A stretch of 64,000 nucleotides of DNA from an uncultured Saprospiraceae bacterium (GTDB lineage: Bacteria > Bacteroidota > Bacteroidia > Chitinophagales > Saprospiraceae): positions 1 through 64,000 of the forward strand of contig CAKZSH010000132.1 of the NCBI GenBank assembly GCA_937918905.1, given 5' to 3'. The notes beneath the pieces are model-generated. The model did no database searches. It was not told the origin of the DNA and worked only from the letters and a program-made list of their open reading frames with translations. Positions 1-64,000 of this stretch are shown here, piece after piece (the first letter of the stretch is position 1; the number at the start of each line of letters is the position of its first letter). The translations under genes and the position numbers were made by a program.

Positions 1-155
1 GGATGTAAATCCGACTCTCTCATCAAAAAACGTATGATCTAAACGCTTGATTATAAATATTTTAAAATCAATATTATTCGACCGAGAGAGTCGGATTTAC
101 ATCCGACGGCTAAGAAGAAAATTAATAGACACCGTTAAATAAACACCCCCAATTT
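1..155. repeat. copy of the CCGTCGGATGTAAATCCGACTCTCTC inverted-repeat family, left side cut by window edge
   Basis: GGATGTAAATCCGACTCTCTC (1-21) against GAGAGAGTCGGATTTACATCC (84-104), flank GACGGCTAAGAAGAAAATTAATAGACACCGTTAAATAAACACCCCC. Confidence 0.95.
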
Positions 156-462
156 TGTCAATCACCAATAACTCCCACAAGTGACACCTTAAAATATCAA
201 ATTGGGAATAACTATTATGTTACGGTACGATGATTGTATTATTTTAAATATATGAGTTAAATTTGCCTCTCTTATAACTCAAACCTCCCACAACCGATAT
301 TTTCCCCTATTTATTATTTACTTTTCCCTAATTCTACGTTAAGCAGACAAATGTCACATAATATCTTAAAAAATATTATCGTTAATGAACAATAAATATA
401 TCTGAACCTTTATATTTTTTTAACTTTGTGTTTCCTTATAACATATCTAAAACATCTAAAAA

Positions 463-654
463 ATGAAATCGGTAAAACTCAAAAAGATCCTCCCTATCGC
501 AATTTGCTTAATGGCATTAGTTTCTATGACTTCTTGTAATAGAGGTGTAGGTTGCCCAAGCGATTTTTCTATTAATAAAACTGTTGTTGAAAAAGCAGTA
601 GAAACTGCTGCAATAGTTGCTAAAAAAACTGTTCAAAAAGAAATCTTGAAATAA
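463..654 (+). CDS. small putative lipoprotein
   Basis: N-terminal basic/hydrophobic segment followed by a lipobox-like SMTSC; 63 aa. Confidence 0.6.
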   Translation: MKSVKLKKILPIAICLMALVSMTSCNRGVGCPSDFSINKTVVEKAVETAAIVAKKTVQKEILK

Positions 655-658
655 TATT

Positions 659-1003
659 ATGAATTGGATTCCCTTAGATTCTTTAGATCAATTAAATAAG
701 ATCATTGAACGTTCCAATGAAATTCCTTGCGCTATTTTTAAACATAGCACAAGATGTTCGATCAGTTCCATGGCCAAACTCCGTTTGGAGGGTGATTGGG
801 ATTTTTCAAATAATGACATTGAAGCGTACTATTTAGATTTGATTGCACATCGGGATATTTCGAACCAAATTGCAGAAACCTTTTCTGTTCATCATGAATC
901 ACCTCAAATTTTATTAATTAAAAATGGAGCGTGTACTTATGATTCTTCGCATCTTGATATTACTGTGGACGAACTCAAAGAAGGTTTGACCGCAAAATGG
1001 TAA
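659..1003 (+). CDS. ytxJ: YtxJ-like bacillithiol-system monothiol protein
   Basis: FKHSTRCSISSMAKLRLE motif typical of the YtxJ family, thioredoxin-like length. Confidence 0.75.
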   Translation: MNWIPLDSLDQLNKIIERSNEIPCAIFKHSTRCSISSMAKLRLEGDWDFSNNDIEAYYLDLIAHRDISNQIAETFSVHHESPQILLIKNGACTYDSSHLDITVDELKEGLTAKW

Positions 1004-1659
1004 ATAATAAAATCTTTACTACAGAAGATGGTTCTCACTCCATGTTCTCTCAAAAACATGGAGTGAGTTATCATTCAAAACATGGAGCCATCCAAGAAAC
1101 GGAACACGTTTTTATTCAGGCTGGTTTCCATCATCAACTTCCTTCCTCCTCACTTTCTATTCTCGATATTGGTTTTGGTACTGGACTTAATGCCTACATG
1201 ACTTACTTGGAAGCAGAAAAGCAAAAAGTTAAGGTAAATTACATGGGTATTGAAGCATTTCCTATTACATTAGATGCCGCTGAAAAACTTAACTTTTCAG
1301 AACTTTTACAACAAGACAATTCCGTATTTCAAAATTTACATATTTTAAGTTGGGGTGAATCTCATTCTATTTCGGAATATTTTACTTTTGAAAAAAGACA
1401 AACCCGTTTTGAATACCTAGATTTTAAAGAACAATTTGATGTGATTTATTTTGATGCATTTGCTCCAAATGCTCAACCCGAATTATGGGAAGAAAATATT
1501 TTACAAAATATGTTTGATGCTTTAAAACCAAATGGGGTACTTACCACTTACTGCGCAAAGGGAGTGGTTAAACGAACTTTTAAAAAAGTAGGCTTTACCA
1601 TTGAAGCAATCCCTGGTCCACCTGGAAAAAGAGAAATGACTCGTGCTTTGAAGATTTGA
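997..1659 (+). CDS. mnmD: MnmD-like tRNA 5-(aminomethyl)-2-thiouridine methyltransferase (DUF752)
   Basis: ILDIGFGTGLNAYMT SAM motif, FDVIYFDAFAPNAQPELWE, LTTYCAKGVVKRTFKKVGF, PGPPGKREMTRA. Confidence 0.85.
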   Translation: MVNNKIFTTEDGSHSMFSQKHGVSYHSKHGAIQETEHVFIQAGFHHQLPSSSLSILDIGFGTGLNAYMTYLEAEKQKVKVNYMGIEAFPITLDAAEKLNFSELLQQDNSVFQNLHILSWGESHSISEYFTFEKRQTRFEYLDFKEQFDVIYFDAFAPNAQPELWEENILQNMFDALKPNGVLTTYCAKGVVKRTFKKVGFTIEAIPGPPGKREMTRALKI

Positions 1660-1740
1660 ATTTTGAATAATCAAATCATTTTATTTTTTAGTTATCTTCT
1701 TAATTAATATCATTTTCGCCAACCTTTTCTTGAAAAAAAA

Positions 1741-1759
1741 TCGTCATATATTATGACGA
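1741..1759. terminator. hairpin downstream of mnmD
   Basis: TCGTCATA-TAT-TATGACGA preceded by an A-run and followed by AATTTTT. Confidence 0.5.
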
Positions 1760-1783
1760 CAATTTTTCACCTAAAAAAATATA

Positions 1784-3157
1784 ATGATGAAAAAAGCCAT
1801 ACTATTAACCGTTACCTTTCTTTGTTTATTTTTTATTGGAAAAGCCACTCATAATGTTGGAGGAGAAATTACTGTGAAACAAACTGGAACGCTTGAATAT
1901 GAAGCCACTATTCACACCTATACCATTGCCTCTTCTATTCCAGCTGATAGAGATAGTCTAAACATTTGTTGGGGAGATGGAGTATGTGAATGGGTAGCAA
2001 GAGATACTTCCTATTTGGTTGGAAATAATCTTAAGTATAATCGGTATCCTAAAATACATACTTATTCGAGTCAAAACACCTACACCATTTCTATGACTGA
2101 TCCTAATAGAATTGGTGGAATTTTGAACATACCAATTTCTAGTAATATTCCATTTCATATCGAAACGACTATTGTTGTAAACGATCTTCAAAATAGTACA
2201 CCTATTATTAAAAATCCTATTTCTGATTTGGCATATGTTGGGCAAGTATATCAGCATAATCCAATAGCTTTTGATTGTGATGGAGACAGTCTTACTTACG
2301 AATTCAATATTCCTTTACAAGGAATTGGAAGCCCTATTCCTAATTTTTCTTTGCCCGATCAAATTTTCGTAAGTCTAGATAATATTTTAGAAATTAATTC
2401 AGAAAATGGAACGATCACATGGAGTGTGCCCCAACAAGCTGGACTTTACACAATTGCAATAAAAATTTCAGAATTTCGAGGGGATAATTTATTGAGTACG
2501 ACCATCCGAGACTTTCAAATTTCAGTATTGCCAGACTTTAATCTGTCTCCTGAAATCACTACTAATTTATTAGCAGAGCAAATGACATTGAGTGTTGGAG
2601 ACACTTTAAATTTTGATGTAACAGGAGTTGACCCTAGTGGAGAAAATCTTTTGTTGCAATGTTCTGGTCAACCTTTTTTATTGAACCACCCTCCTACTTT
2701 TGATGCCCCTACTGATTTTCAGGATGGGCCCATTACTACTAATTTTGATTGGGTGATTACTGACGATCATGTTTTATTTAGTCCTCACTATATTGTTTTT
2801 AGACTAGAAGAACGTGGAGAAAATTCTGTTGAAGGATTAACAAAATACAAAGTCATCAAAGTTTCCATCAATGATTCTCCAACCAATACAGACGATTTAT
2901 TTGAAAATTTAGAATATAAAATTTTCCCAAACCCAATAACAGAAGGGATCTTAAATGTCAAATTCAATGATGATTTCTTAGGAGAAAAAATAATTTGGCA
3001 AGTATTTAGTCTGGATGGAAAACTATTGTTAGAAAACCTAATGAATATTTATGAATTACAACAAACAATTGATTTACAAGGACTTATAAAAGGTAATTAT
3101 ATTTTCACAGTCTCTTCTGCAACTAACTCAATAAGTAATATAATCACAATCAATTAA
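1784..3157 (+). CDS. secreted protein with cadherin/Ig-like region and T9SS type A sorting domain
   Basis: signal peptide; C-terminal 'IFPNPITEGILNVKF...' sorting domain. Confidence 0.75.
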   Translation: MMKKAILLTVTFLCLFFIGKATHNVGGEITVKQTGTLEYEATIHTYTIASSIPADRDSLNICWGDGVCEWVARDTSYLVGNNLKYNRYPKIHTYSSQNTYTISMTDPNRIGGILNIPISSNIPFHIETTIVVNDLQNSTPIIKNPISDLAYVGQVYQHNPIAFDCDGDSLTYEFNIPLQGIGSPIPNFSLPDQIFVSLDNILEINSENGTITWSVPQQAGLYTIAIKISEFRGDNLLSTTIRDFQISVLPDFNLSPEITTNLLAEQMTLSVGDTLNFDVTGVDPSGENLLLQCSGQPFLLNHPPTFDAPTDFQDGPITTNFDWVITDDHVLFSPHYIVFRLEERGENSVEGLTKYKVIKVSINDSPTNTDDLFENLEYKIFPNPITEGILNVKFNDDFLGEKIIWQVFSLDGKLLLENLMNIYELQQTIDLQGLIKGNYIFTVSSATNSISNIITIN

Positions 3158-3205
3158 AATGTAAAAGCGGTGTTGGAAATATTTCCAACACCGCTTTTAC
3201 ATTTT
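3156..3205. terminator. perfect 50-bp palindrome filling a convergent gap (bidirectional terminator)
   Basis: AAAATGTAAAAGCGGTGTTGGAAAT / ATTTCCAACACCGCTTTTACATTTT, 25-bp perfect arms with zero spacer. Confidence 0.85.
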
Positions 3206-4504
3206 CTACAAATCATATTGCTTAATCTTTCGATAAAGCGTTCTTTCCGAAATGCCTAGTTCTTCAGCAGCTTCCTTTCTTCTACCTTTGTATTTTTTTA
3301 AAGCCTTATCAATCATTTGTTTTTCCATAGCTTCCAAAGAAAGTGTTTCTTCTACTACCTCCGCATGATCGAAATCTGGATTTTCAATGATTATAGGTTG
3401 ACCTTCATTCGGGCTATAAACATCTTCGGGATTTTGATAATTGCTCTGCGGATTTTGAAATCTATTGGAAAGTTCTTCTCGATAATCTTCTCGACTAGAG
3501 GAGTTAGGAAATTTAGGTGCATCCAATTGTCGTAAATTTCTCAAATCAGGAACCTTTAAATCATTTCGTTTTATCATTTCAAAAACCAAAGATTTCAGAT
3601 CATTCAAATCCGATTTCATTTCAAATAACAACTTGTATAAAATCTCTCGTTCCTCAAATGAATTACTATCACTTCCATTATTTTTTCCATTACCAATTAC
3701 GGGTAAATTTCTTTTTAGAAGCTGTGGATTAGCATCAATTAATTCTTCTGCAGTAACGATTTTATTTTCTGACATCAGAGAAACCCGTTCAGCAATATTT
3801 TTTAATTCTCTGATATTTCCTTTCCAAGAATAATTTTCTAAAACCAATTGTGCTTTTTCATCCAAACGTACAGGAGTGGCTCGGTATTTATCTGCAAAAT
3901 CAGAAGCAAATTTTCGGAACAAGATAGAAATATCTTCAGGGCGTTCTCTCAAAGGAGGAACTTTTATCGTAACTGTATTCAAACGATAATATAAATCTTC
4001 TCGAAATTTTCCTTTTTGAATTCTATCCTCCAAATCAACATTGGTTGCTGCAATTACTCGTACATCCGTTTTATTGATCTTATTGGAACCTACTCGAATA
4101 AACTCTCCTGATTCTAAAACTCGAAGTAAATATTGTTGAGTCTCCTGTGGCATTTCTCCAATTTCATCTAGAAAAATTGTTCCACCATTTACGGTTTCAA
4201 AATACCCTTTACGATCACTTGATGCTCCCGTAAATGCACCTTTCTCATGCCCAAACAATTCGGAATTGATAGTACCTGCTGGAATCGCTCCACAGTTAAT
4301 CGCTATAAATTGATTGTGCTTTCTTGGACTTAAGGAATGGATAATTTTGGAAAAAACTTCTTTTCCTACTCCGCTCTCTCCCTGCACCAAAACCGATAAA
4401 TCAGTAGGTGCCACACGTACCGCAGTTCCTAATGCAATGTCCAATACATCAGAAGAACCAATTATCCCAAATCGTTGCTTTATAGATTGAAGATTTTTAC
4501 TCAT
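3206..4504 (-). CDS. sigma-54-dependent transcriptional activator (no receiver domain)
   Basis: [24 protein letters not shown]-terminal Fis-type HTH ([20 protein letters not shown]). Confidence 0.9.
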
Positions 4505-4517
4505 ATTTTTTTTTGAC

Positions 4518-4642
4518 GGTGAACGGTAGACGGTTGACGGTCGCTGCGCTTGACGGTTCGAATAATTTTGATTTTAAGATTTTCGAACCGTCAAGCGTAG
4601 CGTCCGTCAACCGTCAAGCGAAGCGACCGTCTACCGTTTTTT
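4518..4642. repeat. long inverted repeat made of CCGTCAA(GCGNAGCG) words
   Basis: GAACGGTAGACGGTTGACGGTCGCTGCGCTTGACGGTTCGAA against TTCGAACCGTCAAGCGTAGCG...CCGTCTACCGTT; right arm has an extra repeat unit. Confidence 0.85.
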
Positions 4643-4644
4643 TA

Positions 4645-6078
4645 TTAAGAAACAATTTCTCCTTTTAAGGTTGCACTTGTTATTTCATTCACTTTTACCA
4701 TCACATAATCACCTGGTTTGCAATCTCCTTTTTTGGAAAAAACGATCATTTTGTTTTGCGAATTTCTTCCTTTGAATTGGTCTTTACTTTTCTTTGAATT
4801 CCCTTCAATTAAAACTTTATACGTTTTGCCAAGGTCTTTTTGATTTTGCTCATATGATACCTCTCGTTGCATATCTACAATTTCTTGCAATCGTCGTTTT
4901 TTAACTTTCAACGGAATATCATCTTCATACTTTCGAGCGGCAAGAGTGCCTGGTCTTTCTGAATAATAAAACGTATAACTATAAGTGAATTTTGCCCACT
5001 TCACCATTTCTACTGATTCTCTATGTTCCTCTTCTGTCTCCGTACAAAAACCAGCAATGATGTCAGATGAAATCGCACAATCAGGAATGATTCGATAAAT
5101 AGATTCCACCCTTTCTCTATACCAATCTGCATCATAAGTTCTATTCATCAATTTCAATACTCGACTATTACCACTTTGAACAGGTAAATGAATATAATTA
5201 CAAATATTTTCGTAAGCTGCAATCGTATGAATAACTTCATCTGTAATATCCTTAGGATGTGAGGTAGAAAATCGAACACGCATTTCAGGACTTACCTTTG
5301 CAACAGCTTCTAATAAATTTGCAAAATTCACCACTTCTTTAGTCTCAGGATTTTCCCATTTATAGGAATCTACATTTTGACCTAACAAAGTAACTTCTTT
5401 AAATCCATTTTCAAGGAGTTCTGTCGCCTCTGCAATAATGCTAAATAAATTTCGACTTCTTTCACGTCCACGTGTATACGGTACTACACAAAAGGAACAC
5501 ATATTATCGCACCCTCGCATAATTGAAATAAATCCTGAGACTCCATTTGATGACAAACGCAAAGGACTAATTTCTGCATAAGTTTCTTCACGAGAGAGAA
5601 AAACATTTACCCCTTTTTGACCACCTTCCGCTTCAGCTACCAACTTTGGTAAATCTCGATATGCATCAGGGCCAACTACCATATCTACTAATTTTTCTTC
5701 TTCAAGAAATTTAGTCTTTAACCTTTCTGCCATACAACCTAAAACACCTACAAGGGTCCCTGGTTTTTCTTTTTTTATTTTATCAAACTCACGTAATCTC
5801 TGTCGAACTCTTTGCTCTGCTTTTTCTCTAATCGAACAAGTATTGATCAAAATCAAATCAGATTCTTCCATAATTCGAGTTGGGGCAAAACCACTCTCCG
5901 CCAAAATAGAAGCGACAATTTCACTATCGCTAAAATTCATTTGACAACCATAACTTTCGATATAAAATTTCTTCCCATCTTCATTTACTACAGGCTGGTC
6001 TTTAAAAAACACCTCGCCCTGCTTGCTCTCTTCAAGTGGCTTATTCAAATCCGGAATAGTTGGATTATTATCGTACAT
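4645..6078 (-). CDS. miaB: tRNA-2-methylthio-N6-dimethylallyladenosine synthase MiaB
   Basis: UPF0004 ([11 protein letters not shown]), radical [27 protein letters not shown] domain. Confidence 0.95.
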
Positions 6079-6098
6079 CGCTTTAATTTATTATTCGT

Positions 6099-6240
6099 AA
6101 TTAATCAGTATTGGAGAGGTACACGAGTCAAGGTTTGACTTCTCAAGTCAAGCCTTGACTTATAAGAACATCAATATAAGTAAAGGCCTTATTTTCAAGT
6201 CGGACCTTGACTCGTGTACAGCCAATGCTGAATAATTACT
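6099..6240. repeat. inverted-repeat element, CACGAGTCAAGG family, copy 1
   Basis: TACACGAGTCAAGGTTTGACTT... against ...AAGTCGGACCTTGACTCGTGTAcagCCAATGCTGAATAAT. Confidence 0.85.
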
Positions 6241-6373
6241 ATTATTCTATTAAAAAAAATTCGACCGCAAATATAATGATTTTTTTATGCAAATGTGACA
6301 GAATGGCAGTTTTAAATGTGGCAAATTTAGATTGTTTAAGCCCTCAATACTAGGCTTGGAAAGAGAAATTCAT

Positions 6374-6547
6374 TTTAGGGAGTAGTAAATAAATACCCTA
6401 GCCATCTGAAGGCTTCTTTTTCAATATGATTTCGCTTCGCTATGAAAAAATGAAGCCGTACCGAAGGGTATGCCTTAATTTTTTCATTTACTCATATTAA
6501 AAAATAATCTCTTCATATGGGTAGGGTATTTAATTCCTACCCCCTTA
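6374..6547. repeat. long inverted repeat upstream of fhs
   Basis: TTTAGGGAGTAGTAAATAAATACCCTAGCCATCTGAAG against CTTCATATGGGTAGGGTATTTAATTCCTACCCCCTTAA. Confidence 0.8.
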
Positions 6548-6556
6548 ATAAAAAAA

Positions 6557-6683
6557 GATTCAAAATTATGGATTTTTCTAGCCACATATTATGCAGATTT
6601 TATGATTTTCCTCTAATGCCTTTTTTCGAAAAATCATGAAAATCTGCGTAATCTGCGGCTAAAAAAATCCATAATTTTGAATC
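6557..6683. repeat. long inverted repeat immediately upstream of fhs
   Basis: GATTCAAAATTATGGATTTTTCTAGCC...GCAGATTTTATGATTTT against AAAATCATGAAAATCTGC...GGCTAAAAAAATCCATAATTTTGAATC. Confidence 0.85.
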
Positions 6684-6749
6684 AAAAAAACAATACAAAT
6701 TAACTTTCATGTACTAACTTTAGCTCATTAAAAATAAAACCATAATTCA

Positions 6750-8426
6750 ATGAAATCAGATATCGAAATTGCAAGAAAAATAAAATTAAAGCCCATCCAA
6801 AAAATTGCTGAAAAATTAAAGGTCAAAGAAAAAGACCTTCAGCTATATGGAAAATACAAAGCAAAATTGCCTTTATCATTAATCAAAAAAGGCAATATTA
6901 AAAAAAGCAAACTCATCTTAGTTACAGCCATTTCCCCTACTCCAGCAGGTGAAGGGAAAACCACTATGTCCATCGGTCTGACTCAAGGGATGAATCGAAT
7001 TGGAAAAAAAACAACAGTAGTTTTACGGGAACCTTCCCTTGGTCCAGTCTTTGGAATCAAAGGAGGGGCAACTGGAGGTGGATGGTCACAAGTGTTACCT
7101 ATGGAAGATATCAACCTTCATTTTACTGGTGATTTTTCTGCAATCGAAAAAGCGCATAATTTATTAGCAGCCTTGATTGATAATAATATTCAAAACAAAA
7201 ATGCTGATCTCAATTTAAATATTGACCCACGAACAGTACTGTGGAAAAGAGTGATGGATATGAATGATCGAGCATTGCGTGATGTGGTCATCGGACTAGG
7301 TGGAACAGGATCAGGGATTCCTAGGGAAACAGGATTTGATATTACGGCTGCTTCCGAGATTATGGCGATTCTTTGTTTATCTGATGATTTAGAAGATTTA
7401 AAAACTAGACTAGGAAATATTTTTGTTGGTTTTACTTTTGGGAAAAAACCAATTTACGCAAGAGATTTAAAAGCACATGGTGCGATGACCGCTTTGCTCA
7501 AAGATGCTATCAAACCCAATCTAGTTCAAACCCTTGAGGGCAATCCTGCAATCATTCACGGTGGCCCTTTTGCCAATATCGCTCAAGGAACAAATACTGT
7601 GATTGCTACTCGAATGGGCATGTCTCTTTCTGATTATGTTGTAACAGAAGCAGGTTTTGGATGTGATTTAGGTGCTGAAAAATTCTTAGATATAAAATGC
7701 GTAAGTGCTGGACTTTCTCCTAAAGCCGTTGTCCTTGTGGCTACCATTCGAGCATTAAAATATCATGGGGGTGCTGATTTAAAATCATTAAATCGGTCAA
7801 ATGTAAAAGCAGTCAAAGCTGGTTTGGAAAATTTGGAAAAGCATATTGAAAATGTTTTACAATTTGGAATTCAACCTGTGGTTGCCATCAATAAATTCAC
7901 TTCAGATACTCCTGCCGAGATAAAAGCCATACAAGAAAAATGTGAAAGCTTAAATGTAAAAGCGGTGTTATGCAATGTCTGGGGAGAAGGAGGTAAAGGT
8001 GCAATTGAACTCGCCAAGGAGGTAGCGAAAGTAGCAGATAATTCTAAAAATAAATTTACTCCAATGTATGATTGGGATTGGAGTGTAGAGAAAAAAATAG
8101 AAGCTGTCGCTACAAAAATCTATGGTGCTAAAGCCATTGACTACACTCGTAAAGCTAAGGCAGATCTCAGAAAAATTAAACGATTAGGTTTGGAAAAACT
8201 TCCTGTTTGTATAGCTAAAACTCAAAAATCACTTTCTGATAATCCTAAATTATTGGGTCGCCCAAAAGATTTTCTAGTAACAGTAAGAGAAATTGAAATT
8301 GCAGCAGGTGCTAATTTTTTAATTCCAATAACTGGAAATATTATGCGAATGCCTGGGCTTCCTTCAGTTCCATCTGCAGAGCATATTGATATTGATAAAA
8401 ATGGAAATATTTCTGGGTTATTTTAA
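6750..8426 (+). CDS. fhs: formate--tetrahydrofolate ligase
   Basis: TPAGEGKTTMSIGL, LREPSLGPVFGIKGGATGGG, full-length match to the family as recognised. Confidence 0.96.
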   Translation: MKSDIEIARKIKLKPIQKIAEKLKVKEKDLQLYGKYKAKLPLSLIKKGNIKKSKLILVTAISPTPAGEGKTTMSIGLTQGMNRIGKKTTVVLREPSLGPVFGIKGGATGGGWSQVLPMEDINLHFTGDFSAIEKAHNLLAALIDNNIQNKNADLNLNIDPRTVLWKRVMDMNDRALRDVVIGLGGTGSGIPRETGFDITAASEIMAILCLSDDLEDLKTRLGNIFVGFTFGKKPIYARDLKAHGAMTALLKDAIKPNLVQTLEGNPAIIHGGPFANIAQGTNTVIATRMGMSLSDYVVTEAGFGCDLGAEKFLDIKCVSAGLSPKAVVLVATIRALKYHGGADLKSLNRSNVKAVKAGLENLEKHIENVLQFGIQPVVAINKFTSDTPAEIKAIQEKCESLNVKAVLCNVWGEGGKGAIELAKEVAKVADNSKNKFTPMYDWDWSVEKKIEAVATKIYGAKAIDYTRKAKADLRKIKRLGLEKLPVCIAKTQKSLSDNPKLLGRPKDFLVTVREIEIAAGANFLIPITGNIMRMPGLPSVPSAEHIDIDKNGNISGLF

Positions 8427-8438
8427 TATAATCTCTGC

Positions 8439-8468
8439 TCACAAGGTGAATTGAACTCGCCTTGTGAG
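8439..8468. terminator. hairpin downstream of fhs
   Basis: CTCACAAGGTGAattgaaCTCGCCTTGTGAG. Confidence 0.6.
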
Positions 8469-8540
8469 TCATTTTAATTTTTTGAAAATAGTATTCTAAG
8501 ACCAATCTTATTTTCGAAAATCAACACTAATTAATCCAAG

Positions 8541-8738
8541 TTGCAGATAATTGGATATGAGATGTTTAATAATAGTAACTATCGTTCTCATGTTGTTTTG
8601 ATAGGTGATAATCATGGTTTTGTATTGCTAGCTAATGGTCATCAATCAAAAGAGAGATCAATTGCAGCTTTAAAAGGGCAAGCAATTGTTTTAAATAAAA
8701 TTTCTGAATTATTGAATATTTTGCCCGCTACCCTCTAA
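8541..8738 (+). CDS. small hypothetical protein (TTG start or internal ATG)
   Basis: ORF only; no family recognised. Confidence 0.3.
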   Translation: MQIIGYEMFNNSNYRSHVVLIGDNHGFVLLANGHQSKERSIAALKGQAIVLNKISELLNILPATL

Positions 8739-8748
8739 AAGTAAAAAA

Positions 8749-8825
8749 ATTCGACTCTCTCAAATTGTTTAGAGATTCATAAACCAATATCGTTTGTGAT
8801 ATAGTTTTACGGAGAGAGCCGAATT
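8749..8825. repeat. degenerate copy of the GTAAATCCGACTCTCTC inverted-repeat family
   Basis: ATTCGACTCTCTCAAA ... GGAGAGAGCCGAAT. Confidence 0.65.
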
Positions 8826-8840
8826 AAAATATTGCTTTAA

Positions 8841-9305
8841 CTATTTTCTTACAATAGCTAAAAGCGTATTGATAAAAAAAAGAAGTTGAGCAAAAATCAG
8901 AAAACTTGCGATAGAAATTGTTGAGGTAAACACATCTGAAAAGTAAAAGGCTACAAATACTTCTCCGCTAGAAACTTTCCATAACAATGCTAATACAGCT
9001 GTTATCGATAATCCTAAATGCATCATACTTAGTTTGTAATCTGTACGAATTTGAAAGCCTCTATTCACCAATGCATATAATCCTCCAAGGAGAAAAAACA
9101 AGGATGAAATTCCAATCAACACAAAATAAAAGGGAGCTACGATTAGGGTTTCCCAATAATACATTTCCACACTTTTAAATGGGTTAAAAAGAATAAACAT
9201 AAAGGCAAAAAGCAAAAAGAAAAAGCCAGTAAGACTAAATATCCAATCTACTTTTCTTTGGAATGGAGCACGGTGGTAGACCACCATTGTTTCGTCTAAT
9301 AACAT
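8841..9305 (-). CDS. hypothetical integral membrane protein (start likely MLLDETMVVYHRAPF)
   Basis: four hydrophobic segments; ORF extension to 9395 has non-conserved character. Confidence 0.6.
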   Translation of the reverse strand: MLLDETMVVYHRAPFQRKVDWIFSLTGFFFLLFAFMFILFNPFKSVEMYYWETLIVAPFYFVLIGISSLFFLLGGLYALVNRGFQIRTDYKLSMMHLGLSITAVLALLWKVSSGEVFVAFYFSDVFTSTISIASFLIFAQLLFFINTLLAIVRK

Positions 9306-9667
9306 GATTGTTTTTGGAATAAGTGGACTTATATTTTCGAAGTTATGGTGGTTTCGATTTTTTTTTAAATCTAATAATAGATGAATTAATACCAATTCAG
9401 ATATTGATTAGAATCAAAAATCTAATTCCTAATAACCTCCGCAAAAATTTAAGACCTTTGTTAGTAAATAGAGAGAAATAACATTTTACAATTATTTTGT
9501 AAAATAATTACTAACGGGATTGGGAAGAATGGATTCTCTCTTAGTATGTTGTAACGAATATATGTATAACAATAAATAAAACAAAAGAAATACAGATTTT
9601 TCTAATCTTTTTTTATTTCAAATAAATAAAATACACAATCGTAACAAGTTGATTGCCAAATACTTAC

Positions 9668-9691
9668 GCCTATCTTGTAAACAAGATAGGC
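9668..9691. terminator. hairpin downstream of pdhB
   Basis: GCCTATCTTG-TAAA-CAAGATAGGC. Confidence 0.55.
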
Positions 9692-9741
9692 GCGAATCAA
9701 AATCTTAAATTTATTTGAATTCAGCTAAAGCGAAATTCAAT

Positions 9742-10722
9742 TTATCTATACATAACAGACTTAACTGCGGTAATAATTTTTTTAGTATTGGGTAAAAAAG
9801 CCTCTACTAAAGTAGGTGCATAAGGCAAGGAAACATCTGCCGAATTTACTCTAACTATCGGTGCATCCAAGTAATCAAAAGCATATTTTTGAACTTCATA
9901 GGTCACCTCTGATGCAACACTTGCAAATGGCCACGCTTCATCAATGATAACCATTCGATTTGTTTTTTGAACAGAGTCCACTAAAGTTTGGTAATCTAAT
10001 GGACGAATAGTTCGAAGGTCAATTACCTCTGCCGAAATTCCTTCTTTGGCCAATTCATCAGCAGCTTTGTATGCTTCCAAAATCATTTTATTGTAAGTCA
10101 CAAGTGTAACATCAGTCCCTTGACGACGAACAGCAGCTTTCCCTATTGGTACTAGATAATCTCCATCAGGTACTTCTCCTTCATATCTATATTCCATTTC
10201 AGACTCCATCATACAAACGGGATCATTATCTCTAATTGCTGATTTTATTAATCCTTTTGCATCTGCTGGGTCGATACATGAAATAACTTTTAACCCTGGA
10301 GTGTTTGCCATCCAACTTTCAAAAGTTTGGGAGTGTTGTTGTGCCAATTGTCCTGCTGAACCAGTCGGTCCTCTAAACAATATAGGACAATGGAACTCAC
10401 CTGCTGATTGGGATAATGTTTTGGCAGCATTATTTACAATTTGGTCAAATGCTAAAACTGCAAAATTCCAAGTCATAAATTCTACGATAGGTCGAAGGCC
10501 ATTCATTGCAGCCCCTACCCCAATTCCTGCAAAGCCTAATTCAGATATAGGAGTGTCTACTACTCTCTTTGCTCCAAATTCATCTAGCATACCTTTACTG
10601 ACCTTGTAGGCACCATTATATTCTGCAACTTCTTCTCCCATCAAAAAAACATTTTCATCTCTTCTCATTTCTTCACTCATTCCTTCTCGAAGGGCATCTC
10701 TTAAAGCTAATACTCTTGACAT
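9742..10722 (-). CDS. pdhB: pyruvate dehydrogenase E1 component subunit beta
   Basis: ALREGMSEEMRRDENVFLMGEEVAEYNGAYKVSKGM, GVGAAMNGLRPIVEFMTWNFA, full-length E1-beta. Confidence 0.94.
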   Translation of the reverse strand: MSRVLALRDALREGMSEEMRRDENVFLMGEEVAEYNGAYKVSKGMLDEFGAKRVVDTPISELGFAGIGVGAAMNGLRPIVEFMTWNFAVLAFDQIVNNAAKTLSQSAGEFHCPILFRGPTGSAGQLAQQHSQTFESWMANTPGLKVISCIDPADAKGLIKSAIRDNDPVCMMESEMEYRYEGEVPDGDYLVPIGKAAVRRQGTDVTLVTYNKMILEAYKAADELAKEGISAEVIDLRTIRPLDYQTLVDSVQKTNRMVIIDEAWPFASVASEVTYEVQKYAFDYLDAPIVRVNSADVSLPYAPTLVEAFLPNTKKIITAVKSVMYR

Positions 10723-10968
10723 TGATTTGATTTTTTTTTGTGAAGGACAAAAGTAAAAAAAACATAGGAAATTCTACGTTTTCATTGAAAAAAATAAGTT
10801 GTTTTAATTCTACTTAAAGACTTTAGAGATTCTATATATCACCTTAAATCTTTATAAAATAAATAATAATCGAATTTTGATTCGAAAAATTCAAAGAATT
10901 ATTTTTTTTTTGCATGTTTAAAATTAATATTCGACAATTACATTATTTTTTAAAAACATACATATAAA

Positions 10969-11898
10969 ATGAGTATATCGTCAATTAAAGCTATTGTGGA
11001 CAGTCCATGGTTTAATAATTTTATTATTTGGACTATCCTAGCAGCAGGTATTTTAGTTGGTATTCAAACCTATGGCGAAAAAGTAGCTTACTGGAACGGA
11101 CTACTCCATGGTTTAGATATGATTATCCTTTGGATTTTTACTATCGAGGCTATCATGAAAATAGTGGCTGAGGGAAATAGACCTTTCAATTACTTCAAAG
11201 ACCCTTGGAATATTTTTGATTTTGTGATAGTTGTAGTCTGTTGGGCTGCGTACTTTATGCCCGATATTAATGCAGGATATGTTGCCGTATTTAGGTTAGC
11301 AAGAGTCCTGAGAGTATTAAGATTGGTTAGTGCTTTGCCTAAATTAAAAATTCTAGTTGATGCTATGCTTAAAAGTATTCCTTCCATGGGATACGTAGGA
11401 GTCTTGTTATTTTTGTTGTTTTATATTTATGGTGCGATGGGTGTTTTTCTTTTTGGAGAAAATGATCCTATTCGATTTAGTGATTTGGGAACTTCTATTT
11501 TGACACTTTTCCAAATTACTACGATGGAAGGTTGGTCGGATATTATGTACCTCAATATGTGGGGCTGTGACCATGCTGTATATGGAGTGGATAATTGTGA
11601 TAGCCCTGTGGCGAATCCTATTGGTGGAGTTATTTATTTTGTTTCCTTTGTAATGTTTGGAACAATGATCGTCCTGAATTTATTTATTGGAGTGATTATG
11701 AATAGTATGGAGGAAGTGAATAATGAGCAACAACTGGAAGATCGAATGAAAGAAACTTCTGGTAATAAAGAAACTTTGATACAACAAATTCAAACTTTGA
11801 GTCATCAACTAGATGAGATGAAAAAACAAATGGATTTTGTTTCTTTTCGTTTACAAAAAAATGGTTTTGAGAATAGCTCCAAGATTAATCAAGATTAA
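10969..11898 (+). CDS. single-domain (6TM) voltage-gated cation channel, NaChBac/CavMr-like
   Basis: S4 FRLARVLRVLRLVSALPKLK, pore helix and filter TMEGWSD, S6 MFGTMIVLNLFIGVIMNSM, C-terminal coiled coil. Confidence 0.9.
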   Translation: MSISSIKAIVDSPWFNNFIIWTILAAGILVGIQTYGEKVAYWNGLLHGLDMIILWIFTIEAIMKIVAEGNRPFNYFKDPWNIFDFVIVVVCWAAYFMPDINAGYVAVFRLARVLRVLRLVSALPKLKILVDAMLKSIPSMGYVGVLLFLLFYIYGAMGVFLFGENDPIRFSDLGTSILTLFQITTMEGWSDIMYLNMWGCDHAVYGVDNCDSPVANPIGGVIYFVSFVMFGTMIVLNLFIGVIMNSMEEVNNEQQLEDRMKETSGNKETLIQQIQTLSHQLDEMKKQMDFVSFRLQKNGFENSSKINQD

Positions 11899-11903
11899 AT
11901 ATG

Positions 11904-11959
11904 AGATTATGGATTCAAGATTTAAAAAATCTTAAATCCATAATCTTAAATCCATAATT
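11904..11959. repeat. GATTATGGATT-word hairpin in convergent gap
   Basis: GAGATTATGGATTCAAGATTTAAAAAATCTTAAATCCATAATCTTAAATCCATAATTC. Confidence 0.75.
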
Positions 11960-11962
11960 CTA

Positions 11963-13168
11963 TCACTTATTCATTTGCGCTAATTTTCTAGCCTTCATTT
12001 TAGCTTTTAAGTCTTTAAAATAATCAGAATAGATACCTCTGGCAATCATCAGTTTCATAATTTCATTGGTACCTCCATAGATTCTTGAAACTCTAGCATC
12101 AGCATACAATCTTGCAATCGGATATTCCCACATAAATCCATATCCTCCAAATAATTGAAGACATTCATCTAACATTTTACCCTGCATATCTGTAGCTGAA
12201 TATTTTGCCATCGAAGCTAATTCAGGAGTCAATTTTCCTTCCACCAATAACTGTGTACATCGATCCACAAAAGCCGTATGAATTTCTAATTGAGTCACTA
12301 CTTCTGCCATTTTGAATTGAGTATTTTGAAATCCACATATTGGTTGTTTAAATGCAACACGTTCCTGAGTGTACTGTCTAGTCAATTCCATTCCGCCTCT
12401 TACACCGCCTATTGCTTGAAGAGCAATTATCATTCTTTCTCTTGCCAATTCTTGCATCATATAAATGAATCCTTTGCCTTCTTCTCCTACCAAATTTTCC
12501 TTAGGCACTTTTACATTATCAAAAAATAACTCACAGGTATCACTTGTTTTAAGTCCTAATTTTTTAAATGGTTTTCCTTTTGTAAATCCTTCAAGATCAG
12601 CATCAATGATAATTAAACTGATTCCTTTTTCTGTTTGGCAAGCAGTCAAAGTCATATCAGAAGTATACCCAATAGTGATAAAAGTTTTACTTCCATTAAT
12701 CAAATAGTGGTCGCCCATATCCTTTGCAGTCGTTCGGATGGCTTGAACATCACTACCAGTTGAAGGTTCAGTCATTCCAAGAGATCCGATAATTTCACCT
12801 GTTGCCATTTTAGGTAAATACTTTTGTTTGATCTCTTCGCTACCATGTTTTTCAATGTATGGAATCACAATATCAGAGTGCATAGAAATCCCTGGACTAT
12901 CAGGACCTAGTCGCGCCATTTCTTCAATAATCGCAGCACTATAACTAAAATCTAAACCTGCACCTCCATACTTTGGATCAAGGGTCAATCCCAAAAATCC
13001 TAACTCCCCTGCTTTGAGCCATGCTTCACGACTACATGCCGTATCTTCTTCCCATTGTTCTCGATGGGGTTCTACATCATTTTTGATATATTCTCGAAAA
13101 GAATCTAAAAGCATTTGATGTTCTTCAGTTGCATAAACATCTCTTGGTAATTCAATACTTGAGTTCAT
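11963..13168 (-). CDS. acyl-CoA dehydrogenase (start likely MNSSIELPRDVY)
   Basis: GITE/GSLGMTEPSTGSDVQAIRT, QLFGGYGFMWEYPIARLYADARVSRIYGGTNEIMK. Confidence 0.92.
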   Translation of the reverse strand: MNSSIELPRDVYATEEHQMLLDSFREYIKNDVEPHREQWEEDTACSREAWLKAGELGFLGLTLDPKYGGAGLDFSYSAAIIEEMARLGPDSPGISMHSDIVIPYIEKHGSEEIKQKYLPKMATGEIIGSLGMTEPSTGSDVQAIRTTAKDMGDHYLINGSKTFITIGYTSDMTLTACQTEKGISLIIIDADLEGFTKGKPFKKLGLKTSDTCELFFDNVKVPKENLVGEEGKGFIYMMQELARERMIIALQAIGGVRGGMELTRQYTQERVAFKQPICGFQNTQFKMAEVVTQLEIHTAFVDRCTQLLVEGKLTPELASMAKYSATDMQGKMLDECLQLFGGYGFMWEYPIARLYADARVSRIYGGTNEIMKLMIARGIYSDYFKDLKAKMKARKLAQMNK

Positions 13169-13238
13169 TATATTATTATTTATTTTATAAATTTTATTGA
13201 TTTTGTTATCGGAATTCTTTTTAAAATATGTTGAAATA

Positions 13239-14216
13239 TTATTGAACTTCAGATAAGTTTCGTTTTCCAAAACGGAATTTAAAATTTTTATTTAAAAAAC
13301 TTTTAGCATCCGCAGCACTTTGCTTAGGCAGTTCTTCCATTGGTAAGTGTCCTACATTTTCATAAATTACTAATTCTGAACCTTCAATATCTTTTACAAA
13401 TTTATAAGCATCCTCAACTGGAATCCATTCATCCGTTTTTCCCCACATCACTAAGGTTGGTTTTTTTATAGTTTTTATAATTGCAGGATCAATTTCCTCA
13501 GTAGAATTAATTCGATCTACAAAAGCTTGACGATTTCCTTCTCTTAGATATAATTCATAATAACGATTAATGATTTCCTTAGTTACTAAATCATCATTAT
13601 GATAAACTTCTTTCATACTTTTTTCAAAAAGCGATTTTGGAGTAACAGTTAATAAAATTTTACTTAACATCTTATTTTTTGCCAATCGAAAAGCCAATGG
13701 TAATTCCTTATTTCGAGGATAACCTCCTGCATCAATTAGAATTAAACTTTCTACTTGTTCTGGGAAAAGAGTAGCGAATTTCCAAGCTATTCCTCCACCT
13801 AAAGAATTGCCTGCTAAGGCGCATTTTTCAATCCCTATTTTACCTAAAAAAGTATTTAAAAAATTCGCATAAAAATCCAAAGTGTAAATTCTTTCAGGAT
13901 TGGGACCAGTCAAACCGAAAGCGGGCATGTCCAAACTAATTACTTGAAAATCCTTTTCTAAAATCTTTGTCCATGATTCCCAAGTATGTAAAGAAGCACC
14001 TGTTCCATGAATTAAAACTAAAGGTTGTCCCGTTCCATTGGTGCGATAATGAACAGGCATACCTCGAATTTCTATAAATTTGGAATTATCATAAGCCCAC
14101 TTTTCTTTTGAGTCCTCAAAAGTTTTATCAGGTGCATAATTAAAAAAAACATAACCTGCAATGACAAGTAATAGAACTAAAATTCCAATCCATATTTTTT
14201 TAAAAACAGATTTCAT
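13239..14216 (-). CDS. alpha/beta hydrolase
   Basis: VLIHGTGASLHTW, nucleophile elbow AGNSLGGG, C-terminal GH(L)P. Confidence 0.88.
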   Translation of the reverse strand: MKSVFKKIWIGILVLLLVIAGYVFFNYAPDKTFEDSKEKWAYDNSKFIEIRGMPVHYRTNGTGQPLVLIHGTGASLHTWESWTKILEKDFQVISLDMPAFGLTGPNPERIYTLDFYANFLNTFLGKIGIEKCALAGNSLGGGIAWKFATLFPEQVESLILIDAGGYPRNKELPLAFRLAKNKMLSKILLTVTPKSLFEKSMKEVYHNDDLVTKEIINRYYELYLREGNRQAFVDRINSTEEIDPAIIKTIKKPTLVMWGKTDEWIPVEDAYKFVKDIEGSELVIYENVGHLPMEELPKQSAADAKSFLNKNFKFRFGKRNLSEVQ

Positions 14217-14227
14217 TATTATGAATT

Positions 14228-14752
14228 TTACGATCCTTCTGGATAATTTTCAATCAATCCAAATTGCCACAAGTGATATCGATAATGCATGTAAGAAAAT
14301 AGTTCAAGATCCTTAAACCCTAATTCTCCAAAAAACCGATTATAACATTTAAAGTCAGGATTGGCATCATAATGATTATAGAAACGATGAACTGCTACCT
14401 CAATTTGTTCAATAGCTTCCTCCAAATTTTTATATTTCAAATCAGGCAAATCTGCTTTTGTTTTATCATTTGGGCGGTGCTCTAGAACTGAACCTTTTGC
14501 AATAAATTTTTTAAATCCTAATTGACCTTTTGTTGGCGGGTCTTCTGGTTCACCCGTCCTTTTTACACAATTTTTAAGCGTCCAAGTTAAATGCTCTACC
14601 ATATGTTGTGGAGTCATCAATCCAAATTGTGGTTCTTGATCTGGAGAAAGGTTTTGAAGAAGCGGTATGACTTCGTTTAGAAGGAATTCTTTTTTGCTTT
14701 TTGTCGTGGTCATCTCTTGTTTAATTTTCTTCAAATTAAAAAAAAATTTCAA
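14228..14752 (-). CDS. DinB/DUF1569-like hypothetical protein
   Basis: PQHMVEHLTW ... HYRYHLWQFG histidine-spaced four-helix style pattern. Confidence 0.5.
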   Translation of the reverse strand: MKFFFNLKKIKQEMTTTKSKKEFLLNEVIPLLQNLSPDQEPQFGLMTPQHMVEHLTWTLKNCVKRTGEPEDPPTKGQLGFKKFIAKGSVLEHRPNDKTKADLPDLKYKNLEEAIEQIEVAVHRFYNHYDANPDFKCYNRFFGELGFKDLELFSYMHYRYHLWQFGLIENYPEGS

Positions 14753-14825
14753 GGGATAATAAAGAACTGGTTAGATTTTATGGAGAGGAAATCTTTATTA
14801 TAATAGTTTAATAGTGTTTTTACTT

Positions 14826-14965
14826 TTGCCATGCACGAGTCAAGGTCTGGCTTAAAATGTCAAGCCTTAATTTATGAGTATATCGTTAGAAGCTTTGATT
14901 TGTAAGAAAATCAAGATAAGTCAAAGCCTGACTTTTTAAGTCAGACCTTGACTCGTGTATGGCAA
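14826..14965. repeat. inverted-repeat element, CACGAGTCAAGG family, copy 2
   Basis: TTGCCATGCACGAGTCAAGGTCTG... against ...CAGACCTTGACTCGTGTATGGCAA followed by ATGCTGAATAA as in copy 1. Confidence 0.85.
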
Positions 14966-14975
14966 ATGCTGAATA

Positions 14976-15009
14976 AAAAAAAGAGGGAAACCAAATGGTT
15001 TCACCTCTC
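14976..15009 (-). terminator. intrinsic terminator of the AP2 gene
   Basis: minus strand GAGAGGTGAAACCATTTGGTTTCCCTCTTTTTTTT. Confidence 0.75.
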
Positions 15010-15044
15010 ATAGATTTTTATTGTCTCTCTCTCTATTAGAAAAA

Positions 15045-15764
15045 TTATTTCTTTTTACGAGTAGTCTTTTTCTTAGGTGCAGCTTTTTTCTTAGCTGTAA
15101 CTTTCTTTACAGCCTTTTTCTTAGGTGCAGCCTTCTTCTTAGCAGTAGTTTTTTTCTTAGGTGCAGCTTTTGCTTTTCTAGAATCTGCTTTGGCTTTTAC
15201 TTTTTCTTTAGCAGCCTTTTTAGCAGCAGCAAGAGCAGCCTTTGGAATAGAGTTTATCTTACCCTCATCACCATAAAACTCTTTTGATTTCTTATTGTAG
15301 GCATCAGCAGCTTCCTCCGCAGTATCAAACATTCCAATATGAATAGATTTTCCTTTATGAGAAATTACAGCACGGAATCTTGTGCTTTCCTTGTATACGC
15401 CTGTGTAGCCAGCTTTGCTACTAGATTTTCTTTGTCGACTTGCAGTAGATCTTGATCTAAATGATAGATTTTCAATACGGCAATCCAATTTGTTTCCGTT
15501 TTTGGCTCCTACCAAATTATTAGATCGAGTCTTTTTCAAAAACTTCTCAGCTAATAGTTTGTGCAAATAAATTGTTTCTGTTTTGTAGCCGCCTTTTTTC
15601 TGTTTTTTAGTTCTTTGAAAAACTGCACACCCACTTGAGTGTTTTCGAAGACGGTTTACAATATCAATACCTTTTAGGTATTTGTCAGTAGTAAGATATT
15701 TGTAGCCTTTATCATCAACGACTGCTTTTTCGTTAGAATTTCTAAGTTTGATTTTGTGCGCCAC
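15045..15764 (-). CDS. degenerate HNH-like + AP2 DNA-binding protein with histone H1-like lysine/alanine tail
   Basis: AP2: GYTGVYKESTRFRAVISHKGKSIHIGMFDTAEEAADAYNKKSKEFYGDEGKIN; upstream LHKLLAEKF...NGNKLDCRIENLSF; tail AAPKKKTTAKKKAAPKKKAVKK. Confidence 0.85.
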   Translation of the reverse strand: MAHKIKLRNSNEKAVVDDKGYKYLTTDKYLKGIDIVNRLRKHSSGCAVFQRTKKQKKGGYKTETIYLHKLLAEKFLKKTRSNNLVGAKNGNKLDCRIENLSFRSRSTASRQRKSSSKAGYTGVYKESTRFRAVISHKGKSIHIGMFDTAEEAADAYNKKSKEFYGDEGKINSIPKAALAAAKKAAKEKVKAKADSRKAKAAPKKKTTAKKKAAPKKKAVKKVTAKKKAAPKKKTTRKKK

Positions 15765-16287
15765 GCTATTATTTTTTAAAGGTTAAAAAAAAGAGTTCTA
15801 ATTTTTTCCAACAATATAAATACAAATAAAAAAAGTAATCAGATTACATTATTTTAAAAACGGTAATCGAACAACTTTTGTTACCTTTGCAAATAAATAA
15901 AAATTGAAGATTTGTTTCCTCGAAGAACTCATGTTTTAATATTGTTAGGTATTTGATTCACTTATGGTTTTTTAAGATAATCATTCAAAGTTGAATGATG
16001 TTTTTTGTTATAAAAACAATGTGGAGATGAAGAAAATAAATTTTCATTTTTCATTTGAAAAAAAATGTTGATTTATTGTTATAGTAAAGTTATAATTTTT
16101 TTCTGAAAATATTACAAATTTTATAACATTGTTTTTCCTAAAGAAAAAAATATTCATTATCGATTTTGAAACTCAACAACTCTAAAATTATTTTTTGGTC
16201 AATTTTATAACACTATTTTTACACGTACTCAATCCAAAGACAACATCTTATCCTAAATAACTGATAATCAATAATTTAAACATTCCA

Positions 16288-17352
16288 ATGTCAACCATAC
16301 ATAGAAATCAAAAAGAACATGAGAAATATATGAGGCGAGCTTTTCAGTTAGCTCGTTTGTCAATGGGAGCTGCTGCACCCAATCCAATGGTAGGAGCAGT
16401 TTTAAGATTTGAGGATAGAATTATTGGTGAAGGATATTTTAAGTCATATGGAATTGATCATAACCATGCGGAAGTAAATGCAATAAATAGTGTTCAAGAA
16501 AAAGACAAAAAATTAATAGCATCTGCGACACTTTATGTTTCATTGGAGCCTTGCAATTTTTTTGGAAAAACGCCTCCTTGCACCTCTTTAATTTTAAAAA
16601 ATAAAATTCCAAAAGTTGTCATTTCTACTATTGATAAAACGCCTCAAGTTTCTGGAAATGGAATTGAATTGTTGAGAAAAAATGGAGTGGAAGTCATTAC
16701 TGGAATTTTGGAAAATGAAGGAGATGATGTCGTCAAAATTAGAACCAATTATGTGCAGCGTAATTTCCCTTACATTATTTTAAAATTTGCAAAATCTAAG
16801 GATGGTTTTTTGGGACAAAAAAATAAAAGTATTTGGATCACCAATCCATTTACGAAACGCCTTGTGCATAAATGGCGAAATGAAACCCAAGCCATCATGA
16901 TCGGAACGAATACTGCCCAACAAGACAATCCCAAATTAACCAATAGACTTTATTTTGGAAAAAATCCGCTACGAATAGTTTTGGATAGAGAAAATAAATT
17001 GCCAGAAACTTTACATCTTTTTTCTGATGGTTTGCCTACTTGGCATATTACTGAAAATCCATCTCGGACATTTGCAAAAAAAAATGTAGTTTCAAAATTA
17101 ATCTCATTTGATGATTTGCTTTTAAATAAAATATTAGAAGCTTTGCATGAATTTAAAATTGGTTCATTGATGGTCGAAGGAGGTGCTCAATTATTAAATT
17201 CATTTTTAGAAAAAGGATTTTGGAATGAGGCACGGGTTTTGGAAGGTGATAAGTTTCTTTCAGAAGGAATTTTAGCTCCTACCTTTTCATTTCCACCTCA
17301 AGAAATAATTGAAATTGGAAATAATAATTTAAGCATTTATGCCAATCAATAG
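16288..17352 (+). CDS. ribD: bifunctional diaminohydroxyphosphoribosylaminopyrimidine deaminase / 5-amino-6-(5-phosphoribosylamino)uracil reductase
   Basis: MRRAFQLARLSMGAAAPNPMVGAVL, HAEVNAI, EPCNFFGKTPPCTSLI. Confidence 0.95.
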   Translation: MSTIHRNQKEHEKYMRRAFQLARLSMGAAAPNPMVGAVLRFEDRIIGEGYFKSYGIDHNHAEVNAINSVQEKDKKLIASATLYVSLEPCNFFGKTPPCTSLILKNKIPKVVISTIDKTPQVSGNGIELLRKNGVEVITGILENEGDDVVKIRTNYVQRNFPYIILKFAKSKDGFLGQKNKSIWITNPFTKRLVHKWRNETQAIMIGTNTAQQDNPKLTNRLYFGKNPLRIVLDRENKLPETLHLFSDGLPTWHITENPSRTFAKKNVVSKLISFDDLLLNKILEALHEFKIGSLMVEGGAQLLNSFLEKGFWNEARVLEGDKFLSEGILAPTFSFPPQEIIEIGNNNLSIYANQ

Positions 17353-17806
17353 TTCAATTGTAAAAATTTCGATTTTAATTAATTTTTTTCTCTAGGATTA
17401 AAAAATAAAATAATTACGAGGTGAAATTTCCATCTAATCGAGCAGTTGTTTAGTTTGTTGTCTAATTATTTTAAAAAAGTTATCAACATTTTTTTAGAAA
17501 TTCATCACTAGCTATTGATTATCAATGAATTAGGGCTTAAATTGCAGGCAAATAGGGAATTTCTCCTATTCAAATTAATTAGGATATTTTGGTAAAAAAA
17601 TTTAATTTTGCACGATTCCTAATTCCTGCACGATTCAATCCATTAAATTTTTAAACAGTGCTCCTTTGCCTCTTATTCAAAGGACTAATTATTGTAGGAA
17701 GTAACTAACTGAAACTTTCCTCAAGCTCAATTGTATTTAACGTTTTTGGGTTTTGTTAATTAAAAACCAAAACATAAGTATTTAAAATTTAGAAAAGCAA
17801 GAAAAA

Positions 17807-20035
17807 ATGGATGTTCAATATTTTTTCAATGTCCTTCAAAAGCGTAAATGGTTAATCATTCTCCCAATGATTCTAACTGCTTTGGCGACGTATTATTTTG
17901 TTGACAAAAAACCTGAAATGTATGATGCAAAAGCATCTATACCTACAGGTATCGTTGAATTTACGGGACTGAACGTAAATGAAAACAATCCCTTTTTGCA
18001 GAAAATGCAAATGGAAATCAGTTTTGCCAACCTTAAAAACTTTATCAATACGGATAGAACGATTCGATTTTTAAGTTATGATCTTTTGGCTCATGACCTT
18101 CTAGCGGATTCTACTAGTAATGATCCTCCGTTTAAAAAGGATGTGGATTTAAGTGGGTTAGGGTATGATGAGCTTGAACTGCAAGATTTGGCGTTATACC
18201 TTCAAAGTCGAATTGATACTTTAGATTCCTACCTGGATCAGGACAAAGATATTATGTATCGTAAAGTCGCTAAGGCTTATGAGTACGATGTTGATTTTTT
18301 GAAAAAGGATAATAAATTCTCTGTTAATCGAGATGGTGAAACGGATTTCTTAGAATTGAAATTTGTTGATGGTAATCCAAGAGCTTGTGCTTATGCAATT
18401 AATAATTTTTGTGAGACACTTAGAGATTACCATCAAAAGGAACAGAAAAAAGGTGATATAGAAACCTTTTATGAATACACTAAACTTGGTGGTGAAAGAG
18501 AAATTAAATTAAAAAAACTCGAAAAAGAACTTGAAAACTATAAAGGTGGAAAAGGTATTCTAAACATTGGAGTTCAATCTGAAGAAACATTGAATCAGAT
18601 TGCCAATTTGGAAAAAGAACTGGAACAAGCTAATCGTGATATTAATGCAAATCGAAAAATTGTAACTAATTTAAATTCTTATTTAAATAATAATGAGCGA
18701 TTTGCAATTAATAAAAGATCAAATAATATCCTCAATAGTAAGGTCATTGACAACTTGAGAAAAAGAGTTCAAGACTTAAGTGACAAATATATTTCAAGTG
18801 GTAGAAAGGATAAAAATATCGAGAGTCAGTTGAATCTCAATAAGTCTTTGTTGGAACAACAAATTAAAAGGTTGGCAAAAGAGGAAGCAAAAGAAACTCC
18901 TGGTACGGCTGAATTAGGAGATGAAATCCTTTCCAAAAGAGTAAAAGCTGAAAATGATTTAACACTTGCCTTAGTATCTAAAGAATCTATTGAAGATGAA
19001 TTGTCAAGATTAAAAAGTCAACGTAATGCCTTTGTTACAGATGAAGCTTATACTAAAGATTTAGAGGATCGTATTTCAATTGCTCGAAGAGAATATAAAT
19101 TAACTTTGGATAAAGTTAATGAAAAACAGTTTCAAACTATCTCAGCGATTCATAGATTAGAACCTTTGGATTGGGCAGATGTTCCTGAAGAGCCAATTCC
19201 TGATAATAAATATTTATTAGCTGGTTTTGCGGGAATTGTTACAGGTTCTTTGGCTACTGTTTTATTATTTCTTTTAGCGTTATTTGATTTGAGTTTAAAC
19301 TCACCTAATCAGTTCCAAAAGTTTACTAATCTTAATCTTTTAGGAACATTGAATAAAGTAAAAGATAGTAACCTTGATCTGAAACAACTTTTTGCAAGTT
19401 ATAGTAATGATAAAAGTTTAGAGAGTTTTAAAGAGTCCTTACGGAAAATAAGGTACATGTTTGAAGAAACAAATGCTAACTCTTTTCTTATCACAAGTAC
19501 TAAGGAAGGTGAAGGAAAAACATTCTTTATTTTAACCTTAGCTTATGCCTTAACACTTAAAGATAAAAAGATTCTTTTGATTGATACGAATTTTAAAAAC
19601 AATACATTAACAAGAATGTCCAATGAGACCGTTCACGATAATTTATTGCATACTCGATTGATTGGTGAAAATAACTTGGCGGAACAGTTTGAGGCAAAAC
19701 GTATCAATACAATGTTTAATTTGGATAATGTAGATATCATTGGTAACAGAGGAACTAGCCACTCTCCTTCTGAGTTTTTTGCAGGTCGAGATTTTCAAAA
19801 CTTCATTTCTGACTTAAAAGATAATTACGATTATATTTTTATGGAAGGAGCCTCATTGAATCAATATTCTGATACAAGAGAGTTGGTAAGATTTGCAGAT
19901 AAAATAGTTGCTATCTTTTCTGCTGAATCAGAAATCAAAGATGCAGACAAAGAATCTATTGATTACCTATTAAGTAAAGATGATAAATTCTTTGGTTCAA
20001 TTTTAAATAAAATCGACCTTTCTAATCTGAACTAG
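17807..20035 (+). CDS. Wzz chain-length determinant fused to degenerate BY-kinase-like ATPase
   Basis: N-terminal Wzz TM segment, coiled-coil region, second TM, TSTKEGEGKTFFILTLAYAL P-loop. Confidence 0.88.
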   Translation: MDVQYFFNVLQKRKWLIILPMILTALATYYFVDKKPEMYDAKASIPTGIVEFTGLNVNENNPFLQKMQMEISFANLKNFINTDRTIRFLSYDLLAHDLLADSTSNDPPFKKDVDLSGLGYDELELQDLALYLQSRIDTLDSYLDQDKDIMYRKVAKAYEYDVDFLKKDNKFSVNRDGETDFLELKFVDGNPRACAYAINNFCETLRDYHQKEQKKGDIETFYEYTKLGGEREIKLKKLEKELENYKGGKGILNIGVQSEETLNQIANLEKELEQANRDINANRKIVTNLNSYLNNNERFAINKRSNNILNSKVIDNLRKRVQDLSDKYISSGRKDKNIESQLNLNKSLLEQQIKRLAKEEAKETPGTAELGDEILSKRVKAENDLTLALVSKESIEDELSRLKSQRNAFVTDEAYTKDLEDRISIARREYKLTLDKVNEKQFQTISAIHRLEPLDWADVPEEPIPDNKYLLAGFAGIVTGSLATVLLFLLALFDLSLNSPNQFQKFTNLNLLGTLNKVKDSNLDLKQLFASYSNDKSLESFKESLRKIRYMFEETNANSFLITSTKEGEGKTFFILTLAYALTLKDKKILLIDTNFKNNTLTRMSNETVHDNLLHTRLIGENNLAEQFEAKRINTMFNLDNVDIIGNRGTSHSPSEFFAGRDFQNFISDLKDNYDYIFMEGASLNQYSDTRELVRFADKIVAIFSAESEIKDADKESIDYLLSKDDKFFGSILNKIDLSNLN

Positions 20036-20040
20036 ATTTA

Positions 20041-20119
20041 TAATTTTGAATTTTGAATGATGAATTTTGAATTCACGTTTTCGACCCATTCAAAATTCAT
20101 CATTCAAAATTCAAAATTA
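20041..20119. repeat. perfect 32-bp-arm hairpin of GAATTTTGAAT words
   Basis: TAATTTTGAATTTTGAATGATGAATTTTGAAT (20041-20072) against its exact reverse complement (20088-20119). Confidence 0.95.
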
Positions 20120-20135
20120 AGTCTAATAACCACAC

Positions 20136-21509
20136 ATGAGTAAAGGGGAAAAATCTTACTGGATTAAGTCGGGAAGCTATTCTGTACTGGAACGTGTCAT
20201 CGGACAGATCATTGGCTTTGGAAATATGTTCCTTTTACTTCGTGCTATCACTACCGAGGAATATGGTCTTTGGATTCAATTCTTAATCCTTGCTGCAATT
20301 ATCGAAGTCAGTCGAACAGGACTTATTCAAAATGGTTTAATAAGATACTTGACTACCAGCAAAGAGGAAGATATTCCTAAAATAAATACAGCTTCACTTT
20401 TTAATAGTTTTGCGCTCACAGTATTTATCATCATACTTCTGCTATCCATTACCAATCCTATCGTTTCTTATTTTTATCCTGAACATCCTGAGTTGACTAC
20501 CATGTTCTATTATTATGGAATTACGACCTTAGCGTTGTTGCCATTTTTTCAATTCAATTATATACTTCAGGCCAATTTAGATTTTAGAGGATTCTTTTGG
20601 GCCAGCTTGACCTACAAAGGTTCCTTATTTATTTATATTTTTTATCATTATTGGAATGGCTACAAAATAAGTGTTTTCGATATGTCTTTGTTCCTGATTG
20701 GAGCAGCATTTGCAGCAAGTATTGTAGGGTATTATTTTGCAAAACCTTATCTAAAGTTTTCAAAAAAATTAGATTGGAACTGGGTGAAAGAATTATTCAA
20801 TTTTGGAAGATTTACTTTAGGTACAAATTTGAGTACGATCATTTATAAATTTACAGATAGAAGTATGTTGGGTACCATGGTATCTTTGGATGCCATTGCT
20901 ATTTACGAAGTGGCGATTAGAATTACTAACCTTGTTGATATTCCAGCTATTTCCATTGCTGCTGTTGTTTTTCCCCAAAGTGCAAAAAACTCCATCAATC
21001 AGGGAAAAGAGGGAATTCGAGATATGTACGAAAGATCGGTTGCAGCCATACTTGGACTCATTATTCCTGCAATGATTTTCATCTATTTATTTGCTGAAAT
21101 TGTAGTTGTGATTTTAGGAAAAGAAAAATATTTAGATTCTGTACCATTATTAAGAGTTACACTTTTGTTTGCATTATTTGTTCCATTTGCATTACAATTC
21201 GGAACTATTTTGGATTCCATAGGTAAACCAAAAGTGAACTTTAGATTTGTAGTGGTCGGCTTGATCTTGAATATAATTTTCAACTATTTTTTCATAAAAA
21301 ATTATGGAATCATGGGAGCAGTTTGGGGAACGTTACTCACTTACGCCGTAATGTTTGTTCTCCAAATGTCATTCTTTTATAAATGGTATGGTGTTAGACC
21401 TTGGCGCCCCTTTGCTTTGATTCCTTGGTTTTATTCTAACCTGTATCAAACCGTCTTAGGATTTTTAAATAAAAAGAAACCCCAAGAAGATATTTTGGAT
21501 GAACGGTGA
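20136..21509 (+). CDS. polysaccharide flippase (Wzx/MATE-like)
   Basis: 12+ TM pattern, RVIGQIIGFGNMFLLLRAITTEEYGLW. Confidence 0.88.
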   Translation: MSKGEKSYWIKSGSYSVLERVIGQIIGFGNMFLLLRAITTEEYGLWIQFLILAAIIEVSRTGLIQNGLIRYLTTSKEEDIPKINTASLFNSFALTVFIIILLLSITNPIVSYFYPEHPELTTMFYYYGITTLALLPFFQFNYILQANLDFRGFFWASLTYKGSLFIYIFYHYWNGYKISVFDMSLFLIGAAFAASIVGYYFAKPYLKFSKKLDWNWVKELFNFGRFTLGTNLSTIIYKFTDRSMLGTMVSLDAIAIYEVAIRITNLVDIPAISIAAVVFPQSAKNSINQGKEGIRDMYERSVAAILGLIIPAMIFIYLFAEIVVVILGKEKYLDSVPLLRVTLLFALFVPFALQFGTILDSIGKPKVNFRFVVVGLILNIIFNYFFIKNYGIMGAVWGTLLTYAVMFVLQMSFFYKWYGVRPWRPFALIPWFYSNLYQTVLGFLNKKKPQEDILDER

Positions 21510-21565
21510 ATTGATAACTGTGAACGATTAACTATTTGAATCTTGCTATTCTTCAAAAATCATTT

Positions 21566-21612
21566 TCACAGTTCACAGTTCACAGTTCACAGTCACAGTC
21601 ACAGTCACAGTT
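21566..21612. repeat. TCACAGT(T) heptamer/hexamer tandem repeat
   Basis: tcacagttcacagttcacagttcacagtcacagtcacagtcacagtt; partial complement upstream (aactgtgaacga). Confidence 0.9.
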
Positions 21613-21625
21613 AAAAAAAGATTCC

Positions 21626-22855
21626 ATGCGTAAAGACATCGACATTATTTACTTCACTCTATTTCCTTGGGACCATCCCTACTCTTCTGTGTCCTTTTCT
21701 TTTTCCAAAGAGTTTATCAAAAACAATCGAGTATTTTACATCAATCCTCCGTACTCTTATCGAGATTTTGCGACTCGGTTTAACAATAAATTTACAAAAG
21801 AAAGAATGAGTGATTTATTATTGCATAAGATGCGATATGAAAATCCACCTCAATTAGAGAAATCTCCAAACAAGGAAAATTTTTTAGCAGCCTTGCCTCC
21901 AATGGTTCCACCTATTAATTTTTTAAGCCCTGGAGGAATGTATACAAAAATGCGGGATCGCAATAATCGAAAAGTACTCAACACCATCAAAAAAGTAATC
22001 AAAGACAATAACATCAAAGATTACATTTTTATGAATTGTTACAATCCATTTTATGCAGGATATCTACCACGAGATGAGTTTAATCCTTTATTGAATATTT
22101 ATCAATGTATCGACGACATTTCTCAAAATTCATATACTCTTAAACATGGCTTGGAATTGGAAAGAAATGCGGTTCAAAATGCGGATGTCACCATTGTAAC
22201 TTCTCGTGAGTTAAGAAATATTTGGAAAAAAGATTCGCAAGAAATCCATATCGTACACAATGCTGCGGATATTGATATTTTTGAAAAAACCTTAAATGAA
22301 AAATTCGAAAAGCCTGAAGAGATAAAAGGTGTAACTACTAAAATCATTGGCTTTGTTGGGAATTTGGATGACCTCCGTGTGGATTATCCTTTGATAAAAA
22401 AGATTGCTGAAAAACATACTGATAAAACCCTTTTATTGGTTGGCCCTATTAATAATACTGAAGTATATGAATTGGGAATTGATAAAATGCCAAATGTAAT
22501 TTTTACGGGTAGTAAAGATATTCGAGACCTTCCGAGATACTTGCAATATATGGATGTAGCTATTATTCCTTTTTTACTAAATACTTTAACTAAAAGTATT
22601 TATCCGCTAAAAATTAATGAATACCTTGCAGCAGGTCGAGCTGTTATTGCCACTAATTTTTCTGAGGATATTCGTACATTTAATGAAGTCATACATATTG
22701 CTGAAAGTGGAAATGAATTTGTAAATTTGATTGATAAAGCAATTGACGAACACGATGCTGATAAAATCCAAAAACAAGTTGCTGTAGCCCATTCCAATAC
22801 ATGGGAAGCACGCGTCAGCCAAGTTTGGGATATCGTTGAAAATAAATTACGTTGA
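21626..22855 (+). CDS. glycosyltransferase (GT1/GT4-like); true start probably MRKDIDIIYF
   Basis: IGFVGNLDDLRVDYPLI, LKINEYLAAGRAVIATNF; ORF start at 21536 would translate the tandem repeat. Confidence 0.85.
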   Translation: MRKDIDIIYFTLFPWDHPYSSVSFSFSKEFIKNNRVFYINPPYSYRDFATRFNNKFTKERMSDLLLHKMRYENPPQLEKSPNKENFLAALPPMVPPINFLSPGGMYTKMRDRNNRKVLNTIKKVIKDNNIKDYIFMNCYNPFYAGYLPRDEFNPLLNIYQCIDDISQNSYTLKHGLELERNAVQNADVTIVTSRELRNIWKKDSQEIHIVHNAADIDIFEKTLNEKFEKPEEIKGVTTKIIGFVGNLDDLRVDYPLIKKIAEKHTDKTLLLVGPINNTEVYELGIDKMPNVIFTGSKDIRDLPRYLQYMDVAIIPFLLNTLTKSIYPLKINEYLAAGRAVIATNFSEDIRTFNEVIHIAESGNEFVNLIDKAIDEHDADKIQKQVAVAHSNTWEARVSQVWDIVENKLR

Positions 22856-22903
22856 TTGACTAATTCCGTAGTCAATTAACCATAAATTATAAACAAATTC
22901 ATT

Positions 22904-23035
22904 ATGATTAAGCCAAGTAAAGAAGATGCTGAAAAATATGGAATGACAAGTAGTCAACGTATGTTTGAATTGACTGCCTTGGGAATGATTTTTTTCGCGC
23001 TCGTGGCATTCTTTATCAAAATTTTATTTTTATAA
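22904..23035 (+). CDS. small single-TM protein (43 aa), not in the ORF track
   Basis: MIKPSKEDAEKYGMTSSQRMFELTALGMIFFALVAFFIKILFL*. Confidence 0.6.
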   Translation: MIKPSKEDAEKYGMTSSQRMFELTALGMIFFALVAFFIKILFL

Positions 23036-23140
23036 AAAGTGTTAAGACTGTAAGTATGGGGTATTGGGTAAGTTATTTCAACACCCAATACTAACTAATA
23101 GGCTCAATACTTTCAAGAATATTCAACCTCTTCTATTTCA

Positions 23141-23866
23141 ATGAAAAACCGCCCATCCATTCTTTTTCAAGATGACCACATTGTTGTTGTAAATAAACCT
23201 GCTCACTATTTGAGTATTCCTGATCGTTTTGTTTTAGAAAAACCGAACCTTGTTTCTTTTTTAAAAAATGATTTTGAGGAAGTATTTGTTGTCCATCGGT
23301 TGGATAAAGAAACAAGTGGTGTAATTGTTTTTGCAAAAAACAAAGAAGCCCATCGTGACTTGAGTATTCAATTTGAGAATCGAACAGTCAATAAAATTTA
23401 CTTGACTTTAGTGGAAGGAAATGTACATAAAGATGAAGGGAAAATCGCGCAACCTATTGCAAATAATATGCGGGACTCTGGCAAAATGATTGTTGCAAAA
23501 AGAGGAAAACCTTCCTTAACTTTTTACAAGGTCAAAGAACGATTTAAGAATTACACCTTGGTAGAAGCCAATATCAAAACTGGACGAACTCATCAAGTCA
23601 GAGTACATTTTGAAAGCATCGGCTACCCACTTGCCGTTGATGAATTATATGGTCGAAAAAAAGCTTTCTTCCTTTCGGAAGTTAAACTAAAAAAATATCG
23701 CAGAGGAAAAGATTTTGAAGAACGTCCATTGATGGAACGTACCACACTTCATGCCCACCAATTAACTTTTAAGCACCCTACCACTCAAGAAGAAATGACC
23801 TTCAACGCTGAACTGCCAAAAGATTTTAGAGCAGTCTTGAACCAATTGAGAAAATGGGGATTGTAA
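23141..23866 (+). CDS. RluA-family pseudouridine synthase
   Basis: VVHRLDKETSGVIVFAKN, KTGRTHQVRVHFESIGYPLAVDELYG. Confidence 0.93.
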   Translation: MKNRPSILFQDDHIVVVNKPAHYLSIPDRFVLEKPNLVSFLKNDFEEVFVVHRLDKETSGVIVFAKNKEAHRDLSIQFENRTVNKIYLTLVEGNVHKDEGKIAQPIANNMRDSGKMIVAKRGKPSLTFYKVKERFKNYTLVEANIKTGRTHQVRVHFESIGYPLAVDELYGRKKAFFLSEVKLKKYRRGKDFEERPLMERTTLHAHQLTFKHPTTQEEMTFNAELPKDFRAVLNQLRKWGL

Positions 23867-25581
23867 AATCAAAACAAGACTACCTTTTTATCATCCTACT
23901 AGGAGCGATATTTTATATCCCTTTTTTGGGAGGTGTTCATTTATTTGACTGGGATGAAATTAATTTTGCCGAAGCTGCTAGAGAAATGTTAGCTACTGGT
24001 GATTTTTTTCATGTCCAAATTGACTTCTTGTTGTTTTGGGAAAAGCCACCTTTATTTATTTGGATGCAAGCAACTGCTATGCAATTATTTGGAGTCAATG
24101 AATTTGCAGCTCGTTTCCCAAATGCGATTTGTGGAATTGTAACATTGCTCTTCCTGTTTTCTATTGGAAAAAAATTGCATGGGAGAATGTTTGGTTGGAT
24201 TTGGGTTTTGGTTTATTTAGGTTCTATTTTACCACATTTATATTTTCGATCTGGGATTATTGATCCATGGTTTAATTTGTTGATTTTCAGTAGTTTATAC
24301 TTCCTAATTCTAAATTTTTCAAAACAAGAAAATTACGGAAAAGTAAAAACCCCCAACGATAAAAATTTGGAAAACAATAAATCAAACGAAACTGCAACTT
24401 CGTTGTACCTGACGGGAGTATTGCTAGGATTGGCAGTTTTGACCAAAGGCCCAGCAGCAGTTTTGATTTTAGGATTGACTGGATTTGTTTATTGGGTAAG
24501 TGTGCGATTCAAAATGTTTTTTAGTATTTCACAAATATTGATTTATGGCATTTCTACGATTGCCGTAACTGCATTGTGGTTTGGCATCGAATGGTTGATG
24601 AATGGCAGTTGGTTTATTAAAGAGTTCATCACGTATCAAATAAGATTATTCAGTACCCCCGATGCAGGACATGGCGGATTTCCTGGATACCATTTTGTAG
24701 TTTTATTGTTAGGATGTTTTCCAGCTTCTATTTTTGCGATTCCTGCACTTCAAAAATCTCCTCTCCTACTCGACTCCTTCAAACACGCTTGGCAAATTGA
24801 TTTTAGAAAATGGATGCTAATTTTGTTTTGGGTCGTTTTGATTTTATTTTCTATTGTACAATCTAAGATTGTGCATTATTCTTCTTTGTGTTATTTCCCT
24901 TTAACTTATTTATCCGCAACTTATTTATTTTCTATTTTTAAAAAAAACAAAAAGGTAAATACTACCCTTGTAAATGCATTGTTATTCTTATCTGTTTTAA
25001 TTGCTGGAATTTTCATCGCATTACCTTTTGTTGGAAAAAACATTGAACTATTAAAACCATTATTTAAAACTGATCTTTTTGCTTTAGGAAATCTTGAAGC
25101 AGCAATCGAATGGAGTTATTTTGATATTTCCCCTGGTGTATTTTTATTATTGATTTCCATTATTGCTGTTTTTATTTTTTCAAAAAAAGGATTTGGAAAA
25201 GAAGTTTCAAATTGGAAAGGTATTGTTACATTATTTGGAGGTGGTGCTATTTTTATCACCATAAGTCTTTTCTTTTTTATTAATAAAATTGAAGGTTACT
25301 CTCAAAATGCAGCAATCGAATTTTATAAATCAATGGAAGGTAAAGAAGTCTACGTCAAAAATGTAGGATTCAAAAGTTACGCTCCATTATTTTACACCAA
25401 AAAAACAGCAGGTTTACGAAGCGAAAATAGAAGCTACAGATGGTTGACAGAAGGGGAAATAGATAGAGATGTTTATTTTGTTACAAAAGTTAATAATGAC
25501 GGTGGATTAAGGAAATTTTCAGATATTAAAGAAGTGGGAAGGAAGAATGGATTCGTATTTTTTAAAAGAAAAAAGGATTAG
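23854..25581 (+). CDS. GT39/ArnT-like dolichyl-phosphate-mannose glycosyltransferase
   Basis: HLFDWDEINFAEAAREM, EKPPLFIWMQATAMQLFGVNEFAARFPNA, multiple TM. Confidence 0.9.
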   Translation: MGIVKSKQDYLFIILLGAIFYIPFLGGVHLFDWDEINFAEAAREMLATGDFFHVQIDFLLFWEKPPLFIWMQATAMQLFGVNEFAARFPNAICGIVTLLFLFSIGKKLHGRMFGWIWVLVYLGSILPHLYFRSGIIDPWFNLLIFSSLYFLILNFSKQENYGKVKTPNDKNLENNKSNETATSLYLTGVLLGLAVLTKGPAAVLILGLTGFVYWVSVRFKMFFSISQILIYGISTIAVTALWFGIEWLMNGSWFIKEFITYQIRLFSTPDAGHGGFPGYHFVVLLLGCFPASIFAIPALQKSPLLLDSFKHAWQIDFRKWMLILFWVVLILFSIVQSKIVHYSSLCYFPLTYLSATYLFSIFKKNKKVNTTLVNALLFLSVLIAGIFIALPFVGKNIELLKPLFKTDLFALGNLEAAIEWSYFDISPGVFLLLISIIAVFIFSKKGFGKEVSNWKGIVTLFGGGAIFITISLFFFINKIEGYSQNAAIEFYKSMEGKEVYVKNVGFKSYAPLFYTKKTAGLRSENRSYRWLTEGEIDRDVYFVTKVNNDGGLRKFSDIKEVGRKNGFVFFKRKKD

Positions 25582-25690
25582 AATGGTTAAATAGTTTCGC
25601 TTCGCTAGTTGCTCAATTGTTATCGAACAATTTTAATTCACCAATTTGAGATCGCTCAAAAATATGTGTTTGAGAACTTGTTACTATTAA

Positions 25691-25791
25691 CCGTCAGGTG
25701 TAAATCCGACTCTCTCAATCGAATAAATTTGAACCCAAATTTAAAGGAATTGATTTTCGATCAAGAGAGCCGAATTTACTTTCGAAGGCTA
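25691..25791. repeat. copy of the GTAAATCCGACTCTCTC inverted-repeat family
   Basis: CCGTCAGGTGTAAATCCGACTCTCTCAATCGA ... TCGATCAAGAGAGCCGAATTTACTTTCGAAGGCTAAGG. Confidence 0.8.
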
Positions 25792-25802
25792 AGGAAAAAT
25801 TA

Positions 25803-27683
25803 TCACTTCAAACTCGCCAAGTTCACCACAAAACTTTCAATGCCCTCTGCCTTTACTTTTTTATGCAGCGCCTTCGCTTTTGCCTTTGAAGTAAAAGATC
25901 CAACCACCATAAGATAAGCCGTTTTATTTCTATGCTTTGTGATCTGAACAATTACAGGTTCGCCAAAAAGGCGTTGTAATTTATGAGTTCGTTTCAATAC
26001 ATTGCCATACTGTCTAAACAATCCCACTTGTACACCATAACCTTTTGCACGTTGAGGTTTTGAAGTGAATCGGAACAAACCTGTTGTTTCATCTTTCTTA
26101 TCTTCTGGCAAATCAATCATTGGATTTTTTCTTCTCATCGCTTCTCTTACTGCTCGTTCAGCATTGACCCTTCCATTACCGAATCGTAAAGAGTAGCCAT
26201 CCTCATATTCATTTTTCCCTCCAATTTTATCTGCGGTAGTTTCTAAAATTTCTTTAACCTCCGCAGCAGTCAAACTAGAATTAGCTGACAGCATCAAAGC
26301 ACAAACTCCAGCAACCAATGGGCATGATGCAGAAGTCCCTTCAAAATGCTTATACAAACCAGGTGTTCCTCTTTCAATTCCATCTCTCCAAAATTTAAAT
26401 GAGTCTGGTTCGCCAGGTAATTTGGAACCGCCCAAATCCCAACTTGCCCTAGTCGTCACCAGAGGAAAATTTCCCCCAGGAGCACTTATTGAAATTCCAT
26501 ATCCTCTATTGGAAACATCAAAATGCTCATCAGCACTTGTGCTTCCTGCAACTGCAATGACATCAGGATGAGCAGCATAATGATTGATGTGTTCCGCATT
26601 TTCATTTCCTACCGAAAACAAAATCACACAACCTTTTCCTTTCCTTCCTTTCTTAGCAGCATTGGCAATAACGGCAATATGCTCTGCACTTAATTCATGC
26701 TCAGGCTCAATTGATCCCCAACTGCAACTGATCACATCCGCACCATTATCCATACAATGTTTTAGCACCCATTCCAGAGAATCTGCATTATGTGTACTTC
26801 CTTCGATGGGTAAAAATTTAGCGTTAGGAGCAACACCTATCATACCTGAACCGTCGGACTTTGCAATCGCCAACCCTGAACAACTTGTTCCATGAGTGTT
26901 CCAACCTTGCTCTGGTATTCTTTCAGAATTGTAAAGACTGAAAGGTGCTTCAATTTTATTTTTATAATCAGGATGATGCATGTCAAATCCTACATCAACT
27001 ATTGCTACTTTTATTTTTGAGGAACCTCGATTGCCCAATAATTTCCATGCAGCAGGTACACTCATATCCGAACCTCTAATAAATTTCCCTTTGGGATCTT
27101 TTGTATTTCCACCTTTATTTTTCAAATACCATTGATCCATGAATAAGGCATCAGCAGGTGCATCAATTTCCTCATGATAAGTAAGCGGTGAATCAAAAAA
27201 TGGAACAGCATGAGAAACCAAATCGGAATTTTTTAGCAGTTGAGTAGACTTCATTGGGTTCGGAGAATCTTTGGTAATACTTACGATCCAAAGGCTTGCA
27301 CTTCGTTTTTTATCTACTTTTATTTTGAATTTTTTAAGTAAAGCATTTCTACTTTTAATCGTTGTTTCAGGTTCAAAAGTAATTTGAATTTTACCAGTTG
27401 GAAGGATTGGTTTCGTTCCCCCATCTCTAAAGTAAACATGCGTACCGATTGCAACATCTTTATGTTTTCTAACTTTATCTAAAAAAGCATCTATCTTTTT
27501 CATTCCTCCTCCAACACTATAGACCCGAAATCCTCCCAACCATTGGTGGAGTAATTTTTTCTTTAATAAAATTTTAGGAATTTTTGCTTTGGAGGATTGG
27601 TCTTTTAATCGAACTCCAATGTGACGTGCACTCTTGCGCAGTTGGTAAGTACCTTTGCCAAGGTCAACTTTGACTTTACTCAT
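25803..27683 (-). CDS. subtilisin-family (S8) serine protease with C-terminal SPOR domain
   Basis: VAIVDVGFDMHHPDY, NTHGTSCSGLAI, GTSASCPLVAGVCALML; C-terminal GYGVQVGLFRQYGNV...YLMVVGSFTSKAKAKALHKKVKAEG. Confidence 0.9.
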   Translation of the reverse strand: MSKVKVDLGKGTYQLRKSARHIGVRLKDQSSKAKIPKILLKKKLLHQWLGGFRVYSVGGGMKKIDAFLDKVRKHKDVAIGTHVYFRDGGTKPILPTGKIQITFEPETTIKSRNALLKKFKIKVDKKRSASLWIVSITKDSPNPMKSTQLLKNSDLVSHAVPFFDSPLTYHEEIDAPADALFMDQWYLKNKGGNTKDPKGKFIRGSDMSVPAAWKLLGNRGSSKIKVAIVDVGFDMHHPDYKNKIEAPFSLYNSERIPEQGWNTHGTSCSGLAIAKSDGSGMIGVAPNAKFLPIEGSTHNADSLEWVLKHCMDNGADVISCSWGSIEPEHELSAEHIAVIANAAKKGRKGKGCVILFSVGNENAEHINHYAAHPDVIAVAGSTSADEHFDVSNRGYGISISAPGGNFPLVTTRASWDLGGSKLPGEPDSFKFWRDGIERGTPGLYKHFEGTSASCPLVAGVCALMLSANSSLTAAEVKEILETTADKIGGKNEYEDGYSLRFGNGRVNAERAVREAMRRKNPMIDLPEDKKDETTGLFRFTSKPQRAKGYGVQVGLFRQYGNVLKRTHKLQRLFGEPVIVQITKHRNKTAYLMVVGSFTSKAKAKALHKKVKAEGIESFVVNLASLK

Positions 27684-27780
27684 GATTTGGTTTTTTGTGA
27701 AAAAATGTTTTCAAATACATTTATGATTGGGTCATAAACTTAACCAAATATAAATAAAAACTGTGGGCTTTTAAAAGAAT

Positions 27781-27895
27781 GGCAATTGCGAAATGAAGTT
27801 TTGATTTATGAGCATATCAATAGGAGTAAGAGTTTGAATACTTGTTGATAGAATTCAGATCTTGACTTTTCAAGTCAAACCCTGAACTACTCAAA
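27781..27895. repeat. decayed CACGAGTCAAGG-family element, copy 3
   Basis: TTTGATTTATGAGCATATCAATAGGAG and CTTGACTTTTCAAGTCAAACCCTGA resemble internal parts of the 14826 copy. Confidence 0.5.
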
Positions 27896-27914
27896 TATCT
27901 TTGATTATGAAGAG

Positions 27915-29141
27915 TTAGAATTCATATTCATAAAAATGATCCGTTGGCTGATAGTTATTATTTAGACCTCCTCCAAAATATAATGAGTTATTCAAAACAA
28001 ATGCATAAAGATTAAATTTAGGAGTAATCGGAAAATCAGCTACTTTTTCCCATGAGTCATCCGTTGGATTATATTTCCATAGATCAGAAAAAAATGTTTG
28101 TATACCTGTGGTTGAATCATAACCTATTCCAAATCCAAAATATCCATCTCCATCATAAGTAAAACTAATTCCATCCCTACGCCCCACGCCTGGAAAATCA
28201 TTTTTTTGAGTCCAAGAATTATTTATAACATCATATTCCCAAATATCATTGTGATCTCCAAAACTATTAAAACCAGCATCATTTCCCATTCCAATGTATA
28301 ATTTATCCCCAAGAAGAAAATGAAACATTCCTGTATTTCCTGAACATTCATAATTACCTATCGTACTCCAGCTTTGAGAGGCAATATCATATTTCCTTAT
28401 TTTTTTATCATCAGTATTCATACTAAATGATTCCTTACCGATTATGTATGGAATATCGTTATGGACAAATGCAACAGCACCACTAATGCCTGCTCCTACA
28501 TTAGGCAAGGTGGATTCGAAATTAAAAATTTGATCTTGAAAATTGAAGCTATAAAAATTATTATCACTTCCTTGACCTAAACCAATGTAGGCATTATCTC
28601 CTGAAACAAAACTGACTGCGCTTGAAAAATTCTCAGGTAATTCTTGACTAACAATTGCCCATGCTTTAGTCGCTGGATCAAATTCCCATAAGTCTCTCAT
28701 TGGAGAATAAACAGGACTATATTGAACTCCTCCTCCTGCATATCCTTTGCCATCATGAGTAAAAGAAAAGGCCTCTACCCTTTCCCCCAATGGCGGTCTG
28801 TCTAAACGAGTCAAATTTTGCGGAAACACTTGACCGATAGCAACAACTAAAGTAAAATCATCTGAGTTAATTCCATCACTTGCGGTAAGTGTAACATTAT
28901 AATTACCAACCGCAAAATAGGAATGTACAGGATCTTTTTCTGTAGAGGTATTGCCATCGCCAAAGTCCCATAAGTAGGAAGTAGCATTAAAAGATTTATT
29001 TCTAAACGTCACATCTCCAAACTCAATGATAAGTGTTGAAAAATTAGCACTTGGTCTTATTTCTATTTCCTTTTTTTTGCAAGAAAAAAACATTAAAAAA
29101 ATGGAAAGGAAAATACATTTTAAAAATAGTATAGATTTCAT
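27915..29141 (-). CDS. PKD-domain Kelch-repeat lipoprotein
   Basis: lipobox LMFFSC, PKD YLWDFGDGNTSTEKDPVHSYFAVGNYNVTLTAS, Kelch-type blades. Confidence 0.85.
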   Translation of the reverse strand: MKSILFLKCIFLSIFLMFFSCKKKEIEIRPSANFSTLIIEFGDVTFRNKSFNATSYLWDFGDGNTSTEKDPVHSYFAVGNYNVTLTASDGINSDDFTLVVAIGQVFPQNLTRLDRPPLGERVEAFSFTHDGKGYAGGGVQYSPVYSPMRDLWEFDPATKAWAIVSQELPENFSSAVSFVSGDNAYIGLGQGSDNNFYSFNFQDQIFNFESTLPNVGAGISGAVAFVHNDIPYIIGKESFSMNTDDKKIRKYDIASQSWSTIGNYECSGNTGMFHFLLGDKLYIGMGNDAGFNSFGDHNDIWEYDVINNSWTQKNDFPGVGRRDGISFTYDGDGYFGFGIGYDSTTGIQTFFSDLWKYNPTDDSWEKVADFPITPKFNLYAFVLNNSLYFGGGLNNNYQPTDHFYEYEF

Positions 29142-29228
29142 TTTATCTTCTTTTTAATATAGACGTAAGAATTGAAGGAATGGATTGGTTGGATGGATGG
29201 AATTTTGAATTTTGAATTATCCCTCCTC

Positions 29229-29990
29229 TCACAACTCTTTAATTTTAATATTTCTAAACTTAACTATTCCAATATCCTGTTGCAACCCAATATGTCCATA
29301 ATTCGTTTTTCCAAACATAGGAAAATTTCGAAACTTACTATTAGGAACTAAACTATCCCAAGGTTCGCTGCCTATTTGATATTCCAAATAAAGTTGATCA
29401 TTGAGCCAATGTTCCACATAATCATTTAAAATAACAATACGTGCACGATTCCATGAATGAAGAGAAATGTTTGCATTAGTTGTTTGAGAAAAAAGATCAT
29501 AGACATCTGAAGTGGAATGCTTTTCAATGGAAATGTCTCCCGCTTTTGAAATCATTTGTGGATGTATTAACTCATATTCGATTCCACTACTCCATATAGC
29601 AGTATCTTTTAATTCTTTTACTTTATAAAAAATACCGCTGTTTGTATTTTGACTTAATTTGAATTCTAATTTCAAATCGAAATTGACAAATTTATTTTTT
29701 GAAATAATTGCCCCTCCAGACTCTCCTACCAAATTCTTTTCTACATCAATATACCAACCTTGATGTGGAATCTGGGTTTGATTATAACCTCTCCAATTCC
29801 GTAAAGATTTTCCATCAAAAAGTAATTCCCATCCAGCTCCAACCTCCTCTTCAGTTAAAGTATTAGGCATAATTGAAGATTTCTCTTTTTTCTTCTTGTT
29901 TTTAATTTCATTAGAAGTATCATTACAACCTTGAGCAAAACTCACAATTAGAAATATATAAACGAACATTAATTTTTGGGAAAATTTCAT
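29229..29990 (-). CDS. DUF1080 (3-keto-disaccharide hydrolase-like) lipoprotein
   Basis: GWELLFDGKSLRNWRGY, LKLEFKLSQNTNSGIFYKV, GHIGLQQDIGIVKFRNIKIKEL. Confidence 0.88.
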   Translation of the reverse strand: MKFSQKLMFVYIFLIVSFAQGCNDTSNEIKNKKKKEKSSIMPNTLTEEEVGAGWELLFDGKSLRNWRGYNQTQIPHQGWYIDVEKNLVGESGGAIISKNKFVNFDLKLEFKLSQNTNSGIFYKVKELKDTAIWSSGIEYELIHPQMISKAGDISIEKHSTSDVYDLFSQTTNANISLHSWNRARIVILNDYVEHWLNDQLYLEYQIGSEPWDSLVPNSKFRNFPMFGKTNYGHIGLQQDIGIVKFRNIKIKEL

Positions 29991-30038
29991 CTTAAATTTT
30001 TATTAAATGAAAGGTAGTAAATTCAATCAAGTCTTCAA

Positions 30039-30169
30039 AAAATTGGGTTAAATGTGTTGATGTGTATGAGTGTATAGGTGCATATGTTTCGATATTATTT
30101 AGAATCAAAAGTATTCGACAACCCGTAGACCTATACACTCATACACATCAACACATTTAACCCAATTTT
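30039..30169. repeat. 41-bp perfect inverted repeat upstream of groES
   Basis: AAAATTGGGTTAAATGTGTTGATGTGTATGAGTGTATAGGT (30039-30079) and exact reverse complement (30129-30169). Confidence 0.95.
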
Positions 30170-30410
30170 CCTCTTATTTCCATAAAAAAAATTACCTTTG
30201 CGTGCCTTTTCGTCAGTTGATTTCTTTTGGAAATATTAGATAAGAAATCTTTGGCATGTGATTTCTGCAATTTTGTCATAAAATATGAAATGGTATAAAT
30301 CATGATAAAGTGTAAAATGTCAAAGGGAATTAAAATGTGAAGAGAAAACAACCATAAATTCCCATTTATTATAATTTTTTAACTCATTCAATAAAAAAAT
30401 TGATTTTCGT

Positions 30411-30674
30411 ATGAAGCCAATTAATGACAGAGTAGTAGTTCAACCTGCTCCTGCAGAAGAAGTTACTTCTGGAGGAATCATAGTTCCTGATACTGCTAAA
30501 GAAAAACCTCAAAGAGGAAAAATCATTGCTGTAGGTCCTGGGAAAGATGGCAATAAATTAACTGTAAAAAAAGGTGATGTAGTATTGTACGGAAAATATG
30601 CCGGACAAGAAATCAACCACAAAGGAAAAGATTATTTGATTATGAGAGAGGATGATATTTTAGTTATCCTTTAA
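30411..30674 (+). CDS. groES: co-chaperonin GroES
   Basis: [34 protein letters not shown]. Confidence 0.97.
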
Positions 30675-30692
30675 TTAACAGGAAGCTGTTAA

Positions 30693-32441
<1,749 letters not shown>

Positions 32442-32518
32442 TTAAAAATGAATAATTAAGAATGAATAATTTACTCGACTTTTGAGTCTTTAATTCTTGC
32501 TTAATTTTTTTGATAAAA

Positions 32519-32557
32519 AAACCTTTCTACTCTTAATTGAGTAGAAAGGTTTTTTAT
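32519..32557 (+). terminator. groESL intrinsic terminator
   Basis: AAACCTTTCTACTC-TTAATT-GAGTAGAAAGGTTTTTT. Confidence 0.85.
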
Positions 32558-32574
32558 TGTTTTTTATTTCGAAG

Positions 32575-32782
32575 ATTGGTTAGTTAATTCGTTAATTAAT
32601 AAAAATTCTTGAGACTCGAATTCGGATTCACGTTCACAATTTGGGGGTGTTTATTTAACGGTGTCTATTAATTTTCTTCTTAGCCGTTGGATGTAAATCC
32701 GACGGCTAAGAAGAACAAGCTCAAAGACACACATTCATGAACACTCCCCCTAATTTACTAATCAACTACTTAACCAATCACC
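32575..32782. repeat. composite nested inverted repeat; core is a collapsed copy of the CCGTCGGATGTAAATCC family
   Basis: outer GATTGGTTAGTTAATT... against ...ACTACTTAACCAATC; middle GGGGGTGTTTATTTAACGGTGTCT against AGACACACATTCATGAACACTCCCCC; inner TTCTTCTTAGCCGTTGGATGTAAATCCGACGGCTAAGAAGAA. Confidence 0.8.
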
Positions 32783-32783
32783 T

Positions 32784-33998
32784 CTATTCTTTTACAATCT
32801 TTTGTGAAAGAACTTCATGCTCTGTTTCTACTTTTACAAAATAAACACCAAGTGGTAGCTCTTGAACATTCAAGGTAACTGTATTGTTATTTATTCCATT
32901 TTTCTCTAAAACCAATTGACCGCTTACGTTGATTAAAGAAATATTTTTGATAAACGTTTCTTCTAATTTAATATTCAATATATCGCTAGTTGGATTAGGA
33001 GAAATAAATAATTCACTATTGGTAATATCTTTTGTAGAAGTAGGTGGTGTGTCATCTAATAAATACCTCCACACAGTCAAATCTGCAACCAACGATTGTG
33101 TAAGTCCTGTCATAAAATAAACATAATCATCTATAACAAAAGAGGTAGGAGCCCATCGAGAAGTTCCAGGATGAGGAGGAAGTTCAGTCCAACTATTCAC
33201 CTGAGGATCGTATTCCCAAAACTCCCCAGTATTCATAAAGGAGTGATTGTCTCCATCTCCACTTAAAACATATCCTTTTCCTCCATAACTAAATTGAGTC
33301 CCAGCTACTCGACCTTCGGCTGGTAAATCAGCCATTGGAATCCAAAAATTTGCTATTGGATCGTATCGATACCAATCATTAAAAATATTTAAACCTGGAT
33401 TACTATTCCCATGTCCTAATCCAGCATAAACAAAATCACCTACTGCAAACTGATAAGGATGATGTCTCACCTCGCCAGGAAAATCTGCTCTTTGTTCCCA
33501 TGTATCAGTAGCAATATCGTACGCCCACCAATCATTTAGATTTCCATTATCACTTCCCCCCATTCCTACAAATATTTTTCCTTCACGAGCAACAAAAGCT
33601 GGATGAAATCTAGGTGTACAAGGACAACTCGCTAATTCAGTCCATGTCCCTGTGTCAGGATCAAAAACCCAAAGATCATCAAGAACCATATTGTTAGGGG
33701 AAACTCCAAAACCAATATAGGCTTTACCATCATAAGTATCACCTATTGAAAAACCACGTCCAGGGCCAGGGAAATCATCTAGTTGAGTCCACGTATCTGA
33801 TAAAGGATCATAGGAGTAAAACTGATCTGAAGCAACACCTTGTACAGTTCCTGCTACTGAATAACCTATTCCATTAAGTGAAAATCCAATACTATGATCA
33901 CTTCTAAATGGGGAATCACTTACAGCTTCCCATGTTTGAGCATTAATAATATTAAAACATGCAATTACAAAACCTAGAATTAGTAAATTTTTTTTCAT
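32784..33998 (-). CDS. secreted Kelch-repeat protein with T9SS sorting domain
   Basis: signal peptide; Kelch blades; C-terminal LFISPNPTSDILNIKLEE...GVYFVKVETEHEVLSQKIVKE. Confidence 0.88.
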   Translation of the reverse strand: MKKNLLILGFVIACFNIINAQTWEAVSDSPFRSDHSIGFSLNGIGYSVAGTVQGVASDQFYSYDPLSDTWTQLDDFPGPGRGFSIGDTYDGKAYIGFGVSPNNMVLDDLWVFDPDTGTWTELASCPCTPRFHPAFVAREGKIFVGMGGSDNGNLNDWWAYDIATDTWEQRADFPGEVRHHPYQFAVGDFVYAGLGHGNSNPGLNIFNDWYRYDPIANFWIPMADLPAEGRVAGTQFSYGGKGYVLSGDGDNHSFMNTGEFWEYDPQVNSWTELPPHPGTSRWAPTSFVIDDYVYFMTGLTQSLVADLTVWRYLLDDTPPTSTKDITNSELFISPNPTSDILNIKLEETFIKNISLINVSGQLVLEKNGINNNTVTLNVQELPLGVYFVKVETEHEVLSQKIVKE

Positions 33999-34532
33999 TG
34001 AATTTTTAGTTGATTGATTGAAAATGGATTTATATCAAACAAACTAAAGAAACTTATCTAACAATAGGAAAAGTTAAGAAGAGTAATAAAGGAATTTGGA
34101 AGGGAGAATACATTTTAACTAAGTATAATTTGAATTATATGGTTTTTTTATAAAACAATTTCTAAGTGAATTGACACACTAGGTACATTGACGAACTTAG
34201 AACCTGTTTAAACTTTTTTAATCGGGCTGCAAAAGCTATATTTTTCCATCACTCTGCGACTTTTTATCGAGCAATAGCTAAGGCGACTATTCCTCTCCAA
34301 AAACTCTTCGATTGATGAAAATTGTTGATTCACAATTCGTGTTTTGATTTTGATTGTCATTTTGATTTTGATTAAAAAGAGTTCACCTTATCTTGCTTTT
34401 GCATTAAAAAGTAGCGTTTACCTTTCCAATTCCTTTCAAAACCGTAATTTCCATTCCCTTTAATTTGGATTAGAATTTGATTTCATTATATTTAATTCTA
34501 CAACAATTTTCATATAATAAACCTAATTATCT

Positions 34533-36101
34533 ATGCTGACTCCTTATACTGGAACATGGACTTTTGAAGAAGCAGCGCATCTATTGAGAAGAACCATTTA
34601 TGGCCCTAAAAAAGCTAGAATTTCACAAGCAGTAAATGATGGTCTAGATGCGACGGTAACTGCCTTACTTTCCGATCCTCCCCCTGTTGATCCACCTATT
34701 TATTATGATTTTGAAGACGACCCAGAAGCCACTATTGGTGAAACATGGGTAGATAAAGAGATTGATTGGGACGTTATGAATATCAACTTTATGCGTGCCA
34801 AGACCTTATGGGCTTGGTGGTTTATGCAAATGAATCGTAACGATCAAACTATAACTGAAAAGATGACAATGTTTTGGCATAATCATTTTGTTATTGCTGA
34901 AGCAGGACATGCTAATGCAAATTGGGCTTATCTCTCTTTGTTACGAGATTCTTGTCTTGGTGATTTTAAAGAATTAACGGAGAAAATTACCATTGATAAA
35001 TCTATGCTAGTTTATTTAAATGGTACTTCCAATTTTGCAGATGAACCTAATGAAAATTATGCAAGAGAATTGTTAGAATTATTTACTTTAGGCAAAGGAG
35101 ATCTTGTAGCAGATGGCGATTACACCACTTATACCGAACAAGATGTGGCAGCCATAGCCAGAGCATTAACAGGATGGTCTGCGTGGACTCCTACCAATGA
35201 TCCCTCAAAATATAATTCATGGGCACATGATACTGGTGACAAAGAATTATCTCATCGATTCAATGACCAAGTAATTACCAATAGTGGCCCTGATGAATAT
35301 TTAGATGTTATTGATAAAATTTTTGCGAAAGACGAAGTAGCATTTCACATTTGCCGAAGGCTATATATGTGGTTTGTACATTATGATATTAATGATACCA
35401 TTGAAACAGATATCATAGCTCCTATGGCTCAAATTCTTCTTGATAATAACTATGTGATTAAACCTGTAATGGAAGCCTTACTTAAAAGTGAGCATTTTTA
35501 TGATATGTCCAAAAGAGGTGCAATGATAAAAAACCCATTGGACTTTCATTTTTCAGGTTTCAATACTTTCGGAGTAGAACCTCCTATTGATATTTTAGAA
35601 GAGTACCGAATGTGGGTAGGGTTTTATTGGGAATTTGAAAAATTAGGAATGGCAATTTTTAAAGTTCCTGCGGTAGCTGGATGGCCTTCCTATCACCAAT
35701 CACCACAGTATTATAGAAGTTGGATTAATTCCGCAAGTTTAACTTTAAGACGTAATTTGTATGGTGCTGTCAATTGGTATATACGAACAATTACAGAGGA
35801 TACTTCAGAGCAAAAAGGATATGTATTTTTAGATTTTATCGCTACTCTTAATAATCCTTTGGATGTCAATGCAATGATTGATGAGATATGTCAAATCGTT
35901 TTTGCAAGACCTATGATTCAAGAACAGAAGGATTTTTTCAAGGAAGCCTTACTAGGCAATTTACCAGATTTTGAATGGAATGATGAATACTCCAATTATT
36001 TATCAAATCCTGACAACCCTGATGTTAAACAATCAGTTGAGAATAAGTTACGAGATATGATGTTGACCATGATGGGAGTCCCTGAATTTCATTTAAGCTA
36101 A
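34533..36101 (+). CDS. DUF1800 family protein
   Basis: EEAAHLLRRTIYGPKKARI, MTMFWHNHFV, NENYARELLELFTLGKGD, ALTGWSAW. Confidence 0.93.
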   Translation: MLTPYTGTWTFEEAAHLLRRTIYGPKKARISQAVNDGLDATVTALLSDPPPVDPPIYYDFEDDPEATIGETWVDKEIDWDVMNINFMRAKTLWAWWFMQMNRNDQTITEKMTMFWHNHFVIAEAGHANANWAYLSLLRDSCLGDFKELTEKITIDKSMLVYLNGTSNFADEPNENYARELLELFTLGKGDLVADGDYTTYTEQDVAAIARALTGWSAWTPTNDPSKYNSWAHDTGDKELSHRFNDQVITNSGPDEYLDVIDKIFAKDEVAFHICRRLYMWFVHYDINDTIETDIIAPMAQILLDNNYVIKPVMEALLKSEHFYDMSKRGAMIKNPLDFHFSGFNTFGVEPPIDILEEYRMWVGFYWEFEKLGMAIFKVPAVAGWPSYHQSPQYYRSWINSASLTLRRNLYGAVNWYIRTITEDTSEQKGYVFLDFIATLNNPLDVNAMIDEICQIVFARPMIQEQKDFFKEALLGNLPDFEWNDEYSNYLSNPDNPDVKQSVENKLRDMMLTMMGVPEFHLS

Positions 36102-36119
36102 TCTAAAAATCCTAAAACA

Positions 36120-37670
36120 ATGAAAAGAAGAACATTTCTTAAAAATACGACAATATTTTCCTTGCCAGCCATGATGGGTGGCTTTAATGTAGCCGCAATG
36201 CCTTCTGCCACCATGGAAACTTTAATCAATGGTGATAGTGATAAAGTGTTGGTCTTGATTGACTTGAATGGAGGTAACGATGGTCTACACACCTTTCTTC
36301 CTTTGGATAATTATGATAATTTGGCGAATGCCCGTCCTAATTTTATCCTACCAGCGGATTCCCTTATAGGAATGACGGATACCATAGGATTGCATCCTTC
36401 AATGACTGGAATAAAAAGCCTTTATGATAACGCTAACCTTACTTTAATCCAAGGTGTCGGTTATCCTAATCAAAACCGTTCTCATTTCCGTTCTGCGGAT
36501 ATTTGGAATACGGGAACACCTGCCAATGTATACAAATCGTCTGGTTGGGTAGGTAGATATTTAGATGATTCTTTTCCAGGTTATCCTACTGATTACCCGA
36601 GTACAGATTGTCCTGATCCATTTGCTGTTACTATGGGTCGGTCTATTTCAGGTACTTGCCAAGGTGCGGAATCTAACTTTAGTATGGCCATCATAAATAC
36701 AAATGATATCGGAGGGTTGAATGCTGGAATTGAAGCCCCAATCACTAACGATTGTTATGGCGAAGAACTAGATTTTATGATAGAGTCCTTTAAAAAATCA
36801 AATGCATACGCTGATCGAATTATTGCAGCAGCAGATATAGGATCGTCCAATAGTTCTCTTTATCCAAATACGACTTTGGCTAATCAAATGAGTACGGTTG
36901 CCAAATTAATTTCAGGTGGATTACAAACCAAAATTTATGTTTTAAAATTAGGTGGCTTTGATACTCACTCCTCTCAAAATGAAGCAAATGATACTACTGC
37001 TGGTAATCATGCTTCTTTATTGAAAAAATTATCTGATGCTATATTTGCATTCCAAGAAGACATCAAAGCATTAGGCTTGCAAGAGCGAGTGATAGGAATG
37101 ACTTTCTCAGAGTTTGGAAGAAAAATCATTTCTAATGCTTCTCAAGGAACTGATCATGGTTCAGCAGGACCAATGATGGTTTTTGGTTCATGTATCAATG
37201 CAGGAGTTATTGGTGATAATGCTTTTATAGGTGAAACTGGTGATGCAGATGAAGGAGTTGCCATGCAGTATGATTTCAAATGGGTTTATGGCTCTATCCT
37301 TATGGATTGGTTTGGTGTGGAGGAAAGTAAGGTGATGACCCTATTGAGTGACGATTTTCAATACCTTCCGATAATACAAGATTGCAATTTTGTGAGCACA
37401 AAAGAAATTGTCCAAATATTAGATTTTAATGCTTTCCCAAATCCTTTCGATCAAACTTTTACTTTAAGTTTTTCTCTTTTGGAAAAAGAAAATGTTCGAA
37501 TTGATTTATTTGATGTAGTAGGAAAGGTAGTGCAACAAATTTCTAACAAGACATTAGCATCTGGTGAACACACTATGACTATTGAAGGTCATTCACTTCC
37601 AAGTGGTGTTTATTTTACTAGAATTCAAGCAGGTAATGGAGTTAAAACATTACGTGTAGTTAAGAAATAA
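36120..37670 (+). CDS. DUF1501 family protein with T9SS sorting domain
   Basis: Tat-like start MKRRTFLKNT, LVLIDLNGGNDGLHTFLP, FDTHSSQ, FSEFGRKI, TDHGSAGPM; C-terminal FNAFPNPFDQTF. Confidence 0.93.
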   Translation: MKRRTFLKNTTIFSLPAMMGGFNVAAMPSATMETLINGDSDKVLVLIDLNGGNDGLHTFLPLDNYDNLANARPNFILPADSLIGMTDTIGLHPSMTGIKSLYDNANLTLIQGVGYPNQNRSHFRSADIWNTGTPANVYKSSGWVGRYLDDSFPGYPTDYPSTDCPDPFAVTMGRSISGTCQGAESNFSMAIINTNDIGGLNAGIEAPITNDCYGEELDFMIESFKKSNAYADRIIAAADIGSSNSSLYPNTTLANQMSTVAKLISGGLQTKIYVLKLGGFDTHSSQNEANDTTAGNHASLLKKLSDAIFAFQEDIKALGLQERVIGMTFSEFGRKIISNASQGTDHGSAGPMMVFGSCINAGVIGDNAFIGETGDADEGVAMQYDFKWVYGSILMDWFGVEESKVMTLLSDDFQYLPIIQDCNFVSTKEIVQILDFNAFPNPFDQTFTLSFSLLEKENVRIDLFDVVGKVVQQISNKTLASGEHTMTIEGHSLPSGVYFTRIQAGNGVKTLRVVKK

Positions 37671-37765
37671 TATTGAATAAAGAATTTTGAATTTTGAATA
37701 AATCGAAAACCTTGTATTCATAAGTTTTTGGAACATTCAACATTCAAAATTCTTCATTCAATATT
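37669..37765. repeat. GAATTTTGAAT-word hairpin overlapping the DUF1501 stop codon
   Basis: AATATTGAATAAAGAATTTTGAATTTTGAAT against ATTCAACATTCAAAATTCTTCATTCAATATT (29 of 31 complementary). Confidence 0.9.
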
Positions 37766-37854
37766 AATCACCATGCCTTCATTTGGAAAATCCGAACTTA
37801 TTTACAACTTTTGCAATCTCTATTTCGAGAAAACAATAATTGAGCTTATTAAGA

Positions 37855-38844
37855 ATGGATGTCAAACAACTTTTCGAAAGATTCAATGAGGTAAAAGTTA
37901 TGGTCATTGGTGATGTGATAATCGACCGATATTTAGATGGAAAAGTCAATAGAATTTCTCCTGAAGCCCCTGTCCCAATTGTTCATCTTCAACAAACTGA
38001 TAATCGACTTGGTGGTGCTGCTAATGTAGCACTCAACATCAAAGCTATGGGCGCAACTCCTTATCTTTTTAGTATGATTGGAAAAGACAACAACGCTGAA
38101 ATTTTCCAACAACTAATGCCTGAAAATAATTTATGGGGAAAAGGGATTCTGCAATCCAAGGAAAGATGTACTACTGTAAAAACTAGAGTGATGTCTAACA
38201 ATCAACAATTGCTAAGGGTTGATAGAGAAGATACACATGATTTTACTTCAAATGAAGAAGATTCCATGATGAATCAAATTCAATCCTTTTTAGAAAAAAA
38301 TGAGGTACACGTCATCATTTTACAAGATTATAATAAAGGAGTATTTTCTCTTTCCATGATTCGAAAAGTCCTTTTAGAAGGAATAAAAAATGACATTCCA
38401 ATTGTAGTTGATCCCAAAAAAGCTAACTTTTTTGATTTCAAAAGCGTAGATATTTTTAAACCAAATCTCAAGGAAATTCGAGAAAGCACTCCCTTTGAAG
38501 TGACAACTGATTTGGATTCGTTAAAAAAAGCGAGTAACTATCTTCGATCTCAATCTGGAAATAAAAATACCATCATTACTCTTTCCGAAAAAGGAATGTT
38601 TATTGATGATGGGCAGAGTTGTCAAATCATTCCTACCCAAATTAGAAATATTGCGGATGTCTGTGGTGCAGGTGATTCTGTAATTAGTATGACTGCTATT
38701 GGTTTGGCAATGAAGTTAAGCCTGGAAGAGATTGCAACACTTGCTAATCTTGCAGGCGGTCAAGTTTGCGAAAGGGTTGGTGTGGTCCCTGTAAATAAAA
38801 TGCAATTGCAAAATGAGTATTTGGAAATAATAATGAATAATTGA
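37855..38844 (+). CDS. PfkB-family kinase, RfaE1/HldE1-like (heptose-7-phosphate kinase)
   Basis: VMVIGDVIIDRYLDGKVNRISPEAPVPIVHLQQTDNRLGGAANVALNIKAMG, GAGDSVISMTAIG. Confidence 0.87.
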   Translation: MDVKQLFERFNEVKVMVIGDVIIDRYLDGKVNRISPEAPVPIVHLQQTDNRLGGAANVALNIKAMGATPYLFSMIGKDNNAEIFQQLMPENNLWGKGILQSKERCTTVKTRVMSNNQQLLRVDREDTHDFTSNEEDSMMNQIQSFLEKNEVHVIILQDYNKGVFSLSMIRKVLLEGIKNDIPIVVDPKKANFFDFKSVDIFKPNLKEIRESTPFEVTTDLDSLKKASNYLRSQSGNKNTIITLSEKGMFIDDGQSCQIIPTQIRNIADVCGAGDSVISMTAIGLAMKLSLEEIATLANLAGGQVCERVGVVPVNKMQLQNEYLEIIMNN

Positions 38845-38919
38845 AAATTAAAAATGGATAATTAAAAATTTTCTAAATACGTTAATGCACGTTATTTGAA
38901 ATTTTTAATTTTCAATTAT
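38837..38919. repeat. hairpin spanning a convergent gap
   Basis: ATAATTGAAAATTAAAAAT (38837-38855) against ATTTTTAATTTTCAATTAT (38901-38919); includes the upstream stop codon. Confidence 0.9.
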
Positions 38920-38920
38920 C

Positions 38921-39544
38921 TCACCAATTTTCCCAAAACTTCCACTTCGATTTCTTTTCAGATTTTTTCTTCTTTTTCTCTTTTTCTTTTTTACGATCCT
39001 CTCTTTTTTCTTGCCGTTTTTCTTTCCGAGATTTTTTCTTCTCCCAAAATTTCCAATTGATTTTTCTCTTTTTTTGTTTGACTAAAATTACCCTAAGCGT
39101 AACTGCAGATTGATGAGCAAAATGACTCGGTCCACCCACAACGCTAATCGAAGGTTTGTAATCCCAGCTCACACTCAGTTTCTTAAAAGTCATTTCTCCA
39201 CCCATGATTCCAACAAAACCAAAATGTGCTTTATCAATATTTTCGTGATTTTCAGGTCGCCAATCTTTATGCAATCCACCACCTGTATAAATGTTAAACC
39301 TGCGGAACAAGATTTTATTATGGTGTTCATAAATCAAATCCAAAGCAGATTCACTATCATTAAAATTAGGCTGATAAATGCCTTCTATTGTTGCGTATTT
39401 TCCTACTCGCTGTTGAACACTCAATGCAATTCCACTACCCTGCCCTGTTCCTAAACGAAGTCCTGCAGCAGTACGATAGGATTGTGCCCAATTGATTTCA
39501 GGTATCAATAAAATTAGGAAAAATATAATAGCGGTTTTTTTCAT
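38921..39544 (-). CDS. secreted/outer-membrane-like protein with highly basic C-terminal tail
   Basis: signal peptide; beta-rich body; KKSRKEKRQEKREDRKKEKEKKKKKSEKKSKWKFWENW tail. Confidence 0.7.
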   Translation of the reverse strand: MKKTAIIFFLILLIPEINWAQSYRTAAGLRLGTGQGSGIALSVQQRVGKYATIEGIYQPNFNDSESALDLIYEHHNKILFRRFNIYTGGGLHKDWRPENHENIDKAHFGFVGIMGGEMTFKKLSVSWDYKPSISVVGGPSHFAHQSAVTLRVILVKQKKRKINWKFWEKKKSRKEKRQEKREDRKKEKEKKKKKSEKKSKWKFWENW

Positions 39545-39651
39545 GTATTCGAAAACGTTTTTTTTGTTTTTTAAATTGTAAGTTCAAGGATAAGAATTAT
39601 CTCATAATATTTGTTAATTCCATTTCAAAGACCAATTTTTGTGGTTGTGTA

Positions 39652-39731
39652 ATTGGTTATTCGTTATTGAGTTATTTCGAATACTTTAGAAAATACGTTA
39701 TTCGAAATAACCTAATAACTAAATAACCAAT
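39652..39731. repeat. GGTTATT-word hairpin in divergent gap
   Basis: ATTGGTTATTCGTTATTGAGTTATTTCGAATA against TTATTCGAAATAACCTAATAACTAAATAACCAAT. Confidence 0.85.
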
Positions 39732-39769
39732 CTCTAATCACTTTTCAAAAAAAAACAGAATTAAACATA

Positions 39770-40594
39770 TTGAGTCGATTAAAACTTATTCAAAGGTATT
39801 TACGGTATTTTTCCAAAGCAGATACATTGTATCAAATACATTCTCCGTTTGTTTTTTCATTTGCTGAAAATGTATTGGAAGATGAACGGGAATACTATGC
39901 CTTTCAATCAGTTGAAAAATTGCGACATTATCTTCTCCGAAATAATACAAAATTACAATTAACAGATTATGGCGCGGGTTCACTTTCAGGTGCTCAAAAA
40001 TCAAAGAGTGTCAAAAGTATTGCAAAAAATGCAGCTTCGCAAAAATGGCAATGCCAAACATTATTTAGGTTAGTCAATTTTATTAAACCTAAGACGATAT
40101 TGGAGATGGGTACGTCACTTGGTATCTCTACCATTTATCAATCTCAGGCTGCTATGAATGCTCAGATGATTACCTTGGAAGGAGATCCTCGAATTGCGGA
40201 ATTAGCAAAAATGCATTTTGAAGATTTTAAAATAAAAAATGTAGAATTAGTAGAAGGAGAATTTAAAAAGACGCTTTTACCTGCATTACAAAAGTTGAAA
40301 ATTTTGGATTATGTCTTTATCGATGGTAATCATCGACTCACCCCTACTTTAGAATATTTTGAAACCTGTCTAAAATTTGCTCACGACGATAGTGTTTTTA
40401 TTTTTGATGACATTCATTGGAGTGAGGAGATGGAACAAGCTTGGGAACAAATCAAAAGTCATTCTCGAGTAAAACTTTCCATTGATCTTTTTCATATGGG
40501 AATTGTTTTTTTTAGAAAAGAACAACGTGAAAAAGAACACTTCATTTTATCTCCTCTAAGTTGGAAACCTTGGGCTTCGGGTAAGGTTTTTTAA
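39770..40594 (+). CDS. class I SAM-dependent methyltransferase (O-methyltransferase-like), TTG start
   Basis: ILEMGTSLGISTIYQSQAAMNAQMITLEGDPRIAELA, YVFIDGNHRLTPTLEYFE, FDDIHWSEEMEQAW. Confidence 0.85.
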   Translation: MSRLKLIQRYLRYFSKADTLYQIHSPFVFSFAENVLEDEREYYAFQSVEKLRHYLLRNNTKLQLTDYGAGSLSGAQKSKSVKSIAKNAASQKWQCQTLFRLVNFIKPKTILEMGTSLGISTIYQSQAAMNAQMITLEGDPRIAELAKMHFEDFKIKNVELVEGEFKKTLLPALQKLKILDYVFIDGNHRLTPTLEYFETCLKFAHDDSVFIFDDIHWSEEMEQAWEQIKSHSRVKLSIDLFHMGIVFFRKEQREKEHFILSPLSWKPWASGKVF

Positions 40595-40637
40595 TTTCCT
40601 CTTAATAATATTTCTTATAGCTTTTCGGCACGACCAT

Positions 40638-40665
40638 GTAACCGCCAACTTCGGTTGACGGTTAC
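40638..40665. terminator. UUCG-loop hairpin after methyltransferase gene
   Basis: GTAACCGCCAAC-TTCG-GTTGACGGTTAC. Confidence 0.55.
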
Positions 40666-40751
40666 AGGTTAACATTTCTTTATGATTTTCTTAAAATTTT
40701 TATATACAATGAAGTGGTAAATTGCATCCTCAATTCACTAAAAATATAAAT

Positions 40752-41375
40752 ATGAAAAACTCAATTTTACTCCTACTATTTTCCATTTCTATCTTTTCCA
40801 ACAATGTATTTGCACAAAATTCGCAACAAATAAAATCTGCAAGTATTCATGAAATAATAACTCATATTCAGTCCGAACTCCTTGAAAAAGGATATGATAA
40901 TCAGAAGGCTTTTATCCTCAGAGACAGCCTTGGTAAAAAAATGGTTAAACAATTTCAACTGGATTATCAAGAAGTGATGACTAGAGTACAAGGAGGATGT
41001 TGTAGTCCTGAGACGGTCAAAAAATATGAAGAAAAATTAGGTAAACTTCAAAATCAGATTCTGTTTTTTGAAAAAGAAACACAGAGAATCTTAGAGGAAA
41101 GTCAATTGGAAAGAAGTCAAAATATTTTGCTTTTTACAAAAAATAAAATCCAAGAATTTGGAGCAAAAAATAAGGTATTAATAATGTCCACAGATGTTAT
41201 TCTATTTCAAAATGATGAAAAAAGCGACATCACTTCTACCCTCCTCAAACACATCCATCAATCAAAAGAATACAATGATTGGATTAAGTCCTTTAATGAC
41301 ACAGAACAGTTAATTCAACAAATTCAAGATTTGAATTTCGAGATTCAACCAATGTTTATAATTAAAAATGAATAA
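40752..41375 (+). CDS. secreted hypothetical protein (OmpH-like coiled coil?)
   Basis: signal peptide MKNSILLLLFSISIFSNNVFAQ; charged helical body. Confidence 0.65.
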   Translation: MKNSILLLLFSISIFSNNVFAQNSQQIKSASIHEIITHIQSELLEKGYDNQKAFILRDSLGKKMVKQFQLDYQEVMTRVQGGCCSPETVKKYEEKLGKLQNQILFFEKETQRILEESQLERSQNILLFTKNKIQEFGAKNKVLIMSTDVILFQNDEKSDITSTLLKHIHQSKEYNDWIKSFNDTEQLIQQIQDLNFEIQPMFIIKNE

Positions 41376-41439
41376 TGGATAATTTTCGTAGTACGTGATT
41401 TACGCCATTCGTAATTATTCATTATTCATTTTTAATTAT
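41358..41439. repeat. hairpin of AATAATTAAAAATG words; left arm extends into the CDS
   Basis: ATAATTAAAAATGAATAATGGATAATT against AATTATTCATTATTCATTTTTAATTAT. Confidence 0.9.
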
Positions 41440-41444
41440 TCATT

Positions 41445-41605
41445 AGACTTGTTACCCTTTGAAAAGTGCTTAGTTGAAAAGCAGATTTTTTTGATAGTTT
41501 TTTCTTAAAAAATCATTGAATAGTCGCTCTATTGAATTATTTTTTAAGGAAAAATAGCAGAAAAAGATGTTTTCAAATGAGTGCTTTTTAAAGGGTAACA
41601 AGTCT
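41445..41605. repeat. about 75-bp-arm imperfect palindrome in convergent gap
   Basis: AGACTTGTTACCCTTTGAAAAGTGCTTAGTTGAAAA... against ...TTTTCAAATGAGTGCTTTTTAAAGGGTAACAAGTCT. Confidence 0.9.
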
Positions 41606-41610
41606 ATTAC

Positions 41611-41925
41611 CTAAGCCTGTGCTTTGGGAGTGTTAAAATTCATGGAAGGATATTGTTGCTCAGGCTCTTCAATAATCCCATGTTGCGCTTCGAATTTTTT
41701 TACATTGTCCACCAATGCACGCATCAATCTTTTAGCATGTTGAGGTGTAAGAATAATTCTAGATTTAACTTTCGCCTTAGGTACATTAGGAACCAAACGA
41801 ACAAAGTCAACAACAAATTCAGAATTGGAATGAGAGATAATTGCAAGGTTACTATAAATTCCTTCTGCTACCTCTTCTGGTAATTCTATGTTAAGCTGAT
41901 TAGCTTTTTTATTATTTTCTGGCAT
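41611..41925 (-). CDS. DUF3467 family protein
   Basis: EGIYSNLAIISHSNSEFVVDFVRLVPNVPKAKVKSRIILTPQHAKRLMRALVDNVKKFE. Confidence 0.85.
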   Translation of the reverse strand: MPENNKKANQLNIELPEEVAEGIYSNLAIISHSNSEFVVDFVRLVPNVPKAKVKSRIILTPQHAKRLMRALVDNVKKFEAQHGIIEEPEQQYPSMNFNTPKAQA

Positions 41926-41956
41926 TTTAAAATATTTAATTTAAAAATAAAGTCTG

Positions 41957-41964
41957 CAAAGATA
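41957..41964 (-). promoter_or_regulatory. candidate Bacteroidota -7 element TATCTTTG for the DUF3467 gene
   Basis: matches TAnnTTTG, about 32 bp upstream of the start codon. Confidence 0.45.
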
Positions 41965-42156
41965 TAATTCTAAAATAGAGTTGTACGATTTTTCCAAATA
42001 GAAGTTTTAAGATAGGACATCTTTAAAATTATCTCTCTTCCATTTGTTTTCAAAAAGACGGTTGGAATGGTTTTTTATTGCATTAGAATAAAAAGCCTCC
42101 TAAATTGCGTTTTTTTTTAAACAATAAAATTTGTCCAAGAACAAAAATTTTTAATA

Positions 42157-42330
42157 ATGAATTTTAAAAGGATCTTAGGGTTTGCCTTTTTATTTGTATT
42201 TATAGGCTTTATGGGGAATAAAATGATAATGAGTATTGAACATTTAAATGACGATTGGTGGTTGATTGGGTTTGTTTTAATTGTTGTTTTGTTTTTGGTT
42301 TTTATCGTCCGTAGAATCTTGTTCTCTTGA
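42157..42330 (+). CDS. small two-TM protein (57 aa), 3' end overlaps the convergent CDS by 54 bp; not in the ORF track
   Basis: MNFKRILGFAFLFVFIGFMGNKMIMSIEHLNDDWWLIGFVLIVVLFLVFIVRRILFS*. Confidence 0.55.
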   Translation: MNFKRILGFAFLFVFIGFMGNKMIMSIEHLNDDWWLIGFVLIVVLFLVFIVRRILFS

Positions 42331-43446
42331 TATTTTACTTTTCATTACGTAGATAAAATTCAAATTTTCATAAAAAGAATCTAAGTATTGTCGAATGTTT
42401 TTTCGTTCCGATTTTGGCAATAATTTTAATCTTCTGGTGAGTCGATTTAATTTCCTTCTCTTTTTTATCATCCTCAGATTAGCATCATCAAGCGGATTTT
42501 TTTTAGGATTAAAACCTAAAAAAGTCCTTTCTCGAATAGTTCGCTGGCCATGGTCAGGACTTATCATTGCATAAGGGGCTTCTACCATTCCTGAAAAATC
42601 AAAGTCATATGGAATAGACAACCATTTCCCTTCCTTTTCACAAATTTTTAAATTCCGAACAGATTCAATACTCCAATCTGTATTACCAATCATGTATTGA
42701 AAAAAAGCCATCAATTGAAATTGATCCTTATTTAAGGTATCCATTTGACTTGGAGAAACTCCATATATTTTAGGTATTTTATTGGCCCCAATTCGCTTTC
42801 TTAATTCTGCAAAATCCTCAATAATAAATCCTAATTGTTGTTGGATGATTCCCGTATTAATATCAAAATAATTAATTTGTAAGAGTTGTACCCTAAAACT
42901 TTCTGAGGTAAGTGCATTGTAATATTTATAGGCGAGGTATTCTTTTAAAACCAACTCTTTGGCCAATTCTTCATCAATGATGCAATGGGTCACTAACTTA
43001 TAATCATCAAATTTACTAAGCCCCGCATCTTTTAATTCTGATTTTTTAAAATTCAGTTTTAAAGGTGGCATTTCAGAACAATTATATCTACGATAAACGC
43101 CCCGTACTTTTACCTTAATATTCCAGTTTTGCAAATTTCCTTTTCTGTCTTTAAATGAAAAAAGAGCAGCATGTTCTTCATCACTTTTTCGATTGTTAAT
43201 CACCTCTTCAACATTAAAAGCCAAATTGACTTTTAATATTTTTCGTTGATACATTACATCAAAAATACTTGGTTTTCTTTTTTCTTTGTGTTCAAAAGCA
43301 ATTTCCCCATTTAAAGGAATACTGAGCAGCATCAAAAATCCTACAACAAAAAAGCAATTGAAAAAATTGAAATTTAAAATCCTTTCCAACCAATGAGGTT
43401 TGCAAGAACTTAAAGATTCAATTTTATTTTGCCAAATGTGGTACAT
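42277..43446 (-). CDS. hypothetical protein, possible CotH/HipA-type kinase-like fold
   Basis: FFQYMIGNTDWSIESVRNLKI ... WLSIPYDFDFSGMVEAPYA resembles kinase-like catalytic/metal motifs. Confidence 0.5.
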   Translation of the reverse strand: MYHIWQNKIESLSSCKPHWLERILNFNFFNCFFVVGFLMLLSIPLNGEIAFEHKEKRKPSIFDVMYQRKILKVNLAFNVEEVINNRKSDEEHAALFSFKDRKGNLQNWNIKVKVRGVYRRYNCSEMPPLKLNFKKSELKDAGLSKFDDYKLVTHCIIDEELAKELVLKEYLAYKYYNALTSESFRVQLLQINYFDINTGIIQQQLGFIIEDFAELRKRIGANKIPKIYGVSPSQMDTLNKDQFQLMAFFQYMIGNTDWSIESVRNLKICEKEGKWLSIPYDFDFSGMVEAPYAMISPDHGQRTIRERTFLGFNPKKNPLDDANLRMIKKRRKLNRLTRRLKLLPKSERKNIRQYLDSFYENLNFIYVMKSKISREQDSTDDKNQKQNNN

Positions 43447-43455
43447 GCTATTTTT

Positions 43456-43567
43456 TGATTTAAGATTAAGGATTATAGATTATGGATTTCGAAAATCGTG
43501 CTGTTGATATGAATTAAAATCACGATAGAAGAATAATTCTTAATCCATAATTTTAAATCCATAATCT
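43456..43567. repeat. GATTATGGATT-word hairpin
   Basis: GATTTAAGATTAAGGATTATAGATTATGGATTTCGAAAATCGTG against CACGAT...ATTCTTAATCCATAATTTTAAATCCATAATC. Confidence 0.85.
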
Positions 43568-43573
43568 AAAAAA

Positions 43574-44908
43574 TTACCCTTTTCCAAATTTTCGACGACG
43601 ATTCATTTCAAGAACAGCTTCTTCTATACCTTCAGGAGTCAAACCAAACATTGGAAACATTCGCATCAAAACAGAACAAGTCATTGAAGTATGCCAAATA
43701 GATTCTCGCATCGGATTCAACCATGCCATTCGTTGAAAATGATCTCCAAGTTTCTGCCATGAATCTTGGCTCGAACGATTCAATTCATATGGCGCCATAT
43801 CGGCATCTCCAATTACAAAAACGGAATAATTTTTATCATGTCGAATAATTTTATCAATAGGTACAAATTTCCACCTTGCAGCATCAGAATATAATCCACC
43901 ATAAATGCTGTTATGGAAATAGTATGTTTTTAAATCATGTGCAAACCTTGTTTTCATTTTAGAAAACAGCTTTCTTACATTTTGAACATATGGAGACATT
44001 GACCATCCACCATTATCAATCATTAAAATGACTTGTAATTTTTGTTCTATTTTTTCTTTTTCATGAGGTAAAAATATGCCTCCTTGTTTGAGTCCTTCGG
44101 TTATCGTTTTTGGGATGTCCAATTCAATTTCAGAAGTACCTTCTTCGATTCCTTTTAACGCAGCCAACGCAGCATCAATATTATCATCTTTTAAAATTGA
44201 CTTAGTATCCACAGGATAGAATTCCCGACTGTTAACTGCAGCTCTTGCCATTTTTCCTCCACCAGCTCCACCTACTCTAATTCCTCCAGCAGCAGCACCG
44301 CCATTTCCATAAGGTGAAACTCCACCACTACCTATCCAATGATCTCCCCCAGAATGTTTGCCTCTTTGTTGTTTGGCTACTTCCCTCATTCTTCGAATTA
44401 ATTCCTCTAAAGGGACATCCCGATAATCAGCCATTCGATCCAAAGTATTTTGAGTATTTTCACTTTCACCTCCATCATTGCCATCAGTATCTTCCATCTC
44501 AGGATCATCCTTTTTTAAAATATCTTTTCCTGAAAGAATTTTTTGAATGTCATAAGATGTCATATGAATTTCGTCTAAAAATTTATCTACCAATTCTAGG
44601 TTGGGAATGTTATTTAATTCTTCATCTGTAAAATTTTCTTTCCATCCACGAAATGCTTCAGACCGAATTACTGCTTCTTCAAGCGGCTCTCCTTTTCGAA
44701 TATCCATAGAAAGAAAGTGCTCATAAAAGGCTTGAGAAAAAGGACCAATTTCAGTAGGTGCAGTCGTAACCAAACCTTTAAGCACATAAAATAAATCACC
44801 TAATGTTCGTACAAGTCCTTTGTCCATCGCGCGGCGTAATTGTAACAATGTACGTACATCTGCTGATAATTTATGTTTTCTAAAAGTATGTGGTAAGGTA
44901 TCGAACAT
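43574..44908 (-). CDS. VWA domain-containing (CoxE-like) protein
   Basis: QVILMIDNGGWSMSPYVQNVRKLFSKMKTRFAHDLKTYYFHN; SVFVIGDADMAPYEL. Confidence 0.85.
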   Translation of the reverse strand: MFDTLPHTFRKHKLSADVRTLLQLRRAMDKGLVRTLGDLFYVLKGLVTTAPTEIGPFSQAFYEHFLSMDIRKGEPLEEAVIRSEAFRGWKENFTDEELNNIPNLELVDKFLDEIHMTSYDIQKILSGKDILKKDDPEMEDTDGNDGGESENTQNTLDRMADYRDVPLEELIRRMREVAKQQRGKHSGGDHWIGSGGVSPYGNGGAAAGGIRVGGAGGGKMARAAVNSREFYPVDTKSILKDDNIDAALAALKGIEEGTSEIELDIPKTITEGLKQGGIFLPHEKEKIEQKLQVILMIDNGGWSMSPYVQNVRKLFSKMKTRFAHDLKTYYFHNSIYGGLYSDAARWKFVPIDKIIRHDKNYSVFVIGDADMAPYELNRSSQDSWQKLGDHFQRMAWLNPMRESIWHTSMTCSVLMRMFPMFGLTPEGIEEAVLEMNRRRKFGKG

Positions 44909-45154
44909 GATGTATTTTTTTATTAAAAAAATTATTAAGCCTAAAGATAAGGAATGGAAAAGATTTATTAAAATAAGATAATGAATTGACAATCAATAAA
45001 TTACAACCCAATTAAATCAATATAACTTTATTATCAAAACGTTTAAAATCAATTATTTGTTTATAAAAATAACCCTCTTTGAAAAAATTTACTTGTTTAA
45101 AATTTTTAATGTGATTGGTTCAATGTGAATTTATCTACTTGAGGCAATCTAAAC

Positions 45155-45196
45155 AAAAAAAGAGTTGTAAAGTGAAAATCTTTACAACTCTTTTTT
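45155..45196. terminator. terminator of the MoxR-like gene
   Basis: GAGTTGTAAAG-TGAAAAT-CTTTACAACTC flanked by A- and T-runs. Confidence 0.8.
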
Positions 45197-45218
45197 ATTT
45201 TAGGGAGTAGGAATTAAA

Positions 45219-46118
45219 TTAATTCAATCCAGTCCGTCCAGCCTTTCGAAAGCTTGCTTTCACCTTATCCATATCATTTTGATTTTTTATCAAAACACCC
45301 ATTCCTTCTACTTTTTCTACTTTGGTCAATGCTTCTGCTTTTTCAAATGAATCTAAATATTTTATCCAACTCAATAATTCACGAGTAGCAGGAGCACGTT
45401 CCAATCCTAAACTACGCATTTGGTAAAATAAAGAAATGCACTTTTCTTGTAATTCATTATCCATTTTTGGAAAATGTTTTGCTACGATTTCATGCATGAT
45501 CTCCTGCGAAGGAAAAGAAATATAATGGTAAACACAACGACCTTTGAATGCTGTAGGTAACTCCTGCTCTCGGTTACTTGTGATAACAATCGCAGGCATA
45601 TCCTCTTCGCTAATTTCGATGACTTCGCCACTTTCAGGCATAACAAATTTTCGATGACTCAATGCATATAATAAATCATTTGGAAACTCCCGTGGAGCTT
45701 TGTCAATTTCATCAATCAATAAAACAGAATTAGGTGATGAAAAAGATTTTGCACCTGGTCCTTTATTCACATAGTCTTGAAGTTTTTCAGTATTTCTACC
45801 ACCAGTACTTAGTTTTTTCTCCAATCCTTTTTCGTCTCGTTGAGCATTTAAAATCTCAACTTGCGAATCTCTTAAATATTTTACATGATCGAACTTAGCC
45901 ACAAATTGTTCTACTGAACTTTTGGAGCCTACGGGATACACATGCAATTCTAATCCTAAATCTTTTGCAAACTGAAGCGGTAATTCTGTTTTACCTGTTC
46001 CAGGCTCTCCTTCAATGAGCAAAGGCATCCCAATTACTCTTGCCATGTGGAAAGCTTGTGCTAACTCTTTATCACAAATATATTTATCCGAACCTGTCCA
46101 CATTTTTGTTAATGCCAT
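45219..46118 (-). CDS. MoxR-type AAA+ ATPase (start MALTKMWTGSDKY)
   Basis: LLIEGEPGTGKTELPLQFA, VLLIDEIDKAPREFPNDLLYAL, ITSNREQELP. Confidence 0.93.
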   Translation of the reverse strand: MALTKMWTGSDKYICDKELAQAFHMARVIGMPLLIEGEPGTGKTELPLQFAKDLGLELHVYPVGSKSSVEQFVAKFDHVKYLRDSQVEILNAQRDEKGLEKKLSTGGRNTEKLQDYVNKGPGAKSFSSPNSVLLIDEIDKAPREFPNDLLYALSHRKFVMPESGEVIEISEEDMPAIVITSNREQELPTAFKGRCVYHYISFPSQEIMHEIVAKHFPKMDNELQEKCISLFYQMRSLGLERAPATRELLSWIKYLDSFEKAEALTKVEKVEGMGVLIKNQNDMDKVKASFRKAGRTGLN

Positions 46119-46143
46119 AATTTCTCTTTTTTTTTTTAGAAAA

Positions 46144-46151
46144 CAAAGGTA
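46144..46151 (-). promoter_or_regulatory. candidate Bacteroidota -7 element TACCTTTG for the MoxR-like gene
   Basis: matches TAnnTTTG about 26 bp upstream of the ATG at 46118. Confidence 0.5.
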
Positions 46152-46225
46152 AAGAACATCCTGCTTTTTTAGGTTAAACAAGTTTAAGCAAAACATTATT
46201 TGTAGGAACAATTTTGAATGATGAA

Positions 46226-46639
46226 TTAAGCCAAAGGCTTGTAAGCAACAGCTTTAATTTCAATTAACAAATTGGGATGTGGCAATTGATGTGCAGCAAC
46301 AGTTGTTCGGGTTGGGCCTGTGTGGTCAAAAAAAGTACCATAGACCTCATTATATCCTTTAAAATCTTTCATGTCCACCAAGAAAGTAGTGATGTCAATT
46401 ACATTGGATAAATCTGCTCCTTCGCTAAGAAGATATTCTTGAATATTTTCGATCACAGCTTTTGTTTGCTTTTGAATATCCAAGTGCCATTTTCCATTTC
46501 CATCTTGCTCAGCCCCCACATGAGTATTGTCAGGTCTGCGGCTGCTTGTTCCTGATATGTAAAGGAAATCCCCTACCCGTTTGATGTGTGGATAATTGCC
46601 AAGAGGTTTAGCTTTATCCGTTAAAACTTTTCCTTTCAT
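46226..46639 (-). CDS. RidA/YjgF-family protein (aminomuconate deaminase-like)
   Basis: [50 protein letters not shown]. Confidence 0.88.
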
Positions 46640-46702
46640 AATTATGTTTTTTAAATAAATATTTTCTTTTCGCCATCACGTCTTTGCGAAATTTTTCTTC
46701 AA

Positions 46703-47563
46703 TCATCTTTTCCAAATCAACTCAGGAATGATTTGTTCTTCTCCAACAATTCCTGCTAATTTCAAATGATAAACAATACTTTTCACCATCTTATCACTCA
46801 CCCAACCATGAATGGCCCACTCGGTACTATGATACCATCTTTCTACATCATTCATTTTTTGTTTGTAACGATCACTTACCATTTTGATGGCATTTTCATC
46901 TTGCATAAATAAATCACAGCTATCATGAATAGTACGTAACAATCTAATTACATTATTGGGTTGCTCCTCTAAAATTTTGTCCGTTGCTGCCACTACAAAA
47001 CAAGACCAAGGTGTAACGTACTCTCCTAATCGTTTTAAAATTCCAGCATCCACGTAAGGTTTGGTTGTATATTTTTCCCAATAAAAAACATCTGAATCCA
47101 AATTCGTTAATGAAGTCAATGCTCCTTCTAAATTTTTAATTATTTTAAATTGATCAGTATTAATCTGTTGAGATTTACTATTTGCATCAACGATTGCCAT
47201 TAAATGTGAACCAGAACCCAAACGACTAATCGCATATTTTTTATCAAAAATTTCGTTGTAGGTTTCGATAGGATTTTTTACTCCTGTATGAACCCCCCAA
47301 GTCAATGGAGTGGTTACATAATTACTTATTATTTTACTTGGGTTCCCATTGATGATATCTGAAATAATACCCTCGGTCAAAACTATACATAAATCCACCT
47401 CATCATTCCGAAGCGCTTTAGTCATTTGTCCAGTCCCACCTTTAAACGTAGTCCATTCAATTTCGACACCTCTTTTTTGAAATTGATTTTGTTCATAGGC
47501 CAAATGAATGGGTAAATTAAAATGTTCGGGCACACCACCAATTCTTAATTTTACATTTTTCAT
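46703..47563 (-). CDS. NitT/TauT-like substrate-binding-fold protein without signal peptide
   Basis: KLRIGGVPEHFNLPIHLAYEQNQFQKRGVEIEW, GGTGQMTKALRNDEVDLCIVLTEG. Confidence 0.82.
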   Translation of the reverse strand: MKNVKLRIGGVPEHFNLPIHLAYEQNQFQKRGVEIEWTTFKGGTGQMTKALRNDEVDLCIVLTEGIISDIINGNPSKIISNYVTTPLTWGVHTGVKNPIETYNEIFDKKYAISRLGSGSHLMAIVDANSKSQQINTDQFKIIKNLEGALTSLTNLDSDVFYWEKYTTKPYVDAGILKRLGEYVTPWSCFVVAATDKILEEQPNNVIRLLRTIHDSCDLFMQDENAIKMVSDRYKQKMNDVERWYHSTEWAIHGWVSDKMVKSIVYHLKLAGIVGEEQIIPELIWKR

Positions 47564-47976
47564 ATCCTTTCTTAAATGTGATTTAATTTCAATCAATGCG
47601 AATGAAGGGTTGAAAAATCGTTTTACGTTGTACGTTTTTTTGAATGCTATTAATGCTTGTAACAAAATTCACCATCTGTAGCGTAAAACATTTTTTCATA
47701 TCCTTTAAAATGCAAATCTAAGGAAAATTAGATTATTCCTCCTGTCACCGCCTTTCCTATTTTACGCCAATTACCATGCAATCATAATTTATTTTGTTTA
47801 TTCTTTAACTACATTGAAACCAAGTGCTTTTCAATAAAAAATTAGAAATGCAAATCAAGGTTATAAAATAGCAATTTGCGTTAAACGATTACCCAACAAA
47901 AAATTAAATATTTGCAAAAATAAATATTTAAATAAATTACAATATATGGGAAATTAATATTAATTTTTCGCAATAT

Positions 47977-49092
47977 TTGAATCCAAAACAAAGCCGGTTT
48001 ATGCCAAATCAACAACACAAACCCAATTCCGATTTTATAAAAAATATTGAAGAGGCCATCAAAGAGCATGGCAATCTTGCCTGTCCTAATCCAGAGTGTA
48101 ACCACAAGCTGGTTTCCAAAAAAAGAATTAATGAAAAAGGAAACACTACTTTGGAATATCATTGCTTAAATCAATCTTGCCATTACCATAAAAAAAGGCA
48201 AATCCCAATTGGAATTGAAGCTACGATTGCACCTAAAGAAACTATTCCAGTTTTGAATAGAGTAACATATCCTAAAATATTTACTGTGGCTGGTTTTATT
48301 CTTTTAGGTATTTTATCCTACACGAGTTATCAACTCTACGCTATCAATAATTATATTGATAATGAAATGGTAGAACATAAGATAGAAAAACAGCAAAAAT
48401 TCAAAAATGTTTCTCCAACCGCACCTAAAGAAAAAGCTCGAACCAAATCAATTTCATATGATGCTTCCAGGGAAACTACGGATGACTTCCCCATTGATAT
48501 TTTAGAATTTACTCAACAAACTCAAACATGGATAGATTCTAAAAATTTTGAACAAGGAAAGAAAAATCTTCAGAAACTTATCACCAATGAAAATTATAAA
48601 GCTGCTCTTCTTGACGAAGGTTTTACAAAGGAATGCAATCAATTAATAAATTTGATTGCTGACTCCTATGATAAGTCTGGCTCAGCTTTCACATTACATC
48701 TTTTACAAAACAAAAAGGATTTTGCTCTTCTACAAGAGTTTATCAAAATATTTGATCAAGATCAAAAATTAAAAAATGTTCTTTTAGGAAAAGCATATCT
48801 TAACTTTCCAAATTTTTTATCTGAATCTATTTCAATTGGTGATCGAAAAAAAATGCAGTTGCTTGGTTTGAAGTTTTATTTGAAAGCACTAAAGGAAGGT
48901 CGAAATAAAAGTTATGAAAAAAGTGCTATCAATGCGGTAAATGAAATAGCAAAGGCTTATAGAATTTTTAAACACAATCCTAAAAAGCCTAGAAATTTTT
49001 TACCTATCGAAAAATTATTGAAACAAGGAAAAAGAGATATGATTCAATATCGAATTGAATATGTAGAAAGTATTTTGAATCGGATTTCTTAA
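47977..49092 (+). CDS. hypothetical protein with zinc ribbon and one TM segment
   Basis: CPNPECNHKL...YHCLNQSCHYH; IFTVAGFILLGILSYTSYQLYA. Confidence 0.6.
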   Translation: MNPKQSRFMPNQQHKPNSDFIKNIEEAIKEHGNLACPNPECNHKLVSKKRINEKGNTTLEYHCLNQSCHYHKKRQIPIGIEATIAPKETIPVLNRVTYPKIFTVAGFILLGILSYTSYQLYAINNYIDNEMVEHKIEKQQKFKNVSPTAPKEKARTKSISYDASRETTDDFPIDILEFTQQTQTWIDSKNFEQGKKNLQKLITNENYKAALLDEGFTKECNQLINLIADSYDKSGSAFTLHLLQNKKDFALLQEFIKIFDQDQKLKNVLLGKAYLNFPNFLSESISIGDRKKMQLLGLKFYLKALKEGRNKSYEKSAINAVNEIAKAYRIFKHNPKKPRNFLPIEKLLKQGKRDMIQYRIEYVESILNRIS

Positions 49093-49111
49093 AATGATCA
49101 ATTCACGTTGG

Positions 49112-49207
49112 TTTCGAAAAATGCTAAGATGGGAATCATTAATCCTCTTCCGTCCATCTCACCATTTTTCGAAATCCTGAATCCTTAATTTTGAATCATT
49201 AATCCTC
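49112..49207. repeat. hairpin plus direct repeat, reaching into the 3' end of the DAO gene
   Basis: TTTCGAAAAATGCTAAGATGG against CCATCTCACCATTTTTCGAAA; GAATCATTAATCCTC at 49133 and 49193. Confidence 0.8.
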
Positions 49208-50275
49208 CTTCTCCCATCTTGCAATGTCAGCTTCCTTATCCAAAGCTTTCCCTTCTAACAAAAATTCTACAAATTGATTTACAAAATATGGAGCCAAGGA
49301 TGCTCCCTTAGTTCCCATTCCATTTACGATTCCTAACAATGTATTTTCGGGATGTAATCCTACCAATGGGCGACGGTCAAAAGTAGTAGGTCGAATAGCA
49401 GCTTGGTGGTCAACAATTTCAAATGGAATGGTCAACACTTTCTTTAATTTATGTATCAAAAGTTGTTTGGCTTCCTCAGTTGGTAGATCATCAGGACTGT
49501 CCCAATCATAGGTTGAACCAATCCAATATAAATCATTTTGAAGTGGTACTACAAATAGTTTATGCTTTAAAATTTTATCAAAATTTGCATTTGGAATTTT
49601 TACTAACAATACTTCTCCTTTAGCTACTTCAAAAGGTAATTTCCCAAACCACGGATTGTTGCGACCTTGCTGTCCTTCACAAAAAATGATTTTCTTCGCC
49701 TTTATTTTTTTATAAAAAACCTGTTCTTTTTCAAACCTAACTAACTGATAGTCAAATTTTTCTACATCTAAAATTTTATCATTTAAAAATAAGGTCTTTG
49801 TAGTATCCAATAATAAAGGCATATCTACTTGACTTGAATATTGAATTTCGCCTACTCCTTCTCCCTCATTTATTTTCCTTGAAAAACTTCCTAAACCCTT
49901 ATTTTCTAAAACATATTTTGCAACAGTTTGATCTCCAGTTTTTTCCAACCATTTGTTCTCATCCTTAATAGAAAAAAGTATTCGAATTACATTTCTTTCA
50001 TAGTAAATTTTAATTCCCAAACGTGTTTCTAATTCTTTGTAAGTTCTTTTTGCAAAAGGAATCAAATCATCAATCAACCAACTTTTGACTACTCGCCTAC
50101 CTGTAACTGGATTGATGATTCCTGCTGCAACTTTAGACGAGGCATGCTGATGATGATTGTCAAATACATGAATCGTTTTTCCTTTTTGAAGCAAAGCATG
50201 AGCAAGGAGAGACCCCGTAAGTCCTTGCCCCACTATGATAAAATCTACTCCTTGGTATGTTGGAGTTTTATTCAT
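49199..50275 (-). CDS. FAD-dependent oxidoreductase (DAO family)
   Basis: DFIIVGQGLTGSLLAHALLQKGKTIHVFD, AGIINPVTGRR, IRPTTFDRRPLVGLHP. Confidence 0.9.
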   Translation of the reverse strand: MNKTPTYQGVDFIIVGQGLTGSLLAHALLQKGKTIHVFDNHHQHASSKVAAGIINPVTGRRVVKSWLIDDLIPFAKRTYKELETRLGIKIYYERNVIRILFSIKDENKWLEKTGDQTVAKYVLENKGLGSFSRKINEGEGVGEIQYSSQVDMPLLLDTTKTLFLNDKILDVEKFDYQLVRFEKEQVFYKKIKAKKIIFCEGQQGRNNPWFGKLPFEVAKGEVLLVKIPNANFDKILKHKLFVVPLQNDLYWIGSTYDWDSPDDLPTEEAKQLLIHKLKKVLTIPFEIVDHQAAIRPTTFDRRPLVGLHPENTLLGIVNGMGTKGASLAPYFVNQFVEFLLEGKALDKEADIARWEKED

Positions 50276-50285
50276 AACAATAATT

Positions 50286-50642
50286 TTACAAATTTTCTAA
50301 AAACTCCCGATCCGCCTTTTTTAACTTTTTAACCACGAGGTCATAGGACTGATCTATTAATTCACATAGAAATTTTGTTTCCAAGCCATTTTCAAAGAAA
50401 ACAGTATTCCAATGTTTTTTACTCATGTGATAACCTGCGATGATGTCTCCATATTCTTCTCGCAATTCTACGGCATAATCAGGATCACATTTTAAATTAA
50501 CTTGAAATTCTTCTCGCTGCAATCCAGTCAACGCAAACATTTTTCCCATCACCTTAAACACTAAAGTATTTTCATCAAAAGGAAATGTTTCTTCTACTCC
50601 TTTTTTATTGAGACAATAATTTCTAAATTCTTCTATATTCAT
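50286..50642 (-). CDS. MmcQ/YjbR family DNA-binding protein
   Basis: CLNKKGVEETFPFDENTLVFKVMGKMFAL, GYHMSKKHWNTV. Confidence 0.92.
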   Translation of the reverse strand: MNIEEFRNYCLNKKGVEETFPFDENTLVFKVMGKMFALTGLQREEFQVNLKCDPDYAVELREEYGDIIAGYHMSKKHWNTVFFENGLETKFLCELIDQSYDLVVKKLKKADREFLENL

Positions 50643-50815
50643 ATTTGGTATGAGCGATGATTATTGGATTATTTCGGAAATAAGTTCTTGTCCATAGTAA
50701 TCTAATAACAATTAAAATTCATTTTGCCCTCAAAATTAAAAACTTATGAACAAATAAAGACTTGAATCATTATATTGTTGTCGATTTTGAGTTTTATAAA
50801 ACTACCTAACTGCTC

Positions 50816-51451
50816 ATGGCTAAACTTCAGAAAAAAACACATGATCCTAATGAATATCATTCGTTACGATTTCATCCATATAACATTTCATTGACTTTAA
50901 GTCTTTTTAGTATTACTGCATTGTTTTTAGCATTTTCAGCAGCATTTGTTTACACTCGAGTGCAGTTTCCAGAAATTCCTCCTATCAAATTATCTCCTAT
51001 TTTTTTCGTGAACACCGTGTTATTAGTAGCGAGTAGTTGGTCTATCAACTGGGCCAACAAAGCTTACTTGGCTGACGATACTGAAGATTATCAACGTGCA
51101 TTAAAAGTAACCATTACATTTACCATTATGTTTATGTTTGGGCAGTTCATTGGATGGAATGATTTGAGTAGTCAATTAGATACTCAATTTCTAGCTTCCA
51201 ATCTTTCTTCCTATTTGTATTTGATTTCAGGATTGCACTTTGCGCATTTATTGGCGGGACTTCCTTTTTTAATATTATTTTACTACACCGCAAAAAAACG
51301 AATGAAAGAGCCCGTTAGCGTTTTGGTATATTTCTCAGACCCTGAAAAGCAACTAAAACTAAAATTACTGACAACGTATTGGCATTATTTAGATATACTT
51401 TGGATATATTTGATTATCTTCTTTTTGATAAATAGTTTTATCAAATTTTGA
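50816..51451 (+). CDS. heme-copper oxidase subunit III family protein
   Basis: five-TM pattern, FIGWNDLSSQL, ISGLHFAHLLAGLPFL, YWHYLDILWIYLIIFF. Confidence 0.88.
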   Translation: MAKLQKKTHDPNEYHSLRFHPYNISLTLSLFSITALFLAFSAAFVYTRVQFPEIPPIKLSPIFFVNTVLLVASSWSINWANKAYLADDTEDYQRALKVTITFTIMFMFGQFIGWNDLSSQLDTQFLASNLSSYLYLISGLHFAHLLAGLPFLILFYYTAKKRMKEPVSVLVYFSDPEKQLKLKLLTTYWHYLDILWIYLIIFFLINSFIKF

Positions 51452-51469
51452 ATTAATACTTGACGTTCT

Positions 51470-51511
51470 TTGACAAATTCCGTGGTCAGTTAAAAACACG
51501 GAATTTGTCAA
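51470..51511. terminator. 15-bp-arm hairpin after oxidase subunit gene
   Basis: TTGACAAATTCCGTG ... CACGGAATTTGTCAA. Confidence 0.65.
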
Positions 51512-51538
51512 AAAACTATACTTGATTATTCCATTGTT

Positions 51539-53479
51539 ATGAAAATATTAAACTTACCTCTTACAATTACTTTTTTATTTCTTCCACTTTTAATCTTTTC
51601 TCAAAAGAACCCTATCAAATACAGTAAACTTTCGAATCAAGAAAAGACAATTGAAAAATCTGACTTGGATCCTGATGCAAATGCAATCATTCTTTGTGAT
51701 TTTGGGGAGATCAATTTTGAAGGCATTAATGTCATCATCACTCGTCATGTTCGAATCAAAATTTTAAATAAAAACGGACTTGAAGAAGCCAATATTGAGA
51801 TTCCTTTTTTTGCAAAAGGTAAGACAGAACGGATCACTAAAATTAAAGCTCAAACACTTAATGTAAATGACCAAGGTAAGATTGAAAAAACTAAAGTTGC
51901 CAAATCAGATATTTACACATTAGACATCAACGAGAATTGGAAAACTAAGCGATTTGCATTTCCTAATGTAAAACCGGGATCAATTATCGAATATGTTTTT
52001 TCTAAAACTTCGAAAGATGCAGTCTCCTTGGAAGAGTGGAGTTTCCAAAATGAATTACCTACGCTCAAAAGTCATTTGAATGTTTTGATTAGTCAAGGAC
52101 TCGATTATAAAATTGTTTACAATGGCACACGTATCATGAATAAATATGGTAACGAAAGTAGAAATTCATGGGTTTTAGAAAATCTTCCTCCTTTGGAGGA
52201 AGAAAGTTTTTGTCCTAATATTGAAGATTATAAAGAGTCCATTCGATTTCAATTAGCATCTTATACTCGTCGTTCTAAAATGCAAGGTGGTGGATTAGAA
52301 ACCGTGAAACTAATGACAACTTGGGAACAACTTGCTAAAGATATTTTAAATCATAAAGATTATGTAGGTGTTTTAAAACAGAAAAAAAATCCTGCAAAGA
52401 TTTTGAAAAAAATCATTTCTGAAGAGGACTCAGATCTTGAAAAGGTAAAAAAAATATATGCTCATGTTCAAGATAGGTTAAGCTGGGATGGGAAATATCG
52501 TTTGTTTCCCGATCAAAATTTTACGGAAATTTTTACTAGTGAAAAAGGTTCTAGTTGCGAAATTAATTTGGGATTAGTTCGACTTTTAAAAAGTGCTGGT
52601 CTTGATGCTAACCCATTGATTATCAGTACAAAAAATCATGGATTAGTTACTAAAGTTTATCCATTGTACACTCAATTTAATCATGTTTTGGCTCAAGTGA
52701 AAATTGGAGATAAAGATATTTTAATGGATGCAATCAGTTCATTTCGCCCCTACAACTTATTGTCCCAATCAGACCTCAATTCTAATGGGTATCTCTTGAG
52801 TAAAATAGAACCAAGGTGGGTAAAAATCCAACTTCCTAAAAAAACAAAAACTATTGTTGTTTCTAATTTAAAGTTTTTAGAAGAGGAGATGCAATACAAA
52901 ACTTCGTTTGCTTTCTTCGAACATGACGCTGTTGAATATCGAGAATTTTATCATGAGAAAAAGGGAGACAAAAGTTTTGTAACGGATCATTTGATAAATA
53001 GTACCAATGAAGATTTGGTTCTGGATAGTTTCTCTGTCAAAAATGCTTTTGATTTGGAAAAACCATTTTCGGTAATTTGTTATTTTAAAATTCCTCTTGA
53101 AGAAGGACTAGAAACTAATTATATTTATATCGATCCTTTGATCAAAAAACATTTTACAAAAAATCCTTTTTCCAAACCAAATCGATATTTACCAGTTGAT
53201 TTTATATCACCTTCTTCTGAAAGATTTATTCTTAATCTTCATTTACCTGACAATTATGTTTTGGCAGAAGAACCTATAAGTACACGGCTTTCAACTCAAA
53301 GTCAAAAGAGTAATTATGATTATTTATTTATAAAAGTAAATAGTCGTCAAATTCAACTTTCAAGTGAATTAATAATTAAGAATCCTTTGATCTTACCAAA
53401 TGAATATGGTGATTTACGGGAGCTGTTTAATCAAATGATGGGACTCCAATCTACACAACTGGTTTTAAAAAGAAAGTAA
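51539..53479 (+). CDS. DUF3857/transglutaminase-like domain protein
   Basis: signal peptide; RFAFPNVKPGSIIEYVFSKTS; GSSCEINLGLVRLLKSAGLDANPLIISTKNHG. Confidence 0.88.
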   Translation: MKILNLPLTITFLFLPLLIFSQKNPIKYSKLSNQEKTIEKSDLDPDANAIILCDFGEINFEGINVIITRHVRIKILNKNGLEEANIEIPFFAKGKTERITKIKAQTLNVNDQGKIEKTKVAKSDIYTLDINENWKTKRFAFPNVKPGSIIEYVFSKTSKDAVSLEEWSFQNELPTLKSHLNVLISQGLDYKIVYNGTRIMNKYGNESRNSWVLENLPPLEEESFCPNIEDYKESIRFQLASYTRRSKMQGGGLETVKLMTTWEQLAKDILNHKDYVGVLKQKKNPAKILKKIISEEDSDLEKVKKIYAHVQDRLSWDGKYRLFPDQNFTEIFTSEKGSSCEINLGLVRLLKSAGLDANPLIISTKNHGLVTKVYPLYTQFNHVLAQVKIGDKDILMDAISSFRPYNLLSQSDLNSNGYLLSKIEPRWVKIQLPKKTKTIVVSNLKFLEEEMQYKTSFAFFEHDAVEYREFYHEKKGDKSFVTDHLINSTNEDLVLDSFSVKNAFDLEKPFSVICYFKIPLEEGLETNYIYIDPLIKKHFTKNPFSKPNRYLPVDFISPSSERFILNLHLPDNYVLAEEPISTRLSTQSQKSNYDYLFIKVNSRQIQLSSELIIKNPLILPNEYGDLRELFNQMMGLQSTQLVLKRK

Positions 53480-53493
53480 CCGCCGAATATTCC

Positions 53494-53970
53494 ATGATGA
53501 CAAGTAAAACACAAATCATACAGATTTTTACAGATGGAAGTTGTCATACTCAAAAACGAGTAGGTGGATGGGCTGCAATTCTATTTTTTGAAAATCAACA
53601 AATAGAAATTAAAGGTCATGTTTATGATACGACTCACAATGCTATGGAAATTTTAGCAGTATTAAAAGCTTTGGATTATTTGGAAAAAAATGAAATCGGT
53701 TTTTCTAAAATCGAAATTATTTCTGACAGTCAATATGTGGTAAGAATTATCGAAAGAAAGGAAAAACTTCAGCTTGCGAATTTTTTAACCAAAAAAAACA
53801 CCCCCATTCGAAATGTTGATTTGGTAAAAAAATTAATTTCAAAAATAGAAACGATGCCTTTAGCTTTTTTTAAAATTAAAGCCCATCAAAAGAAAACTAA
53901 AAAAATAAATTACAATCGAGTTGTCGATAAATTGGCTAGAGAAGAGGTTAGGAAAATAATTCTTCAATAA
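53494..53970 (+). CDS. ribonuclease H-like protein
   Basis: IFTDGS, AMEILAVLKAL, ISDSQYVV, VDKLAREE. Confidence 0.88.
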   Translation: MMTSKTQIIQIFTDGSCHTQKRVGGWAAILFFENQQIEIKGHVYDTTHNAMEILAVLKALDYLEKNEIGFSKIEIISDSQYVVRIIERKEKLQLANFLTKKNTPIRNVDLVKKLISKIETMPLAFFKIKAHQKKTKKINYNRVVDKLAREEVRKIILQ

Positions 53971-53985
53971 AATGAAGAAGAGGGG

Positions 53986-54022
53986 GAATTAGGGAAAAAG
54001 GGAATACTGATTTACGATTTGT
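53986..54022. repeat. direct copy of the arm of the 55033-55225 hairpin
   Basis: GAATTAGGGAAAAAGGGAATACTGATTTACGATTTG vs GAATTAGGGAAAAAGGGAAGACGGATTTACGATTTG. Confidence 0.85.
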
Positions 54023-54314
54023 TCCGCAAGTTGTTTTGCATAGGTCTCCATTGTCTCCCCTTGGTTTGGAATTTTGACTACTAAAAATTTATATCGAGGG
54101 ATTAGAAAATAAAATATTGTAAATTACACAAATTATTATTTTGCAAAAATCAATTTTCACAATCATTCCTTTCCTTTTTTAAAGTCGGTGAAATTTTATT
54201 GTTAAAAATTTTCATTTTAAAGTACCCAAACCTAGATTTCTGCGTATAAAAGAATGTATAGTTTATTAAAACTTACCATACAAAAACTTTTTTAATCATT
54301 AAAACTATAAAAGA

Positions 54315-54929
54315 ATGTTAGACAAAATTATGGAATCTATGGGCGGAGGTATTGCTGAGCAAATTGCTGGAAAAGCAGGAATCTCCGCTGACCAAGCAAA
54401 AGAAATGTTACCATTAGCTCAAGAAAGTTTACAAGAAGGTGTAATGGAACAAGTTACTGGTGGAAATGTAAGTGGATTGTTAGGAATGTTTCAAAGTGCT
54501 ACAGGTGGTGGCGGTGGATTGATGAGCAACGGTATCTTTGGAGGAATCAAAGCAATGTTTATGAAAAAAATTATGACGAATATGGGATTACCTGAATCAG
54601 TTGCTGGATTGGCTGCTGGAACTGGTTTGAGTAGCATGATTGGAGGTTTAGCTGGAAAAATGCAAGCTGATGGTGATACTGATGAAGTTGATGCTGGAAG
54701 TTTAATGAATGTTTTAGGCGTAGGTGGAGATGCTGGTGGAATGTTAGGAAAAGCTGCTGGAATGTTAGGTGGATTGACTGGAGGTGCTGGCGATGCTGCT
54801 GGTGGAATGATGGACAAAGCTGCTGATTTATTAGGAGGTGCAACTGGTGGTGCTGCTGATGCAGGAGAAGGTGCCATTGATAAAGCAAAAGATTTGCTTG
54901 GAGGTATCGGCGGAATGTTTGGAAAATAA
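54315..54929 (+). CDS. Gly/Ala/Met-rich protein with C-terminal DKAxDLLGG repeats
   Basis: GGMMDKAADLLGGATGGAADAGEGAIDKAKDLLGGIGGMFGK. Confidence 0.75.
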   Translation: MLDKIMESMGGGIAEQIAGKAGISADQAKEMLPLAQESLQEGVMEQVTGGNVSGLLGMFQSATGGGGGLMSNGIFGGIKAMFMKKIMTNMGLPESVAGLAAGTGLSSMIGGLAGKMQADGDTDEVDAGSLMNVLGVGGDAGGMLGKAAGMLGGLTGGAGDAAGGMMDKAADLLGGATGGAADAGEGAIDKAKDLLGGIGGMFGK

Positions 54930-54977
54930 TTTATTATGATTCAAATAGCACAGTAAATTTTTACTGATGCAATAGTT

Positions 54978-55009
54978 ATCCCGAATTTTCATCTTTGAAA
55001 GTTCGGGAT
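54978..55009 (+). terminator. terminator of the Gly-rich protein gene
   Basis: ATCCCGAATTTTCATCTTTGAAAGTTCGGGAT then TTCTGTTTTTG. Confidence 0.75.
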
Positions 55010-55032
55010 TTCTGTTTTTGAAGATTATTGTT

Positions 55033-55225
55033 GAATTAGGGAAAAAGGGAAGACGGATTTACGATTTGAGAAGTTTTGTCGAAATTCGGTGATTCTAACT
55101 TTCACGAGGGTGTTCAAAAAAATGTATCAATAGTATTTTGCTCTTTGACCGACGGAGGGGGTGTTTTTACCAATACTCGGTAAAACTTCTCAAATCGTAA
55201 ATCCATCTTCCCTTTTTCCCTACTT
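55033..55225. repeat. 45-bp-arm inverted repeat in convergent gap
   Basis: GAATTAGGGAAAAAGGGAAGACGGATTTACGATTTGAGAAGTTTT (55033-55077) against AAAACTTCTCAAATCGTAAATCCATCTTCCCTTTTTCCCTACTTC (55181-55225). Confidence 0.92.
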
Positions 55226-55236
55226 CAAAATCAGCT

Positions 55237-56247
55237 CTATTTTTTATGTTGAGCAATATATCGCATACACAAATCAATAGTAGCTTCGATCCCTTTTTTA
55301 TGTGCTCGTTCCACTCCATGCGAGGCAGAAACTCCAGGGCCAATTAAACCAACTCTAAAATCATTACCAGCTCGTAAAGCTGCGGAGCCATCAGAACCAT
55401 AAAATGGATAAACATCAACAGCATGAGGAATTTTATGCTTTCTAGCCAATTGAACTAACGATTTTCTTATCTCAAAATCATAGGGCCCTGTTGAGTCCTT
55501 TGCACAAATTGAACAAGCAGTTTCTTTACCTTCACACCCCTGCCCCACTACTCCCATATCAATTACTAACAATTCTTTTACATTTTCGGAATAACCAACT
55601 GTACCACCATGTCCAACTTCTTCATAATTGGAAAAAAACAACTCAACTGGAGCAGTTTTCTTTTTATCTTTCATTTGTTTGGCAATTTCAAAAAGGACAA
55701 AACAGCCAGCCTTGTTGTCCATATATCTTGACTTGATAAAACCACTTTTAGTCTCTTCATAATTGGTTTCAAAGCAAATAAAATCTCCAACTTGAATTCC
55801 TAATTGCTCGGTATCTTCTTTGGATTCAACTATTTCATCCAATCGGATATGCATATTATAAAGGCTCCGTTGTTTGGAATTTAAATCTTTATTGACATGA
55901 GAAGCAGGATTATCCAGTAATAATGTTCCTGTGTAGGTTTTACCTTCCATTGTTTTAATTCGACAATAAGCACCTTCGTAACCATTCAATTGAATGCCAC
56001 CTACTTTTGAAAAACGTAAATTTCCATCTGGCAAAATATTAGAAACCACTCCTCCAAGCGTATCTACATGAGCCGCTATGGCAAGTGTTGGATTTTTTCC
56101 TAAAGCACATTTTACAGCACCTTTATTTGTTCGTTCAGGATTCCATCCATAGCTTTTCAATAAATCAAAAATATATTGACTCGCTTCTTCAGTATATCCA
56201 GATGGTGAATCAATTGCTACTAATTTTTGTAAAGTTGAGTAATTCAT
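55237..56247 (-). CDS. M42-family glutamyl aminopeptidase/cellulase-like metallopeptidase
   Basis: AIAAHVDTLGGVV, MDNKAGCFVLFEIA, FSNYEEVGHGGTVG, SHGVERAHKKGIEAT. Confidence 0.88.
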   Translation of the reverse strand: MNYSTLQKLVAIDSPSGYTEEASQYIFDLLKSYGWNPERTNKGAVKCALGKNPTLAIAAHVDTLGGVVSNILPDGNLRFSKVGGIQLNGYEGAYCRIKTMEGKTYTGTLLLDNPASHVNKDLNSKQRSLYNMHIRLDEIVESKEDTEQLGIQVGDFICFETNYEETKSGFIKSRYMDNKAGCFVLFEIAKQMKDKKKTAPVELFFSNYEEVGHGGTVGYSENVKELLVIDMGVVGQGCEGKETACSICAKDSTGPYDFEIRKSLVQLARKHKIPHAVDVYPFYGSDGSAALRAGNDFRVGLIGPGVSASHGVERAHKKGIEATIDLCMRYIAQHKK

Positions 56248-56276
56248 TTCTAAGTTTTTTGATTAAGGCGTTTTTT

Positions 56277-56371
56277 TGATTAAGATTATGGATGCAAGAT
56301 TATGGATTTCGAATATTTTAGAAACTCAAAACTTTTCGAAATCTTAAATCTTGAATCTTGAATCTTAATTA
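56277..56371. repeat. GATTATGGATT-word hairpin
   Basis: GATTAAGATTATGGATGCAAGATTATGGATTTCGAA against TTCGAAATCTTAAATCTTGAATCTTGAATCTTAAT. Confidence 0.85.
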
Positions 56372-56441
56372 TCATTTTTATCGCAATTTATAAAATAATT
56401 TAAATCTCATTGAGTAGCTTCGCATTTCATTAACAACAACT

Positions 56442-57986
56442 ATGATTTTATCAAAAAAATATAAATTATTTCTTTTTGTTGCAGCATTTATTTTTGTGAT
56501 AAATCTGCTCATTATGAATGAGTACTCCACCATTTTCGATGGAGCGGAATCCAATTTTTTATTGGATGTACAAGCTTTGTTGGGAAAAGGAACTACTACC
56601 TCCAATGCAAAAGCTATGTTACCTATTTGGTTTGATTCTTTGATGTATAACTCATTGGGATTCAATGAGTTCGGCTTACGACTACCAAATGTAATTATAC
56701 TTATTTTAACCTTTCTTAGTTTCTTTTTTTTGGGGAAAAAAATATTTGGTGCGAAGACAACTGCTGTTGCTTTATTAGTGATGGGGAGTTCTTTTATACC
56801 TGTTAATTTTGCAAAATTGGCAACTGGAGATACTTGGTTATTTGGAGCACAGTTGATGAGTTTTATATTTATGATTTTATTTTTAAAACAACCAATTGGC
56901 AAATGGAAATGGGGAGTTTGGATATTTGTTTTATTAGGAGCAATGATTCATCCGTTGAGCATGTTAGTTTGGAGTTTGGGATTGTGGGGTTATTTGCTTT
57001 TCGTCCATCCCAAAGGAAATAACTTAAAAGGACTAGTATTGTTTCCATTACTTGCTGTCATTTATTTACCACTTTATTTTTTCGGATATATAAGTTTTGA
57101 AATGCCTCATTTTTTCATGGGAATTGGTTCAGGTCATTTCAAATATTATTTTGTATTTACATTGTTAGGAATCTTGCCTTGGTTTGGTTTTTTCCCTGCA
57201 TCGATATGGGATATGATTCAAAAATTAAGAAAAAAAGAAGAATTGGCAATCATTAATTTAGGTTGGATTTTGTTTTCAATATTAAGTCAAGGAATGATTA
57301 TTATCGCTGCACTATCTTTTATTATAGCAAAAAATCTTTTGGCTTTTTTCCAAAAAAACTACCCCTATCGAAGATGGGTCAAAGGATTTACTTTAGTCAA
57401 TATGATTTTTACATTTATGATTCTGTTTGGAGCATTGCTAGGTGGCTTCTTTGAATTTAAAGGAGTTGGGTATCGGTCTGTATTTGGAATAAGCACTTTG
57501 TATTGGATGGCAAGTATGGCTGCAGTTTTAGGTTTATTTATGATGAGTAATAGTCTAGTGACTGGAGGAATGGCAGTAGGTGGATTGATGGCAACTTGGC
57601 TATTTTGGTTACAAGTGAATCCATTATTTGATAGTCAGCGAGATTTTCCAAAACAAATGTACCAAACATTAAGAAAAGAGGGTGTTGGCAAAAACGCTTC
57701 TTTAACTAATCTTACCGAAGTTTATCATCTCAATACTGATTCTATTTTTTATCAAAAAAATACACAAGTCTATTTTCAAGATTTGAATTTAAAACCCATT
57801 GCGATTGATTCTATCAATTTAGTAAAGATTGGTTCCAAGGACCAAAATGCATTTGCAGTAATTCCTTCTCAGTTTTTGGAACAACTACCTACCAATCATA
57901 TTTTTAAGGATAATAAAAAACTACCAGTCAACGGAGGGAAAGGATTTCTTCAACCTACTGAAGAATACCAGATTGTTGAGTTTTAA
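56442..57986 (+). CDS. GT39-like integral membrane glycosyltransferase
   Basis: STIFDGAESNFLLDVQALLGKG, LGFNEFGLRLPNVIILILTFLSFFFLGKKIFG; multiple TM. Confidence 0.8.
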   Translation: MILSKKYKLFLFVAAFIFVINLLIMNEYSTIFDGAESNFLLDVQALLGKGTTTSNAKAMLPIWFDSLMYNSLGFNEFGLRLPNVIILILTFLSFFFLGKKIFGAKTTAVALLVMGSSFIPVNFAKLATGDTWLFGAQLMSFIFMILFLKQPIGKWKWGVWIFVLLGAMIHPLSMLVWSLGLWGYLLFVHPKGNNLKGLVLFPLLAVIYLPLYFFGYISFEMPHFFMGIGSGHFKYYFVFTLLGILPWFGFFPASIWDMIQKLRKKEELAIINLGWILFSILSQGMIIIAALSFIIAKNLLAFFQKNYPYRRWVKGFTLVNMIFTFMILFGALLGGFFEFKGVGYRSVFGISTLYWMASMAAVLGLFMMSNSLVTGGMAVGGLMATWLFWLQVNPLFDSQRDFPKQMYQTLRKEGVGKNASLTNLTEVYHLNTDSIFYQKNTQVYFQDLNLKPIAIDSINLVKIGSKDQNAFAVIPSQFLEQLPTNHIFKDNKKLPVNGGKGFLQPTEEYQIVEF

Positions 57987-58040
57987 GAAGGAAAGGAATT
58001 TGGAAGTGAAAAACTCCAATTATTAAATCCTTTCCTTCTT
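57987..58040. terminator. convergent-gap hairpin
   Basis: AGAAGGAAAGGAATTTGGAAG...CTCCAATTATTAAATCCTTTCCTTCT. Confidence 0.65.
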
Positions 58041-58048
58041 CAACCGTT

Positions 58049-58180
58049 TTATCTGTTTATAAACCACAGATATAAAAGTACCGTAAGAATCAATGTTGCA
58101 ACTACAACTACAGTAATAAACTTTTTCTCCTCTTTCTTCTTTCTGATTTCAATTCTTCTTTGTTTTTTTGATTTTGCCAT
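58049..58180 (-). CDS. small basic single-TM protein (start MAKSKKQRRIEIR)
   Basis: MAKSKKQRRIEIRKKKEEKKFITVVVVATLILTVLLYLWFINR. Confidence 0.65.
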   Translation of the reverse strand: MAKSKKQRRIEIRKKKEEKKFITVVVVATLILTVLLYLWFINR

Positions 58181-58322
58181 TTTGTATCTTTTTGCTTTTG
58201 AAATAAACTCGCTACTAAAATAATGAAAATATTTTCTTTCGAAAAATAAAAGGATGTCTTTCCCTCTCAATACCGAACTATCTGTTCCATTCTATTTTTT
58301 TTTATAAAAAACCTTCAAAAAG

Positions 58323-58354
58323 TTGGTACATATCAATCAATAAATTTACATTTG
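58323..58354 (+). promoter_or_regulatory. Bacteroidota-type promoter of the SRP RNA
   Basis: TTG (58323-58325), 21-nt spacer, TACATTTG (58347-58354) matching TTG/TAnnTTTG. Confidence 0.75.
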
Positions 58355-58452
58355 CGGCTGGTGAGAGCCATTCGACCAGCTCCTGTCGAACTCCCCCAGG
58401 GTGGAAACGCAGCAAGGGTAGATGGTTGAGCGGTGCGGAGTGGTTTCTCACC
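58355..58452 (+). ncRNA. ffs: small bacterial SRP RNA (4.5S)
   Basis: GGTGAGA...TCTCACC closing stem, conserved GGTGGAAACGCAGCAAGGGTAG domain IV core, T-run after 58454. Confidence 0.93.
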
Positions 58453-58530
58453 TCTTTTTTTTAATCTTCACATACTTATTTATACAGTTCTACTTTCATT
58501 CACATTTCTTAATTTTTAAAATTTATTTGT

Positions 58531-59193
58531 ATGAAATTTTTTGTTGATACAGCCAACTTAGACGAGATCAAAGAAGCATTTGATTTAGGTATACTTGATG
58601 GTGTAACTACTAATCCTTCATTGATGGCAAAGGAAGGAATCGTTGGAACTGATAATGTAATGAAGCATTACAAAGCAATTTGTGATATTGTGGATGGCGA
58701 TGTAAGTGCTGAAGTAATTTCTACTGATTTTGAAGGAATTATTGCTGAGGGTCAAAACTTAGCTCAAATAGCTCCAAATATTGTTGTAAAAGTTCCAATG
58801 ATTAAAGACGGTATCAAGGCAATCAGTTGGTTTACTGCAAACGGAATTAAAACTAATTGTACTTTGGTTTTCTCTGCTGGACAAGCAATTCTTGCAGCTA
58901 AAGCTGGAGCAACATACCTTTCACCTTTCATCGGAAGGATAGATGATATTTCATGGGATGGGATTGAATTGATTCATCAAATTGCTGAAATTTATGCCAT
59001 TCAAGGTTTCGATACTGAAATTTTAGCAGCATCAATAAGAAGTCCAAAACACATTGTAGATGCAGCAGAGTCCGGTGCAGATATTGTGACTTGTCCATTA
59101 AAAGCAATTTTAGGATTACTAAAACATCCTTTGACTGATATTGGATTAGCGAAGTTTTTAGCAGATCATAAAAAAGCAAATGAGAATGCTTAA
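58531..59193 (+). CDS. transaldolase / fructose-6-phosphate aldolase-like
   Basis: MKFFVDTANLDEIKEAFDLGILDGVTTNPSLMAKEG, VKVPMIKDGIKAI, SPFIGRIDDI. Confidence 0.95.
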   Translation: MKFFVDTANLDEIKEAFDLGILDGVTTNPSLMAKEGIVGTDNVMKHYKAICDIVDGDVSAEVISTDFEGIIAEGQNLAQIAPNIVVKVPMIKDGIKAISWFTANGIKTNCTLVFSAGQAILAAKAGATYLSPFIGRIDDISWDGIELIHQIAEIYAIQGFDTEILAASIRSPKHIVDAAESGADIVTCPLKAILGLLKHPLTDIGLAKFLADHKKANENA

Positions 59194-59221
59194 TGTTTGC
59201 TTTTAAAAATATAAACATAAG

Positions 59222-59262
59222 ACATCCCGAATTCTCTGATTGAGAATTCGGGATTGTTTTTT
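59222..59262 (+). terminator. transaldolase terminator
   Basis: ATCCCGAATTCTCTGATTGAGAATTCGGGATTGTTTTTT. Confidence 0.85.
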
Positions 59263-59287
59263 GAATGGTAGTGCGGTCGGTAGTTAG

Positions 59288-59492
59288 TGAGCGTCTTTTA
59301 ATAAAATGTGTCTATGATATTTTGATACTTAGCCGTCGGATGTAAATCCAACTCTCTCAGTCGAAATACATGTATTTCTAAAAATGGATAAAAAAGTATT
59401 TATTTTCAAAATATTTTCGACTGAGAGAGTCGGATTTACATCCGACGGATAAGTGTCAAAATATCACGGACACATTTTATTAAAGACTCCCC
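59288..59492. repeat. largest, most complete copy of the CCGTCGGATGTAAATCCGACTCTCTC inverted-repeat family
   Basis: GAGCGTCTTTTAATAAAATGTGTCTATGATATTTTGATACTTAGCCGTCGGATGTAAATCCAACTCTCTCAGTCGAAA ... TTTCGACTGAGAGAGTCGGATTTACATCCGACGGATAAGTGTCAAAATATCACGGACACATTTTATTAAAGACTCCCC. Confidence 0.95.
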
Positions 59493-59523
59493 ATTGAGAA
59501 AATTATTCATTTTTAATTATTCA

Positions 59524-59943
59524 TTAAACAGCGAAGATCTGATCAAAATCCGCAAATGATTTAAACTCAATTGCATTCCCACTTGGATCCATAAAAAACA
59601 TGGTCGCCTGTTCTCCTACTTCTCCTTCGAAACGCACATATGGTTCAATGATAAATTCAATGCCATGTGCTTTTAATTTTTCTGCAAGCGTATCAAATTC
59701 ATTACGCTCCAAGATGGCTCCAAAATGTTTGATTGGAACTTGTTTTCCATCCACAGGATTGGCAGCAGGTTCGACAATGGGTTCATCTGTTAAATGTGCG
59801 GACATCTGATTTCCCCAAAAATTAAAATCTATCCATCGTTCAGAGGTTCGACCTACTTCACAGCCAAGAAGGCCTTCGTAGAAGTCACGAGTTTTTTGTA
59901 AATCTGTTACTGGAAAAGCTAAATGAAATGGTTGTGCAGCCAT
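59524..59943 (-). CDS. VOC/glyoxalase family protein
   Basis: HLAFPVTDLQKTRDFYEGLLGCEVGRTSERWIDFNFWGNQM, FMDPSGNAIEFKSF. Confidence 0.92.
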   Translation of the reverse strand: MAAQPFHLAFPVTDLQKTRDFYEGLLGCEVGRTSERWIDFNFWGNQMSAHLTDEPIVEPAANPVDGKQVPIKHFGAILERNEFDTLAEKLKAHGIEFIIEPYVRFEGEVGEQATMFFMDPSGNAIEFKSFADFDQIFAV

Positions 59944-59990
59944 TGGTTAGAATTTTTATTAGTTAAAAATATTTTGAATTTAGTCACGGT

Positions 59991-62543
59991 CTACTGGTTC
60001 AAGAACACCGCATTAGAAAAAACAAATTTCCCCTGATACCAAAATGCCCTAAACAAAGGATTATCCACCATATAAGTGATATTCCCACGACCCATATCTT
60101 GCACCGCAAAGACAGTTGTATTTTTCTGTTTTTCTTTTGCCTTCGCACCCACAAATCCTAAAATCAAAGGATCATTAGAAATATAACCTACATTCGAAGT
60201 GTTTTTTAAATGCTGAAAATGACGACCACCAGTTTTTAAAGAAAAATAATAATTAGGCATTCCAAAACCAAGTGGATGTGTATTGTCCCAGTTTAATTTA
60301 AAAATGGCACCAGGTGAATTATTACTCAAAGAATTTCGAAGACTATGCGAATGTGGTTCTAATCGACTCTCCAAAGTGATTTTTTCATTTTGTCGGCTAG
60401 CTGCATTTTTATCAGAATCTTTTGCATATTTTTCAAGATTAAAACCTTCCTTTCCTTCAAAATTAGAAAGCGCACTTCCAATCGCAATTACTCGACCACC
60501 TTTACGCATCCAAGTTTTTAATTTGCCCAAAACATCATCACTTAATCGATACCAACCTTCAGGTAAAATAATCAAAGAATAATGATCCATTTCTAAGTAA
60601 GGAAAATTTTCAACAGGGACAGTCGTGATTGGATATTCCAAATCCGTTTCAAAGTAGTGCCAAATTTGACCAAAAGAATAAGGCGAAGTTTTATCACCAG
60701 CAAGAACGGCGACTTTAGGTTTTTTTAATAAAATCAAACTCTCCGAACCCAAGTCCGCACCAGCATCTGAAAAACCAGTTGAGACCATCGTGAAGTTTTT
60801 ATAGTTCAATTGATCCGCCGTATTTAAAATGGTATTGTGAAATTCACCACCTAGTTTTCGGTTGTCGCCTCGTGTAATAATAATGGTTCCCGCAGGATGT
60901 TTTTTCCCTTCGATGGTGAACTCAGATTTAGCAGCACGAGCCGTTACATTTTGATCCATCAATTTCCCTAAAAATTTTGCATCCTCTAATGATTCCCAGT
61001 TGACCAAAAATGCAAAAGCATTGTTTATTTTTTCTACGTCTGCTGACTTAGCGTGATATTTTAAATCGACAGGTATTTTCGTTTCTGTAGCATAGCACTC
61101 AACGCCATAAGCATGAGGCAAAGACCAAGCTGTAATGTCATAAGTCAACGAATCCACCAAATGCGAATGAGGCTCAAACAATACTTGTACAAGAACTGAT
61201 TTTGGCTGATAAGCATTGATAATAATATCGTCATTATCGGCTTTAAATGAAGTCGTTTTTCCAGTCGAATATTCATAACCTCGGTAGGAAGAAGTTGCAT
61301 TCGTTAAACCATATTGGATTTTATTTTTATCCAATAAATCCATCAATGCTTCTTTCTTCGCTTTGGGGTTGGTATGTTTTATAACAAAGCTCTTGTATTT
61401 TCCAATTGGGTTCGCAGCATGAGTTCTGAAATAACTTTCAAAATTTTCTAACAATGTTTTCCCATTATTAGAAGTAGATTCAATAGTAGAAAGTGATGTG
61501 GTTAAATGATGCGCCACACGATCTTTTAAAGAAACCGTTTCGCCATTATTCATATCTGCTTCTCGACTCGCAGAACCACTTCCACCTTGTTCGTAAGTCA
61601 TCCCAATTGCCCCATTGAACATCGGGTAAGTATCTCCATAACTTGGATAAAATAAATCGAAAATTTCTTTGGTATAATATAACCAACCTTGCTGGTCAAA
61701 ATACTTTGCATGATTTTTTCCAATCACTTCTTGAAAGTCATATTGCCACTTGGTGAGGTACTGATGATAAGGTTGTGCTGCTGGCGCAAAATAGTAAGGA
61801 TCATCTTTATACATTTCATGAAGGTCGGCATGTACTTGTGGTAACCACTCATTATAAACGGCCATTCGTTGTTGCGATTCAATCTGTGTTTGCCATGCCC
61901 AATCTCGATTTAAGTCAAACATATAATGATTCATTCGACCACCTGGATGAGGCTCATTGTGTTCCCATGAATCCATGTTCGTCGTAATTTTTTTATTACT
62001 CACTCGACGTACCCAATGCGTGTATCGAGAGTACCCATCAGGGTTAACACTTGGATCCATGACAATCAAAGTATTTTTTAACCAAGCCTGTGCTTGTAAA
62101 TTTTTTCCACCTACTAAACTATGTAAAACGGGCATTGAACTTTCCGAACCTGCAGCTTCATTTCCATGCACACTATAACTTAGCCAAACGATTGGAATAT
62201 TATTTTTAGGTGTCCCTTCTTTGACTCCTGCACGTATCAAATTATCGTTTTGGATTTCTTTCAGCTTCGCTAAATTTTCCTTGGACGAAATAAAGGCGAG
62301 TATCATTGGACGGTCTTCATAAGTGCGTCCGTAGGGTTGTAAAATAACTTGGTCGCTATTCTCAGCTACATACTCAAAGTAATCCACCAACAAATGATGA
62401 GGTGTAAATTTTTCTCCAATTTTATGGGGAAGAAATTCATCAGGAGATTGAATGGATTGAGCAAAAATATTTTGAAAAAATAAAGAACCTACCAATAAAA
62501 GGAAAAGGGATTTTGAAAAAATTAATCTTGATAAATCATTCAT
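59991..62543 (-). CDS. M14-family zinc carboxypeptidase (secreted), start MNDLSRLIFSKS
   Basis: IVWLSYSVHGNEAAGSESSM, MDPSVNPDGYSRYTHWVRR, MFDLNRDWAWQTQIES, glutamine amidotransferase-like C-terminal region. Confidence 0.9.
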   Translation of the reverse strand: MNDLSRLIFSKSLFLLLVGSLFFQNIFAQSIQSPDEFLPHKIGEKFTPHHLLVDYFEYVAENSDQVILQPYGRTYEDRPMILAFISSKENLAKLKEIQNDNLIRAGVKEGTPKNNIPIVWLSYSVHGNEAAGSESSMPVLHSLVGGKNLQAQAWLKNTLIVMDPSVNPDGYSRYTHWVRRVSNKKITTNMDSWEHNEPHPGGRMNHYMFDLNRDWAWQTQIESQQRMAVYNEWLPQVHADLHEMYKDDPYYFAPAAQPYHQYLTKWQYDFQEVIGKNHAKYFDQQGWLYYTKEIFDLFYPSYGDTYPMFNGAIGMTYEQGGSGSASREADMNNGETVSLKDRVAHHLTTSLSTIESTSNNGKTLLENFESYFRTHAANPIGKYKSFVIKHTNPKAKKEALMDLLDKNKIQYGLTNATSSYRGYEYSTGKTTSFKADNDDIIINAYQPKSVLVQVLFEPHSHLVDSLTYDITAWSLPHAYGVECYATETKIPVDLKYHAKSADVEKINNAFAFLVNWESLEDAKFLGKLMDQNVTARAAKSEFTIEGKKHPAGTIIITRGDNRKLGGEFHNTILNTADQLNYKNFTMVSTGFSDAGADLGSESLILLKKPKVAVLAGDKTSPYSFGQIWHYFETDLEYPITTVPVENFPYLEMDHYSLIILPEGWYRLSDDVLGKLKTWMRKGGRVIAIGSALSNFEGKEGFNLEKYAKDSDKNAASRQNEKITLESRLEPHSHSLRNSLSNNSPGAIFKLNWDNTHPLGFGMPNYYFSLKTGGRHFQHLKNTSNVGYISNDPLILGFVGAKAKEKQKNTTVFAVQDMGRGNITYMVDNPLFRAFWYQGKFVFSNAVFLNQ

Positions 62544-62800
62544 ACGTGTAAGTAGTTTTTTTGAATAAGAAAGGTAACTATTTAATGGAAAATCAAATAC
62601 CTTATGAATGACTTTTTTATCAAGAAGTTCAAAAATGAACAAGGAAAGACTAATTCGTTTATAATTCTGGGACGCAAATTATTGAATTAATTTAGTATTC
62701 CTTGCACATTAGTCATGAGTTTTTTTTAGGGGTAAAAAATGGGGTGTTATTGTAAAGTATTGATAATCAATGTGTTAATAGAGGTTTGTTAGGTGTTTTC

Positions 62801-62981
62801 TATATGGAGAAATGTGCCGTCCCTCTGGGACTTAACAATGCTATTACATGATTTTTTTTACCAATATTTCGTCCCTCTAGGACTTTTGATTTATTATTAT
62901 TCCCAGAGGGACAAAATATTGGTAGAAAAAATTAACCTCATTTTTTCAAAAAATCCCAGCGGGACGGCATTTTTCCGTATA
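62801..62981. repeat. nested GTCCCTCTGGGAC inverted repeats
   Basis: outer TATATGGAGAAATGTGCCGTCCCTCTGGGACTT against AAATCCCAGCGGGACGGCATTTTTCCGTATA; inner TACCAATATTTCGTCCCTCTAGGAC against TCCCAGAGGGACAAAATATTGGTA. Confidence 0.9.
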
Positions 62982-63215
62982 AGCAATATTTGGAAGTTTA
63001 CCCTTCCGAAATCTTCAAGTATTTTTTTTGAGGAGCACAGGAAGAGAGAAAGAGCAATACGGTTAGGGTGAAAAAATAGATTTTTTCTTTGTTTTATTTT
63101 TTTGTTAATAAATGTATTGCAAACTTACAGTGGCTTTGAAAAAAGTAAATGTAATGAGTCGTTAATGATTGTCAATGAGATGTTAATATGTTTTTTATTA
63201 TAAAAGCAAACAAAA

Positions 63216-63668
63216 ATGAAATTCACTATAACCATATTTTTCTTTTTCCTAATCGGACAAACCAATAATTCTTCAATTGTGATGGAGGAAAAAACCGAAT
63301 TAGCACCTTGCCCTTCTTCTCCCAATTGCGTGAGTACTCAAGAAAAAAGAAGACGTAAAAGAATGCAGCCGATTCCATTTTTTCAAGAACCAATTGCAGC
63401 AAAGGTTCGATTGAAAAATTTAATGACAACTTATTCAAGAGTAACTTTAATAGAAGAGAAAGAGTATTATTTGCATTATGAATTCAAAACGAAACTTGGA
63501 AAATTCATCGACGATGTGGAGTTTTTATTTGATAAAAAAACAAAACAAATACATTTTCGATCTGCTTCAAGAAAAGGGTGGGGAGATTTTGGAAAAAATA
63601 AAAGACGCATGAAAAAAATTAGAAAAGATTTTAAAAATAATACATTTACCGTTAATCCAAAATTTTAA
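63216..63668 (+). CDS. DUF1499 family protein
   Basis: LAPCPSSPNCVSTQ, YYLHYEFKTKLGKFIDDVEFLFDKKTKQIHFRSASRKGWGDFGKNKRRM. Confidence 0.88.
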   Translation: MKFTITIFFFFLIGQTNNSSIVMEEKTELAPCPSSPNCVSTQEKRRRKRMQPIPFFQEPIAAKVRLKNLMTTYSRVTLIEEKEYYLHYEFKTKLGKFIDDVEFLFDKKTKQIHFRSASRKGWGDFGKNKRRMKKIRKDFKNNTFTVNPKF

Positions 63669-63669
63669 A

Positions 63670-64000
63670 ATGAAAGAACAAAAACGATGTAACTGGTGCA
63701 AAAGTGAAGAAATTTATATCGACTACCACGACAACGAATGGGGCGTACCTGTTCACGATGATCGAGAATTATTTGAAATGATTATGCTGGAAGGTGCGCA
63801 AGCGGGATTGAGTTGGATTACTGTTTTAAAAAAACGAGAAGGCTATCGAAAAGCATTTCATAATTTTGATCCTAAAAAATGTGCAAAGTTGACGGATAAA
63901 AAATTGGAAAAACTTCGAGAAAATCCTAACATCATTCGTAACAGATTAAAAATCAATTCTGCTCGATCCAATGCGATTGCTTTTTTAGAGATACAAAAAG
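63670..64000 (+). CDS. tag: DNA-3-methyladenine glycosylase I (truncated by window edge)
   Basis: KRCNWCKSEEIYIDYHDNEWGVPVHDDRELFEMIMLEGAQAGLSWITVLKKREGYRKAFHNFDP. Confidence 0.95.
   Translation, partial: MKEQKRCNWCKSEEIYIDYHDNEWGVPVHDDRELFEMIMLEGAQAGLSWITVLKKREGYRKAFHNFDPKKCAKLTDKKLEKLRENPNIIRNRLKINSARSNAIAFLEIQK

Follow-up and report, generated by a model that had tools for sequence, protein, structure and literature searches.

The hairpin lies at positions 59289–59492 of the window (the whole 64,000-nt stretch of Saprospiraceae DNA that was analyzed, part of contig C132), between a gene of the transaldolase/F6P-aldolase type (58531–59193, + strand) and a gene of the glyoxalase type (59524–59943, − strand) that both converge on it (Table 1). 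A Bacteroidales small SRP RNA (Rfam RF04183) is also present in this region, at 58352–58457. Folded as one RNA strand, the two arms pair across about 90% of the element, and the fold of 59288–59492 has a computed energy of −112.7 kcal/mol versus −34.7 ± 3.9 kcal/mol for shuffled sequences (z = −19.8). An earlier reading, made from the sequence only, had described arms complementary almost end to end around an AT-rich loop, which agrees with the ungapped 70-nt arms found here (59297–59366 and 59415–59484), 93% complementary and separated by a 48-nt AT-rich spacer. The outer-arm pattern G4-5/TTTA/GTGTC noticed in that reading is the terminal inverted repeat. It had also stated that the window contains no transposase; indeed, neither a Y1 nor a Mutator transposase occurs on the whole contig of the window.

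Table 1. Features of the hairpin at 59289–59492 and other copies of the family in the window
Feature	Positions	Strand	Support
Full-length copy, older (B) subfamily	59289–59492	.	model R1, E = 1.1e-30
Left terminal inverted repeat, GAGCGTCTTTTAATAAAATGTGTC	59289–59312	+	sequence; IS256-type end pattern
Right terminal inverted repeat, GGGGAGTCTTTAATAAAATGTGTC	59469–59492	−	sequence
Inner palindromic motif, left arm, CCGTCGGATGTAAATCCAAC	59333–59352	+	motif search
Inner palindromic motif, right arm, CCGTCGGATGTAAATCCGAC	59429–59448	−	motif search
AT-rich loop	59367–59414	.	inverted-repeat search
Intrinsic terminator of ordinary type for the gene upstream, outside the element	59224–59254	+	
Copy of the recent (A) subfamily, clipped by the contig start	1–150	−	99% to A consensus
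Short form with both A ends and the palindrome, without the CTCTCTC...GAGAGAG middle; flanks match at 6/8 bases	32643–32748	+	
Decayed full copy	25681–25798	+	model, E = 1.2e-18
Weak relic, middle part only	8736–8840	+	model, E = 0.0011
Truncated relic of B type (GAGGGTGTTCAAAAAAATGTATC...GACCGACGG), nested in another long inverted repeat, within its loop	55106–55155	+	

With at most three mismatches, the inner motif has six matches in the window, for 0.00 expected. It had been said to recur at 1–155, 32681–32712, and 25691–25791, and in a decayed form at 8749–8825, and all these places do hold copies or relics of the element; the relic at 55106–55155 had been overlooked.

In the genome (5.55 Mb in 372 contigs, 93% complete), the motif CGGATNTANATCCGACTCTCT is matched 85 times with at most two mismatches, and a control with the reversed pattern is not matched at all. 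Matches to the motif and to the end sequences merge into about 70 places, 56 of them with the core and a few, defined by the end sequence alone, that may be false. The elements are about 105 or 200 bp long and without coding capacity. In the recent subfamily A, 12 full-length copies are 95%–99% identical over 198 bp and thus result from a recent amplification; their two ends, A1 (GGGGGTGTTTATTTAACGGTGTC) and A2 (GGGAGTGTTCATGAATGTGTGTC), are unlike each other. Short forms (∼105 bp) have both the palindrome and the ends, and no CTCTCTC-loop-GAGAGAG middle. The older subfamily B, which includes the 59289 copy, has ends like GAGACTGTTCAAAAAAGTGTGTC.

Of the approximately 70 places, 23 have a contig end no more than 300 bp away, where 4% would be expected, and the family partly explains why this assembly is fragmented. 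Arms and loops can be scrambled when long palindromes are assembled. Flipping of the loop was considered for two copies in seemingly opposite arrangements (L035 and L060) and set aside, since each of them sits at a contig end and their flanks match; the apparent flip more likely stems from how the palindrome was assembled. Another copy, L065 (C267:67–263), and that at 59289–59492 are 97% alike, with the left flank in common and the right flank different, which suggests either recombination between copies or a mixture of strains in the assembly. The conserved loop motif TTGATTATCAATNNTTTA, which looks like a double IHF-type site, is found in the loops of many copies; it was dropped as a defining feature of the family since it occurs also singly in intergenic DNA (at 16262, 17515, and 62761 of the window).

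Direct 8-bp target duplications (at least 7 of 8 bases identical) flank 12 of the 24 copies having both ends (for example, TATCTTAT, TTTTGTTC, TTTCGAAA, AAACTAAG, and TCAAAATT); when the flanks were permuted, 20,000 trials gave 0.88 such copies on average and never more than 6. By inspection and comparison of the flanks, no convincing duplication is seen at the 59289 copy, nor at half of the end-complete copies. Paralogous empty sites are also present. The target repeat TTTGCGAACTCTGCTTCTATTTTTC occurs uninterrupted about 27 times in the genome and is split by one copy (L037), with CTCTGCT on both sides. The high-copy repeat containing TTTGCGAACTCTGCTTCTATTTTTC is found at C92:15712 and C132:70243 of this genome (G000) and at about 25 more places. 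The elements are short, non-coding, and dispersed in many copies, with terminal inverted repeats and the direct target duplications that had been named beforehand as evidence for a MITE.

The ends relate the family to IS256. Allowing at most two mismatches, the B end CTGTTCAAAAAAGTGTGTCA is present in 24 of the 149 genomes from this bacterial family (near zero for the control). At four of the loci examined (L130, L136, L135, and L129), a nearly identical end, GAGACTGTTCAATAAAGTGTGTC, opens a true IS256 element, and a PF00872 transposase starts immediately inward of it (E = 2e-94 for L130 and 1e-100 for L136). The best of the older copies share 22 of 23 bases with the L130 end. In the L130 element, the second end is GGGATAGTTCATTAAAGTGTGTC and the flanks read as an 8-bp duplication, CTATATTT, on both sides; the L136 protein matches the solved structure of the ISCth4 transposase (6XG8) with E = 2e-117. 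In two genomes of the same genus, the IS256 elements (L171 and L172) have related common ends, GGGACT...AAAGTGTGTCA. Target duplications of 8 bp are described for ISCth4 (PMC7780238) and ISPaes3 (PMC3281130), so that the hairpin family is like the IS256 family (Transposase_mut, PF00872; ISCth4, PDB 6XG8) both in end sequence, by comparison with the elements of relatives, and in target duplication. On the other hand, it has no transposase gene, a length of ∼200 bp versus ∼1.5 kb, and arms of about 70–90 nt versus IS256 ends of about 25–40 bp.

No autonomous element with these ends is found in this genome at its present state of assembly. The single complete IS256 copy (L087) ends differently, which means that the partner transposase would be missing, lost, or unassembled; apart from L087, only a fragment was matched. 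With neither a transposase of its own nor one with matching ends found in the genome, the family is called an IS256-type MITE and not an IS256 element. The A2 end is absent from the 296 relatives searched; for subfamily A, with A-type ends absent there, the link to IS256 goes through the shared GTGTC pattern, the 8-bp duplications, and the interior in common with B. In genome G118, a hairpin made of CGCAGAG/CTCTGCG words (L132 and L151) is capped by the IS256-type end that the B copies share and is apparently another MITE of the same kind with a different interior. In genome G150, CTGTTCAAAAAAGTGTGTCA (at most two mismatches) occurs at 24 places, and for many of these a contig starts about 115 bp away, the pattern expected of an abundant element breaking the assembly.

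The arms had been said to stay complementary while drifting. In an alignment of 16 copies, this holds for the outer arm but not for the inner stem: double-sided changes are present in four outer-arm pairs and in one near the loop, whereas the inner stem (columns 51–78 with 153–178) has none, and its variation is single-sided and often breaks pairs. In the fold of the alignment, the covariation term amounts to −0.33 of −54.7 kcal/mol. The symmetry of the outer arm is ascribed to arm-to-arm copying. In subfamily A, the subterminal block is TATTAATTTTC next to A1 or TTTGAGCTTGTTC next to A2 in 56 of 61 arms; five arms break this rule. In four of the elements concerned (L034, L059, L109, and L110), the same subterminal block is present on both arms, between unlike ends, which indicates that one arm was probably copied onto its partner; the matching blocks may also come from recombination between elements. 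Template switching is a known route for copying between arms and yields compensatory changes without selection (PMC8794818). The family would constitute a clean case where block-wise copying of arms, seen in single elements, makes paired changes that may pass for RNA covariation.

None of the 34 copies examined lies inside an ORF. Among the 31 copies with both neighbors visible, 21 lie between convergent genes; among adjacent gene pairs of the window, 10 of 50 are convergent (Fisher p = 4e-5). This background comes from one window with simple ORF calling, so that the size of the bias is rough. Of 33 copies, 11 lie between the arms of another long inverted repeat. Random intergenic points of the window do so in 16% of cases (p about 0.01), and the excess is suggestive only.

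We consider it highly probable that the family is a miniature inverted-repeat (foldback) element of the IS256/Mutator type. Its ends (A1 and A2 in recent copies, GAGACTGTTCAAAAAAGTGTGTC in older ones) would be bound in trans by an IS256-family transposase, which would insert the non-coding copies with 8-bp target duplications; the copies that survive would be those outside genes, mostly between convergent genes; and the long arms would be kept complementary through the copying of one arm onto the other (by template switching or gene conversion in the palindrome), not through selection on an RNA. Such a non-autonomous, MITE-like nature was among the proposals of the sequence-only reading, and the IS256-type ends, the 8-bp duplications, the paralogous empty sites, and the recent amplification speak for it. 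It is a genuine element that moved recently, yet its type is already known; its arms are unusually long and mutually corrected.

The same reading had also proposed a structured-RNA family. A structured RNA or a 3′-end processing signal maintained by selection on base pairing would account for the very stable fold, the positions between convergent genes, and the double-sided changes in the four outer-arm pairs, and yet it is very improbable: the inner stem contains no double-sided change and single changes that break pairs are common there, the covariation term is the one given above, the element has no Rfam match, and it carries footprints of mobility. In addition, the block copying seen in the four elements gives paired changes without selection, by the mechanism of PMC8794818. 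A covariance-model search of related genomes, which the sequence-only reading had asked for, found no relative in 59 other genomes of the bacterial family under strict filters. A suspected candidate for a structured RNA is in this way resolved as mobile DNA. A more limited role, in which the MITE is co-opted as a two-way 3′-end hairpin (a terminator or RNA stabilizer) between convergent genes, is unlikely, if less so. The convergent-gene bias, which includes recent copies, would fit it, but the loss of insertions in genes and promoters yields the same bias; besides, the left-hand neighbor of the 59289 copy is followed by a terminator of its own, and no T-run comes after the stem. It is similarly doubtful that the element prefers the centers of other intergenic inverted repeats together with convergent gaps, so that nested foldback DNA would accumulate at 3′ ends as shared two-way 3′-end structure.

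Mobilization by a RAYT (Y1 tyrosine transposase), as in REP/REPIN-like families, is another origin suggested at the outset and has hardly any probability in our view. The inner motif is indeed a short palindrome of REP size and the genome has four Y1 transposase genes, but none of these carries the motif: the inverted repeats around them are other palindromes or lack it. Three of the genes (L028, L030, and L031) each have their own palindrome at the flanks (GTCTGTAAGACC, CACCACCTTGAAAAGGTGG, and CTGCGGGTTTTAACCCGCAG). Target duplications and long terminal inverted repeats also suit a DDE transposase and not a Y1 enzyme. The GTAG- and CGTC-tagged REP sequences (PMC3733652) are likewise short intergenic palindromes of high copy number; here, however, CGTC is within the paired stem and not an unpaired tag at one end of it, RAYT association is absent, and the motif belongs to a bigger element that has 8-bp target duplications.

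The element has parallels elsewhere. The IS982-derived MITE of Cardinium, also in the Bacteroidota, is likewise a short element without genes that derives from an insertion sequence and has spread within one lineage (PMC9769881), although its parent, IS982, is still present, whereas the IS256-type parent is not found in the present assembly. Judging from its title, the Mutator/foldback element Tm1 of root-knot nematodes (PMC3169594), which is eukaryotic, belongs to this transposase superfamily too. The core 24-mer is not matched exactly anywhere in a collection of 85,462 species (from which this genome may be absent). In relatives of the same genus, three weak DNA matches were rejected, none being a family member; L090 and L091 are matches within a protein-coding stretch. 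The family looks confined to this species, with B ends common to IS256 elements across the bacterial family.

Other long intergenic inverted repeats occur in the window at 4524–4620, 6557–6683, 14825–14966, 20041–20119, 30039–30169, 37668–37766, 41358–41439, 55031–55228, and 56279–56369. Their arms consist of repeated short words (TTGAATTTTGAAT, GTGTATAGGTGTAT, and GATTTGAGAAGTTTTGTCGA), and several have TCGAA near the loop.
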